Shown piece by piece: positions 1 to 61,126 of a DNA stretch of 61,126 bases. The position numbers were made by a program, and so were the translations under genes. The DNA is from an uncultured Clostridia bacterium (GTDB lineage Bacteria; Bacillota; Clostridia; Christensenellales; Borkfalkiaceae), in the NCBI GenBank assembly GCA_947570625.1, contig CANOUP010000010.1, forward strand, positions 1 through 61,126, read 5' to 3'. Every line of letters begins with the position of its first letter. Position 1 is the stretch's first letter. The notes under the pieces were generated by a model. It did no database searches and was not told where the DNA came from. It worked only from the letters and a program-made list of their open reading frames with translations.

Positions 1-54
1 CCGTCGACCTCCAGCGTGACAGGCTGGCGCTCTAACCAACTGAGCTATCGGGCC
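1..54 (-). tRNA. tRNA-Asp (GTC), 3' end cut by window edge
   Basis: Read on the minus strand, the gene starts GGCCCGATAGCTCAG with a normal D arm. Its anticodon stem CAGCC/GCTGG is close to ideal, and the loop CTGTCAC gives anticodon GTC (Asp). The T arm and acceptor 3' strand lie beyond the window start. It follows the CAT-anticodon tRNA at 117-193 on the same strand and probably shares its promoter. GTC is one of the anticodons whose first base becomes queuosine, and this genome carries queuosine genes. Confidence 0.93.
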
Positions 55-116
55 ATATTTTTATTAAATTAATTAAGCGGAATAAACTGTTTAGCCGTTA
101 TCGAAAAAACAATTTT

Positions 117-193
117 TGGTGGGCCTTCACGGACTCGAACCGCGGACCAATCGGTTATGAGCCGACCGCTCTAACCAACTGAGCTAAAGGCCC
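117..193 (-). tRNA. tRNA with CAT anticodon, probably tRNA-Ile2 (lysidine type)
   Basis: This is a complete cloverleaf with a 7-bp acceptor stem (GGGCCTT/AAGGCCC), discriminator A and an encoded CCA. The anticodon loop is CTCATAA, so the anticodon is CAT. Elongator tRNA-Met usually has a TTCATAC-like loop, whereas tRNA-Ile2, whose C34 is changed to lysidine by TilS so that it reads AUA, usually has CTCATAA on a GGC/ACC-closed stem as here. Ile2 is therefore preferred over Met by inference. The missing initiator features rule out tRNA-fMet. Confidence 0.85.
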
Positions 194-234
194 TTAAATG
201 TAAGGTGTTCGTACTTTCCGCACAACGCTTTCAT

Positions 235-263
235 ATAATAATATACGCCGAATTTTTTGTCAA
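235..263 (-). promoter_or_regulatory. Promoter of the tRNA-Ile2/tRNA-Asp unit
   Basis: On the minus strand TTGACA, a 17-nt spacer and TATTAT lie about 40 nt upstream of the tRNA with the CAT anticodon. This is a near-consensus housekeeping promoter. It begins only about 20 nt past the stop codon of the small ORF at 284-460. Confidence 0.85.
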
Positions 264-283
264 GTAATTTCAAACGTATTTTA

Positions 284-460
284 TTATAATTTTTTTTGAT
301 TTTTTTCCGGAATATCGTCGGGACAATCGTTTTTTAGCTGTCCTTCCTTTTCTTCCTCTTCGCCGAGCTGTGCAAGCATTTCGAAAATTTTATCCTCGGA
401 AAGTTCTTCCGAACCGGGAGCAAGTTTGCCGTAAGCGAGTTTATCGTGATGGATAGTCAT
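284..460 (-). CDS. Small acidic protein, 58 aa, unknown
   Basis: A 58-codon frame begins MTIHHDKLAYGKLAPG and continues with a Glu-rich amphipathic stretch (SEELSEDKIFEMLAQLGEEE) and a charged Asn/Lys-rich tail. It has no signal peptide, membrane segment or recognisable domain. Support for translation comes from codon use matching its neighbours and from a well-formed promoter whose -10 box ends 6 nt before the ATG. There is no Shine-Dalgarno sequence, so initiation would be leaderless. It sits between tRNA genes, apart from any operon. Function cannot be assigned. Confidence 0.6.
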   Translation of the reverse strand: MTIHHDKLAYGKLAPGSEELSEDKIFEMLAQLGEEEEKEGQLKNDCPDDIPEKNQKKL

Positions 461-466
461 AAAGTT

Positions 467-495
467 ATTATATCACTATTTTTCAAAATAAGCAA
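467..495 (-). promoter_or_regulatory. Promoter abutting the ATG of the 58-aa gene
   Basis: On the minus strand TTGCTT, 17 nt, TATAAT, then AACTTT and the ATG. The expected transcription start falls on or next to the A of the start codon, leaving no room for a ribosome binding site. Confidence 0.65.
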
Positions 496-513
496 TAATA
501 AATAAAAAAACGT

Positions 514-542
514 TTGACTGAAAAGGAATTTGAATATATAAT
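514..542 (+). promoter_or_regulatory. Promoter of tRNA-Pro
   Basis: TTGACT, a 17-nt spacer and TATAAT, ending 11 nt before the mature tRNA-Pro 5' end. It is divergent from the promoter of the 58-aa gene. Confidence 0.88.
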
Positions 543-553
543 ATTACCGTTAT

Positions 554-629
554 TGAGGCGTAGCGCAGTTGGTAGCGCGTATGGTTCGGGACCATAAGGT
601 CGCGTGTTCAAATCACGTCGCCTCAACCA
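554..629 (+). tRNA. tRNA-Pro (CGG)
   Basis: This is a complete cloverleaf. The acceptor stem is TGAGGCG/CGCCTCA, followed by discriminator A and an encoded CCA. The anticodon stem is TATGG/CCATA with loop TTCGGGA, giving anticodon CGG (Pro). The T loop is TTCAAAT. It is a single-gene unit with its own promoter and terminator. Confidence 0.95.
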
Positions 630-635
630 AAATTT

Positions 636-669
636 AAAAGCACAAGGTTTTTGCCTTATGCTTTTTTTT
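636..669 (+). terminator. Terminator of tRNA-Pro
   Basis: An imperfect hairpin pairs AGCACAAGG with CCTTATGCT across a TTTTTG loop, with one mismatch. A run of eight T follows, seven nt after the encoded CCA. Confidence 0.8.
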
Positions 670-778
670 ATTCCTCTTTAAATGAGTCGGCGGGGGAAAT
701 GTTCAATACTTCGCAAATTTTAAAATTGTCTTTAAGAATGATATTCCATTAACGTCTAAATAATAATTCCGTCCCGAT

Positions 779-1378
779 TTATTTTATTTCAATATCATGT
801 ATACGCCCCTTCGATATAAGGTCTTTAAGGATGTTTATTTCGTTTTGGGCGCATTTTTTAAGCCGTTCGTCCGTTCTGCGCAATATGCGCTGTTCGCGCA
901 CTCCCGACGTGAAGCCGAATACGTTTATAAACGCAGGCAGGAGAAGCTTTGCAACCGCAAGCGCGCGCCTTAAATGAAAAGGTTCGGTTATGACCGCTAT
1001 GCTTTCCGCCTCCATTATATCCGTACGCTTGCATACCGCTGTCAGCGAACAGGTCATATTCTGTATAGTGTCGCAGGCGCACGGCTCCGTTATCAGCGCT
1101 TCGTCGGGAACGCCCGCTTTTATAAGCTGTCTGTACATAGCCGAGCTTTCCCTTACCGTTTTATCCGCAACCGCCGAGCCCGAAAGCACTATATAGGGCG
1201 CACCGCCATTTTTATAATACTTAAAAGCAATGTCCGTACGTATGCGCACGTGCTCGGGCGAGGTTCCGCAGAGTATTGCGAAATTTGATTTATAGACGGT
1301 TTCGTTCAGTCCCGAAAACAAAATACCGTCAATCTGCGCGTCGGTAAGCGCATTGACATCGGTTTGCGACAGATACAT
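779..1378 (-). CDS. DUF218 (YdcF/SanA-type) protein
   Basis: The protein has 199 residues from the chosen ATG at 1378, which is preceded by GAGG at 8 nt; an upstream in-frame start lacks a ribosome binding site. Family features are a short helical N-terminus ending in a Gly-rich strand (FAILCGTSPEHVRIR), then YIVLSGSAVADKTVRESSA, and the pattern TEPCACDTIQN followed later by ITEPFHLRRALAVAK. This is the DUF218 Rossmann-like core with its conserved acidic/Asn and His/Arg positions. YdcF binds S-adenosylmethionine, and SanA and ElyC act in envelope maintenance. The substrate here is unknown. No membrane segment is seen in this copy. Confidence 0.8.
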   Translation of the reverse strand: MYLSQTDVNALTDAQIDGILFSGLNETVYKSNFAILCGTSPEHVRIRTDIAFKYYKNGGAPYIVLSGSAVADKTVRESSAMYRQLIKAGVPDEALITEPCACDTIQNMTCSLTAVCKRTDIMEAESIAVITEPFHLRRALAVAKLLLPAFINVFGFTSGVREQRILRRTDERLKKCAQNEINILKDLISKGRIHDIEIK

Positions 1379-1414
1379 AAAATTTTCCTCAATCTTAATA
1401 TTGCCTTTTTTTTG

Positions 1415-1443
1415 TTGACAATACCTGCCGCGCGCTGTATAAT
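1415..1443 (+). promoter_or_regulatory. Promoter of the pnuC leader
   Basis: TTGACA, 17 nt and TATAAT is a perfect consensus. The predicted start is near 1450, leaving a leader of about 110 nt before the pnuC-like gene. The leader contains two competing hairpins. Confidence 0.9.
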
Positions 1444-1466
1444 GAATAAAAAAATAAAGAGATTTT

Positions 1467-1553
1467 TGCAAATGCTACCGAGTATTTGCAGGTGCGGACA
1501 GCATTTTACTTATATCGTCAGGTCTTGGAAGATATAAGCGAAATGCTGTTTTT
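1467..1553 (+). promoter_or_regulatory. Predicted attenuator or riboswitch-like leader of pnuC
   Basis: Hairpin 1 (1467-1490) pairs TGCAAATGCT with AGTATTTGCA over an ACCG loop, 10 bp with one G-U. Hairpin 2 (1498-1549) pairs ACAGCATTT with AAATGCTGT (9 bp), then, after a 2x2 internal loop, CTTATATC with GATATAAG (8 bp) around a 14-nt loop. A T tract follows, which is an intrinsic terminator shape. AAATGCT at 1470-1476 can instead pair with AGCATTT at 1500-1506, which would break both hairpins. This is the exclusive-pairing logic of transcription attenuation. I do not recognise a TPP, FMN or preQ1 aptamer core in it. Confidence 0.7.
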
Positions 1554-1562
1554 GGATTTATT

Positions 1563-2252
1563 ATGAAAAAGTTTTTTAAAAGTTTAACAATCGCAGAAAT
1601 TCTGATATGGGTTATTTCCTCCATTACCGTTACCGTGTGTTTTTTCGTTTTTAAAAACACGCAGTACCACTATCTTATCGGTTCGCTGATAGGCATAGCG
1701 GGGCTTATAATCGTATCCAAAGGCAACCCTGCGGGTCAGGCGGTAATTATCGTTTTCAGTGTATTTTACGGGATAATTTCCTACTCGTTCCGCTATTACG
1801 GAGAAATGATAACCTACCTTGGCATGAGCGCTCCTATCGCGGCGTGGGCGCTTATAACCTGGATTAAAAACCCTTACGCCGAGGGGGAAGTGAAAGTGAA
1901 CAGACTCTCACGCCTTGAAATCTGTCTTTTCTGCGTAGGCTCGCTTGCGGTAACCGCCGCGTTTTACTTTATCCTGCGCGCGCTGAACACCGCAAACCTT
2001 TTCGTCAGCACTCTTTCCGTTCTGACTTCGTTTACCGCCTCTTACCTGACGGCAAGAAGAAGCCGTTTTTACGCCGTGTTCTACGGGCTGAACGATATAG
2101 TTTTAATCGTACTATGGGCTTTGGCGAGCATTAAGGATTTGACTTACCTGCCTATGGTTATATGTTTCGTAGCTTTTTTAGTACTGGATATTTACGGATT
2201 TATAAATTGGACCCGAATGGAAAAAAAGCAAAAAACAGATAAAGTTACTTAA
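1563..2252 (+). CDS. pnuC: PnuC-family vitamin/nucleoside transporter
   Basis: This 229-residue membrane protein has about seven hydrophobic segments and ends in the family signature region YGFINWTRMEKKQ. PnuC proteins (SWEET-like fold) take up nicotinamide riboside by facilitated diffusion. Relatives carry thiamine (PnuT), riboflavin (PnuX) or deoxynucleosides (PnuN), so the substrate is open. The ATG at 1563 has only a weak GGA, placed directly after the leader terminator, so termination and initiation signals are tightly packed. It is monocistronic, followed by a separate promoter. Confidence 0.85.
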   Translation: MKKFFKSLTIAEILIWVISSITVTVCFFVFKNTQYHYLIGSLIGIAGLIIVSKGNPAGQAVIIVFSVFYGIISYSFRYYGEMITYLGMSAPIAAWALITWIKNPYAEGEVKVNRLSRLEICLFCVGSLAVTAAFYFILRALNTANLFVSTLSVLTSFTASYLTARRSRFYAVFYGLNDIVLIVLWALASIKDLTYLPMVICFVAFLVLDIYGFINWTRMEKKQKTDKVT

Positions 2253-2258
2253 TTTTTG

Positions 2259-2286
2259 TTGAAAAATTTTTTAAGGGTGCTATAAT
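2259..2286 (+). promoter_or_regulatory. Promoter of the BI-1-like gene
   Basis: TTGAAA, 16 nt and TATAAT lie just past the pnuC stop codon. The gene downstream has the strong ribosome binding site AAAGGAG. Confidence 0.75.
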
Positions 2287-2320
2287 GATAGTATAAAATA
2301 TCATAATAAAGGAGATAGTT

Positions 2321-3103
2321 ATGACGTTAAACGGAAATCCAAGTCTTAGGCGCGTTATAAAAGGCAGTGAAAACGGCAAGTATACCGCCGAGGACGAAAA
2401 TGTTGTTTCTATGAAATCTATGGCGTGGAAATCGATAGTTTTCTGCGCGGTGACAATTGTCGCTGCGGTGCTCAGTGCGTTTCTTTTAAACCACTACGTT
2501 GCAACCGAAAACGCGGAAGCGCTTACCGTGCTTTTAATGGTTCTCGCATTTTCGGCTATACCACTCTTCATCATTTCGCTAATTATAATGTTCGTACCCA
2601 AAACGGCGGGAATTTTAGGATTTGTCTTCTGTATGCTCGAAGGTCTGGTTATGGGCTCGCTGTCGGCGATTGTCGACCTGTTCTTCCCCGGAATAGCAAT
2701 TATGGCGTTCCTCGGCACCTGCATCGTATTCATTATTTCCTGGGCGGTGTTCAGACTGCTCGGACAAAGACTTTCAAACAAATTCGTAGGATTCGTTATC
2801 GTTTCGTTTGTCAGCCTTTTGCTTCTTGAAGCACTCGGATATTTACTGTCGCTTTTCATCCCCGCGTTCGCAAGCGTAATGAACAACATCTGGATTCAGC
2901 TTGCTATAAGCGCCGTTTTCGTACTCTGGGCGTCTTTCATGATATTGATAGACCTAAACAATATGAAACTGCTTGAAGAAAACAGAGCCGACAAAAAATA
3001 CGAGTGGCTTGCCGCGTTCTCGCTGGTTACTACTCTTATGTGGCTGTACCTCGAAATTCTCGAAATTCTTATGAAGATAGCAATGCTTGCAAAGAGAGAT
3101 TGA
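2321..3103 (+). CDS. Bax inhibitor-1/YccA-like membrane protein
   Basis: The protein has 260 residues, a cytoplasmic N-terminus with an NPSLRR motif and seven hydrophobic segments from about residue 35. The last segments include MILIDLNNMKLLEE and KKYEWLAAFSLVTTLMWLYLEILEIL, typical of the BaxI_1 branch of the BI-1/YetJ superfamily. BI-1 family members such as B. subtilis YetJ are pH-dependent calcium leak channels or regulators of membrane proteases. The exact role of this branch is not known. The start is set by GGAGATAGTTATG. A strong hairpin follows. Confidence 0.85.
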   Translation: MTLNGNPSLRRVIKGSENGKYTAEDENVVSMKSMAWKSIVFCAVTIVAAVLSAFLLNHYVATENAEALTVLLMVLAFSAIPLFIISLIIMFVPKTAGILGFVFCMLEGLVMGSLSAIVDLFFPGIAIMAFLGTCIVFIISWAVFRLLGQRLSNKFVGFVIVSFVSLLLLEALGYLLSLFIPAFASVMNNIWIQLAISAVFVLWASFMILIDLNNMKLLEENRADKKYEWLAAFSLVTTLMWLYLEILEILMKIAMLAKRD

Positions 3104-3116
3104 TTTTAAAACAAAT

Positions 3117-3153
3117 AAACGCGCCTGCGGTATTTACCGCAGGCGCGTTTTAT
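3117..3153. terminator. Bidirectional terminator
   Basis: A perfect hairpin pairs AACGCGCCTGCGG with CCGCAGGCGCGTT, flanked by T/A tracts on both sides. It lies between the convergent BI-1-like gene and ileS and can serve both. Confidence 0.88.
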
Positions 3154-6100
3154 TTACTTTTTAAGAATAGACAGCGTAACCTTTTCGCCGTTTATGTTCT
3201 GTTCCCTCGTGTACGCGCCTTCTGCGGGTTCTCCCGCGCAAACGCTTTCGGCGAGGACGTCGCTCTTAAATCCGCCGTCGGCAAGCACCTTTTCGGCTCT
3301 GCCTTCCGCCTTGTATCTTACGTCAATCCTGTCGGTCACTTCGAAGCCGGCGTCTTTGCGCATATTCTGAATTTTGGAAACTATTTCGCGCTCTATTCCC
3401 TCGGCGATGAGTTCTTCCGTAAGCTCGGTATCCAGCGCGACTGTTATGCCCTTATCCTCTGAGGCAATGAAGCCGTTGGCGCTTTGCGTGAATATCTGCA
3501 AATCTTCCTCTGCCAGCGCAACGCCGAGGTCGGCAATTTCGTACGTACCGCCGTTTTTGACCGCGCCGACAACCTCTTTCGCATTGCAGTTTGCAAGGAA
3601 AGCGGAAATCGCGCCCAGCTTTTTGCCGTATTTGGGACCCAGCGTTTTTAGCTGGGGTTTGAGTTTATAGCTTATATATTTTTCCGCGTCCGAAGCAAGC
3701 TCGAAATTCTTTATGTTAAGCTCGTCTAAAACGATTGCCTTTTCCTCTTCCGAAAGCCTTATAGCCCTGTGCGAAACAACGACCATTTTATTGAGGGGCT
3801 GACGGTTTTTGAGGTTGCCCGCGTTACGCGCTCCCCTGCCGAGGACGACTATGTCCAGCACTTCTTCCATGCCGTCTTCGAGCTTTTTGTCAATATACTC
3901 TTCGTGCACGTCGGGGAACTTGCAGAGGTGGACGCTTGCCGGCTCGCCTGCGAAAAACTGCGGTACGAGATTGCGGTACATCATCTCCGCGATAAACGGC
4001 GTGTAGGGCGCGGTAAGCTTTGCAAGCGTTACGAGCACGGTATACAGCGTAGTGTACGCCGAAGCCTTGTCCTCTGTCATTTCCGAACCCCAGTACCGCT
4101 CTCTGCCGCGTCTTACGTACCAGTTGGAAAGCACGTCGGCAAAGTCCTGCAACGCGCGGGCGCTTTCGAAAATTTCGTACTTTTCAAGACTATTGTCTAT
4201 GAACCGCGTCAGTGTATTCAGCTTTGAAAGTATCCACTTATCCATTACGGACAGCCTGCACTTTTCAAGGCTGTATTCGGCGGGGTTGTATTTATCTATC
4301 TCGGCGTAGAGCGTGAAGAAGGCGTATGTGTTCCACAGCGTGCCGATATATTTTCTCTGCGCTTCGGAAACCGTTTCCTCTGCGAAACGCGAGGGAAGCC
4401 AGGGCGCAGACGACGTGTAAAAATACCACCTGACCGCGTCCGCCCCCTGTTTGTCGAGCACCGTCCACGGGTCGACGACGTTGCCCTTGTGCTTGGACAT
4501 TTTGATGCCGTTTTTGTCGTTGACGTGTCCGAGAACTATGCAGTTTTTAAAGGGCGCTTTTCCGAAAAGTATGGTGTTTATTACAAGCAGGGTGTAAAAC
4601 CAGCCCCTCGTCTGGTCCACGGCTTCGGATATGAAGTCGGCGGGGAAGGTCTTTTCGAACACCTCTTTGTTTTCGAACGGGTAATGGTACTGCGCGAACG
4701 GCATAGACCCCGAATCGAACCAGCAGTCTATGACTTCGGGCGTGCGCTTCATAGCGCCACCGCACTTTGCGCACTTGCAGGTAAGGCTGTCGAGATAGGG
4801 GCGGTGAAGTTCTATATCGCCAGAAACTCCGCACTTCTCTTTAAGCTCCGCCTTGGAGCCCATAACCTGTATTTCACCGCAGTCGGGGCAGACCCAGACG
4901 GGCAGGGGCGTGCCCCAGTACCTGTCGCGGGAAAGTCCCCAGTCTATGACGTTTTCGAGGAAATTGCCCATTCTGCCCTCTTTTATGGTTTCGGGCATCC
5001 AGTTGACCGAGCGGTTGGCGGAAATTATTTCGTCCTTGACCTTTGTAACCTGTATGAACCAGCTAGACTTTGCGTAATACAGAAGGGGCGTATCGCAACG
5101 CCAGCAGTGGGGATAATCGTGCTCGTAAGGCAGGACTTTGAATAAGAGCCCCTTTTCTTCGAGCATACCGAGTATTTTCTTATCCGCCTTTTTTGCGAAC
5201 AGCCCGTTCAGACTTTCGAAACGCGTATCGAAACAGCCCCTCTCGTCGACGAGCTGTACGACGGGAAGTCCGTAACGTTTGCCGACCTTGTAGTCGTCCT
5301 CGCCGAACGCGGGCGCAATGTGAACGACGCCCGTGCCGTCGCCCATGGTTACGTAGTTATCGCAGACGACGAAGTGCGCGGGGGGAACGGAGTTAGCGGG
5401 GGAAATGCGCTTTATCTCCTCCGACGTTTCACCGAACAGCGGCTCGTATCCGAGCCCTTCCCATTCTTTACCCGTTTTCCTTTCGATTACTTCGTATTCT
5501 TCGAAGAATTTGCCGGCAAGCGCTTCGGCAAGTATATAGCTTGCGCCGTCGGATTTTATTTCTACGTAGGGCTCGTCGGGATTCATACACAGCGCGACGT
5601 TGGAAGGCAATGTCCAGGGCGTCGTCGTCCAGGCGAGGATATATCGGTTTTCGCTTCCGCGCACCTTAAAGCGCGCGACGGCGGAATTTTCCTTTACGAG
5701 CTTGTAGCCCTGAGCGACCTCGTGCGAGGAAAGCGCCGTTCCGCACCTCGGGCAGTAGGGCACTATCTTGTGTCCCTTGTACAAAAGACCCTTTTCGTGC
5801 ATGCGTTTAAGAGCCCACCACTCGGACTCGATATAATTGTCGTCGTATGTGACGTAAGGGTTGTCCATATCGACCCAGTATCCCACGCGGTCGGACATCT
5901 TTTCCCATTCGCCCTTGTACTTCCATACCGACTGTTTACACTTTTTTATGAAGGGCTCTATGCCGTACTCCTCTATCTGCTGTTTGCCGTCCAGGCCGAG
6001 GGATTTTTCCACTTCGAGCTCGACGGGCAGTCCGTGGGTGTCCCAGCCCGCCTTTCTTAAAACGTGCCCGCCCTTCATGGTCTTGTAGCGGGGTATGATG

Positions 6101-6297
6101 TCCTTCATAACGCGCGTAAGAATATGACCTATATGCGGTTTTCCGTTAGCCGTGGGGGGACCGTCGTAAAACGAAAACTCGTTTCCGCCCTCGTTCGAAT
6201 CGATGCTTTTCTCGAAAATTTTGTTTTGCTTCCAGAACTCTATGACTTCCTTTTCCCTTTCCACAAAGTTGAGTGAAGTGTCTACTTTTCCGTACAT
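3154..6297 (-). CDS. ileS: Isoleucyl-tRNA synthetase, eukaryote-like type 2
   Basis: This is a 1047-residue class I synthetase charging tRNA-Ile. The HIGH motif is seen in PPTANGKPHIGHIL, with WDTHGLPVE and CWFDSGSMPFAQYHYP further on, and the KMSKS loop as NGIKMSKHKGNVVDPW. The form of the HIGH and KMSKS regions (RYKTMKGGHVLRKAGWDTHG, KMSKHKGN) and the long C-terminal part match the IleS2 type found in eukaryotes and many Gram-positives. This type is generally insensitive to mupirocin. The start at 6297 has GAGG at 9 nt; the longer frame runs into the T-box leader and is rejected. Confidence 0.97.
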   Translation of the reverse strand: MYGKVDTSLNFVEREKEVIEFWKQNKIFEKSIDSNEGGNEFSFYDGPPTANGKPHIGHILTRVMKDIIPRYKTMKGGHVLRKAGWDTHGLPVELEVEKSLGLDGKQQIEEYGIEPFIKKCKQSVWKYKGEWEKMSDRVGYWVDMDNPYVTYDDNYIESEWWALKRMHEKGLLYKGHKIVPYCPRCGTALSSHEVAQGYKLVKENSAVARFKVRGSENRYILAWTTTPWTLPSNVALCMNPDEPYVEIKSDGASYILAEALAGKFFEEYEVIERKTGKEWEGLGYEPLFGETSEEIKRISPANSVPPAHFVVCDNYVTMGDGTGVVHIAPAFGEDDYKVGKRYGLPVVQLVDERGCFDTRFESLNGLFAKKADKKILGMLEEKGLLFKVLPYEHDYPHCWRCDTPLLYYAKSSWFIQVTKVKDEIISANRSVNWMPETIKEGRMGNFLENVIDWGLSRDRYWGTPLPVWVCPDCGEIQVMGSKAELKEKCGVSGDIELHRPYLDSLTCKCAKCGGAMKRTPEVIDCWFDSGSMPFAQYHYPFENKEVFEKTFPADFISEAVDQTRGWFYTLLVINTILFGKAPFKNCIVLGHVNDKNGIKMSKHKGNVVDPWTVLDKQGADAVRWYFYTSSAPWLPSRFAEETVSEAQRKYIGTLWNTYAFFTLYAEIDKYNPAEYSLEKCRLSVMDKWILSKLNTLTRFIDNSLEKYEIFESARALQDFADVLSNWYVRRGRERYWGSEMTEDKASAYTTLYTVLVTLAKLTAPYTPFIAEMMYRNLVPQFFAGEPASVHLCKFPDVHEEYIDKKLEDGMEEVLDIVVLGRGARNAGNLKNRQPLNKMVVVSHRAIRLSEEEKAIVLDELNIKNFELASDAEKYISYKLKPQLKTLGPKYGKKLGAISAFLANCNAKEVVGAVKNGGTYEIADLGVALAEEDLQIFTQSANGFIASEDKGITVALDTELTEELIAEGIEREIVSKIQNMRKDAGFEVTDRIDVRYKAEGRAEKVLADGGFKSDVLAESVCAGEPAEGAYTREQNINGEKVTLSILKK

Positions 6298-6319
6298 AAA
6301 TAAACCTCGCAAAAATTTT

Positions 6320-6568
6320 AACAAAATAAGGACGTCCCGTTTCGGACGCCCTTTAATACGCGCTTTTATACCACCAAAACAAACAGACATTTGCCGTAAC
6401 TTGTAACGGGTTACGAATCCGCGCAAAGCTAATCGTTGCCTTTCGCAATGCGGGCTGGAAGGTGATATCCTATGCGGTAAGAATGCTTTCTCGCACCAGA
6501 CGAAAGCTCTCTGAAAATCTTTGTCCGCAAGGCGCTGTCCTTCGTCGTCGCCTTTAAATTTAACTTGT
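6320..6568 (-). promoter_or_regulatory. T-box riboswitch of ileS (specifier ATC)
   Basis: On the minus strand the leader shows a stem I with the AGAGAGC element and a downstream GGTGCGAGAAAG segment. The specifier loop has ATATCACC, so the specifier codon is ATC (Ile) at 6464-6466. The T-box-like sequence TTTTGGTGGTATAAAAGCGCG lies at 6361-6380. A terminator hairpin pairs AGGGCGTCC with GGGACGTCCTT at 6329-6354, with a T-rich tail. In T-box control uncharged tRNA-Ile stabilises the antiterminator. The TGGTG core that binds the tRNA acceptor end is retained, although the flanking consensus is altered. Confidence 0.9.
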
Positions 6569-6574
6569 AACCAA

Positions 6575-6603
6575 ATTATATACCAACCGCATTGAAAAGT
6601 AAA
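6575..6603 (-). promoter_or_regulatory. Promoter of the ileS T-box transcript
   Basis: On the minus strand TTTACT, 17 nt and TATAAT, about 7 nt before the predicted start of the leader. It lies just past the tsaD stop codon, so ileS is transcribed separately from secA-prfB-tsaD. Confidence 0.75.
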
Positions 6604-6621
6604 GCGATTTGAACAAACTTA

Positions 6622-7653
6622 TTATACTAACGGAATATGCGCCTGCGCGTTTATGCTCAGCGGGGCGAAATTGCCCGCTTTGTACTGCACGAGCCCCTCG
6701 GACGCTATCATGCCGGCGTTGTCGGTGCAGTAAACTTTTTCGGGCAGGATAAGCTTTAACCCCGCCTTTTGACACGCCTGCGACAAAGACGTCCTTAAAT
6801 AATCGTTTGCCGTTACGCCTCCGCCCGCAGTCACCGTCTTTACGCCAAGTTTAAGCGCGCTTTCCACCGTCTTTGCGACTAGCGGGTCTATTGCTGAACG
6901 CTGGAACGAACACGCGACGTCGTGAATATTTATTTCTTCCCCCTTCTGCGCAGAATTGTGGCAGTAGTTGATTACCGCCGTTTTTAGACCCGAATAAGAA
7001 AACTGCATATTACGGCTGTTTTTTACGAGCGCCTGCGGGAAAGGTATTACGGGTTTGCCCGTTTCAGCCGTTTTCTGGACGTTGGGGCCGCCGGGGTACG
7101 GCAGGGAAAGCACGCGCGCGACTTTGTCGAACGCTTCGCCCGCCGCGTCGTCGCAGGTTGCGCCCAAAACTTCGAACTCGGTATAGCTTTTCGTGTGCAG
7201 AACCGCCGTGTGCCCCCCGCTTGCAAGCAAGGTTACGTAAGGCGGTTCAAGCTCTTCACTGCAAAGATATGAAGCCGAAAGATGACCGCGTATATGGTTT
7301 ACGGCTATCAAAGGCACGTTGAGCGTATAGGCGAGCGATTTTGCGAACGAAAGCCCGACCAAAAGCGCGCCTAAAAGCCCCGCGCCGTACGTTACGGCGA
7401 CGGCGTCTATATCCTTAAACGTCAGGCCCGCGTCGGCAACCGCCTTTACCGCGACTTTGTTTACCGCGTCGGTGTGCGCGCGGGACGCTATTTCCGGGAC
7501 CACACCGCCGTACTTAGCCTGTTCGCTTGCCGAGGATATTATTACGTTGGACAGTATTTTTCTGCCGCGCACTACCGCGCCCGCGGTTTCGTCGCAACTC
7601 GATTCCAGACCCAGTATACAGGGGTTTTCTTTTATTTTGAAATTTCCGTACAT
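6622..7653 (-). CDS. tsaD: tRNA N6-threonylcarbamoyladenosine synthase subunit TsaD
   Basis: At 343 residues this is the normal family length. TsaD transfers the threonylcarbamoyl group from threonylcarbamoyl-AMP to A37 of ANN-decoding tRNAs, working with TsaB and TsaE. Visible motifs are ILGLESSCDETAGAVV at the N-terminus, the metal-binding HIRGHLSASYL (HxxxH), LASGGHTAVL, and TAGGGVTANDYLR followed by KVYCTDNAGMIA at the C-terminus. The start at 7653 (MYGNFKIKENPCILG) has no Shine-Dalgarno sequence. A small hairpin with a T tract ends only a few nt before it. No tsaB or tsaE is present in the window. Confidence 0.95.
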   Translation of the reverse strand: MYGNFKIKENPCILGLESSCDETAGAVVRGRKILSNVIISSASEQAKYGGVVPEIASRAHTDAVNKVAVKAVADAGLTFKDIDAVAVTYGAGLLGALLVGLSFAKSLAYTLNVPLIAVNHIRGHLSASYLCSEELEPPYVTLLASGGHTAVLHTKSYTEFEVLGATCDDAAGEAFDKVARVLSLPYPGGPNVQKTAETGKPVIPFPQALVKNSRNMQFSYSGLKTAVINYCHNSAQKGEEINIHDVACSFQRSAIDPLVAKTVESALKLGVKTVTAGGGVTANDYLRTSLSQACQKAGLKLILPEKVYCTDNAGMIASEGLVQYKAGNFAPLSINAQAHIPLV

Positions 7654-7658
7654 AATGC

Positions 7659-7680
7659 AAAAACGGCGGTTATTCCCGCC
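7659..7680 (-). terminator. Small hairpin with T tract directly before tsaD
   Basis: On the minus strand GGCGG and CCGCC pair around GAATAA, followed by GTTTTT and then GCATTATG. It may be a weak terminator of the upstream four-gene unit or a structure limiting tsaD initiation. The stem is only 5 bp, so the assignment is tentative. Confidence 0.4.
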
Positions 7681-7690
7681 GAAGGACGAA

Positions 7691-8125
7691 TTATTCGCCC
7701 GTGTAAATTTCTTCGAAACCGCCGCTGTCGCGGGGACGCCTGTGCTCCGCATTGAGCGCGGGAAGGGCAAGCTGAGGGGACTGCGCGGGCTTTTCACCGC
7801 TGTAATACAGTTCGACGAGCTCCTTTATCTTACTGCCTAAATCTATTATGGGTTCGACCTTGCGCTGTGAATAAATTTTGTCGTCGCGCATAACTTTCAG
7901 CACGAACATCGCCCTGCTAAGCTCTTCCATTGCTTTGCGGGCGATTGCGTCCTCGTGCTCTTCGGGACAGACGCCGAGCTCGGTTATAAGCGAACCCGCG
8001 TCAAGCGAGGAGCTGAGCATTTTGCCCGCGAGTATTTCGCGTTCGCGGGAATACTTTGCCGACCTGTAAAGCTTTAAAACCGCCTTTACAAATTCACAGC
8101 CCGCGTTGTTGATGTCTATTTTCAT
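7691..8125 (-). CDS. Hypothetical helical protein, 144 aa
   Basis: A predicted all-helical protein: the first 105 residues alternate hydrophobic and charged positions (EFVKAVLKLYRSAKYSRERE, KAMEELSRAMFVLKVM, SKIKELVELYYSG) and are followed by a flexible Pro/Arg-rich tail. The first two helices loosely resemble the four-helix-bundle family that includes 23S rRNA intervening-sequence proteins and Avd. I cannot confirm membership. It lies 20 bp after prfB and 37 bp before tsaD on the same strand, so it is probably part of the secA-prfB unit. No Cys/His metal sites or signal peptide are seen. Confidence 0.7.
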   Translation of the reverse strand: MKIDINNAGCEFVKAVLKLYRSAKYSREREILAGKMLSSSLDAGSLITELGVCPEEHEDAIARKAMEELSRAMFVLKVMRDDKIYSQRKVEPIIDLGSKIKELVELYYSGEKPAQSPQLALPALNAEHRRPRDSGGFEEIYTGE

Positions 8126-8145
8126 AAAAATTTTCCGCGTGAATT

Positions 8146-9246
8146 TTAAATAGTCTTTTTAAGATAGTCTATGATAAAACCCTGAATATCGCCGTCCATC
8201 ACCGCCTGAACGTTGGTGTTTTCATAGCCCGTTCTGTGGTCTTTGACGAGGGTGTACGGGCAGAATACGTACGAGCGTATCTGGCTGCCCCACTCTATTT
8301 TTTTGATTTCGCCCTTGATTTCGGCGTCCTTTGCTTCGCGCTCGGCAATCTGGCGCTCGATGAGTTTCGCCCTTAAATACTGGAAAGCCATTTCCTTGTT
8401 CTGCAACTGGCTTCTTTCGTTCTGGCAGGTAACCACTATGCCCGTAGGGAAGTGGGTTATGCGGATTGCGGTTTCGGTTTTGTTGACCTTCTGTCCGCCC
8501 GCGCCCGAAGAGCGGTACACGTCTATCCTTATATCCTCGTCGCGTATTTCGACTTCGTTGTCGTCGTCGACCTCGGGCATAACTTCCATGGACGCAAAAG
8601 ACGTGTGACGGCGTTTGTTGGAGTCGAACGGCGAAATGCGCACAAGGCGGTGGACGCCCTTTTCCGCCTTTAAAAAGCCGTAGACGTTTTCGCCCTCGAC
8701 GCGGAAAGAAACGCTTTTAAGCCCTGCTTCGTCGCCGTCCTCGAAGTCGAGCTCGGTAACTTTAAAGCCCGACCTTTCGCAGTAGCGGGTGTACATTCTG
8801 TAAAGCATCTGCGTCCAGTCGCAGGCTTCGGTTCCGCCCGCGCCCGCGTGCAGATTCAAAATCGCGTTGTTGCTGTCGTACTTACCGCGGAGAAGCGCGC
8901 GTATGCGCATCTGTTCTATATCCTCCTCCGCTTCCGAAATCATATTTTCGAGTTCGGGTATAAGGCTTTCGTCCTCCGCTTCCTCGATAAGGTCGATAAA
9001 AGCGTAAGCGTCGGCAAGCGCCGTTTCGCCCTTTTTATAGGAATTTATTTTGTTTTCGACCGCCGAAATTTCTCTGCCGACCTTTTTGGATTTTTCAAGG
9101 TCCTGCCATACGGCGGGATCCTCCTGCTCTTTTTTTAGTCCTTCGAGCTTGGCGCCGAGATTGTCTATATCAAGCGCGTACTTCGCCTCGGAAAGAGTGT
9201 CGGACAGTGATTTCAATCTTAATCTGTAATCGTCTGCTTTAAACAT
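8146..9246 (-). CDS. prfB: Peptide chain release factor 2
   Basis: RF2 ends translation at UGA and UAA codons. The 366-residue product has the SPF recognition tripeptide (RISPFDSNKRRHTSFAS) and the catalytic GGQ loop (SSGAGGQKVNKTETAIRITH). The frame is continuous from MFKADDYRLRL. The in-frame UGA and +1 slippery site that autoregulate RF2 in most bacteria are absent, and the residues expected there read SEAKYALDIDNLG. The start at 9246 follows GGAACGTTT. It lies directly downstream of secA, a widely conserved pairing. Confidence 0.96.
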   Translation of the reverse strand: MFKADDYRLRLKSLSDTLSEAKYALDIDNLGAKLEGLKKEQEDPAVWQDLEKSKKVGREISAVENKINSYKKGETALADAYAFIDLIEEAEDESLIPELENMISEAEEDIEQMRIRALLRGKYDSNNAILNLHAGAGGTEACDWTQMLYRMYTRYCERSGFKVTELDFEDGDEAGLKSVSFRVEGENVYGFLKAEKGVHRLVRISPFDSNKRRHTSFASMEVMPEVDDDNEVEIRDEDIRIDVYRSSGAGGQKVNKTETAIRITHFPTGIVVTCQNERSQLQNKEMAFQYLRAKLIERQIAEREAKDAEIKGEIKKIEWGSQIRSYVFCPYTLVKDHRTGYENTNVQAVMDGDIQGFIIDYLKKTI

Positions 9247-9324
9247 AAACGTTCCGTTTAATAATGTTTTTTTAATTGCGTTACCGTATCCCCGCAAACC
9301 GCAGGTTAAACGGAAAATTACCGC

Positions 9325-12324
9325 TTAAATTTTGCCGCAGCAGTTTTTGTACTTTTTGCCCGAACCGCAGGGACAGGGGTCGTTTCTGCCGACCTTGGCG
9401 TTTTTGCCGTTTACCTTGGGCTGGGCCTTACCGCCTATGTTGGCGGATAAATCTGCGGGGGGCTTGGGCGCGTCGCCTATTACGGGGCCTGCGCTCTGAA
9501 CGGGAGCCGTGTTCCGTACGGGCGCTTCCTGCTTGTTTTCGGTCTGCGCGCCTGCCTGTTCCTGCGCTTCCCTCGCGCGCTGTTCGGCTATTTCCCTCGC
9601 ACGCGCGGCGACCGCGGGATTAATCATCGGCGGACGCTGGGGCATTCTCGGCTGAACGCGCACTATTCTGCCCTTCAAAAGTCTTGAAATGGTAACCGTT
9701 CTTATGCGGTCAATCATTTCGTCGAACATTTCAAAGCCTTCCTGTTTGTACGCGATTACGGGGTCCTGCTGTGCGTAACCCCTTAAACCGATACCCTTGC
9801 GGAGCTGGTCCATTGCATCGATATGGTCAATCCAGTTTCTGTCTACGGCGCGGAGAAGCTCGTTGCGCTCTATCTGGTAGTAATCCACCTGTCCGTCCGT
9901 ATCACGGCTTATATTTATTATCTTCTGCTCGTAAGCCTTTATTACTTCTTTGGAAATTTTGTCAATCGCATACTCGTAATCCCATTTTTCGAGCATTTCG
10001 CGGGTTATTTCGAACTCGCACTCGTCGGGATAAACTTTCTGTTTAAGCGCTTCGTTCAAAGCCGTTTCGTCCCACTTTTCGGGCAGGGCGTCGGTATTGA
10101 CGGTTTCGCCGACAATCTTTGCGATATAGTCTGGGATAAATTTGAGCATCTGCCCGTGCACGTCCTCGCCCTTCAAAACCTTCATACGTTCGCCGTATAT
10201 GGTCTTACGCTGTTCGTTCATTACCTCGTCGTATTGAAGGGTGTGCTTTCTTATGCCGAAGTTTCTGCCCTCTATCTGCTTCTGCGCGTTTTCCACGCTC
10301 CTCGACAGCATTTTCGATTGCAGACACTGGTCCTCTTCTATTTTGAATATGTTGTACAGCTTTTTCATGCTCTCTCCGCCGAACCTCTTTGCAAGGTCGT
10401 CTTCGAGAGATATGAAGAATACGGAATCGCCCTTATCGCCCTGACGTCCGCTTCGTCCGCGGAGCTGGTTGTCTATACGGCGGGATTCGTGGCGCTCGGT
10501 GCCCAGAATACAAAGTCCGCCCGCTTTGACGACTTTTTCTTTTTCCGCGTCCGTTTCCTTTTTGTAGTTTTCGTAGAGCTCGGCATAGCGCGCGCGCGCA
10601 GTCTGCTCTTCCTCGGTGAACTGTCTGTCGGCGTAGGAAATAGCCGTTTCAACCATTTCGTGGTCGTATCCCTCTTCGCGCATACGCTTTTTGGCGAGAT
10701 ACTCGGGGTTGCCTCCGAGCAGAATATCGGTGCCTCGTCCCGCCATATTCGTCGCTATCGTAACAGCGCCGTATCTGCCCGCCTGCGCGACTATTTCGGC
10801 TTCGCGCTCGTGGTTCTTCGCGTTGAGTATGTTATGCTTTATGCCGTTTCTGCGCAGAAGTCTGGAAATTTCCTCCGACCTTTCTACCGTTACGGTACCT
10901 ATAAGGATAGGCTGACCCTTTTCGTGGCGTTCGACGACCTCGTTGACAATCGCCTTCTTTTTGCCCTCCACGGTGGAATATATCATATCCGCGTAGTCAA
11001 CGCGCTGTACGGGGCGGTTGGTTGGAATTTCGACAACGTCGAGCGAATAAATGGTTCTGAACTCGTCCTCTTCCGTCTTTGCCGTACCCGTCATTCCCGA
11101 AAGCTTGTTGTAAAGCCTGAAATAGTTCTGGAAAGTGACGGTTGCGTGGGTCTTGTTTTCGTCCTTGACTTTTACTTTTTCCTTGGCTTCGATTGCCTGG
11201 TGAAGCCCGTCGGAATACCTTCTGCCGTTGAGCACACGTCCCGTGAACTCGTCGACAATGAGAATTTCGCCGTCGGGCGACACGATGTATTCCTCGCCGT
11301 TGCGGAAAAGTTCGTGCGCTTTGAGCGCCTGCTGTATGTGGTGGTTGAGGTCGGCGTTTTCTATGTCGCCGAGATTGGCTATGCCGAAGAAGCGCTCTGC
11401 CTTCTCGGCGCCTTTTTCGGTAATGGTAACGGACTTGTCCTTTCTGTCGATGACGTAGTCCCAATTTTCCATTTCTTCGAGTATGCGCTTTAAATCTTCC
11501 TGAGCCTTTCTCTCGTCTTCGTTGGGCTCTTTCTTTTTCTTGGAAGGCGCTTTCTTTTCCGCGTCCTTCTTGTCGTCGTCGAAACCGCCCGAAAGGGTGC
11601 GGACGAATTTGTCAACGTCCTCGTACAGCTTAGAACTTTCACCGCCCCTGCCCGATATGATGAGAGGCGTACGCGCCTCGTCTATGAGAATGGAGTCGAC
11701 CTCGTCGATGATGCAGTAATTGAGTTCGCGCTGGACCATTGCGGGTATGGAGGTTTTGAGGTTGTCGCGAAGGTAGTCGAAGCCGAGCTCGTTATTGGTC
11801 GCGTAGATAATGTCGCAGGCATAGGCTTCTTTCTTTTCGTTATCGTCCATGCCGGGTACTACAACGCCGACTTTAAGACCCATAAATTTATGGACCTTAC
11901 CCATCCACTCCGCGTCGCGCTTCGCGAGGTAATCGTTGACGGTGACTATGTGCACGCCCTTGCCCGTCAGCGCGTTGAGGTATGCGGGAAGCGTGGATAC
12001 GAGCGTCTTTCCTTCGCCCGTCTTCATTTCGGCGATACGTCCCTGATGGAGGCATATACCGCCGACTATCTGCACGTGGAAGTGCTTCATTTTAAGCACT
12101 CGCCAGCTCGCTTCCCTCAAAGCCGCGAACGCGTCGAAAAGTATATCGTCCAGCGTTTCGCCGGCATTGAGCCTGTCCTTTAAAATCTGTGTCTGTCCTT
12201 TGAGCTCCTCGTCGCTCATTGCGGCATATTTAGGTTCCAGCTCTTCGACTTTAAGCGCGAGTTTGTTCAGCTTTTTTACGCTCTTTCTCGAATCCGAGCC
12301 GAGTATATATCTTATAAGTCCCAT
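9325..12324 (-). CDS. secA: Preprotein translocase ATPase SecA
   Basis: SecA drives Sec-dependent export through SecYEG using ATP. The protein has 999 residues: nucleotide-binding fold 1 with Walker A (MKTGEGKT) and DEVDSILIDEART, the preprotein cross-linking and helical domains, and helicase motifs such as ATNMAGRGTDILLGG and RGRSGRQGDKGDS. The C-terminal zinc-binding SEC-C tail is NDPCPCGSGKKYKNCCG. A Lys/Glu-rich low-complexity insertion (about residues 235-270) sits between the two ATPase halves. A Pro/Gln-rich linker precedes the SEC-C tail. The start follows AGGAGTTAAGATA. Confidence 0.98.
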   Translation of the reverse strand: MGLIRYILGSDSRKSVKKLNKLALKVEELEPKYAAMSDEELKGQTQILKDRLNAGETLDDILFDAFAALREASWRVLKMKHFHVQIVGGICLHQGRIAEMKTGEGKTLVSTLPAYLNALTGKGVHIVTVNDYLAKRDAEWMGKVHKFMGLKVGVVVPGMDDNEKKEAYACDIIYATNNELGFDYLRDNLKTSIPAMVQRELNYCIIDEVDSILIDEARTPLIISGRGGESSKLYEDVDKFVRTLSGGFDDDKKDAEKKAPSKKKKEPNEDERKAQEDLKRILEEMENWDYVIDRKDKSVTITEKGAEKAERFFGIANLGDIENADLNHHIQQALKAHELFRNGEEYIVSPDGEILIVDEFTGRVLNGRRYSDGLHQAIEAKEKVKVKDENKTHATVTFQNYFRLYNKLSGMTGTAKTEEDEFRTIYSLDVVEIPTNRPVQRVDYADMIYSTVEGKKKAIVNEVVERHEKGQPILIGTVTVERSEEISRLLRRNGIKHNILNAKNHEREAEIVAQAGRYGAVTIATNMAGRGTDILLGGNPEYLAKKRMREEGYDHEMVETAISYADRQFTEEEQTARARYAELYENYKKETDAEKEKVVKAGGLCILGTERHESRRIDNQLRGRSGRQGDKGDSVFFISLEDDLAKRFGGESMKKLYNIFKIEEDQCLQSKMLSRSVENAQKQIEGRNFGIRKHTLQYDEVMNEQRKTIYGERMKVLKGEDVHGQMLKFIPDYIAKIVGETVNTDALPEKWDETALNEALKQKVYPDECEFEITREMLEKWDYEYAIDKISKEVIKAYEQKIINISRDTDGQVDYYQIERNELLRAVDRNWIDHIDAMDQLRKGIGLRGYAQQDPVIAYKQEGFEMFDEMIDRIRTVTISRLLKGRIVRVQPRMPQRPPMINPAVAARAREIAEQRAREAQEQAGAQTENKQEAPVRNTAPVQSAGPVIGDAPKPPADLSANIGGKAQPKVNGKNAKVGRNDPCPCGSGKKYKNCCGKI

Positions 12325-12381
12325 TATCTTAACTCCTGAAAATACGCAGTGTATTTTTCCGATAATAATTCATTATTTTCT

Positions 12382-12409
12382 ATTTTACTATATTTGAACG
12401 AATAAGTAA
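12382..12409 (-). promoter_or_regulatory. Probable secA promoter
   Basis: On the minus strand TTACTT, 16 nt and TAAAAT, in an AT-rich intergenic stretch of about 160 bp between ade and secA that otherwise holds only the ade terminator. Confidence 0.55.
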
Positions 12410-12439
12410 AATTGTTTTTTGAAAAAAATTGTAATTTTT

Positions 12440-12475
12440 TGAAAAAATAACGGCGCGGTCTGCAAAACCGCGCCG
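12440..12475 (-). terminator. Terminator of ade
   Basis: On the minus strand GGCGCGGTT pairs with the GACCGCGCC arm around TTGCA, followed by GTTATTTTTTC. It lies 11 nt past the ade stop codon. Confidence 0.85.
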
Positions 12476-12485
12476 AAACTGCCGT

Positions 12486-14198
12486 TTACGCTTCTATCGG
12501 GGTGAAAGCGAACTTTTCAACGTCGAACAGCCCTTTATCGACGATTTTCAGTCTGGGTATGACCGCGAGAGAAAGGAACGCCAGCGACATAAACGCTTCA
12601 TACTCACGCTTTACGCCCATTGCGTGCGCCTTTTCAATCAGCGCGCGCGAATCGCGCTGTAAGCTCTGCGCATCGCGGGAGGACATAAGCCCCGCTATAT
12701 CGAGGGTAAGACAGTCCGTTTCGCCCGTCTTCGAATTTACGAGCACCATTCCTCCGCCCGTTTCCCTCAGCTTGTTGCACGCCTTTGCCATGGCTTCGTT
12801 GTCGTCGCCCATTACTATTATGTTGTGAGAGTCGTGGGCTATGGTTATGCCTATCGCCCCGCCCTTGAAGCCGTAGCCTTTGAAAAGCGCCCTGCCTATG
12901 TTGCCCGTCATCTTGTGTCTTTCGACGACGGCGAGTTTAAGAAGGTCGGTACCCTTGACGGCGGTGTCGCCGTTTTCGCGCTTTATACTGCAAATTTCAC
13001 AGCCCGTCACAACTCCGCCCGGTTCGATTGTCATACACTTTGCCTTGTCGCTCTTTATGTCGAGGACGAAATCTTCGGGCTTCAATTCGCGCACGTGCAC
13101 GGTGTTGAGCACGTTTTCGGGAAGATAGCGCTTAGAAGTATCGAACAGCGGTTTGCCGTTTTCCGCGACAAGCGCGCCCGACTTAACGACGTATTTCGCA
13201 TTGAAATTTTTAAGGTTATCGACGGCGACGAGGTCGGCGAGATAGAAGGGCGCTATCGCCCCGCGGAATTTCAGCCCGTAGCACTCCGCGCAGTTCAAAG
13301 TCGCGCAGGTAACAGCCCAGACGGGATTGAGTCCTTCGCTTACAAGACGGCGGAGCGCGTCGTCGATATGACCCTTTTCTTTGAGGTCTGCGGCGTGCCT
13401 GTCGTCGGTGCACAGTATGAAACGGCGCATATTTTCCGCCGTTATGTATTTCGCGTTGCCGAGGTTATGCGTGGACGAACCGTGACGCACGTGCACATAC
13501 ATTCCCTTGGAAATCTTTTCTTCTATCTCCTCTTTTTCGACGCACTCGTGGTCGGTGACTATGCCCCCGCACAGGTATGCGTTCAAATCGTAACCGTAAA
13601 CCGCGGGCGCGTGACCGTCGATTATTTTACCCGCAGAGTGCGCGGCTTCGAGCTTTTGTATTACGTCGGGGTCGCAATTGATAACTCCGGGATAGTTCAT
13701 AAATTCGCCCAGCCCGAACACGTAGGGATTGTTTATGTTCGCCTCGATATCCTTTCCGCCGAGTACGGCGCCGCTCGTTTCGAAGGGGGTTGCGGGCACA
13801 CAGGAAGGGAGCTGAATTTTAACTTCGAGCGGAACGTTTTCCGAAGCCTTGGCGATATATTCGCAACCCGCTATACCGCAGACGTTGGTTATTTCGTGGG
13901 GGTCTGCGATTATTACCGTCGTTCCGCGCGGGACTATGAGCGACGCGAACTCTTCGGGCGAGAGCTGTGAGCTTTCGATATGGACGTGCCCGTCGATATA
14001 GCCGGGAACGACCGTAAGCGAGGAACAGTCTATCTCCTTTTTTCCGCTGTATTCGCCGACGCCGACAATCCTGTCGCCCGCGACGCCTATGTCGCCCCTT
14101 CTTATTTTACCCGTAAAAACGTCGACATACCCGGCGTTTTTAAGCACAAGGTCGCACTTTGTTTCGCGCCTTGCGGAACGTATGTATTTTTCAAGCAT
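12486..14198 (-). CDS. ade: Adenine deaminase
   Basis: This 570-residue metal-dependent amidohydrolase converts adenine to hypoxanthine and ammonia. The metal-ligand motif HVHIESS follows VVPGYIDG. DPHEITNVCG, DGHAPAVYG, TDHEC and the C-terminal IAHDSHNIIVMGD are characteristic of bacterial Ade. The start is fixed by AAGAGGTGTAAT. It lies just downstream of a purine permease gene on the same strand but has its own promoter within the permease terminator. Uptake and deamination together suggest adenine salvage through hypoxanthine. Confidence 0.97.
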   Translation of the reverse strand: MLEKYIRSARRETKCDLVLKNAGYVDVFTGKIRRGDIGVAGDRIVGVGEYSGKKEIDCSSLTVVPGYIDGHVHIESSQLSPEEFASLIVPRGTTVIIADPHEITNVCGIAGCEYIAKASENVPLEVKIQLPSCVPATPFETSGAVLGGKDIEANINNPYVFGLGEFMNYPGVINCDPDVIQKLEAAHSAGKIIDGHAPAVYGYDLNAYLCGGIVTDHECVEKEEIEEKISKGMYVHVRHGSSTHNLGNAKYITAENMRRFILCTDDRHAADLKEKGHIDDALRRLVSEGLNPVWAVTCATLNCAECYGLKFRGAIAPFYLADLVAVDNLKNFNAKYVVKSGALVAENGKPLFDTSKRYLPENVLNTVHVRELKPEDFVLDIKSDKAKCMTIEPGGVVTGCEICSIKRENGDTAVKGTDLLKLAVVERHKMTGNIGRALFKGYGFKGGAIGITIAHDSHNIIVMGDDNEAMAKACNKLRETGGGMVLVNSKTGETDCLTLDIAGLMSSRDAQSLQRDSRALIEKAHAMGVKREYEAFMSLAFLSLAVIPRLKIVDKGLFDVEKFAFTPIEA

Positions 14199-14225
14199 AT
14201 TACACCTCTTTGGTTTGATAAAGCC

Positions 14226-14262
14226 ATTATAACACGAAACCGCCGCTTTTTCAAGCGGCGGT
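14226..14262 (-). promoter_or_regulatory. Permease terminator with the ade promoter embedded
   Basis: On the minus strand the hairpin ACCGCCGCTT/AAGCGGCGGT (14239-14262) ends the permease transcript. The ade promoter TTGAAA-N17-TATAAT starts in the hairpin loop: -35 at 14249-14254, -10 at 14226-14231. Transcripts starting here begin after the hairpin and so would not form it, while read-through from upstream would. Confidence 0.75.
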
Positions 14263-14278
14263 ACGAAATTTATTGCAC

Positions 14279-15958
14279 TTAAATTACTTTAGGTACGAAG
14301 AAATAGATTAAGAAGAATACGGTAATAATCGCGGTTACTATCGAAACGGGCCACTTGGGCTTGACCGCTTCACCGCCCTTCTTGGAAACAACTGCGTACT
14401 TGATAATTTCTACTATATAGCAGATGATGTTGATGATTACGTACGAGATAATTCCCAGACCGATACCGCCTGTGATGGAGTATGCGAGGGGCATCATAAC
14501 TATCGTAATGAACGCGGGAATCGCAACCCTTAAATCGGTGAAATTGATTTTGACGACCGAGCCCATCATAAGAACGCCGACGTAAATGAGCGCGCCGCCC
14601 GCGGCCGCGGAGGGTATGAACGCGAATATGGGAAGCAGGAAAATCGAAAGAAGGAACATAACCGCAACGGTAAGCGCCGTAAGACCCGTCTTACCGCCCG
14701 CCGCGATACCCGTGCCGGATTCAACGAAAGTCGTAACCGTGGATGTGCCTAAAAGCGCGCCAGTACAGGTTGCAATCGAGTCGGAAAGCATCGTCTTGGT
14801 GAAATTTATGGGCTTGCCCTTTTCGTCGAGAAGCCCCGCCTTGGAGCAACATCCGAGGACGGTGCCCATAGTATCGAACATATCGAGCATACAGAACGTG
14901 ATGACGAGAGCGATAATCGTGAACGCGCTGCCCGCGGGGAAACTGAATCCGCCCGTGAACGCCGCAAAGAAGGAACCGCCCTTATTCTCGTCCATGGAGA
15001 AAAAGTTTTTGAAGTTGTTCCAGAACTTCCAGCTTTCGCCGTTAGTAAGCACCTTTATATCCGCAACGCCCATAGGTATGGCTACTACCGTTGCGATAAG
15101 CATACCGATAATTACCGAACCTTTAACCTTGTAGTGGGAAAGAACGCCTATCGATATAAGCGAAATAATGCAGATGACAGCGCCCTTCGCCGCTTCGTTT
15201 ACGGTCTGGGAAACACCGCCCACGCCTTCGACTATAACGCCCCACTGAACGAGCTGTGAGCCCCAGTTTGTGAAGTCGACAAGACCTACCTGCGTGAAAC
15301 CGTTGGTTATGATAAGACCTGCGTTCTGCATACCGATAAAGGCGATGAAAAGACCTATGCCGACGGGAATAGCTATTCTTATAACTTCGGGCACGCCGTC
15401 GAAAATCTTTTCCCTTATGCCTATAAGCTTGCCCGTATTCTTGTCCTTACCGCAGGGAACTACCGTAAGTAAAAGGAAAAGAATTCCGCTTATAAACGTT
15501 ATCGCCATAGCGTTGCCGAACGAGAACGTAACTTTATAGGTATAAACCGCGCTTGCGCCTATCATACCGCCTATCATTGCGTTTATGCCCATTCCGGGAG
15601 CCTGCGCCAACGGCATTTTTGACAGGAACGCCATCAAAAGACAGCCGATTACCGCGCCGAGAGCCGTTGCAATGAAAATCGAGGGGCTGAGTAAGGAAGC
15701 CACCGCCGTGTCCGCAAGCTGACCCGTTATCTGGATAGGGTTGACTACAAGGATGTAAGCCATTGCGAGGAACGTCGTAAGCCCCGCAAAAATTTCAACC
15801 TTGAAAGACGACCCCAGCCTGCTTATGCCGAAATACCTGTCCATTGCGCCTTTGAAACCTTTCTGCGCGGGCGCGGAAGTTCCTGCCGTTTCCGCGGACG
15901 CTTCGGTCTGCGCCGCCGCTTCTTCGACTTCGGGCATGTTCTCTTCTGTGTTGCTCAT
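14279..15958 (-). CDS. NCS2-family purine permease (AzgA/PbuG-like)
   Basis: The product has 559 residues with an acidic Ala/Glu-rich cytoplasmic N-terminus (about 40 aa). It then has 12 or more membrane segments beginning at FKVEIFAGLTTFLAMAYIL, the hallmark of the AzgA-type adenine/guanine/hypoxanthine-proton symporters. APGMGINAM, MLDMFDTMGTVLG and ESGTGIAAGGKTGL are also typical. The start follows GGAGG at 10 nt. Its 5' leader can fold into a three-way junction. The adjacent adenine deaminase supports adenine or hypoxanthine as substrate. Confidence 0.92.
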   Translation of the reverse strand: MSNTEENMPEVEEAAAQTEASAETAGTSAPAQKGFKGAMDRYFGISRLGSSFKVEIFAGLTTFLAMAYILVVNPIQITGQLADTAVASLLSPSIFIATALGAVIGCLLMAFLSKMPLAQAPGMGINAMIGGMIGASAVYTYKVTFSFGNAMAITFISGILFLLLTVVPCGKDKNTGKLIGIREKIFDGVPEVIRIAIPVGIGLFIAFIGMQNAGLIITNGFTQVGLVDFTNWGSQLVQWGVIVEGVGGVSQTVNEAAKGAVICIISLISIGVLSHYKVKGSVIIGMLIATVVAIPMGVADIKVLTNGESWKFWNNFKNFFSMDENKGGSFFAAFTGGFSFPAGSAFTIIALVITFCMLDMFDTMGTVLGCCSKAGLLDEKGKPINFTKTMLSDSIATCTGALLGTSTVTTFVESGTGIAAGGKTGLTALTVAVMFLLSIFLLPIFAFIPSAAAGGALIYVGVLMMGSVVKINFTDLRVAIPAFITIVMMPLAYSITGGIGLGIISYVIINIICYIVEIIKYAVVSKKGGEAVKPKWPVSIVTAIITVFFLIYFFVPKVI

Positions 15959-15983
15959 TTAGAAAAATCCTCCGAATAGTTTT

Positions 15984-16042
15984 CAAGTGCCGTAAATACA
16001 TCGTATTAACGGCAATAAGCCCCCGCGGGGGCTTTTCACTTG
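15984..16042 (-). promoter_or_regulatory. Structured 5' leader of the purine permease
   Basis: On the minus strand CAAGT and ACTTG close a three-way junction. It holds a strong hairpin AAGCCCCCGCGGGGGCTT (16017-16034) and a second hairpin made of GCCGT/ACGGC plus ATAC/GTAT (15989-16013). The promoter TTGCCG-N18-TACAAT lies at 16051-16080. A purine riboswitch core (paired GG/CC loops, conserved TATA junction) is not recognisable. The first hairpin lacks a T tract, so it is not a plain terminator. Confidence 0.45.
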
Positions 16043-16070
16043 TTTATCACATTGTAACACACGAAAATAC

Positions 16071-16105
16071 AAATCGGCAAACGTTTGAGAGAAGTTTGCC
16101 GATTT
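16071..16105 (-). terminator. Terminator of the metal-efflux operon, overlapping the permease -35 box
   Basis: On the minus strand AAATCGGCAAAC pairs with GTTTGCCGATTT (12 bp, 11-nt loop), followed by a GTATTTTC tail. The 3' arm contains TTGCCG, the likely -35 of the purine permease promoter. Confidence 0.8.
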
Positions 16106-16138
16106 TTGTCAAATTGTTTGTATTTAACACGCGAGGGG

Positions 16139-18445
16139 CTATTTAACCAGCGCCGTCCTTAGCGAATTGAGCACCGCAACGAGCATAACGCCCACGTCGG
16201 CTATGACCGAAACTATGAGAGGGAACCCGGGGATTGCCAAATCGAGCGCCATTATTACCGCCTTTACCGCGAGCGAGCCGATAATGTTCTGCAAGACAAT
16301 CCTTCTCGTCGCGCGCGCAATCTTCCTGCCCTTGGGAAGAAGCGCGAGGCTGTCGGTGACGAGCACGACGTCGCTTGCTTCGATTGCCGCGTCGGAGCCC
16401 ACTTTACCCATAGACACGGCGCAGTCCGCCGCCGTCATTACGGGTGCGTCGTTTATTCCGTCGCCCGCATATATCAGCTTGCCCTTTGCTTTAAGCGCCT
16501 GCGCTTCTTGAAGTTTTTCGTCGGGAAGAAGCCCCGCCTTGCACAGGTCGATGCCCGCGCTGTTCGCAATTTCTTCCGCACGCGCCGAAGAGTCGCCCGT
16601 CAGCATCGCCGTGTATAAAAAGCCCTGTTTTTTCAGCTCGGCAACGGCTTCCCTTGCGCCGTCTTTCAGGCGGTCGTCCACTTCTATAACGCCGACGTAT
16701 TCCCCGCCGTGCGCGACGTATACGAGGGTGGAAAGACTCTGCTTCTCTGTAAATTCAACGCCCTCTTCCCTTAAAAATTTGGCGTTTCCGCAGAGCAGAA
16801 CTTTGCCTTCGTACTCGCATTTAACTCCCCTGCCGGCAATTTCGCGCGCGCCGGAAACCTCTGAGCCGGCAATACCGGCAAAAGCTTCCGCTATGGGGTG
16901 CGAGGAGAATTTTTCCGCGCCCGACGCAAGTTCGAGAGCGCGCTCCGAAGAAAAACTCTTGACGGCGAACTTGCCCTCCGTCAGCGTGCCCGTCTTGTCG
17001 AAGGCGACCGTCTGCGCCCCCGCAAGTTCGTCCAGACAGGTTGAACCCTTGACGAGTATGCCGAACTTGGCGCACCTGCCTATACCGCCGAAATAGGAAA
17101 GCGGAACGGAAATGACCAGCGCGCACGGACAGGATATTACGAGAAAGCCCAAAGCTTTGTATATCCACTCGGAGTAAACCGCCCACGCGAACGTACCGCC
17201 TACCGCGCATATTACGGTAGGAACTATCGACGCCGTAATTATCGCGCCCAGGCATACGGCGGGCGTATAGTACTTTGCAAATTTGGAAATGAACTTTTCG
17301 GGTTTGGATTTTTTGGCGGTGGAGTTTTCGACGAGTTCGAGAATTTTAGCGACCGCCGAATGCTTGTATTCGCGCAGGGCGCGGGCTTCGATTACGCCCG
17401 TAAGGTTTATGCAGCCCGACAGAATTTCGTCGCCCGCCTTGACGTCGCGCGGTAAGGCTTCGCCGTTCAGGCTCTTCATATCCAGCGAGCTTTCGCCCTT
17501 TACTATTACGCAGTCGACGGGGATTTTTTCACCCGCCTTTATCAAAAGCACGTCGCCCGCCTTTATTTCTTCGGGAGCGATAACGCGCGTTTCCCCGTTG
17601 ACGATGACCGTAGCGGTATCGCTCTTCAAATCCATAAGCGCGGTAATCGAGTTGCGCGAAGCGCCCACGGCTATGCCTTGCAAAAGCTCGCCCGTTTGAT
17701 ACAAAAGCATTACCGCGACGCCTTCCATAAACCCGTCGCCTGCGAATATGCCCAGCGCGATTGCCCCGAGCGACGCGACGGTCATTAAAAAGTTTTCGTC
17801 GAAAATTTTGCCCTTGGATATATTTTTGAGCGTGAGCCAAAGCACTTTATAGCCCGCCGCCAGATAGGCGACGCCGTACAGCGAGTATGTGACCGCCGTT
17901 AAAAGCACGGAGTTTCCCGCAACGGTGAGTTCGAGCGCGAGCGCGGGTATAAAAAATACGGCGGAAATAATTATGCTTATTATTTCTTTAAGGTGCGCCC
18001 TTACCGCGCTCTTTTTCACGGGTCTGCCTTCGTCGATTTTAACGTCCTCGAAATGAGTAATCTTGTAAACGGCTTTTTCCCTCGACACGGGCGACTGCGC
18101 GTTCAGTATTACGCACGAATTCATAAAGTCGACCGTTGCGGTAACCCCCTCCGTGCCGTTCAGCTCTTCTTCCAGCTCCCTCGCGCAGTTTGCACAGCAT
18201 AGCCCCGTTATCTTTATCTTTTCGCCCGCGCCCTTATACTCTTCGACGACCTTTACTTCCTCGAAGTTGTTGCAGGCGCTCTTTATTTTTTCAAGCGCGT
18301 CCCCTCCGCAGTCGGCGTATACCTTCTGCGCCATAAAGTCGACGGTTACGCTTTTCACGCCCTCTATCTTGGAGAGTTCCTCTTCCAGCTCCCTCGCGCA
18401 GTTTGCGCAATCAAGCCCTTCTATTTTAATAACGTTATTCATCAC
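16139..18445 (-). CDS. cadA: Zn/Cd/Pb-translocating P1B-type ATPase with two HMA domains
   Basis: This 768-residue export ATPase has two N-terminal metal-binding domains with GLDCANC (about residue 9) and GLCCANC (about residue 76). The ion channel motif is SCPCALVISVPL, the phosphorylation loop FDKTGTLTEG, the nucleotide site SSHPIAEAF and the hinge GDGINDAP. The last membrane helix VIADVGVMLVAVLNSLR holds the Asp typical of Zn/Cd/Pb (P1B-2) rather than copper pumps. Its start overlaps the ArsR stop. GTG at 18445 or ATG at 18442 are both possible with AAGGAGC upstream. It is induced, by inference, through the ArsR repressor. Confidence 0.93.
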   Translation of the reverse strand: MMNNVIKIEGLDCANCARELEEELSKIEGVKSVTVDFMAQKVYADCGGDALEKIKSACNNFEEVKVVEEYKGAGEKIKITGLCCANCARELEEELNGTEGVTATVDFMNSCVILNAQSPVSREKAVYKITHFEDVKIDEGRPVKKSAVRAHLKEIISIIISAVFFIPALALELTVAGNSVLLTAVTYSLYGVAYLAAGYKVLWLTLKNISKGKIFDENFLMTVASLGAIALGIFAGDGFMEGVAVMLLYQTGELLQGIAVGASRNSITALMDLKSDTATVIVNGETRVIAPEEIKAGDVLLIKAGEKIPVDCVIVKGESSLDMKSLNGEALPRDVKAGDEILSGCINLTGVIEARALREYKHSAVAKILELVENSTAKKSKPEKFISKFAKYYTPAVCLGAIITASIVPTVICAVGGTFAWAVYSEWIYKALGFLVISCPCALVISVPLSYFGGIGRCAKFGILVKGSTCLDELAGAQTVAFDKTGTLTEGKFAVKSFSSERALELASGAEKFSSHPIAEAFAGIAGSEVSGAREIAGRGVKCEYEGKVLLCGNAKFLREEGVEFTEKQSLSTLVYVAHGGEYVGVIEVDDRLKDGAREAVAELKKQGFLYTAMLTGDSSARAEEIANSAGIDLCKAGLLPDEKLQEAQALKAKGKLIYAGDGINDAPVMTAADCAVSMGKVGSDAAIEASDVVLVTDSLALLPKGRKIARATRRIVLQNIIGSLAVKAVIMALDLAIPGFPLIVSVIADVGVMLVAVLNSLRTALVK

Positions 18446-18782
18446 AGTCCAAATGCTCCTTTGCCATTTCTATCATTGTAAGCACGTGCAGGTCGGAAAC
18501 GGAGTACAGAATATTTTTGCCGCTTCTACGGTTTTTTACAATCTTGTTGTCCTTCAAAATTTTAAGCTGGTGCGAAACCGCGCTCTGGTTGCCTTCAACC
18601 GCCTCCGTAAGGTGCTCCACGCACAGCTCCCCGCACGACAGCGCGAGAAGTATTTTAAGGCGCGACGGCTCTGATATAACTTTGAACCTCGCCCCCATTT
18701 CGCTTATCTTTTCGTCGGACGGCATGCACGCCTTTACCGCTTGCGCCTTCTCCTTATGTTCGGTTATATTGCATTCCGCCAT
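18435..18782 (-). CDS. ArsR/SmtB-family metal-sensing repressor
   Basis: A 115-residue winged helix-turn-helix protein. The alpha-3 region reads SCGELCVEHLTEAVEG, close to the ELCVxDL metal motif. The DNA-binding helix is NQSAVSHQLKIL, and the C-terminal helix DLHVLTMIEMAKEHLDCDE carries the Asp/His plus Glu/His pattern of the alpha-5 zinc site of SmtB/CzrA. It probably releases its operator on binding Zn, Cd or Pb and controls the ATPase it overlaps. The ribosome binding site AAAGGAGG is optimal. A long dyad between promoter and gene is the likely self-operator. Confidence 0.93.
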   Translation of the reverse strand: MAECNITEHKEKAQAVKACMPSDEKISEMGARFKVISEPSRLKILLALSCGELCVEHLTEAVEGNQSAVSHQLKILKDNKIVKNRRSGKNILYSVSDLHVLTMIEMAKEHLDCDE

Positions 18783-18804
18783 ATGTTACCTCCTTTATTT
18801 AAAT

Positions 18805-18862
18805 ATATGAACACGTATTCATATGTTGATACTATAATAATACCCCTGACGTGTATTGTCAA
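18805..18862 (-). promoter_or_regulatory. Promoter and operator of the arsR-ATPase operon
   Basis: On the minus strand TTGACA (18857-18862), 17 nt and TATTAT (18834-18839). Immediately downstream is a dyad made of ATATGAA and TTCATAT half-sites around CACGTA (18805-18824). It matches the imperfect 12-2-12 operators bound by SmtB/CzrA/CadC proteins and sits just past the transcription start, suited to repression. Confidence 0.85.
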
Positions 18863-18881
18863 GGGTTTTAACGTAAAAATT

Positions 18882-20837
<1,956 letters not shown>

Positions 20838-20842
20838 CTATT

Positions 20843-23056
20843 TCAGTTTAAAATTTCAAGGGGCGCAATCGAAGCGGAAAGTTCCTTTATGCCGTGACCT
20901 TCGAATGCGACGTTGATAACCGTGCCGCCGTTTTTGACGGCAATGACCATACCGTTGCCGAACTTGGCGTGGCGCACGCGCATGCCGACGGCGTAATGCG
21001 AAGCTCCGCCCGTCTTGGGTTTGGGGCTTGCGAAAGCCGGCTTGAACGAGACGTTACCCTTCACCTCGAAATCGCTTTCGTACCCGTCGTCGGAAGAGTA
21101 CAGCGCCCTGTTGTACGCACGCCGTTCCCCGCCGTAATCATACGTATTTTTTACGCCGAGCTCGGAAGCAAGCTCGTTTATGAACTTGGAAGGTTTGGTC
21201 AAATCCCTGTGCCCGTAGAGGTAGCGCGATTTGGAACGCGTGATGTAAAGCTGTTTTTCCGCGCGCGTGATTGCGACGTACATAAGCCTTCTTTCCTCTT
21301 CGAGCCCCGCGCCTTCGCCTTCCGCGCGCGACGAGGGCATTATCCCCTCTTCCAGCCCGCAGATGAACACACAGGGAAATTCCAGACCCTTGACCGAGTG
21401 TATAGTTGCCAGCGTTACGTAGTCCGACGTATCCATATCGTCGGTATCCGAGGACAGCGTCACCTGATTTAAGTATTCGTCGAGCCCCGCCTGCGGGTTC
21501 AGCCTTACGAAGTCGTCGACGGACGCGATAAATTCGTCGAGGTTGGCGAGTTTACCGTCGCCCTCGTCTGTGCCGTCGTCGTAAGCAGAGCGCAGGTCGG
21601 CAAGCGCAATGACTTCGCGCACAAGCTCGTTTACGGGCGTTGACAGCGAAGATATGATAAAGCCCTTTATAAGCTCGGCAAAGTTTTTAAGCTTGTCCTT
21701 CGCCCCGCGCGTTAACGGAAGCTCCTCCGCGTCCAGACACGCGTCGTACATAGTAAGACCCGTGCTCTGCGCGTAACCGCTCATCAGCTCGACCGTCTTT
21801 CCGCCTATTCCGCGCTTGGGCACGTTTATTATTCTTTCCAGCGCCTCGCTGTCGAACGAGTTGGATATAAGCCTTAAATAGGCGAGTATGTCCTTTACTT
21901 CCTTGCGCTCGAAGAAGCGGAAACCGCCGAAAACCCTGTAAGGTATTCCGTATTTGGTAAACTCCTGCTCGTAAGAACGTGTAAGCGCGTTTATGCGCAT
22001 AAGCACTGCGTAATCGGAGTATTTAGCCCCGCGAGCGACCGCGTCCGAAATTATTCTTGCCGTGTACAGCGCTTCTCCCGCTTCCTCGTCCGCCTGGTAG
22101 TAAACGGGCTTCTCCCCGTCCTCCGCCTGCGTCCACAGCGTTTTGCCGTGACGCGCGCTGTTGTGTTTTATAATGCTGTTTGCAAGCGAAAGTATGCTCC
22201 CCGTAGAACGGTAATTGCGCTCTAACTTGTACACCTTGGCTTGCGGGAAATCCTTGTCGAACGTCAGAATATTCTTTATCTCCGCACCGCGCCAGCCGTA
22301 TATGGACTGGTCGTCGTCGCCGACGGCGAAAAGGTTGCCGTGACCCGAAGCGAGAAGCTTTATTATGTCGTACTGCACGGCGTTGGTGTCCTGAAACTCG
22401 TCGACGAGCACGTACTTGAACTTGTCGGACAGATATTCCAGCGTTTCCTTATCGTGCCTTAAAAGGCGCAGGGTCTTTAAAAGAAGGTCGTCGAAGTCGA
22501 GCGCGTTGTTCTCTTGAAGATGCTTTTCGTACTTTTCGTAAATCAGCACCACGTCGTCGATGTTGCGCTCGAAGGCAAACTTCCTGCCGTACCTGTCGGG
22601 GTCGAGCCCCAGCATTTTGGCGTTGCCGATATGGTATTTGACGCTTTTTAAAAGGCGCTCGTCGTCGTAATCGAGTTCGCGGAAAGATTTCTTTATTATG
22701 TTGTTGCGCTCTGTTTCGCTGTAAATGGAAAAGTTGGTTTTGACGCCTATGCGGTCGCCGAACTCACGCAGGATTTTGACGCACATGGAATGGATTGTGC
22801 AAATCCATTTGCCGTTTCCGCCCTCGCCGAGCATACCCGTAAGCCTTTCCTTCATCTCGCCCGCCGCCTTGTTGGTGAAGGTTATTGCGAGAATTTGCGA
22901 AATTTCCGCCTTGCGCTCCGAAATTATGTAAGCTATGCGCGAAGTTAGGACGCGCGTCTTTCCGCTTCCCGCACCCGCAAGCACCAGTACCGCGCCTTCG
23001 GTGTCGAGTACGGGTTTAAGCTGTTCTTCGTTGAGTTTTTCGAGTAATGTATTCAT
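20843..23056 (-). CDS. pcrA: ATP-dependent DNA helicase PcrA/UvrD
   Basis: This 737-residue superfamily 1A 3'-5' helicase acts in repair and replication restart. It has Walker A AGAGSGKTRVL, the DEFQDTN Walker B, GDDDQSIYGWRGA, the motif IV/V/VI set (LERNYRST, TIHSVKGLEFP, RLMYVAITRAEK) and a PcrA-type C-terminal Tudor-like segment (GMRVRHAKFGNGMVIAV). There is no Shine-Dalgarno sequence. A TTGTGT-N17-TATAAT promoter ends 8 nt before the ATG, so the mRNA is likely leaderless or nearly so. It is followed closely by ligA. Confidence 0.97.
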   Translation of the reverse strand: MNTLLEKLNEEQLKPVLDTEGAVLVLAGAGSGKTRVLTSRIAYIISERKAEISQILAITFTNKAAGEMKERLTGMLGEGGNGKWICTIHSMCVKILREFGDRIGVKTNFSIYSETERNNIIKKSFRELDYDDERLLKSVKYHIGNAKMLGLDPDRYGRKFAFERNIDDVVLIYEKYEKHLQENNALDFDDLLLKTLRLLRHDKETLEYLSDKFKYVLVDEFQDTNAVQYDIIKLLASGHGNLFAVGDDDQSIYGWRGAEIKNILTFDKDFPQAKVYKLERNYRSTGSILSLANSIIKHNSARHGKTLWTQAEDGEKPVYYQADEEAGEALYTARIISDAVARGAKYSDYAVLMRINALTRSYEQEFTKYGIPYRVFGGFRFFERKEVKDILAYLRLISNSFDSEALERIINVPKRGIGGKTVELMSGYAQSTGLTMYDACLDAEELPLTRGAKDKLKNFAELIKGFIISSLSTPVNELVREVIALADLRSAYDDGTDEGDGKLANLDEFIASVDDFVRLNPQAGLDEYLNQVTLSSDTDDMDTSDYVTLATIHSVKGLEFPCVFICGLEEGIMPSSRAEGEGAGLEEERRLMYVAITRAEKQLYITRSKSRYLYGHRDLTKPSKFINELASELGVKNTYDYGGERRAYNRALYSSDDGYESDFEVKGNVSFKPAFASPKPKTGGASHYAVGMRVRHAKFGNGMVIAVKNGGTVINVAFEGHGIKELSASIAPLEILN

Positions 23057-23064
23057 ATAACCGG

Positions 23065-23093
23065 ATTATAACACAAACGCGCGGATAACACAA
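23065..23093 (-). promoter_or_regulatory. Promoter of pcrA-ligA, next to the ATG
   Basis: On the minus strand TTGTGT, 17 nt and TATAAT, then eight nt (CCGGTTAT) and the pcrA ATG. The expected start point is 1-2 nt from the start codon. Confidence 0.7.
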
Positions 23094-23101
23094 TTAAATT
23101 A

Positions 23102-23479
23102 TCACAATCCCAGCGCCTTTTCCTTTCTGTATTTTTCAAGCGCCTGCAAATATTTGCTTGACAGCGTAAGCGTGTAGCGCTGTTTGTCCTCGTAGCTGAG
23201 TTTGTCGTAATACTCCCTGTCCGTCAGCCTGCCGATAGCGTCGGAAACTTCGCCCTCGCTGTCTAAAAGAGCTTTGACTTTAAGATAAAACTCGTCGTAT
23301 TTTTCGCCGTTTATCTGTTTTTCCACCCTGCCTTTAAGGGTGGACTTGACCTTGATTTCGTTTAAGCCGTTCTTCCTCGCCTCGTCCGCGCCCGCGTCGA
23401 GGTTTCTTTTGCACTCGTCCCAGAAATTGTTTTTTAACCGCTGTTTGGCGGCGCGCGCCGCATCTTTAAGATTGTCCAT
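23102..23479 (-). CDS. Hypothetical protein, 125 aa
   Basis: This is a Lys/Glu-rich, soluble, helical protein with no Cys-based motif apart from one N-terminal Cys. It includes NFWDECKRNLDAGADEARKNG, KSTLKGRVEKQINGEKYDEFYLKVKALLDS and LTDREYYDKLSYEDKQRYTL. I do not recognise the family. It has its own ribosome binding site (AAAGGA) and lies downstream of rpsU and its terminator. A weak promoter (TTGTGA-N16-TAGTAT) can be drawn before it. Conserved aromatic and charged positions suggest a real protein rather than a chance frame. Confidence 0.75.
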   Translation of the reverse strand: MDNLKDAARAAKQRLKNNFWDECKRNLDAGADEARKNGLNEIKVKSTLKGRVEKQINGEKYDEFYLKVKALLDSEGEVSDAIGRLTDREYYDKLSYEDKQRYTLTLSSKYLQALEKYRKEKALGL

Positions 23480-23540
23480 AAATAATTCCTTTTACGATTT
23501 TTTTCAAAATACTACATTTTACGACTTATTTCACAAAGAA

Positions 23541-23575
23541 AAAGGTCTGACCGATTTTTATATCGGACAGACCCT
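23541..23575 (-). terminator. Terminator of rpsU
   Basis: On the minus strand GGGTCTG-CCGAT pairs with ATCGG-CAGACC, with one bulged position in each arm. A TTTTTC tail follows. It begins 6 nt past the rpsU stop codon. Confidence 0.88.
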
Positions 23576-23580
23576 TTGTT

Positions 23581-23757
23581 TTAGTTTTTGTTTCTTTTTC
23601 TTGCCGCTTCGGCTTTCTTACGCTTTTTGACGGAGGGAGATTCGTAGAATTCCTTCTTACGCAAATCGCCTATTATACCGTCGCGCGAACACTTTCTCTT
23701 AAAGCGTCTTAACGCGCTTTCTACCGACTCGTTTTCGCCTACTCTGATAGTTGACAT
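23581..23757 (-). CDS. rpsU: 30S ribosomal protein S21
   Basis: The 58-residue product starts [20 protein letters not shown], continues [19 protein letters not shown], and ends in a strongly basic tail ([13 protein letters not shown]). This is the complete bS21 signature. bS21 lies near the platform of the 30S subunit, close to the anti-Shine-Dalgarno region of 16S rRNA. A GAGGTG ribosome binding site precedes the ATG. The gene is monocistronic, with a consensus promoter upstream and a terminator downstream. Confidence 0.96.
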
Positions 23758-23806
23758 TGCCCTTTCACCTCACCCTCGCCTACGCGCTTTTTTCAATTAC
23801 CGATGT

Positions 23807-23835
23807 ATTATACCAAACGCAAAAATTTAAGTCAA
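23807..23835 (-). promoter_or_regulatory. Promoter of rpsU
   Basis: On the minus strand TTGACT, 17 nt and TATAAT, about 50 nt before the rpsU start codon. Confidence 0.87.
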
Positions 23836-23854
23836 CTTATTTTACGCAGATAAA

Positions 23855-24730
23855 TCAAATAAATCCGCACGCGACGGCAATGCTGTTTACTATGACCCCT
23901 ACGGTTACCGAAATTAGGTACAGCGTTAAAACGAACACGATGTTGCGCTTTATCTTTTTAGTGTTTTTGAACAGCACCACCAGCCCGAAACCAGCGTTGG
24001 CGCACAGCCCGGCGACGCAGCTTCCGAAAGTTATTCCGCTGTGGATATACGTTTCGGTTATAATCGCGCTGGACGCGCAATTCGGGATTAAGCCTATAAG
24101 CGAAGTAATGAAGGGCTGGAAATACGGTCCGCCTATCAGCGACGACGCTATCTTATCCTCGCCGACGGACGCGATAACGAAGCCGAAAACAAGGTTTACA
24201 ATTAAAAGGTAAAACGCTATCGTCAGCGAGTGCAGAACGGGGTTGACGAGGTAAACCTTCAAATCGCCGTGCCCCTCGTGCTCGCGCCCGCAGGAGTAAG
24301 CGTGCACTTCCTCGAACTCGCCCTCCGAAAGTTTTTCGGCGGTGTACAGAAAGTTTACAAGGTACCCCACGCCTATGCCGACGATTAGTTTGATTACGAC
24401 TATCGGCATTATCGCGGAAGCCGCCGTTCCGCTCGACAGCAGTATAATAAACGCTTCGTCGGAAGTGGCTATAAGCACCGCGAGAAGGGTGCCCGTGCGT
24501 ATTAAACCTTTATCGTACAGCTTTGACGCCATCACGGAAAAACCGCACTGCGGTATCAATCCCGTGGCGGAGCCTATAAGCGGGGCAAGGTTGCCCTGTA
24601 AAATTTTATGGTTTTTGGTAAACGAGGTTCTGTGTTCCAGAAATTCTATAAGGATATAGATTACTACGAGGAACGGGAAAACCATCAGCGTATCCAAAAA
24701 CGCGTCCAAAATTATTTCCCAAACATTCAT
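23855..24730 (-). CDS. ArsP_2-type putative 10-TM metal/metalloid permease
   Basis: This 291-residue integral membrane protein has two inverted-repeat halves marked by GLIPQCGFSVMASKLYDKG and GLIPNCASSAIITETYIHSG, the Cys/Pro-containing re-entrant motif of the ArsP_2 (DUF2899) family. A short His-rich cytoplasmic loop (CGREHEGHGD) lies between the halves and could bind metal. The family is annotated as a putative manganese or heavy-metal exporter on thin evidence. The start ATG has no clear Shine-Dalgarno sequence, and the downstream neighbour is rpsU with its own promoter. Confidence 0.82.
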   Translation of the reverse strand: MNVWEIILDAFLDTLMVFPFLVVIYILIEFLEHRTSFTKNHKILQGNLAPLIGSATGLIPQCGFSVMASKLYDKGLIRTGTLLAVLIATSDEAFIILLSSGTAASAIMPIVVIKLIVGIGVGYLVNFLYTAEKLSEGEFEEVHAYSCGREHEGHGDLKVYLVNPVLHSLTIAFYLLIVNLVFGFVIASVGEDKIASSLIGGPYFQPFITSLIGLIPNCASSAIITETYIHSGITFGSCVAGLCANAGFGLVVLFKNTKKIKRNIVFVLTLYLISVTVGVIVNSIAVACGFI

Positions 24731-24800
24731 AATTCAAACCGGTTAAAATAAATATGCGGTATTCCGTTATATTATTGACGTATTTTGCTTTTTTAAACGC

Positions 24801-24827
24801 AAGACCCCCGTGCGGGGGTCTTTTTTT
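24801..24827. terminator. Terminator-like hairpin after the MalK-like gene
   Basis: AAGACCCCCG and CGGGGGTCTT form a strong hairpin with a TG loop. The T tract is on the plus-strand side, and on the minus strand the tail is only TTGCGTTT. It lies at the end of the minus-strand ATPase gene, so it probably ends that transcript despite the poor tail. Confidence 0.6.
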
Positions 24828-26040
24828 ATCTCTTCTTTTTTGCTTCTTTCTTAGGTTTGAATTTTTCGGTTACCGCCTCTTCATCTTTGAAAGCAAGGGG
24901 TTCGAACTCCGCCTCGGGATAGTCGGACTGACGGTAACCGCCGTCCCTTTTGAGAAGGGTAAGGCGCGTTTCGCCGTCAAACAGATAAAGTCTTCCGAGG
25001 TCGATTGAAAGCTTAGCCTTATCGCCCGCCTTTGTATTTTCGTTCGCCCCGACAACAAGGTCGTGCCCGCAGACGGCGCACTCCGCATAATAGTTGTCAT
25101 TGTCGTTTTCCGTTTTGGAAACGGTGCAGTCTATGCCTTCTTCGGCGATGCGGACGTCCTCGGGACGTATGCCCACTATTACCGGCTTGCCCGTATTCTT
25201 GTATTCTTCCGCGTGTTTTAATCTTGTTATTATGCTGTCGGGAAGTTTGAGTTTAAGCTGTCCGCACACGGCGTAAACGTCTCCGCCTTCGCTTTCCAGA
25301 ACAGACTTGTTGAGGAAATTAATCGAGGGCGCGCCGATATAGAAAGCGACGTACGCGTTTGCGGGATAGTCGTAAAGGTTTTCGGGGGAATCTATCTGTT
25401 GGAGCAGACCGTTTTTCAATACCGCTATTCTCGTGCCTATGGTCATGGCTTCGGACACGTTTCTCGTAGCGTATACGAACGTTCCCTCCATTCTCGCCTG
25501 CATATTGATTATTACGTTCAGCATTTCGCCTTTAAGCTTGCCGTCGAGCCCCGAAAGAGGTTCGTCGAACAAATAAAGTCTGGGCTCCCTGACAATCGCC
25601 CTGCCTATCGCGACGCGCTGTTTCTGCCCGGCGGTCAGGGCTTTGGGTTTGCGGTACAGTATGTCGGTAATGCCGAAAATTTCCGCGACCGCCTTTACGC
25701 GCTGTTCGATAAGCGCCTGCGGTGCCTTGCGGATTTTAAGACCGAAGCTTAAATTGTCGAACACGTTGAGCGCGGGATAGAGCGAACTGCTGCTGAACAC
25801 CATAGCGATATCCCTGTCCTTGGGGTCGGCTTCGGTAACGTCCTTGCCGCCAATAAAAACTTTGCCCGACGACGCGTCTTCCAAACCCGCGGCTACGCGT
25901 AAAAGCGTTGACTTACCGCTGTTTTCACCGCCTAAGATTACAATAAATTCCTTATCCCTCGTTTCGAGGTTTATGTCGTAAAGCGCAAGACTGCCCGACG
26001 GATAAATTTTATTTAAGCCGTCTAATTTCAAACTCGCCAT
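24826..26040 (-). CDS. MalK-like ABC ATPase with degenerate catalytic loops
   Basis: The product has 404 residues: an ABC domain (1-235) followed by the OB-fold regulatory domain of sugar-importer ATPases (IDSPENLYDYPANAYVAFYIGAPSINFL). Walker A is GGENSGKST, and Walker B with catalytic Glu is intact (LYLFDEPLSGLD). However, the Q-loop reads MVFSSSSLYP (Gln to Ser), the signature is LTAGQ rather than LSGGQ, and the H-loop reads YATRNVSEAM (His to Arg). It should bind ATP but hydrolyse it poorly or not at all. The C-terminus has a Lys-rich tail. No permease or binding-protein gene is nearby. Start: AAGGAG 6 nt before ATG. Confidence 0.88.
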   Translation of the reverse strand: MASLKLDGLNKIYPSGSLALYDINLETRDKEFIVILGGENSGKSTLLRVAAGLEDASSGKVFIGGKDVTEADPKDRDIAMVFSSSSLYPALNVFDNLSFGLKIRKAPQALIEQRVKAVAEIFGITDILYRKPKALTAGQKQRVAIGRAIVREPRLYLFDEPLSGLDGKLKGEMLNVIINMQARMEGTFVYATRNVSEAMTIGTRIAVLKNGLLQQIDSPENLYDYPANAYVAFYIGAPSINFLNKSVLESEGGDVYAVCGQLKLKLPDSIITRLKHAEEYKNTGKPVIVGIRPEDVRIAEEGIDCTVSKTENDNDNYYAECAVCGHDLVVGANENTKAGDKAKLSIDLGRLYLFDGETRLTLLKRDGGYRQSDYPEAEFEPLAFKDEEAVTEKFKPKKEAKKKR

Positions 26041-26058
26041 AATTAACTCCTTTTTTAT

Positions 26059-26088
26059 ATCATAACATAAAAATTTTGCATTTACCAA
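26059..26088 (-). promoter_or_regulatory. Promoter of the MalK-like gene
   Basis: On the minus strand TTGGTA, 18 nt and TATGAT, about 20 nt before the ATG, with a normal ribosome binding site between. This contrasts with the divergent queH, which has none. Confidence 0.6.
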
Positions 26089-26131
26089 CTTTAAAAGGGG
26101 GAAATTGATAAAAATTTGAAATAAATTTTAA

Positions 26132-26160
26132 TTGTAATTTGTTCTGCGAAATGTTAAACT
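26132..26160 (+). promoter_or_regulatory. Promoter abutting the queH ATG
   Basis: TTGTAA, 17 nt and TAAACT, then CTATAT and the ATG at 26167. The expected start coincides with the start codon. No Shine-Dalgarno sequence is present. Confidence 0.5.
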
Positions 26161-26166
26161 CTATAT

Positions 26167-26763
26167 ATGAACGCTATAAACTACGACAGGCTTATGATGC
26201 AGGAAACCGCACGGCCGGGCGAACGCAGGCTTCTTATTCACGCCTGTTGCGCCCCCTGCTCTTCCGCGTGCCTCGAACGGCTTAAAGATTACTTCGATAT
26301 CACGGCGCTGTTTTACAACCCCAACATCGAGGACGGGGAATACGTTAAAAGAAAGGACGAGCTTGTCCGCTTTCTCCGCGAAACGGGTTATGCGCGCATT
26401 CTCGACTGCGAGCATGACAAAGAACTGTTTTACGGGGCGGTCAAGGGGCTGGAACGCGAGCCGGAGGGCGGAAAGAGATGCGAAGCCTGTTTCAGGCTGA
26501 GGCTGGAAAAGACCGCCGAAACGGCAAAGCGCGGGGGCTTCGACTATTTCTGCACAACGCTGACTTTAAGCCCGCTGAAAAACGCGGAGCTTATAAACCG
26601 CATAGGCGAAGAACTTTCCGAAAAATACGGCGTAAAATGGCTGTACTCCGATTTCAAAAAACGCGGGGGCTATCTCGAAAGCCTGCGCCTTTCGAAAGAG
26701 TACTCCCTTTACAGACAAAACTACTGCGGGTGTATTTATTCGGCGCAAAGACTTGAAAAATAA
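26167..26763 (+). CDS. queH: Epoxyqueuosine reductase QueH
   Basis: The product has 198 residues. QueH (DUF208) catalyses the last step of queuosine formation, reducing epoxyqueuosine in tRNA without cobalamin, and replaces QueG. The metal-binding Cys pairs are in HACCAPCS near the N-terminus, GGKRCEACFRLRLEKTA in the middle and YRQNYCGCIYS at the C-terminus. It is the length of the family. The other queuosine genes in this window (queC, queF) lie about 34 kb away. The 3' end of the gene carries the -35 box of the next gene. Confidence 0.95.
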   Translation: MNAINYDRLMMQETARPGERRLLIHACCAPCSSACLERLKDYFDITALFYNPNIEDGEYVKRKDELVRFLRETGYARILDCEHDKELFYGAVKGLEREPEGGKRCEACFRLRLEKTAETAKRGGFDYFCTTLTLSPLKNAELINRIGEELSEKYGVKWLYSDFKKRGGYLESLRLSKEYSLYRQNYCGCIYSAQRLEK

Positions 26764-26781
26764 TTTATACTATGGTATAAT
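26753..26781 (+). promoter_or_regulatory. Promoter abutting the carbamoyltransferase ATG
   Basis: TTGAAA (inside the queH 3' end), 17 nt and TATAAT, then AAATTT and the ATG at 26788. The spacing is the same as at the 58-aa gene (TATAAT AACTTT ATG) and implies a leaderless mRNA. Confidence 0.7.
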
Positions 26782-26787
26782 AAATTT

Positions 26788-27723
26788 ATGGATATAAACC
26801 GTTATTCTCCCTCTTACGGGATAAACAAGAAGCATATGACCAAACTTGCGGACTTTTCCACCGAGGAACTGTTCGAATTCCTGTACGCGACAAAGGCGAT
26901 GAAAGCCAAATTCGCCGCGCACGAACAGACGGGCATACTCAACGGCGTCACCGCCGCACTGCTGTTCGCCGATACTTCGCTGAGAATGAGGTCTGCGCTG
27001 GAAATAGGCATAAGACAGCTGGGCGGTATGTGCGTCAGTCTGCCTTACAACGAAAACGATATGAAGGCGGGCGAGAATATAAAGGACATCGTAAACGTAA
27101 TTTCGCGTTACGGCGTGCGCGCGCTTATTACTCGCGACATAGACCAGAACGAGCTTGAAGAATTCTGCGCCGTGTCGTCCATTTCCATAATAAATTCAAA
27201 CAACGGTTATTTCAGCCCCTTGCAGGCGCTTTGCGACCTTTACACTATATGGGAGAAAAAGGGCAAGCTGGAAGGGCTTAAACTTGCGTACGTAGGCAAG
27301 GGAACAAACCTTGCGGCCTCGCTTATTATGGGCGCGATAAAATGCGGCATGCAGGTCGCCGTCGCGACCCCGCACGAATACGGGGTGCGCCACGAGCACC
27401 TGACCCACGCCGAGCAGTACGGCAAGATAAAGCTTACCGACAGCGCGTCGGAAGCCGTGCGCGACGCCGATATCGTCTATACCGACAACTACGATTACCA
27501 CGCGGTGCTTTCACAGAAGGAGCGCGAAATTTTGAAACCCTATCAGGTGAACAACGCGCTTATGAGCTTTGCCAACCACGACGCGGTGTTTATGCACCCC
27601 CTCCCCGCTTCGCGCGGGCTGGAAGTTACCGAGGACGTAATCGACGGCAAAAACAGTCTTGTCCTCGAACAGGGCGAAAACAGACTGCACACCATAAAAG
27701 CCGTGCTCGCGCTTCTCGTCTGA
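26788..27723 (+). CDS. Divergent aspartate/ornithine carbamoyltransferase-family protein
   Basis: The 311 residues align over the whole carbamoyltransferase fold. The carbamoyl-phosphate loop STRTR is replaced by TSLRMR (both Arg kept). The HPxQ motif is YFSPLQALCDLYTIW (His to Ser). The C-terminal signature FMHPLPASRGLEVTEDVIDG...NRLHTIKAVLALL is well kept and closer to the HPLP of aspartate transcarbamylase than the HCLP of ornithine transcarbamylase. The amino-acid-binding SMG loop is not recognisable. No other arginine or pyrimidine gene is nearby. The substrate is unknown and may not be ornithine or aspartate. Confidence 0.8.
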   Translation: MDINRYSPSYGINKKHMTKLADFSTEELFEFLYATKAMKAKFAAHEQTGILNGVTAALLFADTSLRMRSALEIGIRQLGGMCVSLPYNENDMKAGENIKDIVNVISRYGVRALITRDIDQNELEEFCAVSSISIINSNNGYFSPLQALCDLYTIWEKKGKLEGLKLAYVGKGTNLAASLIMGAIKCGMQVAVATPHEYGVRHEHLTHAEQYGKIKLTDSASEAVRDADIVYTDNYDYHAVLSQKEREILKPYQVNNALMSFANHDAVFMHPLPASRGLEVTEDVIDGKNSLVLEQGENRLHTIKAVLALLV

Positions 27724-27737
27724 CAACAAAAAAATTT

Positions 27738-27769
27738 ACCGCCGTGCTTTTAAGCACGGCGGTTTTTTA
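27738..27769. terminator. Bidirectional terminator
   Basis: ACCGCCGTGCTT and AAGCACGGCGGT form a 12-bp hairpin with T/A tracts on both sides. It lies between the convergent carbamoyltransferase and phosphoesterase genes. Confidence 0.9.
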
Positions 27770-28552
27770 TCCGTTTATTTCTATCACGACGAGCTCCGGA
27801 CGGTTGAAAAGCCTTAACGGAAACTCCGAATTGCCCAGCCCGCGCGAAATTATCATCTTGGTCTTTCCGCACGAGTGCAGACCCGACGAGTACTTCGGAA
27901 ACCTGCCCTGCCCCGGCGCGTACAGTCCTATGCCGGTGAAAGGTATCCTCCACTGCCCGCCGTGGGCGTGACCGCACAGCACCAAATCGTAACCGTACCG
28001 CGCGTACTTTTCGAAAAACTGCGGTTCGTGCGCCAGCAGTATTTTAGGGCTTGCGGAGGGGGTTATCTCTTCTATTTTATTGTTCCTGAGCGATGCGCCG
28101 TTAAGACCCGCAACGGTAATTCCGCATATCTGCGCGCACGCGTCGTCCAGAACTTCCGCCCCAGCCTCGCGCAAATCTTTCCTGAAAAACCTGTACCCCT
28201 TGTTGCGCATTTCGTGGTTGCCCGCAACGTATAAGACGGGCGCGACCTCTTTGAGCGCGGACACCGTTTCGAGGGCGACGCTCTTGTTTTCGGGCGTGTA
28301 CCTGTGGATTATATCGCCCGTCACCGCTATAAAGTCGGGGCGCGCGGAAAGCACCTTTCCGACGAGCGCGGAATTGTGCTTTGAAAAGCTTTTGCCGTGC
28401 AGGTCGGATATATGAACAATCCTCAAAGAGGGCGCGCCCTCTATCTTTATTTTATAGCGCGTTGTTTTTATACAGCTGTTGCTGAACCAAACGAAGAGAG
28501 CAGTCAATCCCGCAGCGCACGCAAGACCCAGCGCCGTCCATAAATAAATCAA
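27767..28552 (-). CDS. Membrane-anchored metallophosphoesterase (YkuE/YaeI-like)
   Basis: The product has 261 residues. One N-terminal membrane segment (residues 2-24) is followed by a calcineurin-like core with all metal ligands: ISDLHG, VTGDIIHR, VAGNHEMR, ILLAHEP and LCGHAHGGQWR. The last motif is typical of the YaeI/YkuE group. YkuE of B. subtilis is a wall-associated phosphoesterase. Relatives act on UDP-diacylglucosamine or phospholipids, so the substrate is open. The start lies 3 nt after the trmB stop, implying co-transcription. Confidence 0.9.
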   Translation of the reverse strand: MIYLWTALGLACAAGLTALFVWFSNSCIKTTRYKIKIEGAPSLRIVHISDLHGKSFSKHNSALVGKVLSARPDFIAVTGDIIHRYTPENKSVALETVSALKEVAPVLYVAGNHEMRNKGYRFFRKDLREAGAEVLDDACAQICGITVAGLNGASLRNNKIEEITPSASPKILLAHEPQFFEKYARYGYDLVLCGHAHGGQWRIPFTGIGLYAPGQGRFPKYSSGLHSCGKTKMIISRGLGNSEFPLRLFNRPELVVIEING

Positions 28553-28555
28553 AAT

Positions 28556-29224
28556 TCACACTTCCGCAACTATTCTGTAAATGGGCTTGCCGCGTTCCTT
28601 GAACATTTTTTCGTGTTCGGTTTCCACGTCGCCCGCGACGGGATTGTTTTTCAAATCCTCGCACACCTCGGTTATCTTATATCCCGCCTGTTTATAGCTT
28701 TCCAGCGAGAAAGCGAAAAACGCGCCGTCGTCCGTCTTTTGTATTATACGCCCGCCCTCCTTTAAAAGAGAACGGTAAGTTTCGAGAAAACGCGGATGCG
28801 TAAGCCTTTGCTTTTTGTACCCTTCTTTGGGCAGGGGATTTGAAAAATTGAGATAGATTGTTTCGACAGAGCCCGGTTTTATGTATCTGGGCAGAACTTC
28901 CGCGGCGCAATTGAGGAAATAGACGTTTTTTATATTCTCCGCCTTGACGCGCTCGCAGGCGTCGATTAAGACGTTAGAAATTTTTTCGCACGCGATAAAG
29001 TTAACGTACGGATTTAGTTTAGCCGTTTCGCAGACGAATTTGCCCTTACCGCACCCTATTTCAAGACGCGCGGGATTTGCGTTGCCGAAAATTTCGTCAA
29101 AGCAAATGTATTCTTTGACCAGCGCGGAGCGCTTCATATTCTTGTCCGATAAATCCGCGACGGTAAGTATGTCCGCGCAGGCTTCAAGCCTCTCTTCGAG
29201 GTGTCCTTTCTTATGCATTCTCAT
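28556..29224 (-). CDS. trmB: tRNA (guanine-N7-)-methyltransferase TrmB
   Basis: The 222-residue SAM-dependent enzyme methylates G46 of tRNA. The SAM site is RLEIGCGKGKFVCETA. The family core normally reads NFSDPWPKxRHxKxRLT, but here it reads NFSNPLPKEGYKKQRLT, so the Asp and Trp of the active-site loop are Asn and Leu. TDDGAFFAFSLESY and the C-terminal VETEHEKMFKERGKPIYRI are normal. The start at 29224 has no Shine-Dalgarno sequence. TTGCTT-N17-TAGACT ends 7 nt upstream, a possible leaderless promoter; ATG at 29218 is an alternative. Confidence 0.9.
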   Translation of the reverse strand: MRMHKKGHLEERLEACADILTVADLSDKNMKRSALVKEYICFDEIFGNANPARLEIGCGKGKFVCETAKLNPYVNFIACEKISNVLIDACERVKAENIKNVYFLNCAAEVLPRYIKPGSVETIYLNFSNPLPKEGYKKQRLTHPRFLETYRSLLKEGGRIIQKTDDGAFFAFSLESYKQAGYKITEVCEDLKNNPVAGDVETEHEKMFKERGKPIYRIVAEV

Positions 29225-29389
29225 ATGTTCAAGTCTAACACAAGGCGCGCCGAAAAGCAAACCGTGTGAAAGGGTCACGAATAAATTTTATTTTTATTTT
29301 GCGCTTTTACGTTTAAACACGCGCGCAAAAGTTATATAAAAAGCGTCGGGTAAATGTGCGCCGTGTCGGGGGCGCGAAGGAGAATTTTT

Positions 29390-29938
29390 TTGACTTTAAT
29401 ACGTATATTCGACACTTTTACCTTTTACGGCGCGGACGTCGCGCTGCTTGCGGGACTGACCGCGGGCGCGACACAGCTTGTAAAAATGACTCTCTTCAAA
29501 CGCGCGCAGAAAAAGCTTGTAACCTTTCTGCCGTTCATACTGGGAACGCTGTTTTACGCATGCTATGCGGCTTTGCGAAATCTAAGCTTTCAGTATCTTC
29601 TGACGGAGTATACTTCCGTGCTCGAACACGGAATTTCCGTCGGGGCGGTTTCCACGCTTTATTACGTGCTGTACGAACAGTTCGTGCGCGTAAAAAGCGG
29701 CACGTCGGAATCCGAAAAGGTTATAACGGCGCTCATCGAAAACTACGTACCCGCCGAAAACGTCGAAAAGACGGCTAAGGCTATTGCCGAAGCGATAGAA
29801 AAGGACGTGACGGGAAACGGCGCGAAAAAAGCGGAGGAAATTATTTTAAGTTTAGGCGGAGAAAATCTCAATGAAGCCGACGTAAAACTTTTGTGCAGGC
29901 TGATTGTAGAAACGCTTGCGCACGTCAACGTACGTTAA
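29390..29938 (+). CDS. Hypothetical membrane protein, TTG start, 182 aa
   Basis: The N-terminal half is hydrophobic, with two or three membrane segments (FYGADVALLAGLTAGATQLV, KLVTFLPFILGTLFYACYAAL, ISVGAVSTLYYVLYEQF). The C-terminal half is a soluble helical domain (SEKVITALIENYVPAENVEK...). Its general shape recalls small holin-like proteins, but I do not recognise the family. AAGGAG lies 8 nt before a TTG at 29390, which is preferred over the ATG at 29354 that has no ribosome binding site. It is a single-gene unit followed by a strong terminator. Confidence 0.7.
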   Translation: MTLIRIFDTFTFYGADVALLAGLTAGATQLVKMTLFKRAQKKLVTFLPFILGTLFYACYAALRNLSFQYLLTEYTSVLEHGISVGAVSTLYYVLYEQFVRVKSGTSESEKVITALIENYVPAENVEKTAKAIAEAIEKDVTGNGAKKAEEIILSLGGENLNEADVKLLCRLIVETLAHVNVR

Positions 29939-29945
29939 GGTAAAG

Positions 29946-29984
29946 CCCGCCCGCGCGCTTAAAACGCGCGGGCGGAAAATTTTT
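29946..29984 (+). terminator. Terminator
   Basis: CCGCCCGCGCG and CGCGCGGGCGG pair across CTTAAAA, followed by AAAATTTTT. It lies just past the stop codon of the TTG-start membrane protein gene. Confidence 0.85.
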
Positions 29985-29995
29985 CCTGTAAACTG

Positions 29996-30024
29996 TTGTA
30001 TTTTATGCGAAATAATGCTATAAT
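29996..30024 (+). promoter_or_regulatory. Promoter of the first BspA-like lipoprotein
   Basis: TTGTAT, 17 nt and TATAAT, about 70 nt upstream of the TTG start at 30098. Confidence 0.75.
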
Positions 30025-30097
30025 AATTTTGGTCGTTCTTTTTTTACATAAAGAGTAATATATTTTGTTGTACGCAAAATATTATAGGGGAAAAAAT

Positions 30098-31021
30098 TTG
30101 AAAAGAAAACTTTTATCGGTATTCGCCTGCCTTTGCTCTCTTTGCCTGGCTCTGCCATTTACCGCCTGCGGACAAAACACAACCAATGAAGACGGAAACG
30201 GCGGAAACCACGACATAGGCGGAAATCAGCCAAACGAAGATAACAGCGGCGGAAACAACCAAGGCGCCGAGCCCGAAAAATCCGACGACGGAATTATTTT
30301 TACGCTGAGCGCAGACGGCGGATATTACGCGGTTACTGGGTTCGACTTTTCCGCTCGTAAAAATTTATCCGTTCCCTCTTCGTACAAAAACCTGCCCGTT
30401 AAAGAGATAGGCAAACACGCGTTCGACGGGTGCGAATATCTTACGGGCATACAGTTGCCCGAAGGCATAGAGGTTATAGGCAACAGCGCGTTCAACGGCT
30501 GTACTTCCCTTGCCGAAATTTCAATTCCCGAAAGCGTCGCTTCGATAGGCGACTCCGCGTTTTACGACTGTTACGCGCTTACGGAACTTTCACTGCCCGC
30601 AAGCGTTTCGAAAATAGGAAGCTCGGCAATGTACGGCTGTTGCTCATTAAAAAGCATTACCCTGCAAGAGGGCGTGACCGCCGTCGCCAACAGCACTTTC
30701 AGCGACTGCACACAGCTTGAAAGCGTAACCCTGCCACGGAGCGTTACGTATATCGGAAACAGCGCGTTCGACGGCTGTTCCAAACTCGCGCATATAGATA
30801 TGCCCGCGGAGCTTGCTTCGATAGACGAATGGGCGTTCAGGGGGTGCAGCTCTCTCGAAGAAATTATTATACCCGAAACCGTCGCTTCTATCGGCAACTG
30901 GGCGTTCAGCGGTTGTTTCAACCTGACCGTCCTGTGCGAAGCCGAAAGCAGACCGAAAGGCTGGGCGAGTTATTGGAACTCGTCGAAATGCCCCGTCGTG
31001 TGGGGATACGTTGCAGACTGA
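30098..31021 (+). CDS. BspA-type leucine-rich-repeat (LRR_5) lipoprotein
   Basis: The protein has 307 residues from a TTG start with AGGGG at 8 nt. It has a lipoprotein signal peptide ending LPFTAC|G, then an Asn/Gly-rich linker of about 45 residues. About eight LRR_5 repeats of 23 residues follow, such as IGNSAFNGCTSLAEISIPES. It ends in SRPKGWASYWNSSKCPVVWGY, a tail shared with the lipoprotein at 41017. BspA-like proteins are surface-exposed and often bind host or bacterial surfaces. The role here is inferred as an outer-surface, membrane-anchored protein. It is monocistronic. Confidence 0.9.
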   Translation: MKRKLLSVFACLCSLCLALPFTACGQNTTNEDGNGGNHDIGGNQPNEDNSGGNNQGAEPEKSDDGIIFTLSADGGYYAVTGFDFSARKNLSVPSSYKNLPVKEIGKHAFDGCEYLTGIQLPEGIEVIGNSAFNGCTSLAEISIPESVASIGDSAFYDCYALTELSLPASVSKIGSSAMYGCCSLKSITLQEGVTAVANSTFSDCTQLESVTLPRSVTYIGNSAFDGCSKLAHIDMPAELASIDEWAFRGCSSLEEIIIPETVASIGNWAFSGCFNLTVLCEAESRPKGWASYWNSSKCPVVWGYVAD

Positions 31022-31028
31022 ATTAAAT

Positions 31029-31062
31029 CAAGCGCGCGCCGATTTAAAATCGGCGCGCGCTT
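31029..31062. terminator. Bidirectional terminator
   Basis: AAGCGCGCGCCGATTT pairs with AAATCGGCGCGCGCTT, an almost perfect palindrome. It lies between the convergent lipoprotein gene and gerC-like gene. Confidence 0.85.
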
Positions 31063-31066
31063 TGCG

Positions 31067-32365
31067 TCAGTTGATACTCTGTATTTCCACCTTATAATTT
31101 ATTTTCATTTCGGAAAGGATTTTATCCTTATACGCTTCGTAATATTTGTAATTGTATTTGTGCAGAAGCTCGCGTATGCCGAGGACGTCGCAGTCGTTGT
31201 CGGCGCAGTGTTTTATAAGCTCGCCGAACCGTTCTTCGAGAACCTTTTTCGCGGCTTCGAGCACCTCGGGTTCGACCACGTCGTCAAGTCTGACTTCTTC
31301 GGGGTCGAGCACTTTTTTTATGCCCTGAACCTGCGCGCGCGCTTTGAAACTCATAGTAAGCTCGGGCGCGCCGTCGACGAATTTAAGCTTGATACCGCTG
31401 TTTGTGTTTTTAAGCCCCACGGTGTAATGCGCTTCCTCGGTATTGCAGGGCAGAACGGCAAGCCTTATCTCGTTCCTGAAAACGTTTAGCGCGAACGACT
31501 GTCCCTCGTCGAGTATTCCCGCAAACTTGCCGTCGTTGAACACAGCCGTCTTTCTGGCGGTGAACTCCATCTGCTGCCCGCCTTCGCCGCCCTGCGAACC
31601 TCCTCCGCCCGACTGCCCCGACTGACCTCCGCTTTCGCCACCGGACTGCTGTCCGCCCGAGGAGCTTCCGCTTCCTCCGCCCGAAGAACCTCCTCCGCCC
31701 GACTGTCCACCGCTTTCTCCGCCGACGTTGTCGCCGTTGCCACCGCCTTCCGAAGTGCCCTCGACGTTTGCTTCGATGAAAGGCATATAGCATGCCCGGC
31801 TTACCGAGAAGTTGGAAACGGCTATGTCTTTGAGCGTGACGGACGAAACGTTCGCCGATTTTTTAAGCTCGTCTGAAAGCGCCCTGTGCATTGCCGTCGA
31901 ATTTTCGGGGCTGATGGTTGCGGGCATAGCCAGCATATCCATAGCCTTGCCCTTGCACATTGCGACGAGAGCCGTAAGCTCGGAATAGTTTCTTCTGTAA
32001 AAGCAGCCCAGCACGCGGAACAACTCCTCGTCCTGACACTCTTCGCCGATGAGTACGAGTTTGCAATAAACCAACTTGGGGTAGAAACCCGTTTTGGAAT
32101 TGATTTCGTTGAGGCAGTCTGCAATGCTCAGCCCCCGCCCCTGCACTTCGGTATATCTGATGTTGTCCCCGCTCTGCGAGGGCTGGGGCACGGCTATCTG
32201 CGCGGTGACGATAATTTCCTCGTCCTCGGTATCCACGCCGACGGCGACGACCACCGCCGTCTTGTTCAAATCGACCAGCCCGAAATCGTTGGTGAAGTAC
32301 ATTACCAGAAGAAAAACAATTATCAGCCAGTAAATTATTACGCTGTATCTCTTTTTAAACAGCAT
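31067..32365 (-). CDS. Ger(x)C-family spore germination protein with Gly-rich insert
   Basis: A 432-residue germinant-receptor C subunit. The domain starts LNKTAVVVAVGVDTEDEEII and the C-terminal Ger(x)C core includes LLHKYNYKYYEAYKDKI. GerC subunits are normally lipoproteins with a GCW-type lipobox. Here the N-terminus is an uncleaved-looking membrane helix (residues 9-24) followed by FGLVDLNK with no Cys, so it is probably helix-anchored. Between the two domains lies a Gly/Ser/Gln repeat of about 65 residues (roughly 208-272). Its start overlaps the end of the gerB-like gene by 11 bp. Confidence 0.88.
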   Translation of the reverse strand: MLFKKRYSVIIYWLIIVFLLVMYFTNDFGLVDLNKTAVVVAVGVDTEDEEIIVTAQIAVPQPSQSGDNIRYTEVQGRGLSIADCLNEINSKTGFYPKLVYCKLVLIGEECQDEELFRVLGCFYRRNYSELTALVAMCKGKAMDMLAMPATISPENSTAMHRALSDELKKSANVSSVTLKDIAVSNFSVSRACYMPFIEANVEGTSEGGGNGDNVGGESGGQSGGGGSSGGGSGSSSGGQQSGGESGGQSGQSGGGGSQGGEGGQQMEFTARKTAVFNDGKFAGILDEGQSFALNVFRNEIRLAVLPCNTEEAHYTVGLKNTNSGIKLKFVDGAPELTMSFKARAQVQGIKKVLDPEEVRLDDVVEPEVLEAAKKVLEERFGELIKHCADNDCDVLGIRELLHKYNYKYYEAYKDKILSEMKINYKVEIQSIN

Positions 32366-33434
32366 TGTCTTTCCTCCTCAGCGCCCAGGCAAGAACGGGC
32401 AGCACGTTTGCGAACACGATAAACGCTATGCCCATCCAGCTTGACCACAGCATATGCAGGGCGCTTATCTTGTTGTCGAAGAAAATTATGAATACCATAA
32501 GCCCGGCGTTTAGCACGACCGAAATTACCGCCGTATTTTTGTAACCCGTGCACTTGCGTACGCAGTATGCCGTCATCTGGATATTAAGAACGAGCGCGAA
32601 CAGCATTACGACTTCGAGCACATAAAGGGCTATAAGGTCAATCCTGCCCACCGTTTCTATCGCGGGAAAGTACAGCGAAATTTTGGAAATGGGGAACTGC
32701 CTCGCCTGCGCCAAATCGCCGTAAATGCCGTAAAAAACGGCGACGGTCAAAAGCACGAACAGCGCTCCGCCCGCGTACGAAAGGGTAATTTTGGCGGCAT
32801 CCCCCCTCTTATACTTGAACCGCCCCATAAACATCAACAGCCAGCAGGGTTCGTAAAAGCGGAACACGTTGGAAACCGCTCCGCCCGCGATATCCTTGAA
32901 AGAGGTTTTGAACACGGGCAGGAAAGCGCTGAAATCGGCTTCGGGCACGGACATTGCCAGTATAAACACCATACTGACGATGAACAGCGGAAAACACACG
33001 TCCGCGCACCTGCCTATATTGAGGAAGCCCTTGCAGCACGCGTATACCGAAAAGAAAAAGAAAGGTATGAACACGTCGAGCGCGGGTATTGTATCGTAAA
33101 AAATCGCGTGCACGTACAGCTTCTGCTCGAAGAGCGGGATTATAGTGCACAGCACGAAAAACACCGCGAATAAACCGAAAATTATTCTCGCCGTTACTTC
33201 GCCGAAGGTGTTTTCGAGAAGCTCGAAAAACGTCTTGTCCGTACGCGAACACAGAAAGCTTACCGCCCAGATTATTATGCCCTGTACGATAAAACTGAAC
33301 AGCGCGGGAAACAGCAAGTCCCTGCCCGACTGCAAACTAAGCCCGTTTGGATAGGAAACGAGCTTCGACGCCGCGGTATACGCAAACATTATAAAACAAA
33401 TCTGTCTTACGCTTATTTTCTGTTTCATTTGCAT
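32355..33434 (-). CDS. GerB-family spore germination permease
   Basis: The 359-residue APC-superfamily protein has about ten membrane segments and starts KISVRQICFIMFAYTAASKL, as GerAB/GerKB proteins do. The B subunit binds the germinant (amino acid or sugar) in the inner spore membrane. The segment PCWLLMFMGRF and the C-terminal LAWALRRKD are consistent with this family. It overlaps gerA by 10 bp upstream and gerC by 11 bp downstream, so the subunits are translationally coupled in the order A-B-C. Confidence 0.92.
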   Translation of the reverse strand: MQMKQKISVRQICFIMFAYTAASKLVSYPNGLSLQSGRDLLFPALFSFIVQGIIIWAVSFLCSRTDKTFFELLENTFGEVTARIIFGLFAVFFVLCTIIPLFEQKLYVHAIFYDTIPALDVFIPFFFFSVYACCKGFLNIGRCADVCFPLFIVSMVFILAMSVPEADFSAFLPVFKTSFKDIAGGAVSNVFRFYEPCWLLMFMGRFKYKRGDAAKITLSYAGGALFVLLTVAVFYGIYGDLAQARQFPISKISLYFPAIETVGRIDLIALYVLEVVMLFALVLNIQMTAYCVRKCTGYKNTAVISVVLNAGLMVFIIFFDNKISALHMLWSSWMGIAFIVFANVLPVLAWALRRKDNAV

Positions 33435-34852
33435 TTGTACCTCACTTTGTCTTTGACTTTAAACGAATCGGGTCTGTTTTTCAGCGATTGCAGATTTGCC
33501 TTTACCATACTGTCGTACAAGTCGTTTTTGACGAGCGGTGCGAACGGAGCCAAAAGGGGCACGCCGTAGGACTGTTCGGTTACGAGATAACATATTATAA
33601 ACGCCGAAACAAGCACTATCCCGTACGGCCCCAGACTGCCTGCGACAATCAGGAAAATCCACCTGAGCGTAGTCGTAGTTTCGACGAGGTCGGGCGTGGT
33701 GTAAAGGCATATCGCGGAAAAGGCGATTATGATTATCGCAGGCGTGGAAATTACGCCCGCCTTGACCGCCGTGTCGCCGAGTACGAGCGCGCCGACGACC
33801 GACAGCGCAAGCCCCACGTACTTTGGCATTCGTATGGACGCTTCGTTTAAAACTTCCAGCACGAACAGCGTCAGAAACATTTCTATACTGGGCGAAAGCG
33901 GAAGCCCCGAAATAGAGCTTGCCACCTTTAACAGCAGTCTGAAAGGAATAAGCTGTGTTTTGAAAAGCTGTGCGGAAACGTACAGCGCGGGCAGAAACAG
34001 CCCGACGAACAGCGCGAACACGCGCAAAAGCCTTATTATGGTCGAACGGTAGGAAAGCGCGTAATAGTCCTCGCTTGCCTGCAAATCTTCGACAATCATA
34101 TACGGAACGGTTATCGCTATCGGCGAACCGTCGACGATAAGCCCCACTCTTCCCTCACTTATTTTCGCGCAGAAAATGTCGGGCTTTTCGACCGTGCCGT
34201 TGCGCTTGAACACCGACCGGGGGCGCCCCGAAATAAACTGCGAAATATACGACGAGTCGGGGACTATGTCTATTTCCTTTGACGCGACTTGCTTTTCCAC
34301 GCTTTCGGGCAGACCGTCGGGACACACCCCGTCCAGATATACCATTGCGACGGCCGTCGCCGACTTTTTGCCCGACGACAACATTTTGACTTTAAGCTTT
34401 TCGCTTTTCAGCCTCTTTCTCACAAGTCCGAGGTTGACCTTTATATCTTCGGTAAACCCCTCTCTCGGTCCCTTTATCGCCACCTGCGTGGGGGGTTCGG
34501 CAACAGTTCTGCCGGGAGGATTTTTAAGCCCGAGTATGAAAAATTCCTCTTCCCCGTCCACAAACAAGACGACGTTGCCGTCCGAAATTTCGGCTATCGC
34601 GTCCTTTATCTTTTTGCCCTCTTTTACTTCGGGACAGGCTAAAAGACTTTTTATTCTTTCAAGTCCGTCGCCCTTGCCCGCTTCCTTCAAAGGCTTGGCT
34701 ACCAGCTCGCCCAGATAATTTTTATCTGCGAGCCCGTCGGCGAATATTGCGGCGAACTTTTTGCCTTCGAGAGAGGAAAATTCGAAAACGATTATATCCT
34801 GCGAAGTAAGTACGCTCTTTACGCCCTTTATGTTTTTTTCCAGTGCTGTCAT
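33425..34852 (-). CDS. GerA-family spore germination protein (A subunit)
   Basis: The protein has 475 residues from ATG 34852. It has a cytoplasmic N-terminal region, a membrane domain with VGLIVDGSPIAITVPYMIVEDLQASEDYY and FRLLLKVASSISGLPLSPSIEMFL, and a C-terminal segment YGVPLLAPFAPL, all typical of GerAA/GerKA. A subunits assemble as a pentameric ion channel for germination. It is shorter and more diverged at the N-terminus than typical. No Shine-Dalgarno sequence precedes the ATG. AATAAT ends 6 nt before it, and I see no clear SigG promoter. Confidence 0.92.
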   Translation of the reverse strand: MTALEKNIKGVKSVLTSQDIIVFEFSSLEGKKFAAIFADGLADKNYLGELVAKPLKEAGKGDGLERIKSLLACPEVKEGKKIKDAIAEISDGNVVLFVDGEEEFFILGLKNPPGRTVAEPPTQVAIKGPREGFTEDIKVNLGLVRKRLKSEKLKVKMLSSGKKSATAVAMVYLDGVCPDGLPESVEKQVASKEIDIVPDSSYISQFISGRPRSVFKRNGTVEKPDIFCAKISEGRVGLIVDGSPIAITVPYMIVEDLQASEDYYALSYRSTIIRLLRVFALFVGLFLPALYVSAQLFKTQLIPFRLLLKVASSISGLPLSPSIEMFLTLFVLEVLNEASIRMPKYVGLALSVVGALVLGDTAVKAGVISTPAIIIIAFSAICLYTTPDLVETTTTLRWIFLIVAGSLGPYGIVLVSAFIICYLVTEQSYGVPLLAPFAPLVKNDLYDSMVKANLQSLKNRPDSFKVKDKVRYKCK

Positions 34853-34917
34853 ACTGTTATTATTTTTCTTATCATAAAATTTATTTAAAAAATCGATAAA
34901 AAGTACTCTTATAATAC

Positions 34918-34948
34918 TTGACAATGCATACTATGTAATGTATAGTAT
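34918..34948 (+). promoter_or_regulatory. PadR operon promoter with overlapping operator dyad
   Basis: TTGACA (34918-34923), 17 nt and TATAGT (34941-34946). A 21-bp dyad, ATACTAT-N7-ATAGTAT (34928-34948), fills the spacer and covers the -10 box. PadR proteins bind dyads of this kind, so self-repression of padR-DUF1700-DUF4097 is likely. Confidence 0.82.
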
Positions 34949-34969
34949 TAGACGTAACGAGGTATAGCG

Positions 34970-35272
34970 ATGGATGCTCAACTTAAAAAAGGAATACTCG
35001 ACGTATGCGTGCTGTACGCCATAAGCAAGAGCGAAAGCTACGGGTATAAGATAATAAGCGATTTACAGGGCATAATAGATATATCCGAAAGCACGCTGTA
35101 CCCCATTTTGAAAAGGCTGGAATCGGGCGGGTTTCTGACCACGAAGACCGCCGAATACAGCGGAAGGCTGAGAAGGTATTACAAGATTACGCCCGCGGGG
35201 CTTAAAAAGCTGGTTTCGGGCAGAAACGATTTACTGGAAATAAATACTATTTATAAAAAGCTTTTCAAATAA
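34970..35272 (+). CDS. PadR-family transcriptional regulator
   Basis: This 100-residue winged helix-turn-helix protein has the short C-terminal helix of the PadR-s2 type. KKGILDVCVLYAISKSESYGY begins the domain, STLYPILKRLESGGFL is the recognition helix and GRLRRYYKITPAGLKKL the wing. The ribosome binding site GAGG lies 8 nt before ATG. It is the first gene of a three-gene operon with DUF1700 and DUF4097 proteins, a common arrangement in Firmicutes linked to envelope stress. The dyad over its own promoter supports autorepression. Confidence 0.95.
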   Translation: MDAQLKKGILDVCVLYAISKSESYGYKIISDLQGIIDISESTLYPILKRLESGGFLTTKTAEYSGRLRRYYKITPAGLKKLVSGRNDLLEINTIYKKLFK

Positions 35273-35285
35273 TACAGGAGTGAAC

Positions 35286-35930
35286 ATGAATTATAACGAA
35301 TGGCGCGACGAACTCAAAAGCAACCTTTTGTGCGTGTCCGAAAACGAAAGACGGCGCGTTTTGGACTATTACGCCGAAGCATACGCCGACAGGCGCGAAG
35401 CGGGATTTTCCGAGAAAGAAATCATAGACGATTTCGGCGCGCCCTACGACGCGGCGCAGAGAATACTTGCGGACAATAAATCCGAAGCCTTTTACGGCGA
35501 AGACGTTCCGCGCGGGCGGCGGGAGAAAAAGCGGGAAAGCGCTCCCCCTCCTCCCCCTCCACCTCCCGAGCCCCAGCCTGCGGTCAATTCCAACAACGCC
35601 GTTTGGATTGCCGTACTGCTTTGCGTAATATTCTGCGTACCGCTGTTCGGGCTTGTTGTATCCGCGGCGGCCGTTGCGTTCAGCATTTTTTTAGTACCCG
35701 TGTGCTTTGTGGGCGGGGGCGCTGTCGCGATTGGCGGAGGCATAGCGTCCGCCGCGACGGGCGATTTGTATTACGGGCTTTGCGTATGCGGTGCGGGAAT
35801 AATACTTCTGGGCATAGGCATAATTCTCTGCCCGCTATTCCATAAACTTATAAAAATCGCCGTAAACTTATGCAAAAAAGTCTTTTTATGGATTAAATCG
35901 CTGTTTACGGGCAGAAAGGGGGTCGTATAA
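35286..35930 (+). CDS. DUF1700-family membrane protein
   Basis: The protein has 214 residues. The N-terminal 65 residues form the HAAS-type helical domain (NYNEWRDELKSNLLCVSENERRRVLDYYAEAYADR...GFSEKEIIDDFGAP), followed by a proline run of eight or more. Four hydrophobic segments follow (residues 105-195), then a basic C-terminus. AGGAG lies 6 nt before ATG 35286. In related operons DUF1700 proteins act with the PadR repressor and the DUF4097 protein. The molecular role is not known. Confidence 0.88.
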   Translation: MNYNEWRDELKSNLLCVSENERRRVLDYYAEAYADRREAGFSEKEIIDDFGAPYDAAQRILADNKSEAFYGEDVPRGRREKKRESAPPPPPPPPEPQPAVNSNNAVWIAVLLCVIFCVPLFGLVVSAAAVAFSIFLVPVCFVGGGAVAIGGGIASAATGDLYYGLCVCGAGIILLGIGIILCPLFHKLIKIAVNLCKKVFLWIKSLFTGRKGVV

Positions 35931-36713
35931 ATGTCGGGCACGGTGAAATGCATTATCGCGGGCGTAATACTCGCAATCATAGGAACCGCCGTTCTGCTTA
36001 CGGGCTTTGCCCTTAACGATTGGAGATTTCCCGCAAGCCAGGAAGTAACCATTCAGACCTATTACGCACAGCAGGACAATAACGCGCTTGCCATACAGAT
36101 AAGCTCGGGCACGGTTAAAACGGAATATTACGACGGCGAAAAAATAAATATAGAGTTCCCCTCGTCCAAAAATTACAGGACGGAAATTACCGAAACCAAC
36201 GGAACTTTGCACCTTTCGACCGAACAGAGAGGTTTTCTGTGGTTCGGCGGGTTCCGTATTCCGCCCACGATAATTAAGCTCCCCAAAAGCACGGAGTTCG
36301 AAATAAACATAGAAATGTCGGCGGGGACGATAAACCTCGGCGACGGCTCTTACGGCAGGGTCGCGCTCGAAACAGACGCGGGCACCATCAACGTCGGCAA
36401 AATAAAGTGCACAGAACTTACACTGGATATAGACGCCGGCACCGTCAACACTGACGGCGCGGACTGCGGACGCCTATTGATAGATATGAGCGCGGGCACG
36501 GCAAATCTGGACAGAGTTACCTGCTCGTACGCGAAAATGAAGGTTTCCGCGGGAACGGTCAAAGCGGGCTTTACGGGAAACCGCGAAGAATACGGCATTT
36601 TCAAAAATATAAGCGCGGGCTCCTGCAACGTCGATTCGCAGTCGGGCACAACCGATAAAGTTATAGACATTAATATATCCGCAGGCACGGTCAAACTGCA
36701 TTTCGGCGTTTGA
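35931..36713 (+). CDS. DUF4097-family beta-repeat protein with N-terminal membrane anchor
   Basis: The protein has 260 residues, with one N-terminal membrane segment (residues 7-26). The outside domain has repeated strands marked by AGT: ALETDAGTINVGKIKCTEL, LTLDIDAGTVNTDGADC, LLIDMSAGTANLDRV and MKVSAGTVKAGF. This is the DUF4097 (LiaX/YvlB-like) beta-helix. Related proteins sense or respond to envelope stress. The ATG directly follows the DUF1700 stop codon (TAAATG), with AAAGGGGGT upstream. Confidence 0.88.
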   Translation: MSGTVKCIIAGVILAIIGTAVLLTGFALNDWRFPASQEVTIQTYYAQQDNNALAIQISSGTVKTEYYDGEKINIEFPSSKNYRTEITETNGTLHLSTEQRGFLWFGGFRIPPTIIKLPKSTEFEINIEMSAGTINLGDGSYGRVALETDAGTINVGKIKCTELTLDIDAGTVNTDGADCGRLLIDMSAGTANLDRVTCSYAKMKVSAGTVKAGFTGNREEYGIFKNISAGSCNVDSQSGTTDKVIDINISAGTVKLHFGV

Positions 36714-36765
36714 CAACAGCGCGGGACAATGATAAAATACAGTCGTAAACGGCTGTATTTTTTTT
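36710..36765 (+). promoter_or_regulatory. Operon terminator overlapping the ogg promoter
   Basis: The promoter is TTGACA (36710-36715), 17 nt, TAAAAT (36733-36738). The hairpin AATACAGTCG/CGGCTGTATT (36736-36759, loop TAAA) with a following T tract overlaps the -10 box. RNA started here begins past the hairpin's 5' arm and escapes termination. Read-through from the PadR operon would be stopped. Confidence 0.78.
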
Positions 36766-36778
36766 GAGGATTTTACGA

Positions 36779-37600
36779 ATGAAGTTTGATTTCGACGCAC
36801 GCTATTTCAACCCCGAACACACCCTCGACTGCGGGCAGGTGTTCCGTTTTTCGCGGTACAGGGACGGCTTTTTGTCGCTCTCCGCAGATAAAATATGTTA
36901 CGTTCATTCCGACGGGGTAAAGACGGTTGTCGAAAGCGACGACTGCGATTATTTTTACAATTACTTCGATTTGGACAGGGATTACTCCGAAATAGTAGAA
37001 AAAGCCAAATCTTACGGCATACCGCTGCTTTCAAAAAGCGCGGAGCTTTGCAGGGGGTTGAGAATTCTCAACCAGAACAGGGAAGAAATGATTTATTCCT
37101 TTATCATTTCCCAGAACAACAACATACCGCGCATAAAGGGCATCATTTCGCGCATCTGCGAGGGGCTGGGTGAAAAAAAGAGTTCGCCGTTCGGCGATTA
37201 CCACGCCTTCCCCTCCTCTTCCGCCATGGCGGGCGCGGACATAAGCTTTTACCGTTCTGCGGGCGCGGGTTACCGCGACGAATACCTTTGCCGTACTTCC
37301 GCGCGCATTGCGAAAGAGGGCGTAACCCGCCTTGACGGGCTGGACGCGGAAAGCCTTAGAAAAGAGCTTTTGACCTACAAGGGAATAGGTCCCAAGGTCG
37401 CCGACTGCGTCGCGCTGTTCGGGTTCGGCAAATCGCAGAGCTTCCCCGTCGATACCTGGGTCGAAAAAATTTACCGCGAAGATTTCAAAGGCGAAGTAAA
37501 GGACAGAAAAAAGATTTCCGATTACTTCGTTTCGGTGTTCGGAGAGTATTCCGGTTATATTCAGCAGTATCTTTTTTACGGAAAAAGGCTAAACTTATAA
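36779..37600 (+). CDS. ogg: 8-oxoguanine DNA glycosylase (OGG1-like, HhH-GPD)
   Basis: This 273-residue bifunctional glycosylase/AP lyase removes 8-oxoguanine. The N-terminal OGG domain has LDCGQVFRFSRY. The helix-hairpin-helix with the catalytic Lys is YKGIGPKVADCVALFGFG, and the catalytic Asp is in SFPVDTWVEKIYRE. ISQNNNIPRIKGIISRIC is also typical. This is the eukaryote-like OGG1 form found in many Clostridia in place of MutM. The start at 36779 is set by GAGG. The next gene starts 1 nt after its stop. Confidence 0.94.
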   Translation: MKFDFDARYFNPEHTLDCGQVFRFSRYRDGFLSLSADKICYVHSDGVKTVVESDDCDYFYNYFDLDRDYSEIVEKAKSYGIPLLSKSAELCRGLRILNQNREEMIYSFIISQNNNIPRIKGIISRICEGLGEKKSSPFGDYHAFPSSSAMAGADISFYRSAGAGYRDEYLCRTSARIAKEGVTRLDGLDAESLRKELLTYKGIGPKVADCVALFGFGKSQSFPVDTWVEKIYREDFKGEVKDRKKISDYFVSVFGEYSGYIQQYLFYGKRLNL

Positions 37601-37601
37601 C

Positions 37602-38276
37602 GTGCCGGATTATTTTTCACACGGCGTAATCGCCGAAGTTATTTATGAAAAACTTAACAGCAAATACAAAAAGGCTATAACTTCGAAAAATTTGTACCTT
37701 TTAGGCGCGCAGGGAGGCGACGTGTTTTTCGCGTACAGCATAAAGCCGACCAAAGCCAACCTCGGCAGAAGCCTGCACCGCAAAGACGCGGTGTACCTGT
37801 TCGGTCAGCTCGTTCAGGGCGACAAGTCGTACGCCGCGGGGTTTGCAACCCACTACGCGCTTGACAGCACCCTCCACCCTTACATTTACGCTTACGAAAA
37901 CACCAAGCGTTCGCCGTTTGCGCATACAAAGTTCGAAAACGATTTGGGGCTTTATATAAGCAGGAAATACGGTCTTAGAAGGCAGATAATCCCCAAAGAC
38001 CTCGTTCTCGCCTGCACCAGCCCCGTTTACGATACGATGAAGCGCATCGAACCGCTTATAACGGTCACGGGCGTGGAAAGGTGTCTTTCAAGGCACTTCG
38101 CCTATTCGCGCTTTCTGTTCAGGACAAAGAGGCAGAATTACAGATGCGATTACGATTTTTCCAAACTTTCGCAAACTGTGGAGTCCGCCGTCGAATACGG
38201 AATCGAGGCCGTGACCAAAGTGCTCGAAGGCGATATAGACATACAGCTCTTCTCCAAAGAATTTTTACAGAAATAA
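37602..38276 (+). CDS. Zinc-dependent phospholipase C-family protein, GTG start
   Basis: The 224-residue product begins MPDYFSHGVIAEVIYEKL and has the conserved family elements LGAQGGDVFF, LHRKD and GFATHYALDSTLHPYIY, which provide the His/Asp zinc ligands of the Zn_dep_PLPC family. It lacks a signal peptide, so it is cytoplasmic, unlike secreted clostridial phospholipases. Such intracellular members have no proven substrate. The GTG start at 37602 lies directly after the ogg stop codon, so the two genes form an operon. Confidence 0.88.
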   Translation: MPDYFSHGVIAEVIYEKLNSKYKKAITSKNLYLLGAQGGDVFFAYSIKPTKANLGRSLHRKDAVYLFGQLVQGDKSYAAGFATHYALDSTLHPYIYAYENTKRSPFAHTKFENDLGLYISRKYGLRRQIIPKDLVLACTSPVYDTMKRIEPLITVTGVERCLSRHFAYSRFLFRTKRQNYRCDYDFSKLSQTVESAVEYGIEAVTKVLEGDIDIQLFSKEFLQK

Positions 38277-38279
38277 TTT

Positions 38280-38306
38280 AAGCCCCGACTAAAAGTCGGG
38301 GCTTAT
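38280..38306. terminator. Bidirectional terminator
   Basis: AAGCCCCGACT and AGTCGGGGCTT pair around AAA, followed by TATACT. It ends ogg-phospholipase on the plus strand and overlaps the SpoIVFB-like stop region on the minus strand. Confidence 0.8.
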
Positions 38307-39100
38307 ACTATAATTCTGTCGTAAATGCTTTTTGACTGCAAATCGTAAAAGAGTTCGTCCTCGGTAATTTCTTCCAGTAGTCCGTCCGCATAAAACTGAA
38401 AAATGAGATACTTTCCGCCGTCTACGTACCTGAGCGCGTCCTTATACGTCGACTGCGCGTTGAGCATTACGTGCTTTATCTCCTTGCCCTTTCTCGGTTT
38501 TCTCGACGAAAAGCCTATCCTAAGCATGGGGCGCGGACGCTCGAACGACGAAAACAGAAGAAACACGGCAAAAACGATAAACGTTATGTTTTTATAAGCG
38601 AGAAAAAAGACGAGCACGAACGCGGCAGAAAGCAGACCGCCGACAACGCGCAGAACGACGGCGCAAACCTTTTCGGGCAAAAACGTTACAAGAACGCACC
38701 TTGCAACCCTGCCCCCGTCGAGCGGATACGCGGGCAGCAGGTTGACGGCAAGCATTACCGCGCTTGCGGTAAACACAGTATCGGTATAGGCGTAGGTTTC
38801 GGGATAAAACCACCACAGCCCCGCCGTAGCTATGCACAAAAGGGCGTTAACCGCGGGACCCGCCAGCGCAAGCTTTATTTCGTCGGCGGGCGAAATGCCG
38901 GTCGTATCGCAGAGCGCGGACGCGCCGTAAGGCATAAGGCTTATTTTCTCGCAGGCGTAACCCAGCTTCGAAGCGCAGAAAATATGACCGCACTCGTGCA
39001 GGAGCGCGGTCAGGGCGTATATTAAGAATACGGGCAACCCGCCGAAAATAGCAGACGCCAGTCCCAGCGCTATGAACAGCGGGTGCAGAGTTATCTTCAC
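38303..39100 (-). CDS. SpoIVFB-like site-2 (M50) intramembrane metalloprotease
   Basis: The 265-residue product is a membrane zinc protease. The active-site motif is LLHECGHIF (HExxH), with the second motif NLLPAYPLDGGRVAR supplying the Asp ligand. Five to six hydrophobic segments are followed by a cytoplasmic CBS-like tail. In sporulation SpoIVFB cleaves pro-sigma-K in the outer forespore membrane. The pairing with the upstream SpoIVFA-like gene supports that role by inference. The start is a GTG at 39100 overlapping the upstream TGA (GTGA), so translation is coupled. Confidence 0.9.
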   Translation of the reverse strand: MKITLHPLFIALGLASAIFGGLPVFLIYALTALLHECGHIFCASKLGYACEKISLMPYGASALCDTTGISPADEIKLALAGPAVNALLCIATAGLWWFYPETYAYTDTVFTASAVMLAVNLLPAYPLDGGRVARCVLVTFLPEKVCAVVLRVVGGLLSAAFVLVFFLAYKNITFIVFAVFLLFSSFERPRPMLRIGFSSRKPRKGKEIKHVMLNAQSTYKDALRYVDGGKYLIFQFYADGLLEEITEDELFYDLQSKSIYDRIIV

Positions 39101-39858
39101 GATTTCCAGACGGGAACCGCGCCTGTCAGCGTATAGCAGTTCAGCATCGTTTCGTTGTCGTACATAGAAACGCGCACTTCGGCGTTGCCGTCGCTGTAAC
39201 CTACGGGGATATTGCCCGCAACCTTTGCGCCTTCGACGGGGTATACGTTTGTAAGACCCGTGATTACGCTTTTGAAAGTGGACGTGTGCGCGATTTCGAC
39301 GGTGAAGATACCGCTGTCGCTGTAAACCTTGGAAACCTTGCCTTCGCATACGGGATAGACGCTGCCCTCCGCGGTGAACGAAAGCACTCCGCTTTCCGAA
39401 ACGCTTACTTCCGCGTCGGAGAAATCACCCGTGACGGAAGAAAGTTTGAACTCGGTAAACGCGGGTTCGGGAACAGTTTCTTTCGAGAACGAGTTTAAAA
39501 AAGTATTTATAACGGTGTTGGGAAGCAACAGGTTGGTTACGAAAATCGCTATGGCGATAACAGCCACCGCAACGGCTTCGATGAATACGATTCTTCCGCC
39601 CTTATCCTTAGGCGAAATTGCCGCGATTTTGGATTTCTTTTCGGGCTTGGGAGGGTCGGAAAGGTCCTCCGAATACACGTAAGCTCCTACGCGCTCGTTG
39701 ACGCTTTCGACTACGCGCTCTTTCAAATCTTCCTGAGGCTGTTCCTTAGCCTGCTGTTTCGCGCTCCTGCGTTTGAATATACTCTTCTTCTTTACGACGT
39801 TTACCGTGCTGACGGGAATTTCAAGCATTTCGGCATAGTCTAATTCTTCTTCGTTCAT
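39097..39858 (-). CDS. SpoIVFA-like protein with degenerate M23 domain
   Basis: The protein has 253 residues, a charged cytoplasmic N-terminus of about 95 residues and one membrane helix (FIEAVAVAVIAIAIFVTNLLL). An outside LytM/M23-type domain follows: GSVYPVCEGKVSKVYSDSGIFTVEIAHTS. The domain keeps the fold but lacks the HxH/HxxxD zinc ligands, as in SpoIVFA, so it is probably a non-catalytic partner that regulates the protease downstream. GGAGG precedes the ATG. The downstream start overlaps its stop. Confidence 0.82.
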   Translation of the reverse strand: MNEEELDYAEMLEIPVSTVNVVKKKSIFKRRSAKQQAKEQPQEDLKERVVESVNERVGAYVYSEDLSDPPKPEKKSKIAAISPKDKGGRIVFIEAVAVAVIAIAIFVTNLLLPNTVINTFLNSFSKETVPEPAFTEFKLSSVTGDFSDAEVSVSESGVLSFTAEGSVYPVCEGKVSKVYSDSGIFTVEIAHTSTFKSVITGLTNVYPVEGAKVAGNIPVGYSDGNAEVRVSMYDNETMLNCYTLTGAVPVWKS

Positions 39859-39951
39859 ACAATCCTCCGTTTTTTTGATTTGGTATACCTTAATGTATTC
39901 GGTCAAAGCATTGTATAGAACAAAATTTTCTTATTTTGCGTATAATGAAAG

Positions 39952-39978
39952 ACCGCCCGCGCATAAACCGCGGGCGGT
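39952..39978 (-). terminator. Terminator of rsmA
   Basis: On the minus strand ACCGCCCGCG and CGCGGGCGGT pair around GTTTATG, with a CTTTCATT tail just past the rsmA stop codon. Confidence 0.82.
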
Positions 39979-39983
39979 AAAGA

Positions 39984-40805
39984 TTATTTAAGTTTTTCAG
40001 ACAGCAATGCAAACTGTTCGGGGGTAAGCGTTTCGCCGCGGGCTTTGGGGGGGAAACCGCACTCCTCTATTACTTGCTGTGCGCGCGCGCGCGTCATATT
40101 AAAGCAGTTGACGAGGTTGTTTTCAAGCGTCTTTCTCCTCGACGAAAACGCGGCGTGCACGGTTTTTTTGTAAGCCTGCCTGTCGGCAACCTCTATTCCC
40201 TTGCCGAAAGTGAACCTGACAACCGCGCTGTCCACGTTGGGGCGGGGATAAAACAGCGTCCTCGGCACGCGCTTGACCTTAGCGCACTCGGCGCGGAGGG
40301 CGACCATTGCCGTAATCGCGCCATATTCGGGCGAGCCCGCCTTTGCGCACAGCCTGTCGGCGACCTCTTCCTGCACCATTACCGAAAGCCCTTTGCACTT
40401 TTCGCCCTCTTCGATAAACTTCATTATCAGCGGGGTGGTGACGTAGTACGGAAGATTTGCGACGACGAAATACCCGCCGACACTGCTTTCGAACTCCGCA
40501 AGCGGGCATTTCAGAAAGTCGCGGAACACCACCTCGACGTTATCGTAACCCGCAAGCGTACGGGCGAGCACGGGCTGTAAGCTTTTATCCACTTCGAAAG
40601 CAATGACCCTTTTCGCCTTTTCGGCAAGCGCGCGGGTGAGAGTTCCCGCCCCGCAACCTATTTCGACGACGGTGTCGTCCTCAGTCACGCCCGAAAGCGC
40701 AACTATCGATGCAAGCAGATTTTTATCGGTGATAAAATTCTGACCGAGCTGTTTTTTAAAGCCGAAACCGCATTCGGACAAAATTGTTTTGATATCAGTT
40801 TCCAT
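39984..40805 (-). CDS. rsmA: 16S rRNA dimethyladenosine transferase RsmA/KsgA
   Basis: The 273-residue enzyme dimethylates two adjacent adenosines in helix 45 of 16S rRNA. It has KKQLGQNFITDKNLL, the SAM motif VVEIGCGAGTLTRALA, the catalytic VANLPYYVTTPLI and the C-terminal FYPRPNVDSAVVRF and FSSRRKTLENNL. A TATAAT lies about 30 nt upstream of the ATG, but no Shine-Dalgarno sequence is visible (the leader reads CTTCTTCAAAACGGCTAAAAA). It is monocistronic with a strong terminator. Confidence 0.96.
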   Translation of the reverse strand: METDIKTILSECGFGFKKQLGQNFITDKNLLASIVALSGVTEDDTVVEIGCGAGTLTRALAEKAKRVIAFEVDKSLQPVLARTLAGYDNVEVVFRDFLKCPLAEFESSVGGYFVVANLPYYVTTPLIMKFIEEGEKCKGLSVMVQEEVADRLCAKAGSPEYGAITAMVALRAECAKVKRVPRTLFYPRPNVDSAVVRFTFGKGIEVADRQAYKKTVHAAFSSRRKTLENNLVNCFNMTRARAQQVIEECGFPPKARGETLTPEQFALLSEKLK

Positions 40806-40899
40806 TTTTTAGCCGTTTTGAAGAAGTATACAATTATTATAACAGCATATACTTTTTTTGTAAACGGATTTTCTTCCCTTTACCTCACTTTAAGATGAA

Positions 40900-40933
40900 G
40901 AAGCCCGCGCGTATCTCACAACGCGCGGGCTTC
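40900..40933. repeat. Strong hairpin between divergent genes
   Basis: GAAGCCCGCGCGT and ACGCGCGGGCTTC form a perfect 13-bp stem with an 8-nt loop, within the 211-bp gap between divergent rsmA and the second lipoprotein gene. Neither side has a good T tract. No gene is seen to be ended by it. The rest of the gap is AT-rich and holds both promoters. Confidence 0.6.
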
Positions 40934-40981
40934 GGATTATTTAAGCTTTAAAATATTTTTAACTCAATTTTTATAATGATG

Positions 40982-41010
40982 TTGCGCAGGCGGATAATAT
41001 ATGTTATCAT
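40982..41010 (+). promoter_or_regulatory. Promoter abutting the second BspA-like lipoprotein
   Basis: TTGCGC, 17 nt and TATCAT, then AGCGGT and the ATG at 41017. There is no Shine-Dalgarno sequence. Initiation may be leaderless, with the same 6-nt spacing as three other genes in the window. Confidence 0.5.
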
Positions 41011-41016
41011 AGCGGT

Positions 41017-42363
41017 ATGAAAAGAAATATTTTACTTGCATTATTAATAACGTTGTTTTCAGCCGTCTGCGCCTGCGTATTTCTGCCCGCGTGCGGTAAC
41101 GGTGCCGACGATTCACTCAACGGCGCTTACTATACGCTTACGGAAGACGGCGATTTGAATTTTAAAAATTTTTACAAGCTGGAATCGGGTAAGTGGACGG
41201 ACAGCGACGGCAGAAGCGGTAAGTACGGCTATGAAAACGGGAATTTAAAGTTTTACTATACTCTGTTCGGTGAAACAAAGCAATACCCTGCGGATATGGA
41301 TAATAACGTGCTTACGGTAGAAAAGGACGGAATTACTTTCAAATACGTTTCGCAGGAGCATACGCACGCTTTCAGCGAATGGCAAACCGTAAACCCCACC
41401 TGCATAGATGACGGATATAAAAGCCGTTCCTGCAATTGCGGAATTACAAACATACAAAGCCTGCCCGCCGACGCAAAACTGCATAAACCACGCAAAAATT
41501 ATTTTAACGGCAATACATATTTCAGCAATGAGACATACCACTATTTTAAATGCGAATACTGCGAACAGGAAATAATCGCACCGCACGCCGAAGGCGAGTG
41601 CGTTTGCGGGTATCTGTACACTTATGCATTGAACGACGACGGTACGTACTCCGTGACTATAAACGCAAACATTCTTACAGAGATAAATATTCCCAATTCC
41701 TATAACAACATTCCCGTAACATCCGCGCGGTTTGTCGGTAAATCTTTCCATCGGCTTCAAAATATCAATATACCCGCAAATACGCTGGAAGTTAGCATTT
41801 CCTTAAACTGTTCTTCCCTGAAAACAGTTACAGTCGACGAAAACAATAAGGCATATTCAAGCGAAGACGGCGTGTTATACGACAAGACGAAAAACAGGCT
41901 TATAACGGTACCGCAAGCTTTCGAAGGATACCTTTCAATCCCGCAAAGCGTTACCGAAATCGAACAGGGAGCTTTCAAAGGCTGTTCGTCGCTTGTAGGA
42001 ATAACCGTGCCGGGCGGAGTTAAGACAATCGCCGACAGCGCTTTCGCCAACCTCGGCAGTCTTGAAAAAGCCGTGCTGTCGGAAGGCATTATCTCAATCG
42101 GCAATTACGCTTTCTATGACTGCACTGCGCTTAAAAGCGTTACCTTACCGCCAAGCGTAACTTCCGTAGGCGATTGCGCTTTTCAAAGTTGCTCGGCGCT
42201 TGAAAGCATTTATATTCCTTTAAGCGTCGAAACAATAGGTTCCTTTGCGTTTGAATGGTGCCATGCGCTTACTATTTACGCGCAGGCGGAAGAAAAACCC
42301 GAAAACTGGAAAATATACTGGAATTCAAGCAACCGACCTATTATTTGGGGATACGAACAATAA
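41017..42363 (+). CDS. BspA-type LRR_5 lipoprotein with Cys/His-rich module
   Basis: The protein has 448 residues. The lipoprotein signal ends VFLPAC|G. Residues about 35-115 form a beta-rich domain with Tyr/Gly/Asp repeats. A Cys/His-rich module follows (THAFSEWQTVNPTC...SCNCG and CEYCEQE...GECVCG), of a type seen in gut Firmicutes surface proteins. Six or so LRR_5 repeats come next (IEQGAFKGCSSLVGITVPGG). It ends in KPENWKIYWNSSNRPIIWGY, homologous to the tail of the lipoprotein at 30098. Codons are more AT-rich than those of its neighbours. It is a probable surface-anchored adhesin or sensor. Confidence 0.88.
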   Translation: MKRNILLALLITLFSAVCACVFLPACGNGADDSLNGAYYTLTEDGDLNFKNFYKLESGKWTDSDGRSGKYGYENGNLKFYYTLFGETKQYPADMDNNVLTVEKDGITFKYVSQEHTHAFSEWQTVNPTCIDDGYKSRSCNCGITNIQSLPADAKLHKPRKNYFNGNTYFSNETYHYFKCEYCEQEIIAPHAEGECVCGYLYTYALNDDGTYSVTINANILTEINIPNSYNNIPVTSARFVGKSFHRLQNINIPANTLEVSISLNCSSLKTVTVDENNKAYSSEDGVLYDKTKNRLITVPQAFEGYLSIPQSVTEIEQGAFKGCSSLVGITVPGGVKTIADSAFANLGSLEKAVLSEGIISIGNYAFYDCTALKSVTLPPSVTSVGDCAFQSCSALESIYIPLSVETIGSFAFEWCHALTIYAQAEEKPENWKIYWNSSNRPIIWGYEQ

Positions 42364-42375
42364 AATAAATTTGAT

Positions 42376-42410
42376 AAGCGCGCCGAGGTAAATCCTCGGC
42401 GCGCTTTTTA
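42376..42410. terminator. Bidirectional terminator
   Basis: AAGCGCGCCGAGG and CCTCGGCGCGCTT form a 13-bp stem followed by TTTTTAA. It lies between the convergent lipoprotein and tatD genes. Confidence 0.9.
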
Positions 42411-43181
42411 ATTGAGTTTTTTAAAAAGAGTATGCGCGTTACTCCATATCCGCGACGTTACTTCCTCTAAGGTTAAACCCTTAATCTCCGCTATATTCAA
42501 AGCTATTTCGGGTATGCTCTCGGGGGTGTTGGGGAAAGTTCCGTACTTCGATTTCGGGGGAAGATACGGGCTGTCCGTTTCGGTAAGAATTTTCTCCGCA
42601 GGCAGGGCGGATATAGTGCGCTTCGCCTTTTTACTGCCCGACCAGGTGCTCGTTCCGCCGAACGAAAAATACAAGCCCAGTTTTTCGAACTCCCTTGAAA
42701 GCTCTGCCGAGTGCGAATAACAGTGCAAAAGCGCGCCGTGCCTGAACGGGGCGAACTGTTTTAAAACTTCCAGCATATCCTCGGCACAGTCGCGCGAGTG
42801 TATAACAACGGGCAGGCTAAGTTTTTCGGCAAGTTTAAGCTGTGCCGTAAAAGCCTTGTACTGCAACTCTTTATCGGTGTCGGGATAGTGATAGTCAAGT
42901 CCTATTTCGCCGACCGCGACGCACTTTTTATGCGAAGCAAGCTCTTCAATCGCGTCAAGCAAATCAAGCGAAAAACCTTTAAGTTCCGTGGGATGGAAGC
43001 CCGCGGTGAAGTACGCGCCTTCGTACCTTTCGGAAAGATTTTTGCAGTATTCCGACGAAGGCAAATCGAAGCCGGCGGAGATTATTTTCTCAACCCCCGC
43101 CGACTTTATGTTTTGCATTAATTTGTCCGTACCGCCGTAATCTTCTTCGTTGATATGGCAGTGAACGTCTATATACTTCAC
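42408..43181 (-). CDS. tatD: TatD-family deoxyribonuclease
   Basis: The 257-residue metal-dependent hydrolase has YIDVHCHINEEDY at the N-terminus, AGFHPTEL, VGEIGLDYHY, VIHSRDCAEDMLE, HCYSHSAE and ETDSPYLPP, the full set of TatD metal ligands. TatD proteins are 3'-5' DNA exonucleases and may act in repair. The GTG start at 43181 overlaps the metG stop (GTGA), so the two are coupled. The metG-tatD pairing is widely conserved in Firmicutes. Confidence 0.95.
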   Translation of the reverse strand: MKYIDVHCHINEEDYGGTDKLMQNIKSAGVEKIISAGFDLPSSEYCKNLSERYEGAYFTAGFHPTELKGFSLDLLDAIEELASHKKCVAVGEIGLDYHYPDTDKELQYKAFTAQLKLAEKLSLPVVIHSRDCAEDMLEVLKQFAPFRHGALLHCYSHSAELSREFEKLGLYFSFGGTSTWSGSKKAKRTISALPAEKILTETDSPYLPPKSKYGTFPNTPESIPEIALNIAEIKGLTLEEVTSRIWSNAHTLFKKLN

Positions 43182-45166
43182 GACAGCAAACTTCCGTCGG
43201 GTATATCTTTTTCGGGGGCAACTATCGACAGCGTGCCGTCGGGCGCTTCCGCGCACACAATCATACCCTCGCTTAAAATACCTTTCATTTCGCGCGGTGG
43301 AAGGTTGGTTACAACAATAACCTTCTTGCCGACCATTTCTTCTGCGGTGTAGTGCTTTGCTATGCCCGAAAGTATCGAAAGCGTTCTTCCCCCCACCTTT
43401 ACGGTTTCGTGCAGAAGTTTGCTCTTCTTTACGGCTTCGCACGCGATGACCGTGCCGACGCGCATTTCCACTTTGGCAAAGTCGTCTATGGTAATGGGTT
43501 CGCGCTTCTCTTCTTCTACGGCGCAGGCTTCGGCTTTCTGCGCGTTTTCTATCTTTTCAATCACGGGTTTTATATCCTCGAATTTAATTCTTTGGAACAA
43601 CGTCTGCGGTTGTCCGGTCACTCTGTATTCCGACACGCACTCTTCCGAACCGTTTACGCGCGGTTTTGCGCCTATTTCGGAAAGAATTTTCTCGGCAGTT
43701 TCGGGCATAAACGGCTTCAATAAATTTGCGCCTATATCCAAAGAAACAAGCAGGTTGTAAAGCACTTCCGAAAGCCTGTCCTTTTTATCCTCTTCCTTTG
43801 CAAGAAGCCACGGGCACGTTTCGTCTATATATTTATTCGACCTGCGGAACAGTGTAAACAGACAGTCAAGCGCGTCCGCAACTCTGTATTCCTCCATTTT
43901 GGAAGCAACCTTTGCGTAAGTTCCGCGTATTACGCTTTCGAAATCTTTATCCGGTTCGCCCTCCGCGCCCGTCTTTTTGGCAACCCCGCCGAGGTACTGG
44001 TTGGTCATGGAAACCGTGCGCTTTACAAGGTTTCCCAAAACGTTCGCAAGGTCGGAATTAATGCGTTCGCACATCAGCTCCCACGTGATAATTCCGTCGT
44101 CGGCGTAGGGCATTTCGTGAAGCACGAAGTATCTTACCGCGTCCGTGCCGAAAACCGAAGCAAGGTCGTCGGCGTACATAACGTTGCCCTTCGACTTGGA
44201 CATTTTGTCGCCCCCCTGCAACAGCCACGGGTGACCGAACACGCACTTAGGCAGAGGTTCGCCCATAGCGAAAAGGAATATCGGCCAGTAAATGGTGTGA
44301 AAGCGTATAATGTCCTTTCCGATGACGTGCACGTCCGCGGGCCAGTACTTTTTATATCTTTCAGAGGGGTTTTCCGCGTCGTAACCCAGACCCGTAATAT
44401 AGTTAGAAAGCGCGTCGAGCCATACGTAAACCACGTGACGGCTGTCGAAAGAAACGGGCACGCCCCACTTGAAAGTGGAACGGGAAACGCACAAATCCTG
44501 CAATTTGGTTTTAAGGGTTCCTTCGTTGCAGGCTTTTAAAAGTTCTTCGTCCGACTTGCCGATAAATTCGTCGGCGAGCAGGAAATTGTTCATCATCTCG
44601 TTCTTTCTCGATACGGGCTGTATGAATTCGGGGTGTTCGACGATATGTTTGACAAGCCTGTCGGCGTACTTGCCCATTCTGAAAAAGTAGGCTTCCTCGC
44701 GCGCGGGCTTGACGTCCCTTCCGCAGTCGGGGCACTTGCCGTCTTTAAGCTGTGCTTCCGTCCAAAAGCTCTCGCAGGGAGTACAGTACATTCCCTCGTA
44801 CGAACCCTTGTATATATCGCCCTGACGGTAGAATTTTTCGAACATCTTCTGCACCTGCTCCACGTGATGTTCGTCCGTAGTACGTATGAATTTGTCATAC
44901 GACACGTTCATTTCGTCCCATATACGCTTAATATCGCCCGCAACGCCGTCGACGAACTCTTTGGGAGTTACGCCCTTTTCGGAAGCCTTCTGCTCCACTT
45001 TAAGACCGTGCTCGTCCGTGCCCGTCATAAAAAATACGTCGGCGCCCTGCATTCTTTTGAAACGCGCGATTGCGTCGGAAAAAATTATTTCGTAGGTGTT
45101 GCCTATGTGCGGTTTGCCGGACGTGTATGTTATTGCGGTTGTAATATAAAATTTATTATTTTCCAT
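43178..45166 (-). CDS. metG: Methionyl-tRNA synthetase
   Basis: The 662-residue class I synthetase has the HIGH equivalent SGKPHIGN, the zinc-binding CTPCESFW...CPDCGRD, the KMSKS loop GDKMSKSKGNVMY, and a C-terminal EMAP-II/Trbp111-like tRNA-binding domain (IDDFAKVEMRVGTVIACEAV). AAGAGGAAACAT precedes the ATG at 45166. The promoter TTTACA-N17-TATAAT is just upstream. It leads the metG-tatD operon. Confidence 0.97.
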   Translation of the reverse strand: MENNKFYITTAITYTSGKPHIGNTYEIIFSDAIARFKRMQGADVFFMTGTDEHGLKVEQKASEKGVTPKEFVDGVAGDIKRIWDEMNVSYDKFIRTTDEHHVEQVQKMFEKFYRQGDIYKGSYEGMYCTPCESFWTEAQLKDGKCPDCGRDVKPAREEAYFFRMGKYADRLVKHIVEHPEFIQPVSRKNEMMNNFLLADEFIGKSDEELLKACNEGTLKTKLQDLCVSRSTFKWGVPVSFDSRHVVYVWLDALSNYITGLGYDAENPSERYKKYWPADVHVIGKDIIRFHTIYWPIFLFAMGEPLPKCVFGHPWLLQGGDKMSKSKGNVMYADDLASVFGTDAVRYFVLHEMPYADDGIITWELMCERINSDLANVLGNLVKRTVSMTNQYLGGVAKKTGAEGEPDKDFESVIRGTYAKVASKMEEYRVADALDCLFTLFRRSNKYIDETCPWLLAKEEDKKDRLSEVLYNLLVSLDIGANLLKPFMPETAEKILSEIGAKPRVNGSEECVSEYRVTGQPQTLFQRIKFEDIKPVIEKIENAQKAEACAVEEEKREPITIDDFAKVEMRVGTVIACEAVKKSKLLHETVKVGGRTLSILSGIAKHYTAEEMVGKKVIVVTNLPPREMKGILSEGMIVCAEAPDGTLSIVAPEKDIPDGSLLS

Positions 45167-45185
45167 ATGTTTCCTCTTTGCGGTA

Positions 45186-45214
45186 ATTATAGCATACGGC
45201 AGGATAATTGTAAA
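45186..45214 (-). promoter_or_regulatory. Promoter of metG-tatD
   Basis: On the minus strand TTTACA, 17 nt and TATAAT, about 20 nt before the metG ATG. There is no room for a T-box leader. Confidence 0.82.
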
Positions 45215-45251
45215 ACGAATATAACAAAAAAACTTTTCATAAAAATAAGTT

Positions 45252-45806
45252 ATGAATATTATATTTACGGTTATATTCACCGCTTCGGCCGCGGTGATTG
45301 CTTTTACAGCGCCGGACAGGCTTTTGCCGTCGCTGTTGGGCGGAGCGGAAAACGCGGTTAAAATGTCCTTGACCCTGTTCTGCATTTACGCCGTATGGCT
45401 GGGAGTTTCCCGCCTTGCGGAAAACAGCGGACTTTCGCGGAAGATAGCCGGAGGACTGAAACCCGTTACCCGACGGCTTTTTAAAACGGACAGCGAGCTT
45501 GCAAGCGAAAATCTTGCAATGAATTTGTCGTGCAATCTTTTGGGCATAGGCGGGGCGTCCACCCCGTACGCACTGAAAGCAATAGACGAGCTGGAAAAGG
45601 AGAAAAACGGTTACGCACAGAAACTGCTGTTCGTGATAAACGCTACGTCGATACAGATTTTGCCGACAACCGTAATCGCGCTCAGGGCGGGAGCGGGAAG
45701 CGCAAGCCCCGCCGATATATTTCTGCCGTCGCTGATATGCACGGTAATTTCCACCGCCACGGCGGTAATCCTCTTTATTGCGGGGAGCAAAATATGGCGT
45801 ACATAA
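45252..45806 (+). CDS. spmA: Spore maturation protein SpmA
   Basis: The 184-residue membrane protein of the nucleoside-recognition (Gate) domain family has MSLTLFCIYAVWLGVSRLAE, the conserved ENLAMNLSCNLLGIGGASTPYALKA region and FVINATSIQILPTTVIALRA. SpmA and SpmB are needed for spore-core dehydration and heat resistance in B. subtilis and C. perfringens. No clear Shine-Dalgarno sequence precedes the ATG. The end overlaps spmB by 13 bp. Confidence 0.94.
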   Translation: MNIIFTVIFTASAAVIAFTAPDRLLPSLLGGAENAVKMSLTLFCIYAVWLGVSRLAENSGLSRKIAGGLKPVTRRLFKTDSELASENLAMNLSCNLLGIGGASTPYALKAIDELEKEKNGYAQKLLFVINATSIQILPTTVIALRAGAGSASPADIFLPSLICTVISTATAVILFIAGSKIWRT

Positions 45807-46297
45807 TCCCCGCGGTAATCATATTCGTAATCGTATTCGCGCTTGTCAAAAGGATAAACGTATACGACGGCTTTTGCGGGGGGATACGCGAAGCGCTCGA
45901 ACTTTCCATTTCGCTCGCGCCCGCGCTTACCGCCATTTTTATGATGTGCGCGCTGTTCGAAGCTTCGGGCCTTTCGGACGCGCTTACCCGCCTGCTTTCG
46001 CCAGCGTTCGGGTTTCTCGGAATACCGCAGGAACTTACGAAACTCGTTCTCATTAAGCCCTTTTCGGGAAGCGGTTCGCTTGCGTACCTAAACGAAATTA
46101 TCGCCTCTTACGGCGCGGACAGCTATATTTCGCGGTGCGCCTGCGTTTGCTTCGGGTCGTCGGAAACGGTGTTTTACATATCGGCGGTGTACTTTGCGAA
46201 AACCAAAACAAAAAAGATTGCCCTGCCCGTCGTGTGCGTGCTTACGGCAACCTTTTTATCTACTGTAACGGCGTGTCTTATTTGCAGGGTAATGTAA
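45794..46297 (+). CDS. spmB: Spore maturation protein SpmB
   Basis: The product has 167 residues from ATG 45794, with GGGGAG at 7 nt inside the spmA 3' end. It has a Gate-domain membrane protein core: VYDGFCGGIREALELSISLAP, IKPFSGSGSLAYLNEII and CFGSSETVFYISAVYF. It partners with SpmA in spore-core dehydration. Its stop codon lies 1 nt from the stop of the convergent permease gene. No terminator is visible between them, so antisense overlap of the two transcripts is expected. Confidence 0.93.
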   Translation: MAYIIPAVIIFVIVFALVKRINVYDGFCGGIREALELSISLAPALTAIFMMCALFEASGLSDALTRLLSPAFGFLGIPQELTKLVLIKPFSGSGSLAYLNEIIASYGADSYISRCACVCFGSSETVFYISAVYFAKTKTKKIALPVVCVLTATFLSTVTACLICRVM

Positions 46298-46298
46298 T

Positions 46299-48248
46299 TT
46301 ACTCTATCGCTTTAAGACTTTCGTTCATATCTATTTTTACAATCTTGCGCCTTAAAATAAGCGTCACCGCGCCCGTAAACAGCAGTACGATGAACGGAAG
46401 CACAAGCCACATAAACCAGCTTACCGCGCCCAGCGTGCCGAAGCCCATGGTATTGAAAACCAGAAGAAGCAGAAGCGCGGACATCGGATACCCGAAAATA
46501 ATGCCTATCACGGAATTGATATACACCTCGCGGTAAATGTAGCCGGTAACCTCTTTGTCGTAATAGCCTAAAACCATCAGCGTAGCTATTTCGCGGTTGC
46601 GCTCGCTTATGTTTATATTGGTCAGCGTATAGATGACGACCGCCGTCAAAAGCCCCGCAAACGCGACTATAACCAGCGCAATGCCCATTATCGCCGCCGA
46701 ACCGAAGTCGTGGAAAAGGCACATATCGAGTATTCCCAGCCCCGCCATTACCAGCGCGGTGGAAAACGCGACGGAAATTACCGTCATAAAAAACCTTGAT
46801 TTATACCTTAAAACGTTGCGCACCGTAGACTTGTACTTGAAGGACAGCCTGTTCCATATAAAGGGTATCTTTTCGATTATGACCTTTTTGCCCGCGCGCG
46901 GGGGCTTGGGTCTTAACAGCGACGCGGGGCGGGAGCCCGTAAGTTTATACCCCGCCAGCGCCGTCGCGCCCACCGCCGAAACTACGATAAGCGTAAAAGC
47001 AATTATATAGAACACTATCGCGACGCTTGAAGAAATGGGGGGCATAAAGAAGCTGTAATTGAACACATAGCATATAAGGTACGCAAGTCCTATACCCACG
47101 AAGTAGGCTCCTCCCCCGCCCAGCCCCGTCGCGATTAACGCGAACAGCAGGTATTTTGAAATTATGCCCGTCGAGGAATAGCCCAGCGTCTTTAAGCAGG
47201 CAATCTGCGGACGCTCCTCCTCGATAAGCCTCGTCATATTGGAAAGCACGACCAGCGCGGTCACGATTAAAAACGCAACCATTAAAATATAGCCTATGCC
47301 CTCCACCTTTTCGCTGTAAGAATAAAGCGACTTGAAGGAGTAATTTTCGTAAAGCGTAAGAACCTCCGCGCCGGGAAGGGCGGACGCAATACTTTCCTTC
47401 GCACCGTCCGTAAACGTTTTGTACCTTGCCGAAAAGCAACCGAAAATATCTCTGTCCCCTACGGCTACGTAAATATCGCCGTCCGCTATCAGCGGGGTGT
47501 CGGGAAGGAAACTCATAAGGTCGCGCTGTGAAGGGATTAAGTCCTTGGAAACGTAATAAATATTTTCCAGACAGTCCATATCCGCCGTGCCGACGGTTGT
47601 GTCGGGTACTTCCGCGCCGTCGTTGTTATAGCTCGGCTCGCCGTCGTTGGCAATGGTTAAAGGGCTTTGTATGACCGCGCTTACGGTTACCTTTTCGGGT
47701 TCGAGCTTTTCGAGAAGTTTTTTAAAAGCAGGGTCTATCTCTTCGCCGTTCTGTTCGGCAAGCTTTATCAAAATATCGGCAAAATCTATTTCCTGCCGTG
47801 CGCCGACTTCTTCGCCCTTCAAAACGTTGTCGGGATTTTCGACGTATATGCCGTGCGCGCCGTCGGATTTCTCTCCCTCTATAATGTCGGGCACGCTTAC
47901 CGTCCAGTTATCGAAATCGAGAAAATAATAGCGCACGGACCGCTTTTCGCCGACGGAAATATCTATGGAATTGCCCGTGTTTATCACGGCGTTTTCGCCG
48001 AAAAGCTCCCTCGCTTTATCGACGTCCGACTGCGTAAAACCGCCTTCCGCCGTGCTTTTTATAACAAAGTCGCCTACGTTTTTTGCGCGGTAATACTCGT
48101 CGAGCGATTTGTTTATCTTATCGGTGGACGAACCTACGCCCGAACAGAAGCCGACGGAAATAAGCACCATAAATACGAGCGATACAAAGCGGGTGACGTG
48201 CTTTGCGAACATACGCCAAAGCGTCTTTAAATAAGTCTTTATCACCAC
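46299..48248 (-). CDS. FtsX/MacB-type ABC transporter permease
   Basis: The 649-residue permease has an N-terminal membrane helix, an extracellular domain of about 220 residues, three more helices, a linker (KLTGSRPASLLRPKPPRAGK), then a helix, NINISERNREIATLMVLGYYDKEV and three final helices. This is the duplicated FtsX architecture of large Gram-positive permeases. With its ATPase it probably exports peptides or lipids or acts mechanically. The GTG start at 48248 overlaps the ATPase stop by 7 bp. Confidence 0.92.
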   Translation of the reverse strand: MVIKTYLKTLWRMFAKHVTRFVSLVFMVLISVGFCSGVGSSTDKINKSLDEYYRAKNVGDFVIKSTAEGGFTQSDVDKARELFGENAVINTGNSIDISVGEKRSVRYYFLDFDNWTVSVPDIIEGEKSDGAHGIYVENPDNVLKGEEVGARQEIDFADILIKLAEQNGEEIDPAFKKLLEKLEPEKVTVSAVIQSPLTIANDGEPSYNNDGAEVPDTTVGTADMDCLENIYYVSKDLIPSQRDLMSFLPDTPLIADGDIYVAVGDRDIFGCFSARYKTFTDGAKESIASALPGAEVLTLYENYSFKSLYSYSEKVEGIGYILMVAFLIVTALVVLSNMTRLIEEERPQIACLKTLGYSSTGIISKYLLFALIATGLGGGGAYFVGIGLAYLICYVFNYSFFMPPISSSVAIVFYIIAFTLIVVSAVGATALAGYKLTGSRPASLLRPKPPRAGKKVIIEKIPFIWNRLSFKYKSTVRNVLRYKSRFFMTVISVAFSTALVMAGLGILDMCLFHDFGSAAIMGIALVIVAFAGLLTAVVIYTLTNINISERNREIATLMVLGYYDKEVTGYIYREVYINSVIGIIFGYPMSALLLLLVFNTMGFGTLGAVSWFMWLVLPFIVLLFTGAVTLILRRKIVKIDMNESLKAIE

Positions 48249-48943
48249 TCTATCTCCTCGATAGGCACGGGACGTGCGTTCGTTTCGATGCGCTCTATCC
48301 TTCCGCTTTTTATGTAGACAACCTTATCCGCCATATCTTTGAGCGCGGAATTGTGAGTTACCACTATTACCAGCCGTTTGCGCTGTTTGGAAACGTCGTG
48401 CAAAAGTTTTAAAATCTTTTTGCCCGTATTGTAGTCAAGCGCGCCGGTCGGCTCGTCGCATAGCAGAAGTTTGGGGTTTTTAGCCATAGCGCGGGCGATT
48501 GAAACCCTCTGCTGTTCTCCGCCCGACAGCTGTGCGGGAAAGTTGTTAAGTCTTTCGCCCAGCCCCACTTCCTTTAAAATTTCTTCGGGCGAGAGGTGGT
48601 CTTTGCAAATTTCCACCGCAATTTCCACGTTTTCCAGCGCAGTCAGATTGGGCATTAAATTGTAAAACTGGAACACGAACCCCACGTCGTTGCGGCGGTA
48701 TTCGGTAAGTCCGCGCTTGTTGAGAGAGGTTACTTCCTTGTCGCCGAGCTTAATTACCCCTTCCGTTGCGCAGTCCATACCGCCCAGAAGGTTCAAAAGC
48801 GTTGTTTTGCCCGCGCCCGAAGAGCCGAGAACAACGGCGAAATCGCCGTCTTCCAGGCCGAAAGTTACTTCCTTTAAAGCTTCTACCGTGACAGTGCCGA
48901 CCTTATAATTTTTTCCTACGTTGGAAAGTTCGAGAAAACTCAT
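48242..48943 (-). CDS. MacB/LolD-type ABC transporter ATPase
   Basis: The 233-residue ATPase has Walker [13 protein letters not shown], a Q-loop in [19 protein letters not shown], the signature [14 protein letters not shown], Walker [13 protein letters not shown] and the H-loop [15 protein letters not shown]. It is the partner of the overlapping permease. It has its own promoter (TTGACA-N17-TAAACT) after the terminator of the upstream seven-gene island, so it is not part of that operon. Confidence 0.94.
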
Positions 48944-48977
48944 ACCGTCCCCCTCTCCGTTTTATATAGTTTGTTAC

Positions 48978-49006
48978 AGTTTAAACATTAAAAAAATAAT
49001 TGTCAA
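48978..49006 (-). promoter_or_regulatory. Promoter of the MacB-type ABC operon
   Basis: On the minus strand TTGACA, 17 nt and TAAACT, 35 nt before the ATPase start. It directly follows the terminator of the upstream operon. Confidence 0.72.
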
Positions 49007-49013
49007 GAATAAC

Positions 49014-49042
49014 AAATCGCGTTTGTAAGCCAAACGCGATTT
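49014..49042 (-). terminator. Terminator of the seven-gene island
   Basis: AAATCGCGTTTG and CAAACGCGATTT form a 12-bp stem with a 5-nt loop. On the minus strand a GTTATTCTT tail follows. It lies 12 nt past the last stop codon of the island. Confidence 0.8.
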
Positions 49043-49054
49043 TTCACAGGAATA

Positions 49055-50773
49055 TCAGAAAAAGTTGTCTTTTAATGCCTTGCCGTCAAACTGCGCGTAC
49101 ATTTCGCGGTACGACTGCATTTCGTTAAAGACATACCGCATCTTTTCGGTATAGCTTACTATGTCCTTTTCGTACTTCTCGTCGGAAGCAATGCGCGCTT
49201 TGAAGTTATTATACTTTACTCCTACGCCCAAAACAAACAGCACTACGCCCGCAAGTTCGCACCCGATAAGCCCGGCATATGCGCCCGCATTGCCTATGAC
49301 ACCGCTAAGGCAGAAAAGCACTATGCCCGCAACGGCAAGTATTCCGCCGAATACCATGCAGAGAATAAACTTCAAATCGCTTAGCTTAGCTTTCTCGCCG
49401 TCGCGGCGTTTGGCGCAGAAGGTTTTTATGTCCTCTTCTTCCTTGGAAATATCGTTTAAAAGCGTGCGCGTGCGGTACTCGCCGAGATTGAGCGTAACGC
49501 TTTCGGTGTACTTGGAGCGGTATTCGGAAACGTACTTTTTGTACGCGCGTTTATACGCGCGCCTGCACTTTGAATAGGAATACTCTTTAAGTTTTTCCTT
49601 GCCCGCGTAATTTTCGTTTTCACCCAGCCATTCGAAAAGACAGTCTTCGAGGTCTACGTCCGAAACGCTTTCGGCTTTCTGCCTGACTTTTAGCTCCATC
49701 GCGCCTTCTACGTCGCCCTTTCTCTCTATTATGCGCTCGTGGTCGGCTATCTTGTCGTAAATTTCCTGCGACCTGGGCGAATTGCAATCGTCGACGGTTA
49801 TATCGAAAAGCTTTATTATTACTTCCTTTTTATAATCGCTTTGCGCCTTTTTATTGAACTTCTGTAAATACCCCGCGATTTCCTCGTTATTCATCGCGCC
49901 GTAAAGCGCCTGCGACAGATTGCCCGCTTCCTCTATGCACTCGTTCATATACCTGAACTCGGGCGGTTTTACCGTCATAAGACTGCGGTAGGTATCGAGA
50001 AGTTTGCCCGTTCTGTTTTCCCCCTCGATTTCGCCGACGGAGTTCAAACCTATATATTTTTTAAGCTGTTCGCCGAACTTACCGATATCCGTCAGGGCAA
50101 GAAGGGTAAGCATTTTAAACTGTTCCTTCTCCCCTCCGCTTATCGGGCGGACGGTAAGTTTTTCGAACCAGTGACGCATACTCTCTTCGTCGTTGCGCCT
50201 TAACGCGACGGCGAAGTACACCCAGGCGCTTTTGCGCGGATTGAGGTCGAGCGCCGCTTTTCGCGCGCGTTCGGCCGCCTCGGCTTCACCGCGCTTCGTA
50301 AGCTGTAAATCCATCATTATATAGCTTAAAAAGAAGTCCTTGGTCATTATGTGCAGCTTTTCGGACTGGACGTCAATCACCTCTTCGCTTGCAAGCTTGT
50401 TTTCCTCGTTTTCGATGATTGCGGTTACCATTCTCTTAACCGTCTTTTCGTTGCCCTGCTGGTTTCTGAGGTCGTTTTTAAGCTTTCTTATCTCTTTGTA
50501 GGAATTTTCTATTATCTTGAACCGCGCCGTTATCGCGCCGATGTCGTCGGCAACGGCGGAAACGTTTTTAAGCGTGCCGTCGCCCGAGTTGAGCGTGGAA
50601 TGCCCCGTATCCAGCGCATGCACGGCGTTAGACTGCGCGGTGCGCACGCCGTTGAGAGCGCTGTTAAGCGTGCTCGTCATCTGGTTTATTTCGCCGCGCA
50701 TCTGCGAGTTTTCGTTTTCAATGCTTCTAAGCTCGCTTTCAAGACGGCTTATATCGCTCTGTGTTACTGCCAT
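49055..50773 (-). CDS. Island gene 7: coiled-coil/helical protein with C-terminal membrane hairpin
   Basis: The protein has 572 residues. Residues 5-110 are heptad-rich (SRLESELRSIENENSQMRGE), then 146-206 hold the core shared by three island proteins (DFFLSYIMMDL...PRKSAWVYFAVALRRND...HWFEKL). A long helical region with a GDVEGAMELKVRQKAE segment follows. Two membrane helices lie at about 468-521 and a helical tail of about 50 residues ends the protein. It is the most diverged of the three paralogues. A strong GGAGG lies before ATG 50773, only 2 nt from the AAA+ gene. No enzymatic motif is visible and function is unknown. Confidence 0.85.
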   Translation of the reverse strand: MAVTQSDISRLESELRSIENENSQMRGEINQMTSTLNSALNGVRTAQSNAVHALDTGHSTLNSGDGTLKNVSAVADDIGAITARFKIIENSYKEIRKLKNDLRNQQGNEKTVKRMVTAIIENEENKLASEEVIDVQSEKLHIMTKDFFLSYIMMDLQLTKRGEAEAAERARKAALDLNPRKSAWVYFAVALRRNDEESMRHWFEKLTVRPISGGEKEQFKMLTLLALTDIGKFGEQLKKYIGLNSVGEIEGENRTGKLLDTYRSLMTVKPPEFRYMNECIEEAGNLSQALYGAMNNEEIAGYLQKFNKKAQSDYKKEVIIKLFDITVDDCNSPRSQEIYDKIADHERIIERKGDVEGAMELKVRQKAESVSDVDLEDCLFEWLGENENYAGKEKLKEYSYSKCRRAYKRAYKKYVSEYRSKYTESVTLNLGEYRTRTLLNDISKEEEDIKTFCAKRRDGEKAKLSDLKFILCMVFGGILAVAGIVLFCLSGVIGNAGAYAGLIGCELAGVVLFVLGVGVKYNNFKARIASDEKYEKDIVSYTEKMRYVFNEMQSYREMYAQFDGKALKDNFF

Positions 50774-50775
50774 AT

Positions 50776-52257
50776 TCAGCTCCTTCCCCCCGAAGCGGGA
50801 ACCGCGCGTTCGCTTCCCCACCGCCTAGAACGCTCAATCTGTTCGGGCTGGGAAAAGGCTATGCCCACGGTCGCTTCAAAAGATTTTTTAAGAGAGGAAT
50901 AACTTTCGGTAATGCCGTCGGTGTATTCCCTTTCGGCGGAAGTTTTTACCGCCGACTCTATATCGGCGTAGGAAAAACCATCCGATATTCGTGCAAGTTC
51001 GTTAAACTGTTTTTCGTCGGGCGCGAAGGACAGGCACATTCCGCAATAAAGCTTTATCGCGCTGAGCCTTTCCTCTTCCGACGGCAGGTCGACGTAAAAT
51101 ATTTCGCTAAGCCTGCCCTTTCTGAAAAGTTCGGGAGGCATTAATGAAACGTCGTTCGCCGTAGCGACGAGGAACACCCGCCCCGAATACTCTTGAAGCC
51201 AGTAGAGGAAGCTTCCCAAAAGGCGTTTGGCGGTGTCGTTATCTCCCCCGCTGTACAGCTCTTTTTCTATTTCGTCTATCCACAGCACGCAGGGACTTAC
51301 GCTTTCCGCGTATTCGAGCGCGATGCGCATATTCTTTTCGCTTTCGCCTACGTATTTGTCGAACAGCGCGCCTATGTCGAACCTGTAAAGCGGCAACTGC
51401 CATTTGTCGGCTATAAGCTTTGCCGAAAGTGACTTTCCGCACCCCGGCACGCCGGCAAGCAGTATGCCCTTAGGCGGGGACAGACGCTTTTTTTCAAGCT
51501 CTTCGCGAGGGGCGAAAAATATCTTTTTCTTCCTGTCCAGCCACTCCTTCAAACCTTCCAGCCCCGCGGAACGCACGTTGCCCGTTTCAGTGCGGGTAAT
51601 GGAAACGACCTTGCCGAAAAGTCTGTCCTTGCGCATTGCTATGTAATTCAGGTTGGCGAACGTAAGCCCGCCTTCCAGACAGGAAGCATACCTTAAAATG
51701 GTATTCAGCTGTAAAGCCGTATAGCCCGAAAGCACCGTCGACGCAAGCGGTATGTCCGCTTCGAAATTCTTTATCCTGTTTTTACGGACAAATTCTTTTA
51801 TTATGTTTTCGCGCTCCGGCTGCGAAGGCAGGTCGAGTTTGAGATACATTCCCAGCCTGCCGAGGCTTTGCCATACCGCCTCGTGCGTGACCGCGATTAC
51901 CGTGCTCTTTCTCTCGGAAGCCAGCCGTACGATATTTTTAAGCTTGCGCGAAAACGAAGTGTCCGCGTCGAGGTATCTCACGTCGCCGAGCGCGAATACG
52001 GAACCCGTCTTTTTTTTGAGCACTTCCTCGATATACCCGAGCGGTTCCCCGCCCGCGTCCGCGGTACGCTCCCCGCGCCTCAGCTCGGTAAACTGGTCGC
52101 ATTCGGTATAAAAATCTATTTCTGTATTGAGTGCGCGCGCAACTTCGCAAAGCGCCGTCTGCGCCCTGTCCCTCTCCTCGGTGTCGAGAATTACGAGGGG
52201 AGTGCGCGAAGCGACGCACGCGGTCAGCTCGCGTATTATTTCGCCGTATGCGCTCAT
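50776..52257 (-). CDS. Island gene 6: Ycf46-like AAA+ ATPase
   Basis: The 493-residue protein has an N-terminal degenerate ATPase-like domain (1-240; ASRTPLVILDTEERDRAQ is the typical Ycf46 opening). A classical AAA domain follows: Walker A GVPGCGKS (269-276), Walker B CVLWIDEIEK (323-332), sensor 1 VATANDVS (364-371) and the arginine-finger region ELFRKGRLSE. AAA proteins of this form remodel protein complexes. Ycf46 is known from cyanobacteria and plastids without a settled role. Its ATG overlaps the preceding TGA (ATGA), and the next gene starts 2 nt after its stop. It is the only clear energy-using component of the island. Confidence 0.9.
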   Translation of the reverse strand: MSAYGEIIRELTACVASRTPLVILDTEERDRAQTALCEVARALNTEIDFYTECDQFTELRRGERTADAGGEPLGYIEEVLKKKTGSVFALGDVRYLDADTSFSRKLKNIVRLASERKSTVIAVTHEAVWQSLGRLGMYLKLDLPSQPERENIIKEFVRKNRIKNFEADIPLASTVLSGYTALQLNTILRYASCLEGGLTFANLNYIAMRKDRLFGKVVSITRTETGNVRSAGLEGLKEWLDRKKKIFFAPREELEKKRLSPPKGILLAGVPGCGKSLSAKLIADKWQLPLYRFDIGALFDKYVGESEKNMRIALEYAESVSPCVLWIDEIEKELYSGGDNDTAKRLLGSFLYWLQEYSGRVFLVATANDVSLMPPELFRKGRLSEIFYVDLPSEEERLSAIKLYCGMCLSFAPDEKQFNELARISDGFSYADIESAVKTSAEREYTDGITESYSSLKKSFEATVGIAFSQPEQIERSRRWGSERAVPASGGRS

Positions 52258-52682
52258 ATGTTCTCCTTGACAAGCACGCGTTCGAGCATGCTAAGTTCGA
52301 ATTGTACGTCGGCGCTGTCGGGATAAACCGCACCGACGTTGGTTATGACGCTTCTTGCGACCCTTACTATTTCTCCCGTAAGATTGTCGCTGTCGCACTT
52401 TTTTATAAAGCTGAGCTTTTTGTAAAAGAAAAGCCTTTTGATATATGCCGAGTAGCGTCTTAAACAGTATACCGCCGTTATCTGCCCGCCGTTTACATCT
52501 ATCTGTCCGCCCGCCGTATCCAGCCCGCGCGTGACCGCGTCGGATATGCGGTTAAACAGCGCGGAATACGACTGCTTTTTTTCAAGCTTTCCGCGCGACA
52601 GAAAGGCGCAAGATTCTACGGTAAGAGGGTTTTTAAGCGCCGAGTCCCATTCGGCGTAGCCCGACGGTCCCTTTAACCTCAT
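52254..52682 (-). CDS. Island gene 5: small basic protein, 142 aa, unknown
   Basis: The protein begins MRLKGPSGYAEWDSALKNPL. It has a helical, Lys/Arg-rich middle (KLEKKQSYSALFNRISDAV, YCLRRYSAYIKRLFFYKKL) and a C-terminal helix with DSADVQFELSMLERVLVKE. It has no membrane segment and no known motif. The start at 52682 overlaps the stop of the 59-residue gene (ATGA), and its own stop overlaps the AAA+ start in the same way. Three consecutive products are therefore translationally coupled and probably needed in similar amounts. It is a candidate adaptor between the small protein and the ATPase (inference). Confidence 0.8.
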   Translation of the reverse strand: MRLKGPSGYAEWDSALKNPLTVESCAFLSRGKLEKKQSYSALFNRISDAVTRGLDTAGGQIDVNGGQITAVYCLRRYSAYIKRLFFYKKLSFIKKCDSDNLTGEIVRVARSVITNVGAVYPDSADVQFELSMLERVLVKENI

Positions 52683-52858
52683 TGTTTTTTGTATTTCGAA
52701 GGGGGCTCTATACTCCACTTCGGAAGCTTTTTATTTATTTCTTTAAGCTGCTCCGTAGAAAGCACGTTCGCGCCCTCGTCGCCGAACAGCGACAAATCCA
52801 GCCCGAAGCTGTCAGCCTCGTCCGCCTTGTTTTCTGTCTTGATGTTTTTTTCGTCCAT
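52679..52858 (-). CDS. Island gene 4: 59-residue acidic protein
   Basis: A short frame begins MDEKNIKTENKADEADSFGL, has SLFGDEGANVLSTEQLKEIN and ends KLPKWSIEPPSKYKKQ. The acidic, disordered N-terminus and basic, Pro/Trp-containing C-terminus suggest a linear-motif adaptor or tail. Support for translation is strong: AAGGAG at 7 nt, 12 nt after the preceding gene and a 4-nt ATGA overlap with the next. No family is recognised. The coupling suggests it works with the 142-residue protein and the AAA+ ATPase. Confidence 0.82.
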   Translation of the reverse strand: MDEKNIKTENKADEADSFGLDLSLFGDEGANVLSTEQLKEINKKLPKWSIEPPSKYKKQ

Positions 52859-52870
52859 ACGTCTTTCTCC

Positions 52871-54496
52871 TTACATTCTCACAAGTTTTTGCACGACTTC
52901 TTCTTTGACCGCCGTCATCTTTTCGAACGCTTCGCGGTAACCTTCAAGTTCGTCCAGACAGGCGTACAGCGTATCGACTGCCCGCTGTATGCGCTTGGGG
53001 AAACCTTTGAATTTTGCGACTGTCGTCAAAACGACTATGAGTGCGAGAACAACGAACAGCCCCGCGCCCGCTATGTAGCCGTAGAACGTAGCCGTCATAC
53101 CTATAACACAGCCGAGTATTAGCGCAACGACGGCGATAACCGTTGAAACAATGTTGAATTTGGTAAACACGAGAAGCTTTGACCGCTCTGCGTTAAACTT
53201 GTCGCGCAGACCTTTTTCGACGGCTTCCCTGTCCTTGCCGTCCGTGGTGTCCTCCCACAAATCGATTTTGAGCTTGAACGTACCGGGCGCGGAGCTCTTT
53301 ACGTCGTGGTCGTAGGCGTTGAGCGCGGAAACGAACCAGTCCTTTGTTTTCTGGACGGCGAATTTCTGCACGCTCTTGTCGACGCCCTTGGGATAGACCG
53401 CCCAGCGGAACATCTGCTCGCCTATGTTGGGCGCGTCCTTTACGCCCTCCATATATACTGCGTACTGTTTTTTCGCCGATTCCACGTCGCCCTTGTGCTC
53501 CATTACGAGCTCGTAGAACTTTTTCTCTTTTTCAAGCCTTAACTCTTCCTCGTCGTAGTTGGTGACAAGGTCGTCGAGAAGCTTGTCAATGCTCTTTACA
53601 AAGTCGTCGCCGCAGTTGAATTCCGCGATTTCGTCCAGCTCGTCTACCCTTTTGAGCACCGCCTTGTACCTGCTTGCGTTGACGAGCGAAGAGTTGATTT
53701 CGGCAAGGTTTGAACAGTGCTCGTCCAAAACGTTGGTCGTATAGCTCCACTTGTCGGAAGGCAGGCTGTTTACGTATTTTGAATAATCCCCGACGAGCCC
53801 CGCGGAAATTTCCGCGTCCGAACCGAGTTCGGTTATCCAGCTTTCGACCATATTCTGCACGTAATCGTCAAGCTGCGAATCCCTGCCGAAAACGCCGAAA
53901 AGATAAGCTTGCAGCAAAAGCGCGGTTTCGCGCGGGGGATGAACGGCTTCGACCGAGCCGAAATATTCGTACAGCCACGAGCGCGCTTCAAGATGACGGC
54001 CGAAACGCAGGTTGAGAAGGCAGAAAAACAGCGAAGTCTTGTTTGCGTCCCTTCTCACCGCTTCGGCGACAGCGTTGGAACACAGTTCCCTGTCGTCCTG
54101 TATCCACGCGCATATGCCGATGAAAGCATACGAAAGCCAGTAACGCGACGTGGACATCCACAGCTCCTGACTGAGTTTTGCGATTGTAGAGTTGCGCGCA
54201 AGGTTTATGTCGAAATCCTTTATTACGCCTATTACCGAACGGCGCACCGTCTGGTAGGGCGCAAGCTGGGAATTGATTTCCTGATTGATTTTTAAAATGT
54301 TTTCGTGCGCAATCTGTTCCTGTTCGCCCTCGATAATCTTAGTGCGCAAATCGACGATTTTTTTGTTTACGCCGTTGACTGTCTTGTCGATTTTGTCCAG
54401 CGCGGTATGCACTTTTTGCGACTGGTTGGAAACTTCCTGTACGAACCCCGAAGCCGTACTTTGAAGTTCGGATACAAGCTGTGCGGTATTAGCCAT
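52871..54496 (-). CDS. Island gene 3: coiled-coil/helical protein with C-terminal membrane hairpin
   Basis: The protein has 541 residues. The N-terminal coiled coil (about 1-75; LVSELQSTASGFVQEVSNQS) precedes the core shared with island genes 2 and 7, at 117-182 (SRYWLSYAFIG...CSNAVAEAVRRD...SLFFCLLNLRFGRHLEA). A TPR-like helical region contains ELVMEHKGDVESAKKQY and FKLKIDLWEDTTDG. Two membrane helices lie at about 448-494 and a 47-residue helical tail faces the cytoplasm. There is no signal peptide, so most of the protein is cytoplasmic. GGAGG lies before the ATG, which is inside the 3' end of gene 2. Confidence 0.86.
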   Translation of the reverse strand: MANTAQLVSELQSTASGFVQEVSNQSQKVHTALDKIDKTVNGVNKKIVDLRTKIIEGEQEQIAHENILKINQEINSQLAPYQTVRRSVIGVIKDFDINLARNSTIAKLSQELWMSTSRYWLSYAFIGICAWIQDDRELCSNAVAEAVRRDANKTSLFFCLLNLRFGRHLEARSWLYEYFGSVEAVHPPRETALLLQAYLFGVFGRDSQLDDYVQNMVESWITELGSDAEISAGLVGDYSKYVNSLPSDKWSYTTNVLDEHCSNLAEINSSLVNASRYKAVLKRVDELDEIAEFNCGDDFVKSIDKLLDDLVTNYDEEELRLEKEKKFYELVMEHKGDVESAKKQYAVYMEGVKDAPNIGEQMFRWAVYPKGVDKSVQKFAVQKTKDWFVSALNAYDHDVKSSAPGTFKLKIDLWEDTTDGKDREAVEKGLRDKFNAERSKLLVFTKFNIVSTVIAVVALILGCVIGMTATFYGYIAGAGLFVVLALIVVLTTVAKFKGFPKRIQRAVDTLYACLDELEGYREAFEKMTAVKEEVVQKLVRM

Positions 54497-56270
54497 TTTT
54501 TGCCTCCTTCAAAACGTTTATAAGTTCCGCGTGAACGCTGTCAGCGGTGTGATAGTCCGAACGCCACGACGCCAAACCGGCAAGCCCGTCTTCGAGCATT
54601 TTAAGACCGTTGTTAATCCTGTACTCGAAGCTTTTGCGTATTTTCGCCTTTTCCGCCTGCATAAAGTAGATGCACATTGCGAACGCGCCTGCGGAGAGGA
54701 CGGCGAGCGCAATGAACGTTACGCAGGGTCCCGTCCCCCACGAGCCGATAAACCCGAGAACGGTTAAAACGGTAAACAGCGCAAACGCGCCGAAACCGCC
54801 CGCAATAAAAGCTTTAAGCGATTTCACCGCTTTGTCGGCTTTTATGCTGTTTTTTACCAGTCCGTCGTAATATTTCAAAAGCACGGGTTTGTTGGTTTCG
54901 AAACTGTTTTCGTCCCCGCGCATTTTACAGTCCTCTATTTGGAAATCGTATTCCTTTTTTTCCTTTTTGCGGTAAGAAGAAAAACGCTCGGCGCCCTGTA
55001 TGCAGTCGCTCCTTACAAAGTCGAAGGCGAATTTTTTTACCCTCGGGTCGGCTTTGGACTTTACGTCGAGCACCGCGTTGAGCATAATCAGCGTCATATT
55101 GCGTGTTCTGTCGCGTTCCATGGCATAGCTTTCGTAAGATTTTTTCGCTTCGGCAATGTTTCCGTTTGCCTTTACGACCATTTCTTCGTAGCGTATCTTA
55201 TCGAGAAGCATTTGCTCGGCGTCGTCGTTGGAAGAAATGAGCGAGTGAAGCGCGTCCTCTATTCTCTCTGCAAGCCTGTCGGAAAGCTCGGTTCCGTCGT
55301 TTATCACCCCGGAAAAATAATCCCTCAGCTTTGCGTTTTTCTCCGCGCAGGACAGCATATCTATCATTTCCGGGTAGTCCGCGCAGATATGTTTAAGCGC
55401 AAGATATTCCTTGTCCGTGACGGACAGGAATGCGTTAAAGTAGTTGTCAACGCTCTCCCTTACGTCCTTGCCCGCCTTGACGTCGTCGCGCGCCTGTTTC
55501 AACAGCTCGCGCATGCGGTTGTAAACGGCTTTGGCAAATTCGGCGTCCGAACCCAGCGCCCCGCACAAAAGCACTTGAAGTATGTAGATGATTTCGTCGC
55601 CTACGCCGTCGGCGTCGACAAGTCCGAAATACACCTCGTACCACTGTTTTGCGCTTTCTATGCGGTTGAAGCGCAGGCTTGCCAGCAGATAGAAAAGCGC
55701 GGACTTGCGTTCGTTAATCTGCATACTCTGCGACACCGCGCGTTCGCACGCTTCTTTCTCGTCCGACACCCACAGCGTAACCGCCATAGCGGCGTACGCC
55801 AGCCAGTAATCTGTGTTTGCGAGATAGGTCTTTTCTACCAGTTCGCGCGGTTCGTCGCTCGTCCACAGGTTCGCGTCGAAGCCTATGATATAGCCCAGCG
55901 CGATACGGCGGAGCGTCTTGTAGAAGCCGTACTTGGTTTCGTACTTTTCCATATCGTCGTAAAGATTTTTGGAAGCCGTACTGCCCGTTTTCAGCATCGA
56001 ATAGCTTTCCGCCAAATCGTCGAGAGTACGCGACACGTTTTCCGCTATAACGCGTTCCTTGTCGGTATTCTGCGCCGTGGAATCGAGAGGCGGAACTACC
56101 GCGCTTTTAAGCTTGCTTATTATGTTAAGCCCGTTATAAACGTCCGTCTGGCATTCCTGAACTTCGTATACAAGGCGGTTGTGCTCTTCCGCGGCGGCGT
56201 TGCGCCTGGCGACAAGACTGTTGTAACGGTTTACAAGCTCGGCTTGGTGTTCCTGTTCGTATTCGGTCAT
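54489..56270 (-). CDS. Island gene 2: coiled-coil/helical protein with C-terminal membrane hairpin
   Basis: The protein has 593 residues. It starts with a coiled coil (about 5-60; YEQEHQAELVNRYNSLVARR) and has the shared core at 153-215 (TDYWLAYAAMAVTLW...CERAVSQSMQ...SALFYLLASLRFNRIESAKQWYE). A middle region with NGNIAEAKKSYESY and VKKFAFDFVRSD aligns with island gene 3. Two membrane helices lie at about 487-536 and the tail ends MLEDGLAGLASWRSDYHTAD. AAGGAGG lies before the ATG, 10 nt after gene 1. Genes 2, 3 and 7 are paralogues, so a hetero-oligomeric membrane assembly is a reasonable inference. Confidence 0.86.
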   Translation of the reverse strand: MTEYEQEHQAELVNRYNSLVARRNAAAEEHNRLVYEVQECQTDVYNGLNIISKLKSAVVPPLDSTAQNTDKERVIAENVSRTLDDLAESYSMLKTGSTASKNLYDDMEKYETKYGFYKTLRRIALGYIIGFDANLWTSDEPRELVEKTYLANTDYWLAYAAMAVTLWVSDEKEACERAVSQSMQINERKSALFYLLASLRFNRIESAKQWYEVYFGLVDADGVGDEIIYILQVLLCGALGSDAEFAKAVYNRMRELLKQARDDVKAGKDVRESVDNYFNAFLSVTDKEYLALKHICADYPEMIDMLSCAEKNAKLRDYFSGVINDGTELSDRLAERIEDALHSLISSNDDAEQMLLDKIRYEEMVVKANGNIAEAKKSYESYAMERDRTRNMTLIMLNAVLDVKSKADPRVKKFAFDFVRSDCIQGAERFSSYRKKEKKEYDFQIEDCKMRGDENSFETNKPVLLKYYDGLVKNSIKADKAVKSLKAFIAGGFGAFALFTVLTVLGFIGSWGTGPCVTFIALAVLSAGAFAMCIYFMQAEKAKIRKSFEYRINNGLKMLEDGLAGLASWRSDYHTADSVHAELINVLKEAKNG

Positions 56271-56280
56271 TATTCCCTCC

Positions 56281-59001
56281 TTATTTTATTGCTTTGGCGA
56301 TTTCGCTCTTAACGTCGCTTGACAGCGCGCACTCGCCCAAATAATCGGCAAACTTTGTTTTCTTGCCGTTGAACAGCATTTTTTCGTCGGCTTTAAGCCC
56401 GCACTTTCTGAGATACGCGACCGCTTCCGAACTTCCGTCGCCTTTGCCCGTCATCGAAAGCAGATAAGCCTGCAACAGGTTGCACTCCACCCCGCCCATC
56501 TTTACTTCCACGCGCTTGGGTTTTGCGACGAAGCGCATAAGGCTAATCAGAAGCGCGTCCTTGACCTTTATGTCCCCCTTAAACTCGCACACGAATCTGA
56601 CGACGCCTTCCTCGGGCATAATTCTTATATATCCCGCTATCAGCGGAAGCACGGTTTCGTATCCTTCAATCAACGCTTCATAGTGCTTGACGAACGTTTC
56701 GCGCGCGCTTCCCGGTTTTTTTTCGAGGTAGTCTTTAAGGCGGTCAACGTACTCTTCGCCGTAAGCGGAAGGCAGGATATTAAGATAAATTTCCAGCGCC
56801 CTGTCGCTTAAACGGTAATCCTTGAAAAATCCGAGAATTTCGCGCTTGTCGTACTCGTTTTCACGGCTCGAAAGATATTTTTCGATTACTTCGTCCGTTT
56901 TCGCGCTCTTGCCCGATTTGGGTGCAAGTATGCGCATAAATTCTTTTTTGAGCGGGTCGTTGCCGAGAAGCAGTCCTTCGTACGCCGAACCGTCTATGAC
57001 GGGCACGTACTCGCTTAACACTTTTACGTTGTCCAGCCTTTCCGCGCCGTTGCTTCTTATAGACTGGATAAGAAGCGTTTCCGCAAGCTTTTTATCCATA
57101 TTGAACGCAAACAGCTCGTTTTTTATGCTGTTAAGATTGCAGTTGTTTATCAGCCTCTGCATATCGTAGGCGCCTATCTTTGTCACGCCCGCGCCGAAAC
57201 GCAGATATTTTAATATTTCTTTGGCTACCGCGGCACCGCCGTTCGAAGCTATCGTTACAAGCTTATCGACCGTCACGCCGTCTACGGGACCCGTGCCGAG
57301 GTTGCTTACCACCGTCTTTGCGCCGTATGCGTCGCCGATATTCGAAAGAGCTCCTCCCAGTCCCAGCGCGTTCAGCCTTAATTTGTTGGCGGTCATTATA
57401 GAAACCACCGCGAGCGCGACGCCCGTGTCCGTACACTCGGACAGATAACCGTTCAGGCTGTCCTCCGATTTTTCGGTACAGTCCGTCTTGTCGGCTATGC
57501 CCATGAGAAGGGTAAGCTTTTGTTCCCCGCGGAAATTCTTTAAAAACGATAATAAAAGCGTGTCGCCGTCAAGGCGGGGAACGGCGCGCATTACCTCGAT
57601 AACGTCGTCGAAGCGGTTGTTGACGAACAACATATTGACGAGCTCGTTTATTATGCGCGTATCGTACAGCTGACCGCAATCTATCAAGTCGAGCACGAAG
57701 CACTGGCGTTTATAGTCCCTTATCGCGCCGAAGCACTTTGCAAGGTACGCCAAAAGCTTTGCGTTGCCTATTTCGGAGTATACGTTTCTTTCGCCCAGCG
57801 TAATCGCGGGACAGTTGCGCTTTATCGATTGTGAAATGTTGCCGACGTTGGCTATGCACTGCTGTCTTTCCGCGGGGGAAGCCTTCGTCATTTTGGCAAG
57901 TTCAAGGCAGAGTTCGGATATAAGTTGAAGTTCGCCGGGGTTATAGCGTTTTTGCATAACGGATATGACGCGCTCGGCTTCGAACGTATTGCCCGCCGTC
58001 ATACACGTAAGCGCCATTACGAAAACTTCGGTCAGGTCCTTGGCTTCGAAGGTAAAACCGCCCGCGTATTTTTGCAGAACCTCGTCCACGTACGCTTTGT
58101 CTATTACGGGCGCGGGCCGGGGCGCGGGCTTATTCTTCTCTTCGCCGTCGGCGAAAGCCAGAGCGGTATTCAGCCAGTTTGCAGAAAGCGAGCTTATGGG
58201 TTCGCGCTTCTGGAAAGCCATTCTGAGAACGGACGGAAACTCGTTTTCGTTGAGTCCGCCGTGCACGACCTGTAATTTTTTACCGCTGAGCGCAAGGAAA
58301 CGGCTCCATACGTTACGGCTCTTTTCAAGGGTGGAAATGCTGTCCGCGACAATGTACATCACGGACGAACTTTCGATGGCGGGATATATGTAAGCTTCCG
58401 CGCTAACGCCCTTAGGCGAAATGCCGTCGGGAGCGAACACCTTGCGCCCCCGCGCTTCGAGCGCGCTTTTGAGCGCGGACGACGCCGAGCGCTCGTTTGC
58501 GCTTTCGCCGCCGTAAACGAAAACCTCGTACGCAGTCTGCGTTTTGCTTATCTCGTAGGTCTGCGAACGTATGCGCTCTATCTCGTTCGCCTTCATGGTA
58601 TACACTTCGCGCTCGCCCGCACCGCACTTTTCGATTACCTTGCGGTAAGCGGTATTGTCGAGGAACGAATGCCTTGACAGCCTGTTCGTCAAAGGACGGG
58701 GACTGCCGTTGCCGTCGGTATATTCGATACCGAACTCGGCAAGCGCCGCGCCCCAATACGCGCGGATTTCGTCGGGGTACGTCTTTGTTATTACCCTGTA
58801 CGTTTCGGCCGCGTCGTCATAACGGCGCAACGCCATATAGTTGCCCGCCTGGCTCAACTGCATAGCAAGCTGTTCGGGAACGGGCTTGCCCTGTTCCTCT
58901 CCCGCTTTATATTTATTTCTGCAACACTTGCACTGTAAAGTATCCGCCGAGATTTGGTTAAGTGTGCCCCCGCAGGATTTACATATAGAAAATTTATTCA
59001 T
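56281..59001 (-). CDS. Island gene 1: zinc-ribbon/TPR/TIR-like protein with long helical C-terminus
   Basis: The protein has 906 residues. A zinc ribbon (C7xxC10...C24xxC27) is followed by a TPR-like segment (50-95; YMALRRYDDAAETYRVITKTYP). Residues 155-265 resemble a TIR domain: AYEVFVYGG...SALKSALEARGRKVFAP...AYIYPAIESSSVMYIVADS...RNVWSRFLAL. From memory of relatives, the motif usually reads KNEWSRF, with Glu the presumed NAD-cleaving residue; here that position is Val231. Residues 310-906 are helical repeats of HEAT/TPR type. It leads the seven-gene operon, with a GGAGC ribosome binding site. A sensor or scaffold without NADase activity is inferred. Confidence 0.85.
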   Translation of the reverse strand: MNKFSICKSCGGTLNQISADTLQCKCCRNKYKAGEEQGKPVPEQLAMQLSQAGNYMALRRYDDAAETYRVITKTYPDEIRAYWGAALAEFGIEYTDGNGSPRPLTNRLSRHSFLDNTAYRKVIEKCGAGEREVYTMKANEIERIRSQTYEISKTQTAYEVFVYGGESANERSASSALKSALEARGRKVFAPDGISPKGVSAEAYIYPAIESSSVMYIVADSISTLEKSRNVWSRFLALSGKKLQVVHGGLNENEFPSVLRMAFQKREPISSLSANWLNTALAFADGEEKNKPAPRPAPVIDKAYVDEVLQKYAGGFTFEAKDLTEVFVMALTCMTAGNTFEAERVISVMQKRYNPGELQLISELCLELAKMTKASPAERQQCIANVGNISQSIKRNCPAITLGERNVYSEIGNAKLLAYLAKCFGAIRDYKRQCFVLDLIDCGQLYDTRIINELVNMLFVNNRFDDVIEVMRAVPRLDGDTLLLSFLKNFRGEQKLTLLMGIADKTDCTEKSEDSLNGYLSECTDTGVALAVVSIMTANKLRLNALGLGGALSNIGDAYGAKTVVSNLGTGPVDGVTVDKLVTIASNGGAAVAKEILKYLRFGAGVTKIGAYDMQRLINNCNLNSIKNELFAFNMDKKLAETLLIQSIRSNGAERLDNVKVLSEYVPVIDGSAYEGLLLGNDPLKKEFMRILAPKSGKSAKTDEVIEKYLSSRENEYDKREILGFFKDYRLSDRALEIYLNILPSAYGEEYVDRLKDYLEKKPGSARETFVKHYEALIEGYETVLPLIAGYIRIMPEEGVVRFVCEFKGDIKVKDALLISLMRFVAKPKRVEVKMGGVECNLLQAYLLSMTGKGDGSSEAVAYLRKCGLKADEKMLFNGKKTKFADYLGECALSSDVKSEIAKAIK

Positions 59002-59057
59002 ACCAGCTTGCTCCGCAAATCAGACAAAAAATATTATTTTCCGACATTTTTCGGGTT

Positions 59058-59096
59058 GTGTGAAACAATTTTACCATTTTTTCACACTACTGTCAA
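59058..59096 (-). promoter_or_regulatory. Promoter of the seven-gene island with flanking operator dyad
   Basis: On the minus strand TTGACA (59091-59096), 17 nt and TAAAAT (59068-59073). The inverted repeat GTGTGAAA (59080-59087 as read on minus) and TTTCACAC (59058-59065), with 14 nt between, brackets the -10 box. This geometry suits a dimeric repressor or activator. The leader is about 60 nt. No regulator gene is adjacent. Confidence 0.75.
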
Positions 59097-59158
59097 TAAA
59101 ATGCTAAAAATAGTTAAACCGATAACTGAATTTTTTGTTTCACGGCGACGTTTTTTTA

Positions 59159-59187
59159 TTGACAATCGGGCGATTATGCATTAAACT
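59159..59187 (+). promoter_or_regulatory. Promoter of tRNA-Leu
   Basis: TTGACA, 17 nt and TAAACT, ending 8 nt before the tRNA-Leu 5' end. Confidence 0.78.
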
Positions 59188-59195
59188 GACCGTAT

Positions 59196-59278
59196 GCTGA
59201 CATGGCGGAACTGGCAGACGCGCAGGACTTAGAATCCTGTGGGCAACCGTGCAGGTTCGACCCCTGTTGTCAGCACCA
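59196..59278 (+). tRNA. tRNA-Leu (TAG)
   Basis: This is a complete class II tRNA with acceptor stem GCTGACA/TGTCAGC, discriminator A, encoded CCA and a short variable arm (TGGGCAACCGT). The anticodon stem CAGGA/TCCTG with loop CTTAGAA gives anticodon TAG (Leu, CUA). Confidence 0.95.
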
Positions 59279-59282
59279 AAAA

Positions 59283-59326
59283 AAATACCGTATTTTGTCG
59301 GAAGACAGAATACGGTATTTTTTTAT
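59283..59326 (+). terminator. Terminator of tRNA-Leu
   Basis: AATACCGTATT and AATACGGTATT pair, extended by TGTC/GACA, around a GGAA loop, and are followed by a run of T. Confidence 0.88.
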
Positions 59327-59389
59327 TAAATTAACGCATCGGATTCGATCCCCGTATAAACGACAAGCGTTATCGTCGGAAGTCCCCGT

Positions 59390-59427
59390 CCCTGCCGCCG
59401 GCGAAGCGCGCTTCGCCGGCGGCAGGG
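59390..59427. repeat. 38-nt perfect GC palindrome
   Basis: CCCTGCCGCCGGCGAAG and its exact complement CTTCGCCGGCGGCAGGG flank CGCG, so the whole 38 nt are self-complementary. It lies between tRNA-Leu and the 3' end of the radical SAM gene. On the plus strand TGCTTTT follows; the minus-strand side has no T tract. It could be the terminator of the queC-queF-radical SAM unit, but its extreme stability and composition are unlike the other terminators here. The 60 bp before it (59327-59389) hold nothing I recognise. Confidence 0.8.
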
Positions 59428-59432
59428 TGCTT

Positions 59433-60323
59433 TTATGCCGTAAAATTTTTGTTCGGACGCTTTTTTATCTTGCTGTGGTAGAAATAGTTTACCATAACGG
59501 GCGGCGCGCCGAACGGGCGGACAAACGAGTCGTCGTTTGTTTTATATTCCAGCCCCTGTTCGCTTGCGAACGCCTGCAACTGCGCGTCAAGCATCTGCCA
59601 GTACATATTGTTGCCCTTATTGTAAATATCGTTATATAGTTCCGTCAATTCGGGGTGTTCGGATTTTATGTATTCCATTATAACGGGTCTGAAATTCCCG
59701 CGGAGATTAAGATTTTCAAGCCAAATAAGGTTGCAATAATTTTTTACACGCCCGACGATTGCTTTAACGTCGGTTATTTCGGGGAATATGGGCGAAATAA
59801 AACAAGTGGTTCTTATCCCCGCGCCGTGAAAAGCTTTCATGGCGTTCAGCCTGCGCTCTATCGAAACGCCTTTGTCCATATCGTTCTTAAAGTTTTCATC
59901 GAGGGTATTTACGGACCACGAAACGCGGGCGCCGGGAAATGTCTTTATAAGTTCCAAATCGCGCAGAATAAGGTCGCTTTTCGTCGCAATCGAAATTTTG
60001 GCTCCACTTCCGCGCAACTCTTCCAAGAGAGCGCGCGTACGGCGGTACTTTTCTTCGGCAGGCTGGTACGGGTCGGTCACGGAACCTATAAACAGCTCTT
60101 TGCCTTCGTACTTTTCAGGTTTTTTTAAGGGCTTCCAGTACTTAACGTCTATAAAGTCGCCCCAGGCTTCCGCGTGACCCGTAAAGCGCTTCATAAAGCA
60201 GGCGTAACAGTATTTGCAGGCGTGTTCGCAACCGACGTAAGGATTGACGGAATAATCGCAAGCGGGCAGGTTGCTCTTAGTGATAACTCCGTTTACCTCT
60301 GTTTCTCTTATCGCCGTTTCCAT
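59433..60323 (-). CDS. SPL-like radical SAM protein
   Basis: The 296-residue product has the radical SAM cluster motif CEHACKYCYACFMKR (CxxxCxxC) after CDYSVNPYVG. GSVTDPYQPAEEKYRRTR, ISIATKSDLILRD and RVSWSVNTLDENFKNDMDKG are typical of the group related to spore photoproduct lyase (often annotated SPL family/Rv2578c-like). It lacks the longer C-terminus of true SplB. The substrate is not known. GGGGG precedes the ATG. It follows queF by 16 bp, so it is probably in the queuosine operon by position only. Confidence 0.88.
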   Translation of the reverse strand: METAIRETEVNGVITKSNLPACDYSVNPYVGCEHACKYCYACFMKRFTGHAEAWGDFIDVKYWKPLKKPEKYEGKELFIGSVTDPYQPAEEKYRRTRALLEELRGSGAKISIATKSDLILRDLELIKTFPGARVSWSVNTLDENFKNDMDKGVSIERRLNAMKAFHGAGIRTTCFISPIFPEITDVKAIVGRVKNYCNLIWLENLNLRGNFRPVIMEYIKSEHPELTELYNDIYNKGNNMYWQMLDAQLQAFASEQGLEYKTNDDSFVRPFGAPPVMVNYFYHSKIKKRPNKNFTA

Positions 60324-60339
60324 ATTAAACCCCCGTTAA

Positions 60340-60831
60340 TTATCTGTTGTCTATTTTTTCGGGATACATATCGTGCCGCGAAAGCCTGTCCCAGGCAACC
60401 TGCTCCCACTTGGTGCCCTTTTTCCCGTAGTTACAGTAAGGGTCAATGGAAATTCCGCCGCGGGGCAGAAATTTGCCCCATACTTCGATATATGCGGGGT
60501 CCATCAAATCAATAAGGTCGTTCATAATTATGTTCACGCAGTCTTCGTGAAAATCGCCGCGGTTTCTGAACCCGAAAAGATACAGCTTTAAAGACTTACT
60601 TTCAACCATCTTTTCGCGCGGTACGTATGATATATAGACCGTTGCAAAATCGGGCTGACCCGTAATGGGGCAAAGGCTTGTAAATTCGGGGCAGTTGAAC
60701 TTTACGAAATAATCCCTTCCCGGATGTTTGTTTGCAAACGTTTCCAAAACGGACGGGTCGTAAGTCTGCGGATATTTAACGTTGTTGTTCCCGAGCAGGG
60801 TAATACCTTCGTTCTGTTTTTCTCTCGGCAT
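60340..60831 (-). CDS. queF: NADPH-dependent 7-cyano-7-deazaguanine reductase QueF
   Basis: The 163-residue T-fold enzyme reduces preQ0 to preQ1. The catalytic Cys is in [15 protein letters not shown], and the QueF motif [20 protein letters not shown] binds NADPH and substrate. This is the short, unimodal type. The ATG lies 1 nt after the queC stop codon. The ribosome binding site AAAGGAG is formed inside the last queC codons, so the two are coupled. Confidence 0.97.
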
Positions 60832-60832
60832 A

Positions 60833-61126
60833 TTATTCTCCTTTTATTGCAGGGTCTTCGATTCCGTTGGCTTTAAACGCCTCGGCGCGGTCGCGACAGG
60901 TAGCGCATACGCCGCAAGGTCTTTCGCCGCCCGAATAACAGCTCCAGGTATATTTGTACGGAACTCCGAGTTCAAGCCCCTTTTTTACTACCTGAGATTT
61001 GTTTAAGTTTACAAAGGGCGCAAGAATTTTAAGCTGTCCTCCGCTGCCCGTATAAATTGCTTCGCCCATAGCGGAATTGAACTTTTCGCTGCAATCGGGA
61101 TAGGCGTTGCCCGCCGCGTCGTCGCT
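60833..61126 (-). CDS. queC: 7-cyano-7-deazaguanine synthase QueC, N-terminus outside window
   Basis: The C-terminal 97 residues are present. QueC converts 7-carboxy-7-deazaguanine to preQ0 using ATP and ammonia. The visible part starts [20 protein letters not shown], has [20 protein letters not shown], and contains the zinc-binding Cys set [18 protein letters not shown]. The reading frame is open to the window edge with no start, so the ATP-binding PP-loop lies beyond 61126. It is the first visible gene of a queC-queF unit. Confidence 0.95.

Follow-up and report, generated by a model that had tools for sequence, protein, structure and literature searches.

A seven-gene island from an uncultured Clostridia bacterium is the long form of a mobile multi-phylum cassette with a putative membrane scaffold and an AAA+ ATPase

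The window (the whole 61,126-nucleotide stretch of DNA that we analysed) contains seven adjacent minus-strand genes, here called A to G. We find that they are the long form of a gene cassette that occurs in several phyla and whose core is C-D-E-F. Dozens of genomes have these genes in the same order, and hence the arrangement in the window is beyond chance. The cassette is real, conserved and, as far as we searched, undescribed; how it works we infer. Our preferred reading, to which we give somewhat less than even weight, is that the cassette is a mobile accessory element that builds an ATP-driven membrane scaffold and is probably defence-like.

Results

The operon in the window

A first-pass annotation, made from the sequence alone, listed seven minus-strand open reading frames separated by 10, -8, 12, -4, -4 and 2 bp. 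All lengths and gaps are exact in the window (Table 1). Two genes have a second possible start. For E, the ATG that overlaps the stop codon of D gives 142 aa and a longer GTG start gives 154 aa. For G, the ATG two bases after the stop codon of F gives 572 aa and a longer GTG start gives 588 aa. Antisense to B, a 457-aa frame is open on the plus strand (54939-56312). Such long shadow ORFs are common in this region and mislead simple gene picking.

The annotation also had the genes run from one promoter to one terminator. A promoter-like site does precede A. The terminator-like hairpin after G is only suggestive, because such sites are not enriched in the region (20 compared to 24.2 expected from shuffles). 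An inverted repeat with eight exact end pairs covers the -10 box (its 15-nt arms are 87% complementary), and a repressor site is a fair guess. Allowing up to three mismatches, the pattern occurs 0.27 times per shuffled window and at least once in 22 of 100 shuffles, which is a weak figure, since the pattern was taken from the site itself. A second exact copy (spacer 10-18) was not found in the window's own 1.72-Mb assembly, which is 92% complete.

Table 1. Genes and putative control signals of the island (positions in the window).
Feature	Position	Strand	Description
Gene A, 906 aa	56281-59001	-	ORF with CxxC zinc-ribbon-like N-terminus, weak TPR, degenerate TIR-like insert, helical C-terminal part
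Gene B, 593 aa	54489-56270	-	Scaffold paralogue, C-terminal hydrophobic hairpin
Gene C, 541 aa	52871-54496	-	Core scaffold paralogue, conserved helical middle, C-terminal hydrophobic hairpin
Gene D, 59 aa	52679-52858	-	Peptide LPKWSIEPP near the C-terminal end
Gene E, 142 aa	52254-52682	-	Family YxxW motif near the N-terminus (window: YAEW)
Gene F, 493 aa	50776-52257	-	AAA+ ATPase; P-loop-less front half, Walker A at residue 269, C-terminal WGSERAVPASG
Gene G, 572 aa	49055-50773	-	Third scaffold paralogue, C-terminal hydrophobic hairpin
Promoter-like site TTGACA-17-TAAAAT, TG before -10 (extended -10)	59068..59096	-	11/12 consensus matches; precedes A
Terminator-like hairpin, 12 pairs	49014..49042	-	3' of G
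Operator-like inverted repeat GTGTGAAA-N14-TTTCACAC over the -10 box	59058..59087	.	Exact match; putative function

Three arrangements of the cassette

When one genome for each of 84,980 species was scanned, 326 stretches proved to be related to C. We annotated the 80 that are most similar to C and added the window, so that all proportions below are those of this sample of 81 loci. The loci were annotated by all-against-all comparison, in which ORF picking may miss small or diverged genes, and the Pfam scan of the locus gene clusters covered cluster representatives. Loci L033, L040 and L072 are taken as the same loci as G091, G269 and G292.

The long form, A-B-C-D-E-F-G, is found at 44 loci including the window, in Clostridia, Bifidobacteriaceae and Eggerthellaceae. 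C is present at all 44 of them, B, D and F at 43 each, G at 39 and A at 37. B stands before C and D after C at 43 of the 44 loci, and G after F at 39. At four of the five loci without G the contig ends within 3 kb of C.

The short form (37 loci) has one C, together with D at 32 loci, F at 35 and a 163-aa protein, k6, at 34. Its hosts are Burkholderiales, Paenibacillus, Streptomyces, Brachyspira, Acidobacteriota-type and clostridial MAGs, and others. k6 precedes C at 24 loci and follows it at 10. Members of k6 (L077 9471-9962 and 33 other short-form loci) are 151-271 aa long and share the motifs RRS, KCYLG, EVHTLD and IEVY; those that were scanned had no Pfam or NCBIfam match.

In a third arrangement (L027-L031), C and D are accompanied by two further genes: an SPFH gene (E 8e-64 or better) and one related to the four-TM cluster (E 3.1e-13 or better). 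An F-like ORF was not found at these five loci or at L089 (10.6-21.4 kb per locus). L089 was counted among the 37 short loci; with an SPFH gene and neither F nor k6, it belongs with the arrangement of C and D only.

The window itself has a C family protein, a small protein directly 3' of C that carries the D peptide, an E with YxxW and an F with a single P-loop after residue 200. Close relatives mostly lack such an island. B is absent from all 36 same-genus and all 24 same-order genomes compared. C matches in 11 of 396 genomes of the order, two of them (G134 and G151) marginally and over short stretches, and only four of the 11, the window's own included, have all three scaffold paralogues. 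In a sample of the phylum, 6 of 398 genomes match at E<=0.001, 2 of them over most of the model. The copy in G091 has a C that is 61-62% identical to that of the window, though G091 belongs to another family of the order. By these comparisons the island appears as a patchy accessory element near home. An isolated oddity of one genome is ruled out by the relatives in the order and by the 326 stretches.

The scaffold paralogues B, C and G

The three coiled-coil proteins had been described as paralogues with a C-terminal membrane hairpin. Both descriptions agree with our results: C matches B at E=1e-29 and G at E=3e-11, and B, C and G of the window each have two hydrophobic segments near the C-terminus, a predicted membrane hairpin. 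Across loci, at least two hydrophobic segments are found in 43 of 43 B proteins, and at least one in 44 of 44 C and 39 of 39 G proteins. The middle of C contains the invariant residues Y119 W120 L121, W131, W174 and W220. We read this part as helical, with coiled-coil character.

In a maximum-likelihood tree of 61 sequences (from 17 of the 44 long and 12 of the 37 short loci), B, C, G and short-form C form one clade each (100/98 or better), and with a midpoint root long-form C is sister to short-form C. The B, C and G clades each extend across Clostridia and Actinomycetota. Recent local duplications are ruled out as the origin of B, C and G, because each is one well-supported clade across phyla.

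As the first-pass annotation had it, most of these proteins belong to no recognisable family: B, C, D, E and G stay below the curated cut-offs of Pfam and NCBIfam. They have weak matches in PADLOC and PHROGs, and no PADLOC model matches C, D or E better than E=0.014. Among solved structures, the C profile matched designed proteins (best 6e-4), bacteriohemerythrins, and viral and adhesin coiled coils, which we read as chance helical matches.

The small proteins D and E

D had been noted as a 59-aa acidic protein. The size is exact, but the conserved peptide at its C-terminal end had been overlooked. A relaxed form of the motif, [L/F]PxW[S/D][L/I]xP, occurs directly after C in 75 of 81 loci (43 of 44 long and 32 of 37 short), 4-13 residues before the end of the protein. 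Across the whole locus set 86 of 9445 ORFs carry it, D included. A wider search adds D in L073 and L106; in four actinobacterial loci (L085, L092, L097 and L107) D was not found by any rule tried. The long-form D cluster ranges from 52 to 87 aa and ends in LPxWSLEPP or a close variant. At the D position, short-form loci have LPxWDLLPxxxFVRR-like ends and clostridial short-form loci have zinc-ribbon-like proteins ending in GLPxWSIEPPxxxVRR.

C and D are the two parts present in all three arrangements. Since D follows C in five loci without an F-like ORF, C is a more economical docking partner for D than F. D would then dock on C.

E proteins have diverged, and the E of the window is 11-30% identical to the others. 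In 36 aligned E proteins the tryptophan of YxxW is invariant and the tyrosine at least 90% conserved. By a motif rule, E lies between D and F in 71 of the 78 loci with F, and E clusters cover 59 of 81 loci. Compared to solved structures, E matched a designed protein (0.0015) and then, more weakly, ribosomal proteins, for example; these too we read as chance helical matches.

The AAA+ ATPase F

The first-pass annotation recognised an AAA+ ATPase in F. This is the sole strong Pfam match among the seven proteins (PF00004, 2e-26). The annotation called it Ycf46-like, a tentative label; Ycf46-like ATPases are presumably similar in size and C-terminal AAA features. The best PHROG is family 8638 (function unknown; 1.4e-78, residues 230-489). 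All 78 F proteins have a single Walker A motif, which lies after residue 200. F was recognised by this motif, so the informative part is the single copy and its position.

The front half of F appears to be an AAA domain without a P-loop. It aligns along its length with an F from a satellite phage (see below; 38% identity overall, 188/494). Of the F proteins, 33 of 35 in the short form and 8 of 43 in the long form have a strict C-terminal WGxERAVPAS-like motif, and some of the others have variants. A single-protein scan for viral relatives of F returned none.

Protein A and its TIR part

A TIR-like fold had been called recognisable in A. This is the case only by way of relatives. The whole A of the window has no TIR match, and its excised part reaches TIR_2 at E=0.17 (12.8 bits, below the Pfam cut-off of 28 bits). 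The same stretch matches relatives in L035 at 1.4e-30 and L034 at 3.8e-28, and TIR_2 is found in the A proteins of L065 (4.9e-14, 53.3 bits) and L035 (8.5e-5). A search with three TIR stretches finds such a part in 5 of 37 A proteins: the window, L033 (a split gene), L034, L035 and L065. The A of the window is about 240 residues longer than the common 664-aa A because of the TPR/TIR-like insert, whose TPR match is sub-threshold. At the presumed catalytic position of TIR domains, four residues past the conserved tryptophan, a glutamate is missing from the aligned A proteins of the window and of the four relatives whose sequences extend that far.

The TIR-like part says little about function, because it is a degenerate insert in a minority of A proteins, and we dropped it as the main clue. 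This bears on one alternative, abortive infection, in which the TIR part of A would be an NADase effector triggered by the membrane complex. The zinc ribbon-TPR-TIR arrangement and the significant TIR_2 matches in L065 and L035 suit such a role. Yet the stretch is rare, the match in the window is poor, a glutamate at the presumed position is absent from the alignment, and none of the 37 short-form loci has a member of the A cluster. We regard abortive infection as very improbable.

In a close relative (L023 6339-9110, identical with L033 5392-8163) two ORFs of 240 and 680 aa take the place of a single gene A, which may reflect an assembly error or decay.

Co-inheritance and mobility

For the long-form proteins A, B, C, F and G, pairwise distances are correlated with r=0.89-0.97, and for each of the ten pairs 0 of 999 permutations were as high. 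These correlations, and the order kept across 44 long-form loci, bear out the earlier view that the genes form one unit. Shared host ancestry also raises distance correlations; the patchiness near home argues that transfer matters. Taken together, the clades of the tree and the correlations indicate that the state with three paralogues is ancient and moves as one set. Unrelated neighbourhoods were not seen for the genes when gene neighbourhoods were compared, and profile and literature comparison showed no match to a characterised complex. Hence the seven-gene island is a real unit, but not a special one: it is the long variant of a widespread cassette.

The short form is carried by mobile elements. 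In the Streptococcus satellite phage Javan368, whose record comes from an S. oralis genome, C-D-E-F-k6 lies at one end and the integrase at the other. The record lists C, E, F and k6 as hypothetical proteins, and D is unannotated. The order k6-C-D-E-F is found on a 26-kb Komagataeibacter plasmid and a 643-kb Comamonas plasmid. An IMG/VR contig carries C-D-E-F-k6, and the gene downstream reads like a serine recombinase. Altogether a short-form C query had a hit in one phage record out of 50,697 and in four plasmid records out of 72,556. Besides the two plasmids above, the plasmid hits are a second Komagataeibacter record and a chromosome-sized Fusobacterium record (2.1 Mb), whose stretch is without annotated features.

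The cargo ends of satellites often carry phage defence. Satellites of S. thermophilus are reported to confer phage resistance (2026; PMC13376191), and the accessible part of that paper has no mention of the C-D-E-F cassette. The first-pass annotation called a defence or envelope-stress role speculation from the TIR fold and the operon style. Circumstantial points for defence are carriage on a satellite phage and plasmids, patchiness, and TIR or HerA companions in some loci. Against it, no enrichment was apparent around the loci scanned, few phage and plasmid records matched, and such elements carry non-defence cargo too. No enzymatic effector is evident in the core C-D-E-F.

We rejected integration at the neighbouring tRNA-Leu, since the operon is, by our reading of the geometry, on the tRNA's 5' side. 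The distribution of the radical-SAM neighbour is patchy too, with matches in 9 of 41 genus genomes at E<=0.001, of which the own genome and 5 others are near full length. In stretches around it from five relatives, the sole other flank gene of the window that is matched is the ABC gene, and weakly (25-29% identity, 3 of 5 stretches); two of the stretches hold tRNA-Leu genes with other anticodons. An empty site did not emerge from the comparison.

Companion genes and flanks

An SPFH-cluster gene is present in at least 28 of the 44 long-form loci, 27 times upstream of C, and a roughly four-TM-cluster gene also in at least 28; contig ends make both counts lower bounds. The SPFH cluster representative matches Band_7_1 (2e-35) and has zinc ribbons. 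The four-TM representative has no Pfam match. Relatives of both genes are absent among the seven genes of the window and at the loci of its three closest relatives, L033-L035 (in L035, within the 2.1 kb upstream of A).

These companions point to an envelope-stress or membrane-repair module like PspA-YdjGHI, in which SPFH/zinc-ribbon and multi-TM proteins would recruit the scaffold to damaged membrane and the AAA+ protein would recycle it, with no link to phages. The third arrangement strengthens the idea. All five of its loci (L027-L031) combine SPFH and four-TM genes without an F-like ORF, and L089 has an SPFH gene and no F. This shifts the balance slightly from a defence-like scaffold to envelope stress. 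In addition, the accessible parts of two papers report that the SPFH protein YdjI is needed for PspA foci (PMC8581546), and that a two-AAA protein with an inactive N-terminal copy occurs beside PspA (PMC11237479). However, none of the seven proteins matches PspA or Snf7, the companions are missing from the window and its closest relatives, and the patchy, mobile distribution is unlike that of a housekeeping module. We consider the envelope-stress module quite possible, though we would not expect it to be right. It and a defence-like function are not mutually exclusive.

A HerA-like ATPase is encoded at L037 4184-6598 and ten other loci. It occurs in eight long-form loci, always between A and B, and in three short-form loci, before C. 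In the long form it is often accompanied by a large protein weakly like C39 peptidases.

The cassette might also be cargo that raises fitness by some route other than defence or stress, such as a scaffold for membrane protein sorting. The short-form flanks are diverse, largely metabolic and transport genes, and some loci have the HerA-like ATPase and the further large protein inserted. Among the best 25 of 119 Pfam families, those with most short-form flank members are transport, metabolic and signalling families. PADLOC on 98 short-form flanking proteins gave strong matches that are scattered, with at most three members per model and without a control set; the scan covered 98 of the 113 short-form flanking proteins collected. 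On the other side, no identified recurring cluster resembles a secretion substrate or a cell-surface gene, a weak point with k8, k15, k23, k27 and k28 outside the count. Fitness cargo of this kind seems unlikely to us.

The window's own genome encodes two SPFH/zinc-ribbon proteins outside the window. At L130 8771-11400, on a different contig from the window (C24), an SPFH/zinc-ribbon gene (Band_7_1, 3e-65) lies beside a gene for a 541-aa zinc-ribbon protein. Contig C8 holds a separate five-gene set on the minus strand (L131 5777-13824). It encodes a 1064-aa TPR-TIR protein (TIR_2 4.5e-9, CxxC pairs at the N-terminus), an SPFH/zinc-ribbon protein, a double AAA protein (CbbX-like, then CDC48-like) and two small proteins of 201 and 187 aa, which we read as coiled coils. 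The sole solved-structure match of the 187-aa protein is CHMP2A, an ESCRT-III protein (E=0.72). In Pfam the small proteins do not match Snf7, and MIT is absent from the best 25 of 53 families for the AAA protein. The set is possibly a bacterial ESCRT-like set. It is followed by a second stretch similar to the A of the window (L131 4852-5754; 24% identity, 6e-16).

Discussion

A model of the cassette

Our model takes what is observed (gene order, homologies, co-inheritance, motifs and mobile-element carriage) and adds putative interactions, a predicted membrane topology, a presumed oligomeric state and a possible protective role. C, here with its paralogues B and G, would oligomerise through its helical N-terminal and middle parts and be anchored in the membrane by the C-terminal hairpin. 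The conserved C-terminal PxW peptide of D would dock on C. E, the YxxW family protein, would bridge D and C to F, and F would use ATP to rearrange or dismantle the scaffold. A may be a cytosolic sensor or platform, with its zinc ribbon, its helical part and, in the subclade of the window, the degenerate TIR insert. Most likely the cassette would protect the cell under certain conditions, with phages or other mobile elements as the most probable threats. The first-pass annotation had suggested a membrane complex driven by the ATPase. Our findings appear compatible with such a complex, and none contradicts it.

A bolder form of the defence-like reading, which we think is on the unlikely side, makes the cassette an undescribed anti-mobile-element system of several phyla. 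Its AAA+ ATPase, with one dead and one live half, would rebuild a membrane-anchored scaffold through a C-terminal PxW docking peptide. In this reading the cassette would follow ESCRT-like logic with parts unrelated to those of ESCRT; the phage satellite and the plasmids have its one-scaffold form, and Clostridia and Bifidobacteriaceae the three-scaffold form.

The D peptide is a simple handle: if our reading is right, a single substitution in it should disrupt the complex. The copies on the satellite phage and the plasmids are compact. If the cassette serves defence, remodelling of a membrane scaffold joins the known strategies. If it serves envelope stress, operons of SPFH and zinc-ribbon proteins become tied to a mobile AAA+ machine.

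Comparison with known systems

As far as we searched, none of the curated libraries Pfam, NCBIfam, PADLOC 2023 and PHROGs describes the gene set. It was not seen in the accessible part of a survey of conflict systems (PMC7159879). Literature on Ycf46, on SPFH/AAA proteins, on phage shock and zinc ribbons, and on ESCRT with MIT or TIR gave no description among the matches listed. Full-text searches with signature peptides found no paper, in a scope outside which most subscription papers and bioRxiv preprints lie.

F belongs to the same broad AAA family as the ATPase of the anti-phage system IetAS (PADLOC IetA, 2e-30). It is not IetA, since it scores 89.5 bits compared to an NCBIfam cut-off of 510, and the neighbours of F in the operon have no protease match that would correspond to the partner IetS.

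The PspA-YdjGHI system of Bacillus subtilis (ydjFGHI) also has an SPFH-domain/zinc-ribbon protein and membrane partners, like those upstream of A in many relatives of the window. According to the accessible part of PMC8581546, YdjI and PspA form foci only if YdjG and YdjH are present, and PspA depends on YdjI. Unlike this system, the cassette has an AAA+ ATPase, the D peptide and the B/C/G scaffold family, and it has no PspA: PspA_IM30 has no match in the seven window proteins at E up to 1, and none of the seven is an SPFH/zinc-ribbon protein. PspA neighbourhoods with SPFH proteins, zinc ribbons and a two-AAA protein are described in the accessible part of PMC11237479. By that description, this ATPase resembles F in its P-loop-less front half and its AAA second half, but F adjoins C, D and E instead of PspA.

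ESCRT-III/Vps4 differs in its parts, as the seven window proteins match neither Snf7 nor MIT at E up to 1. Some archaeal ESCRT loci hold an SPFH protein with a zinc ribbon, according to the accessible part of PMC10936438. The likeness to our cassette lies in the proposed logic only: in both, an AAA+ ATPase would act on a membrane-bound helical polymer through short C-terminal peptides.
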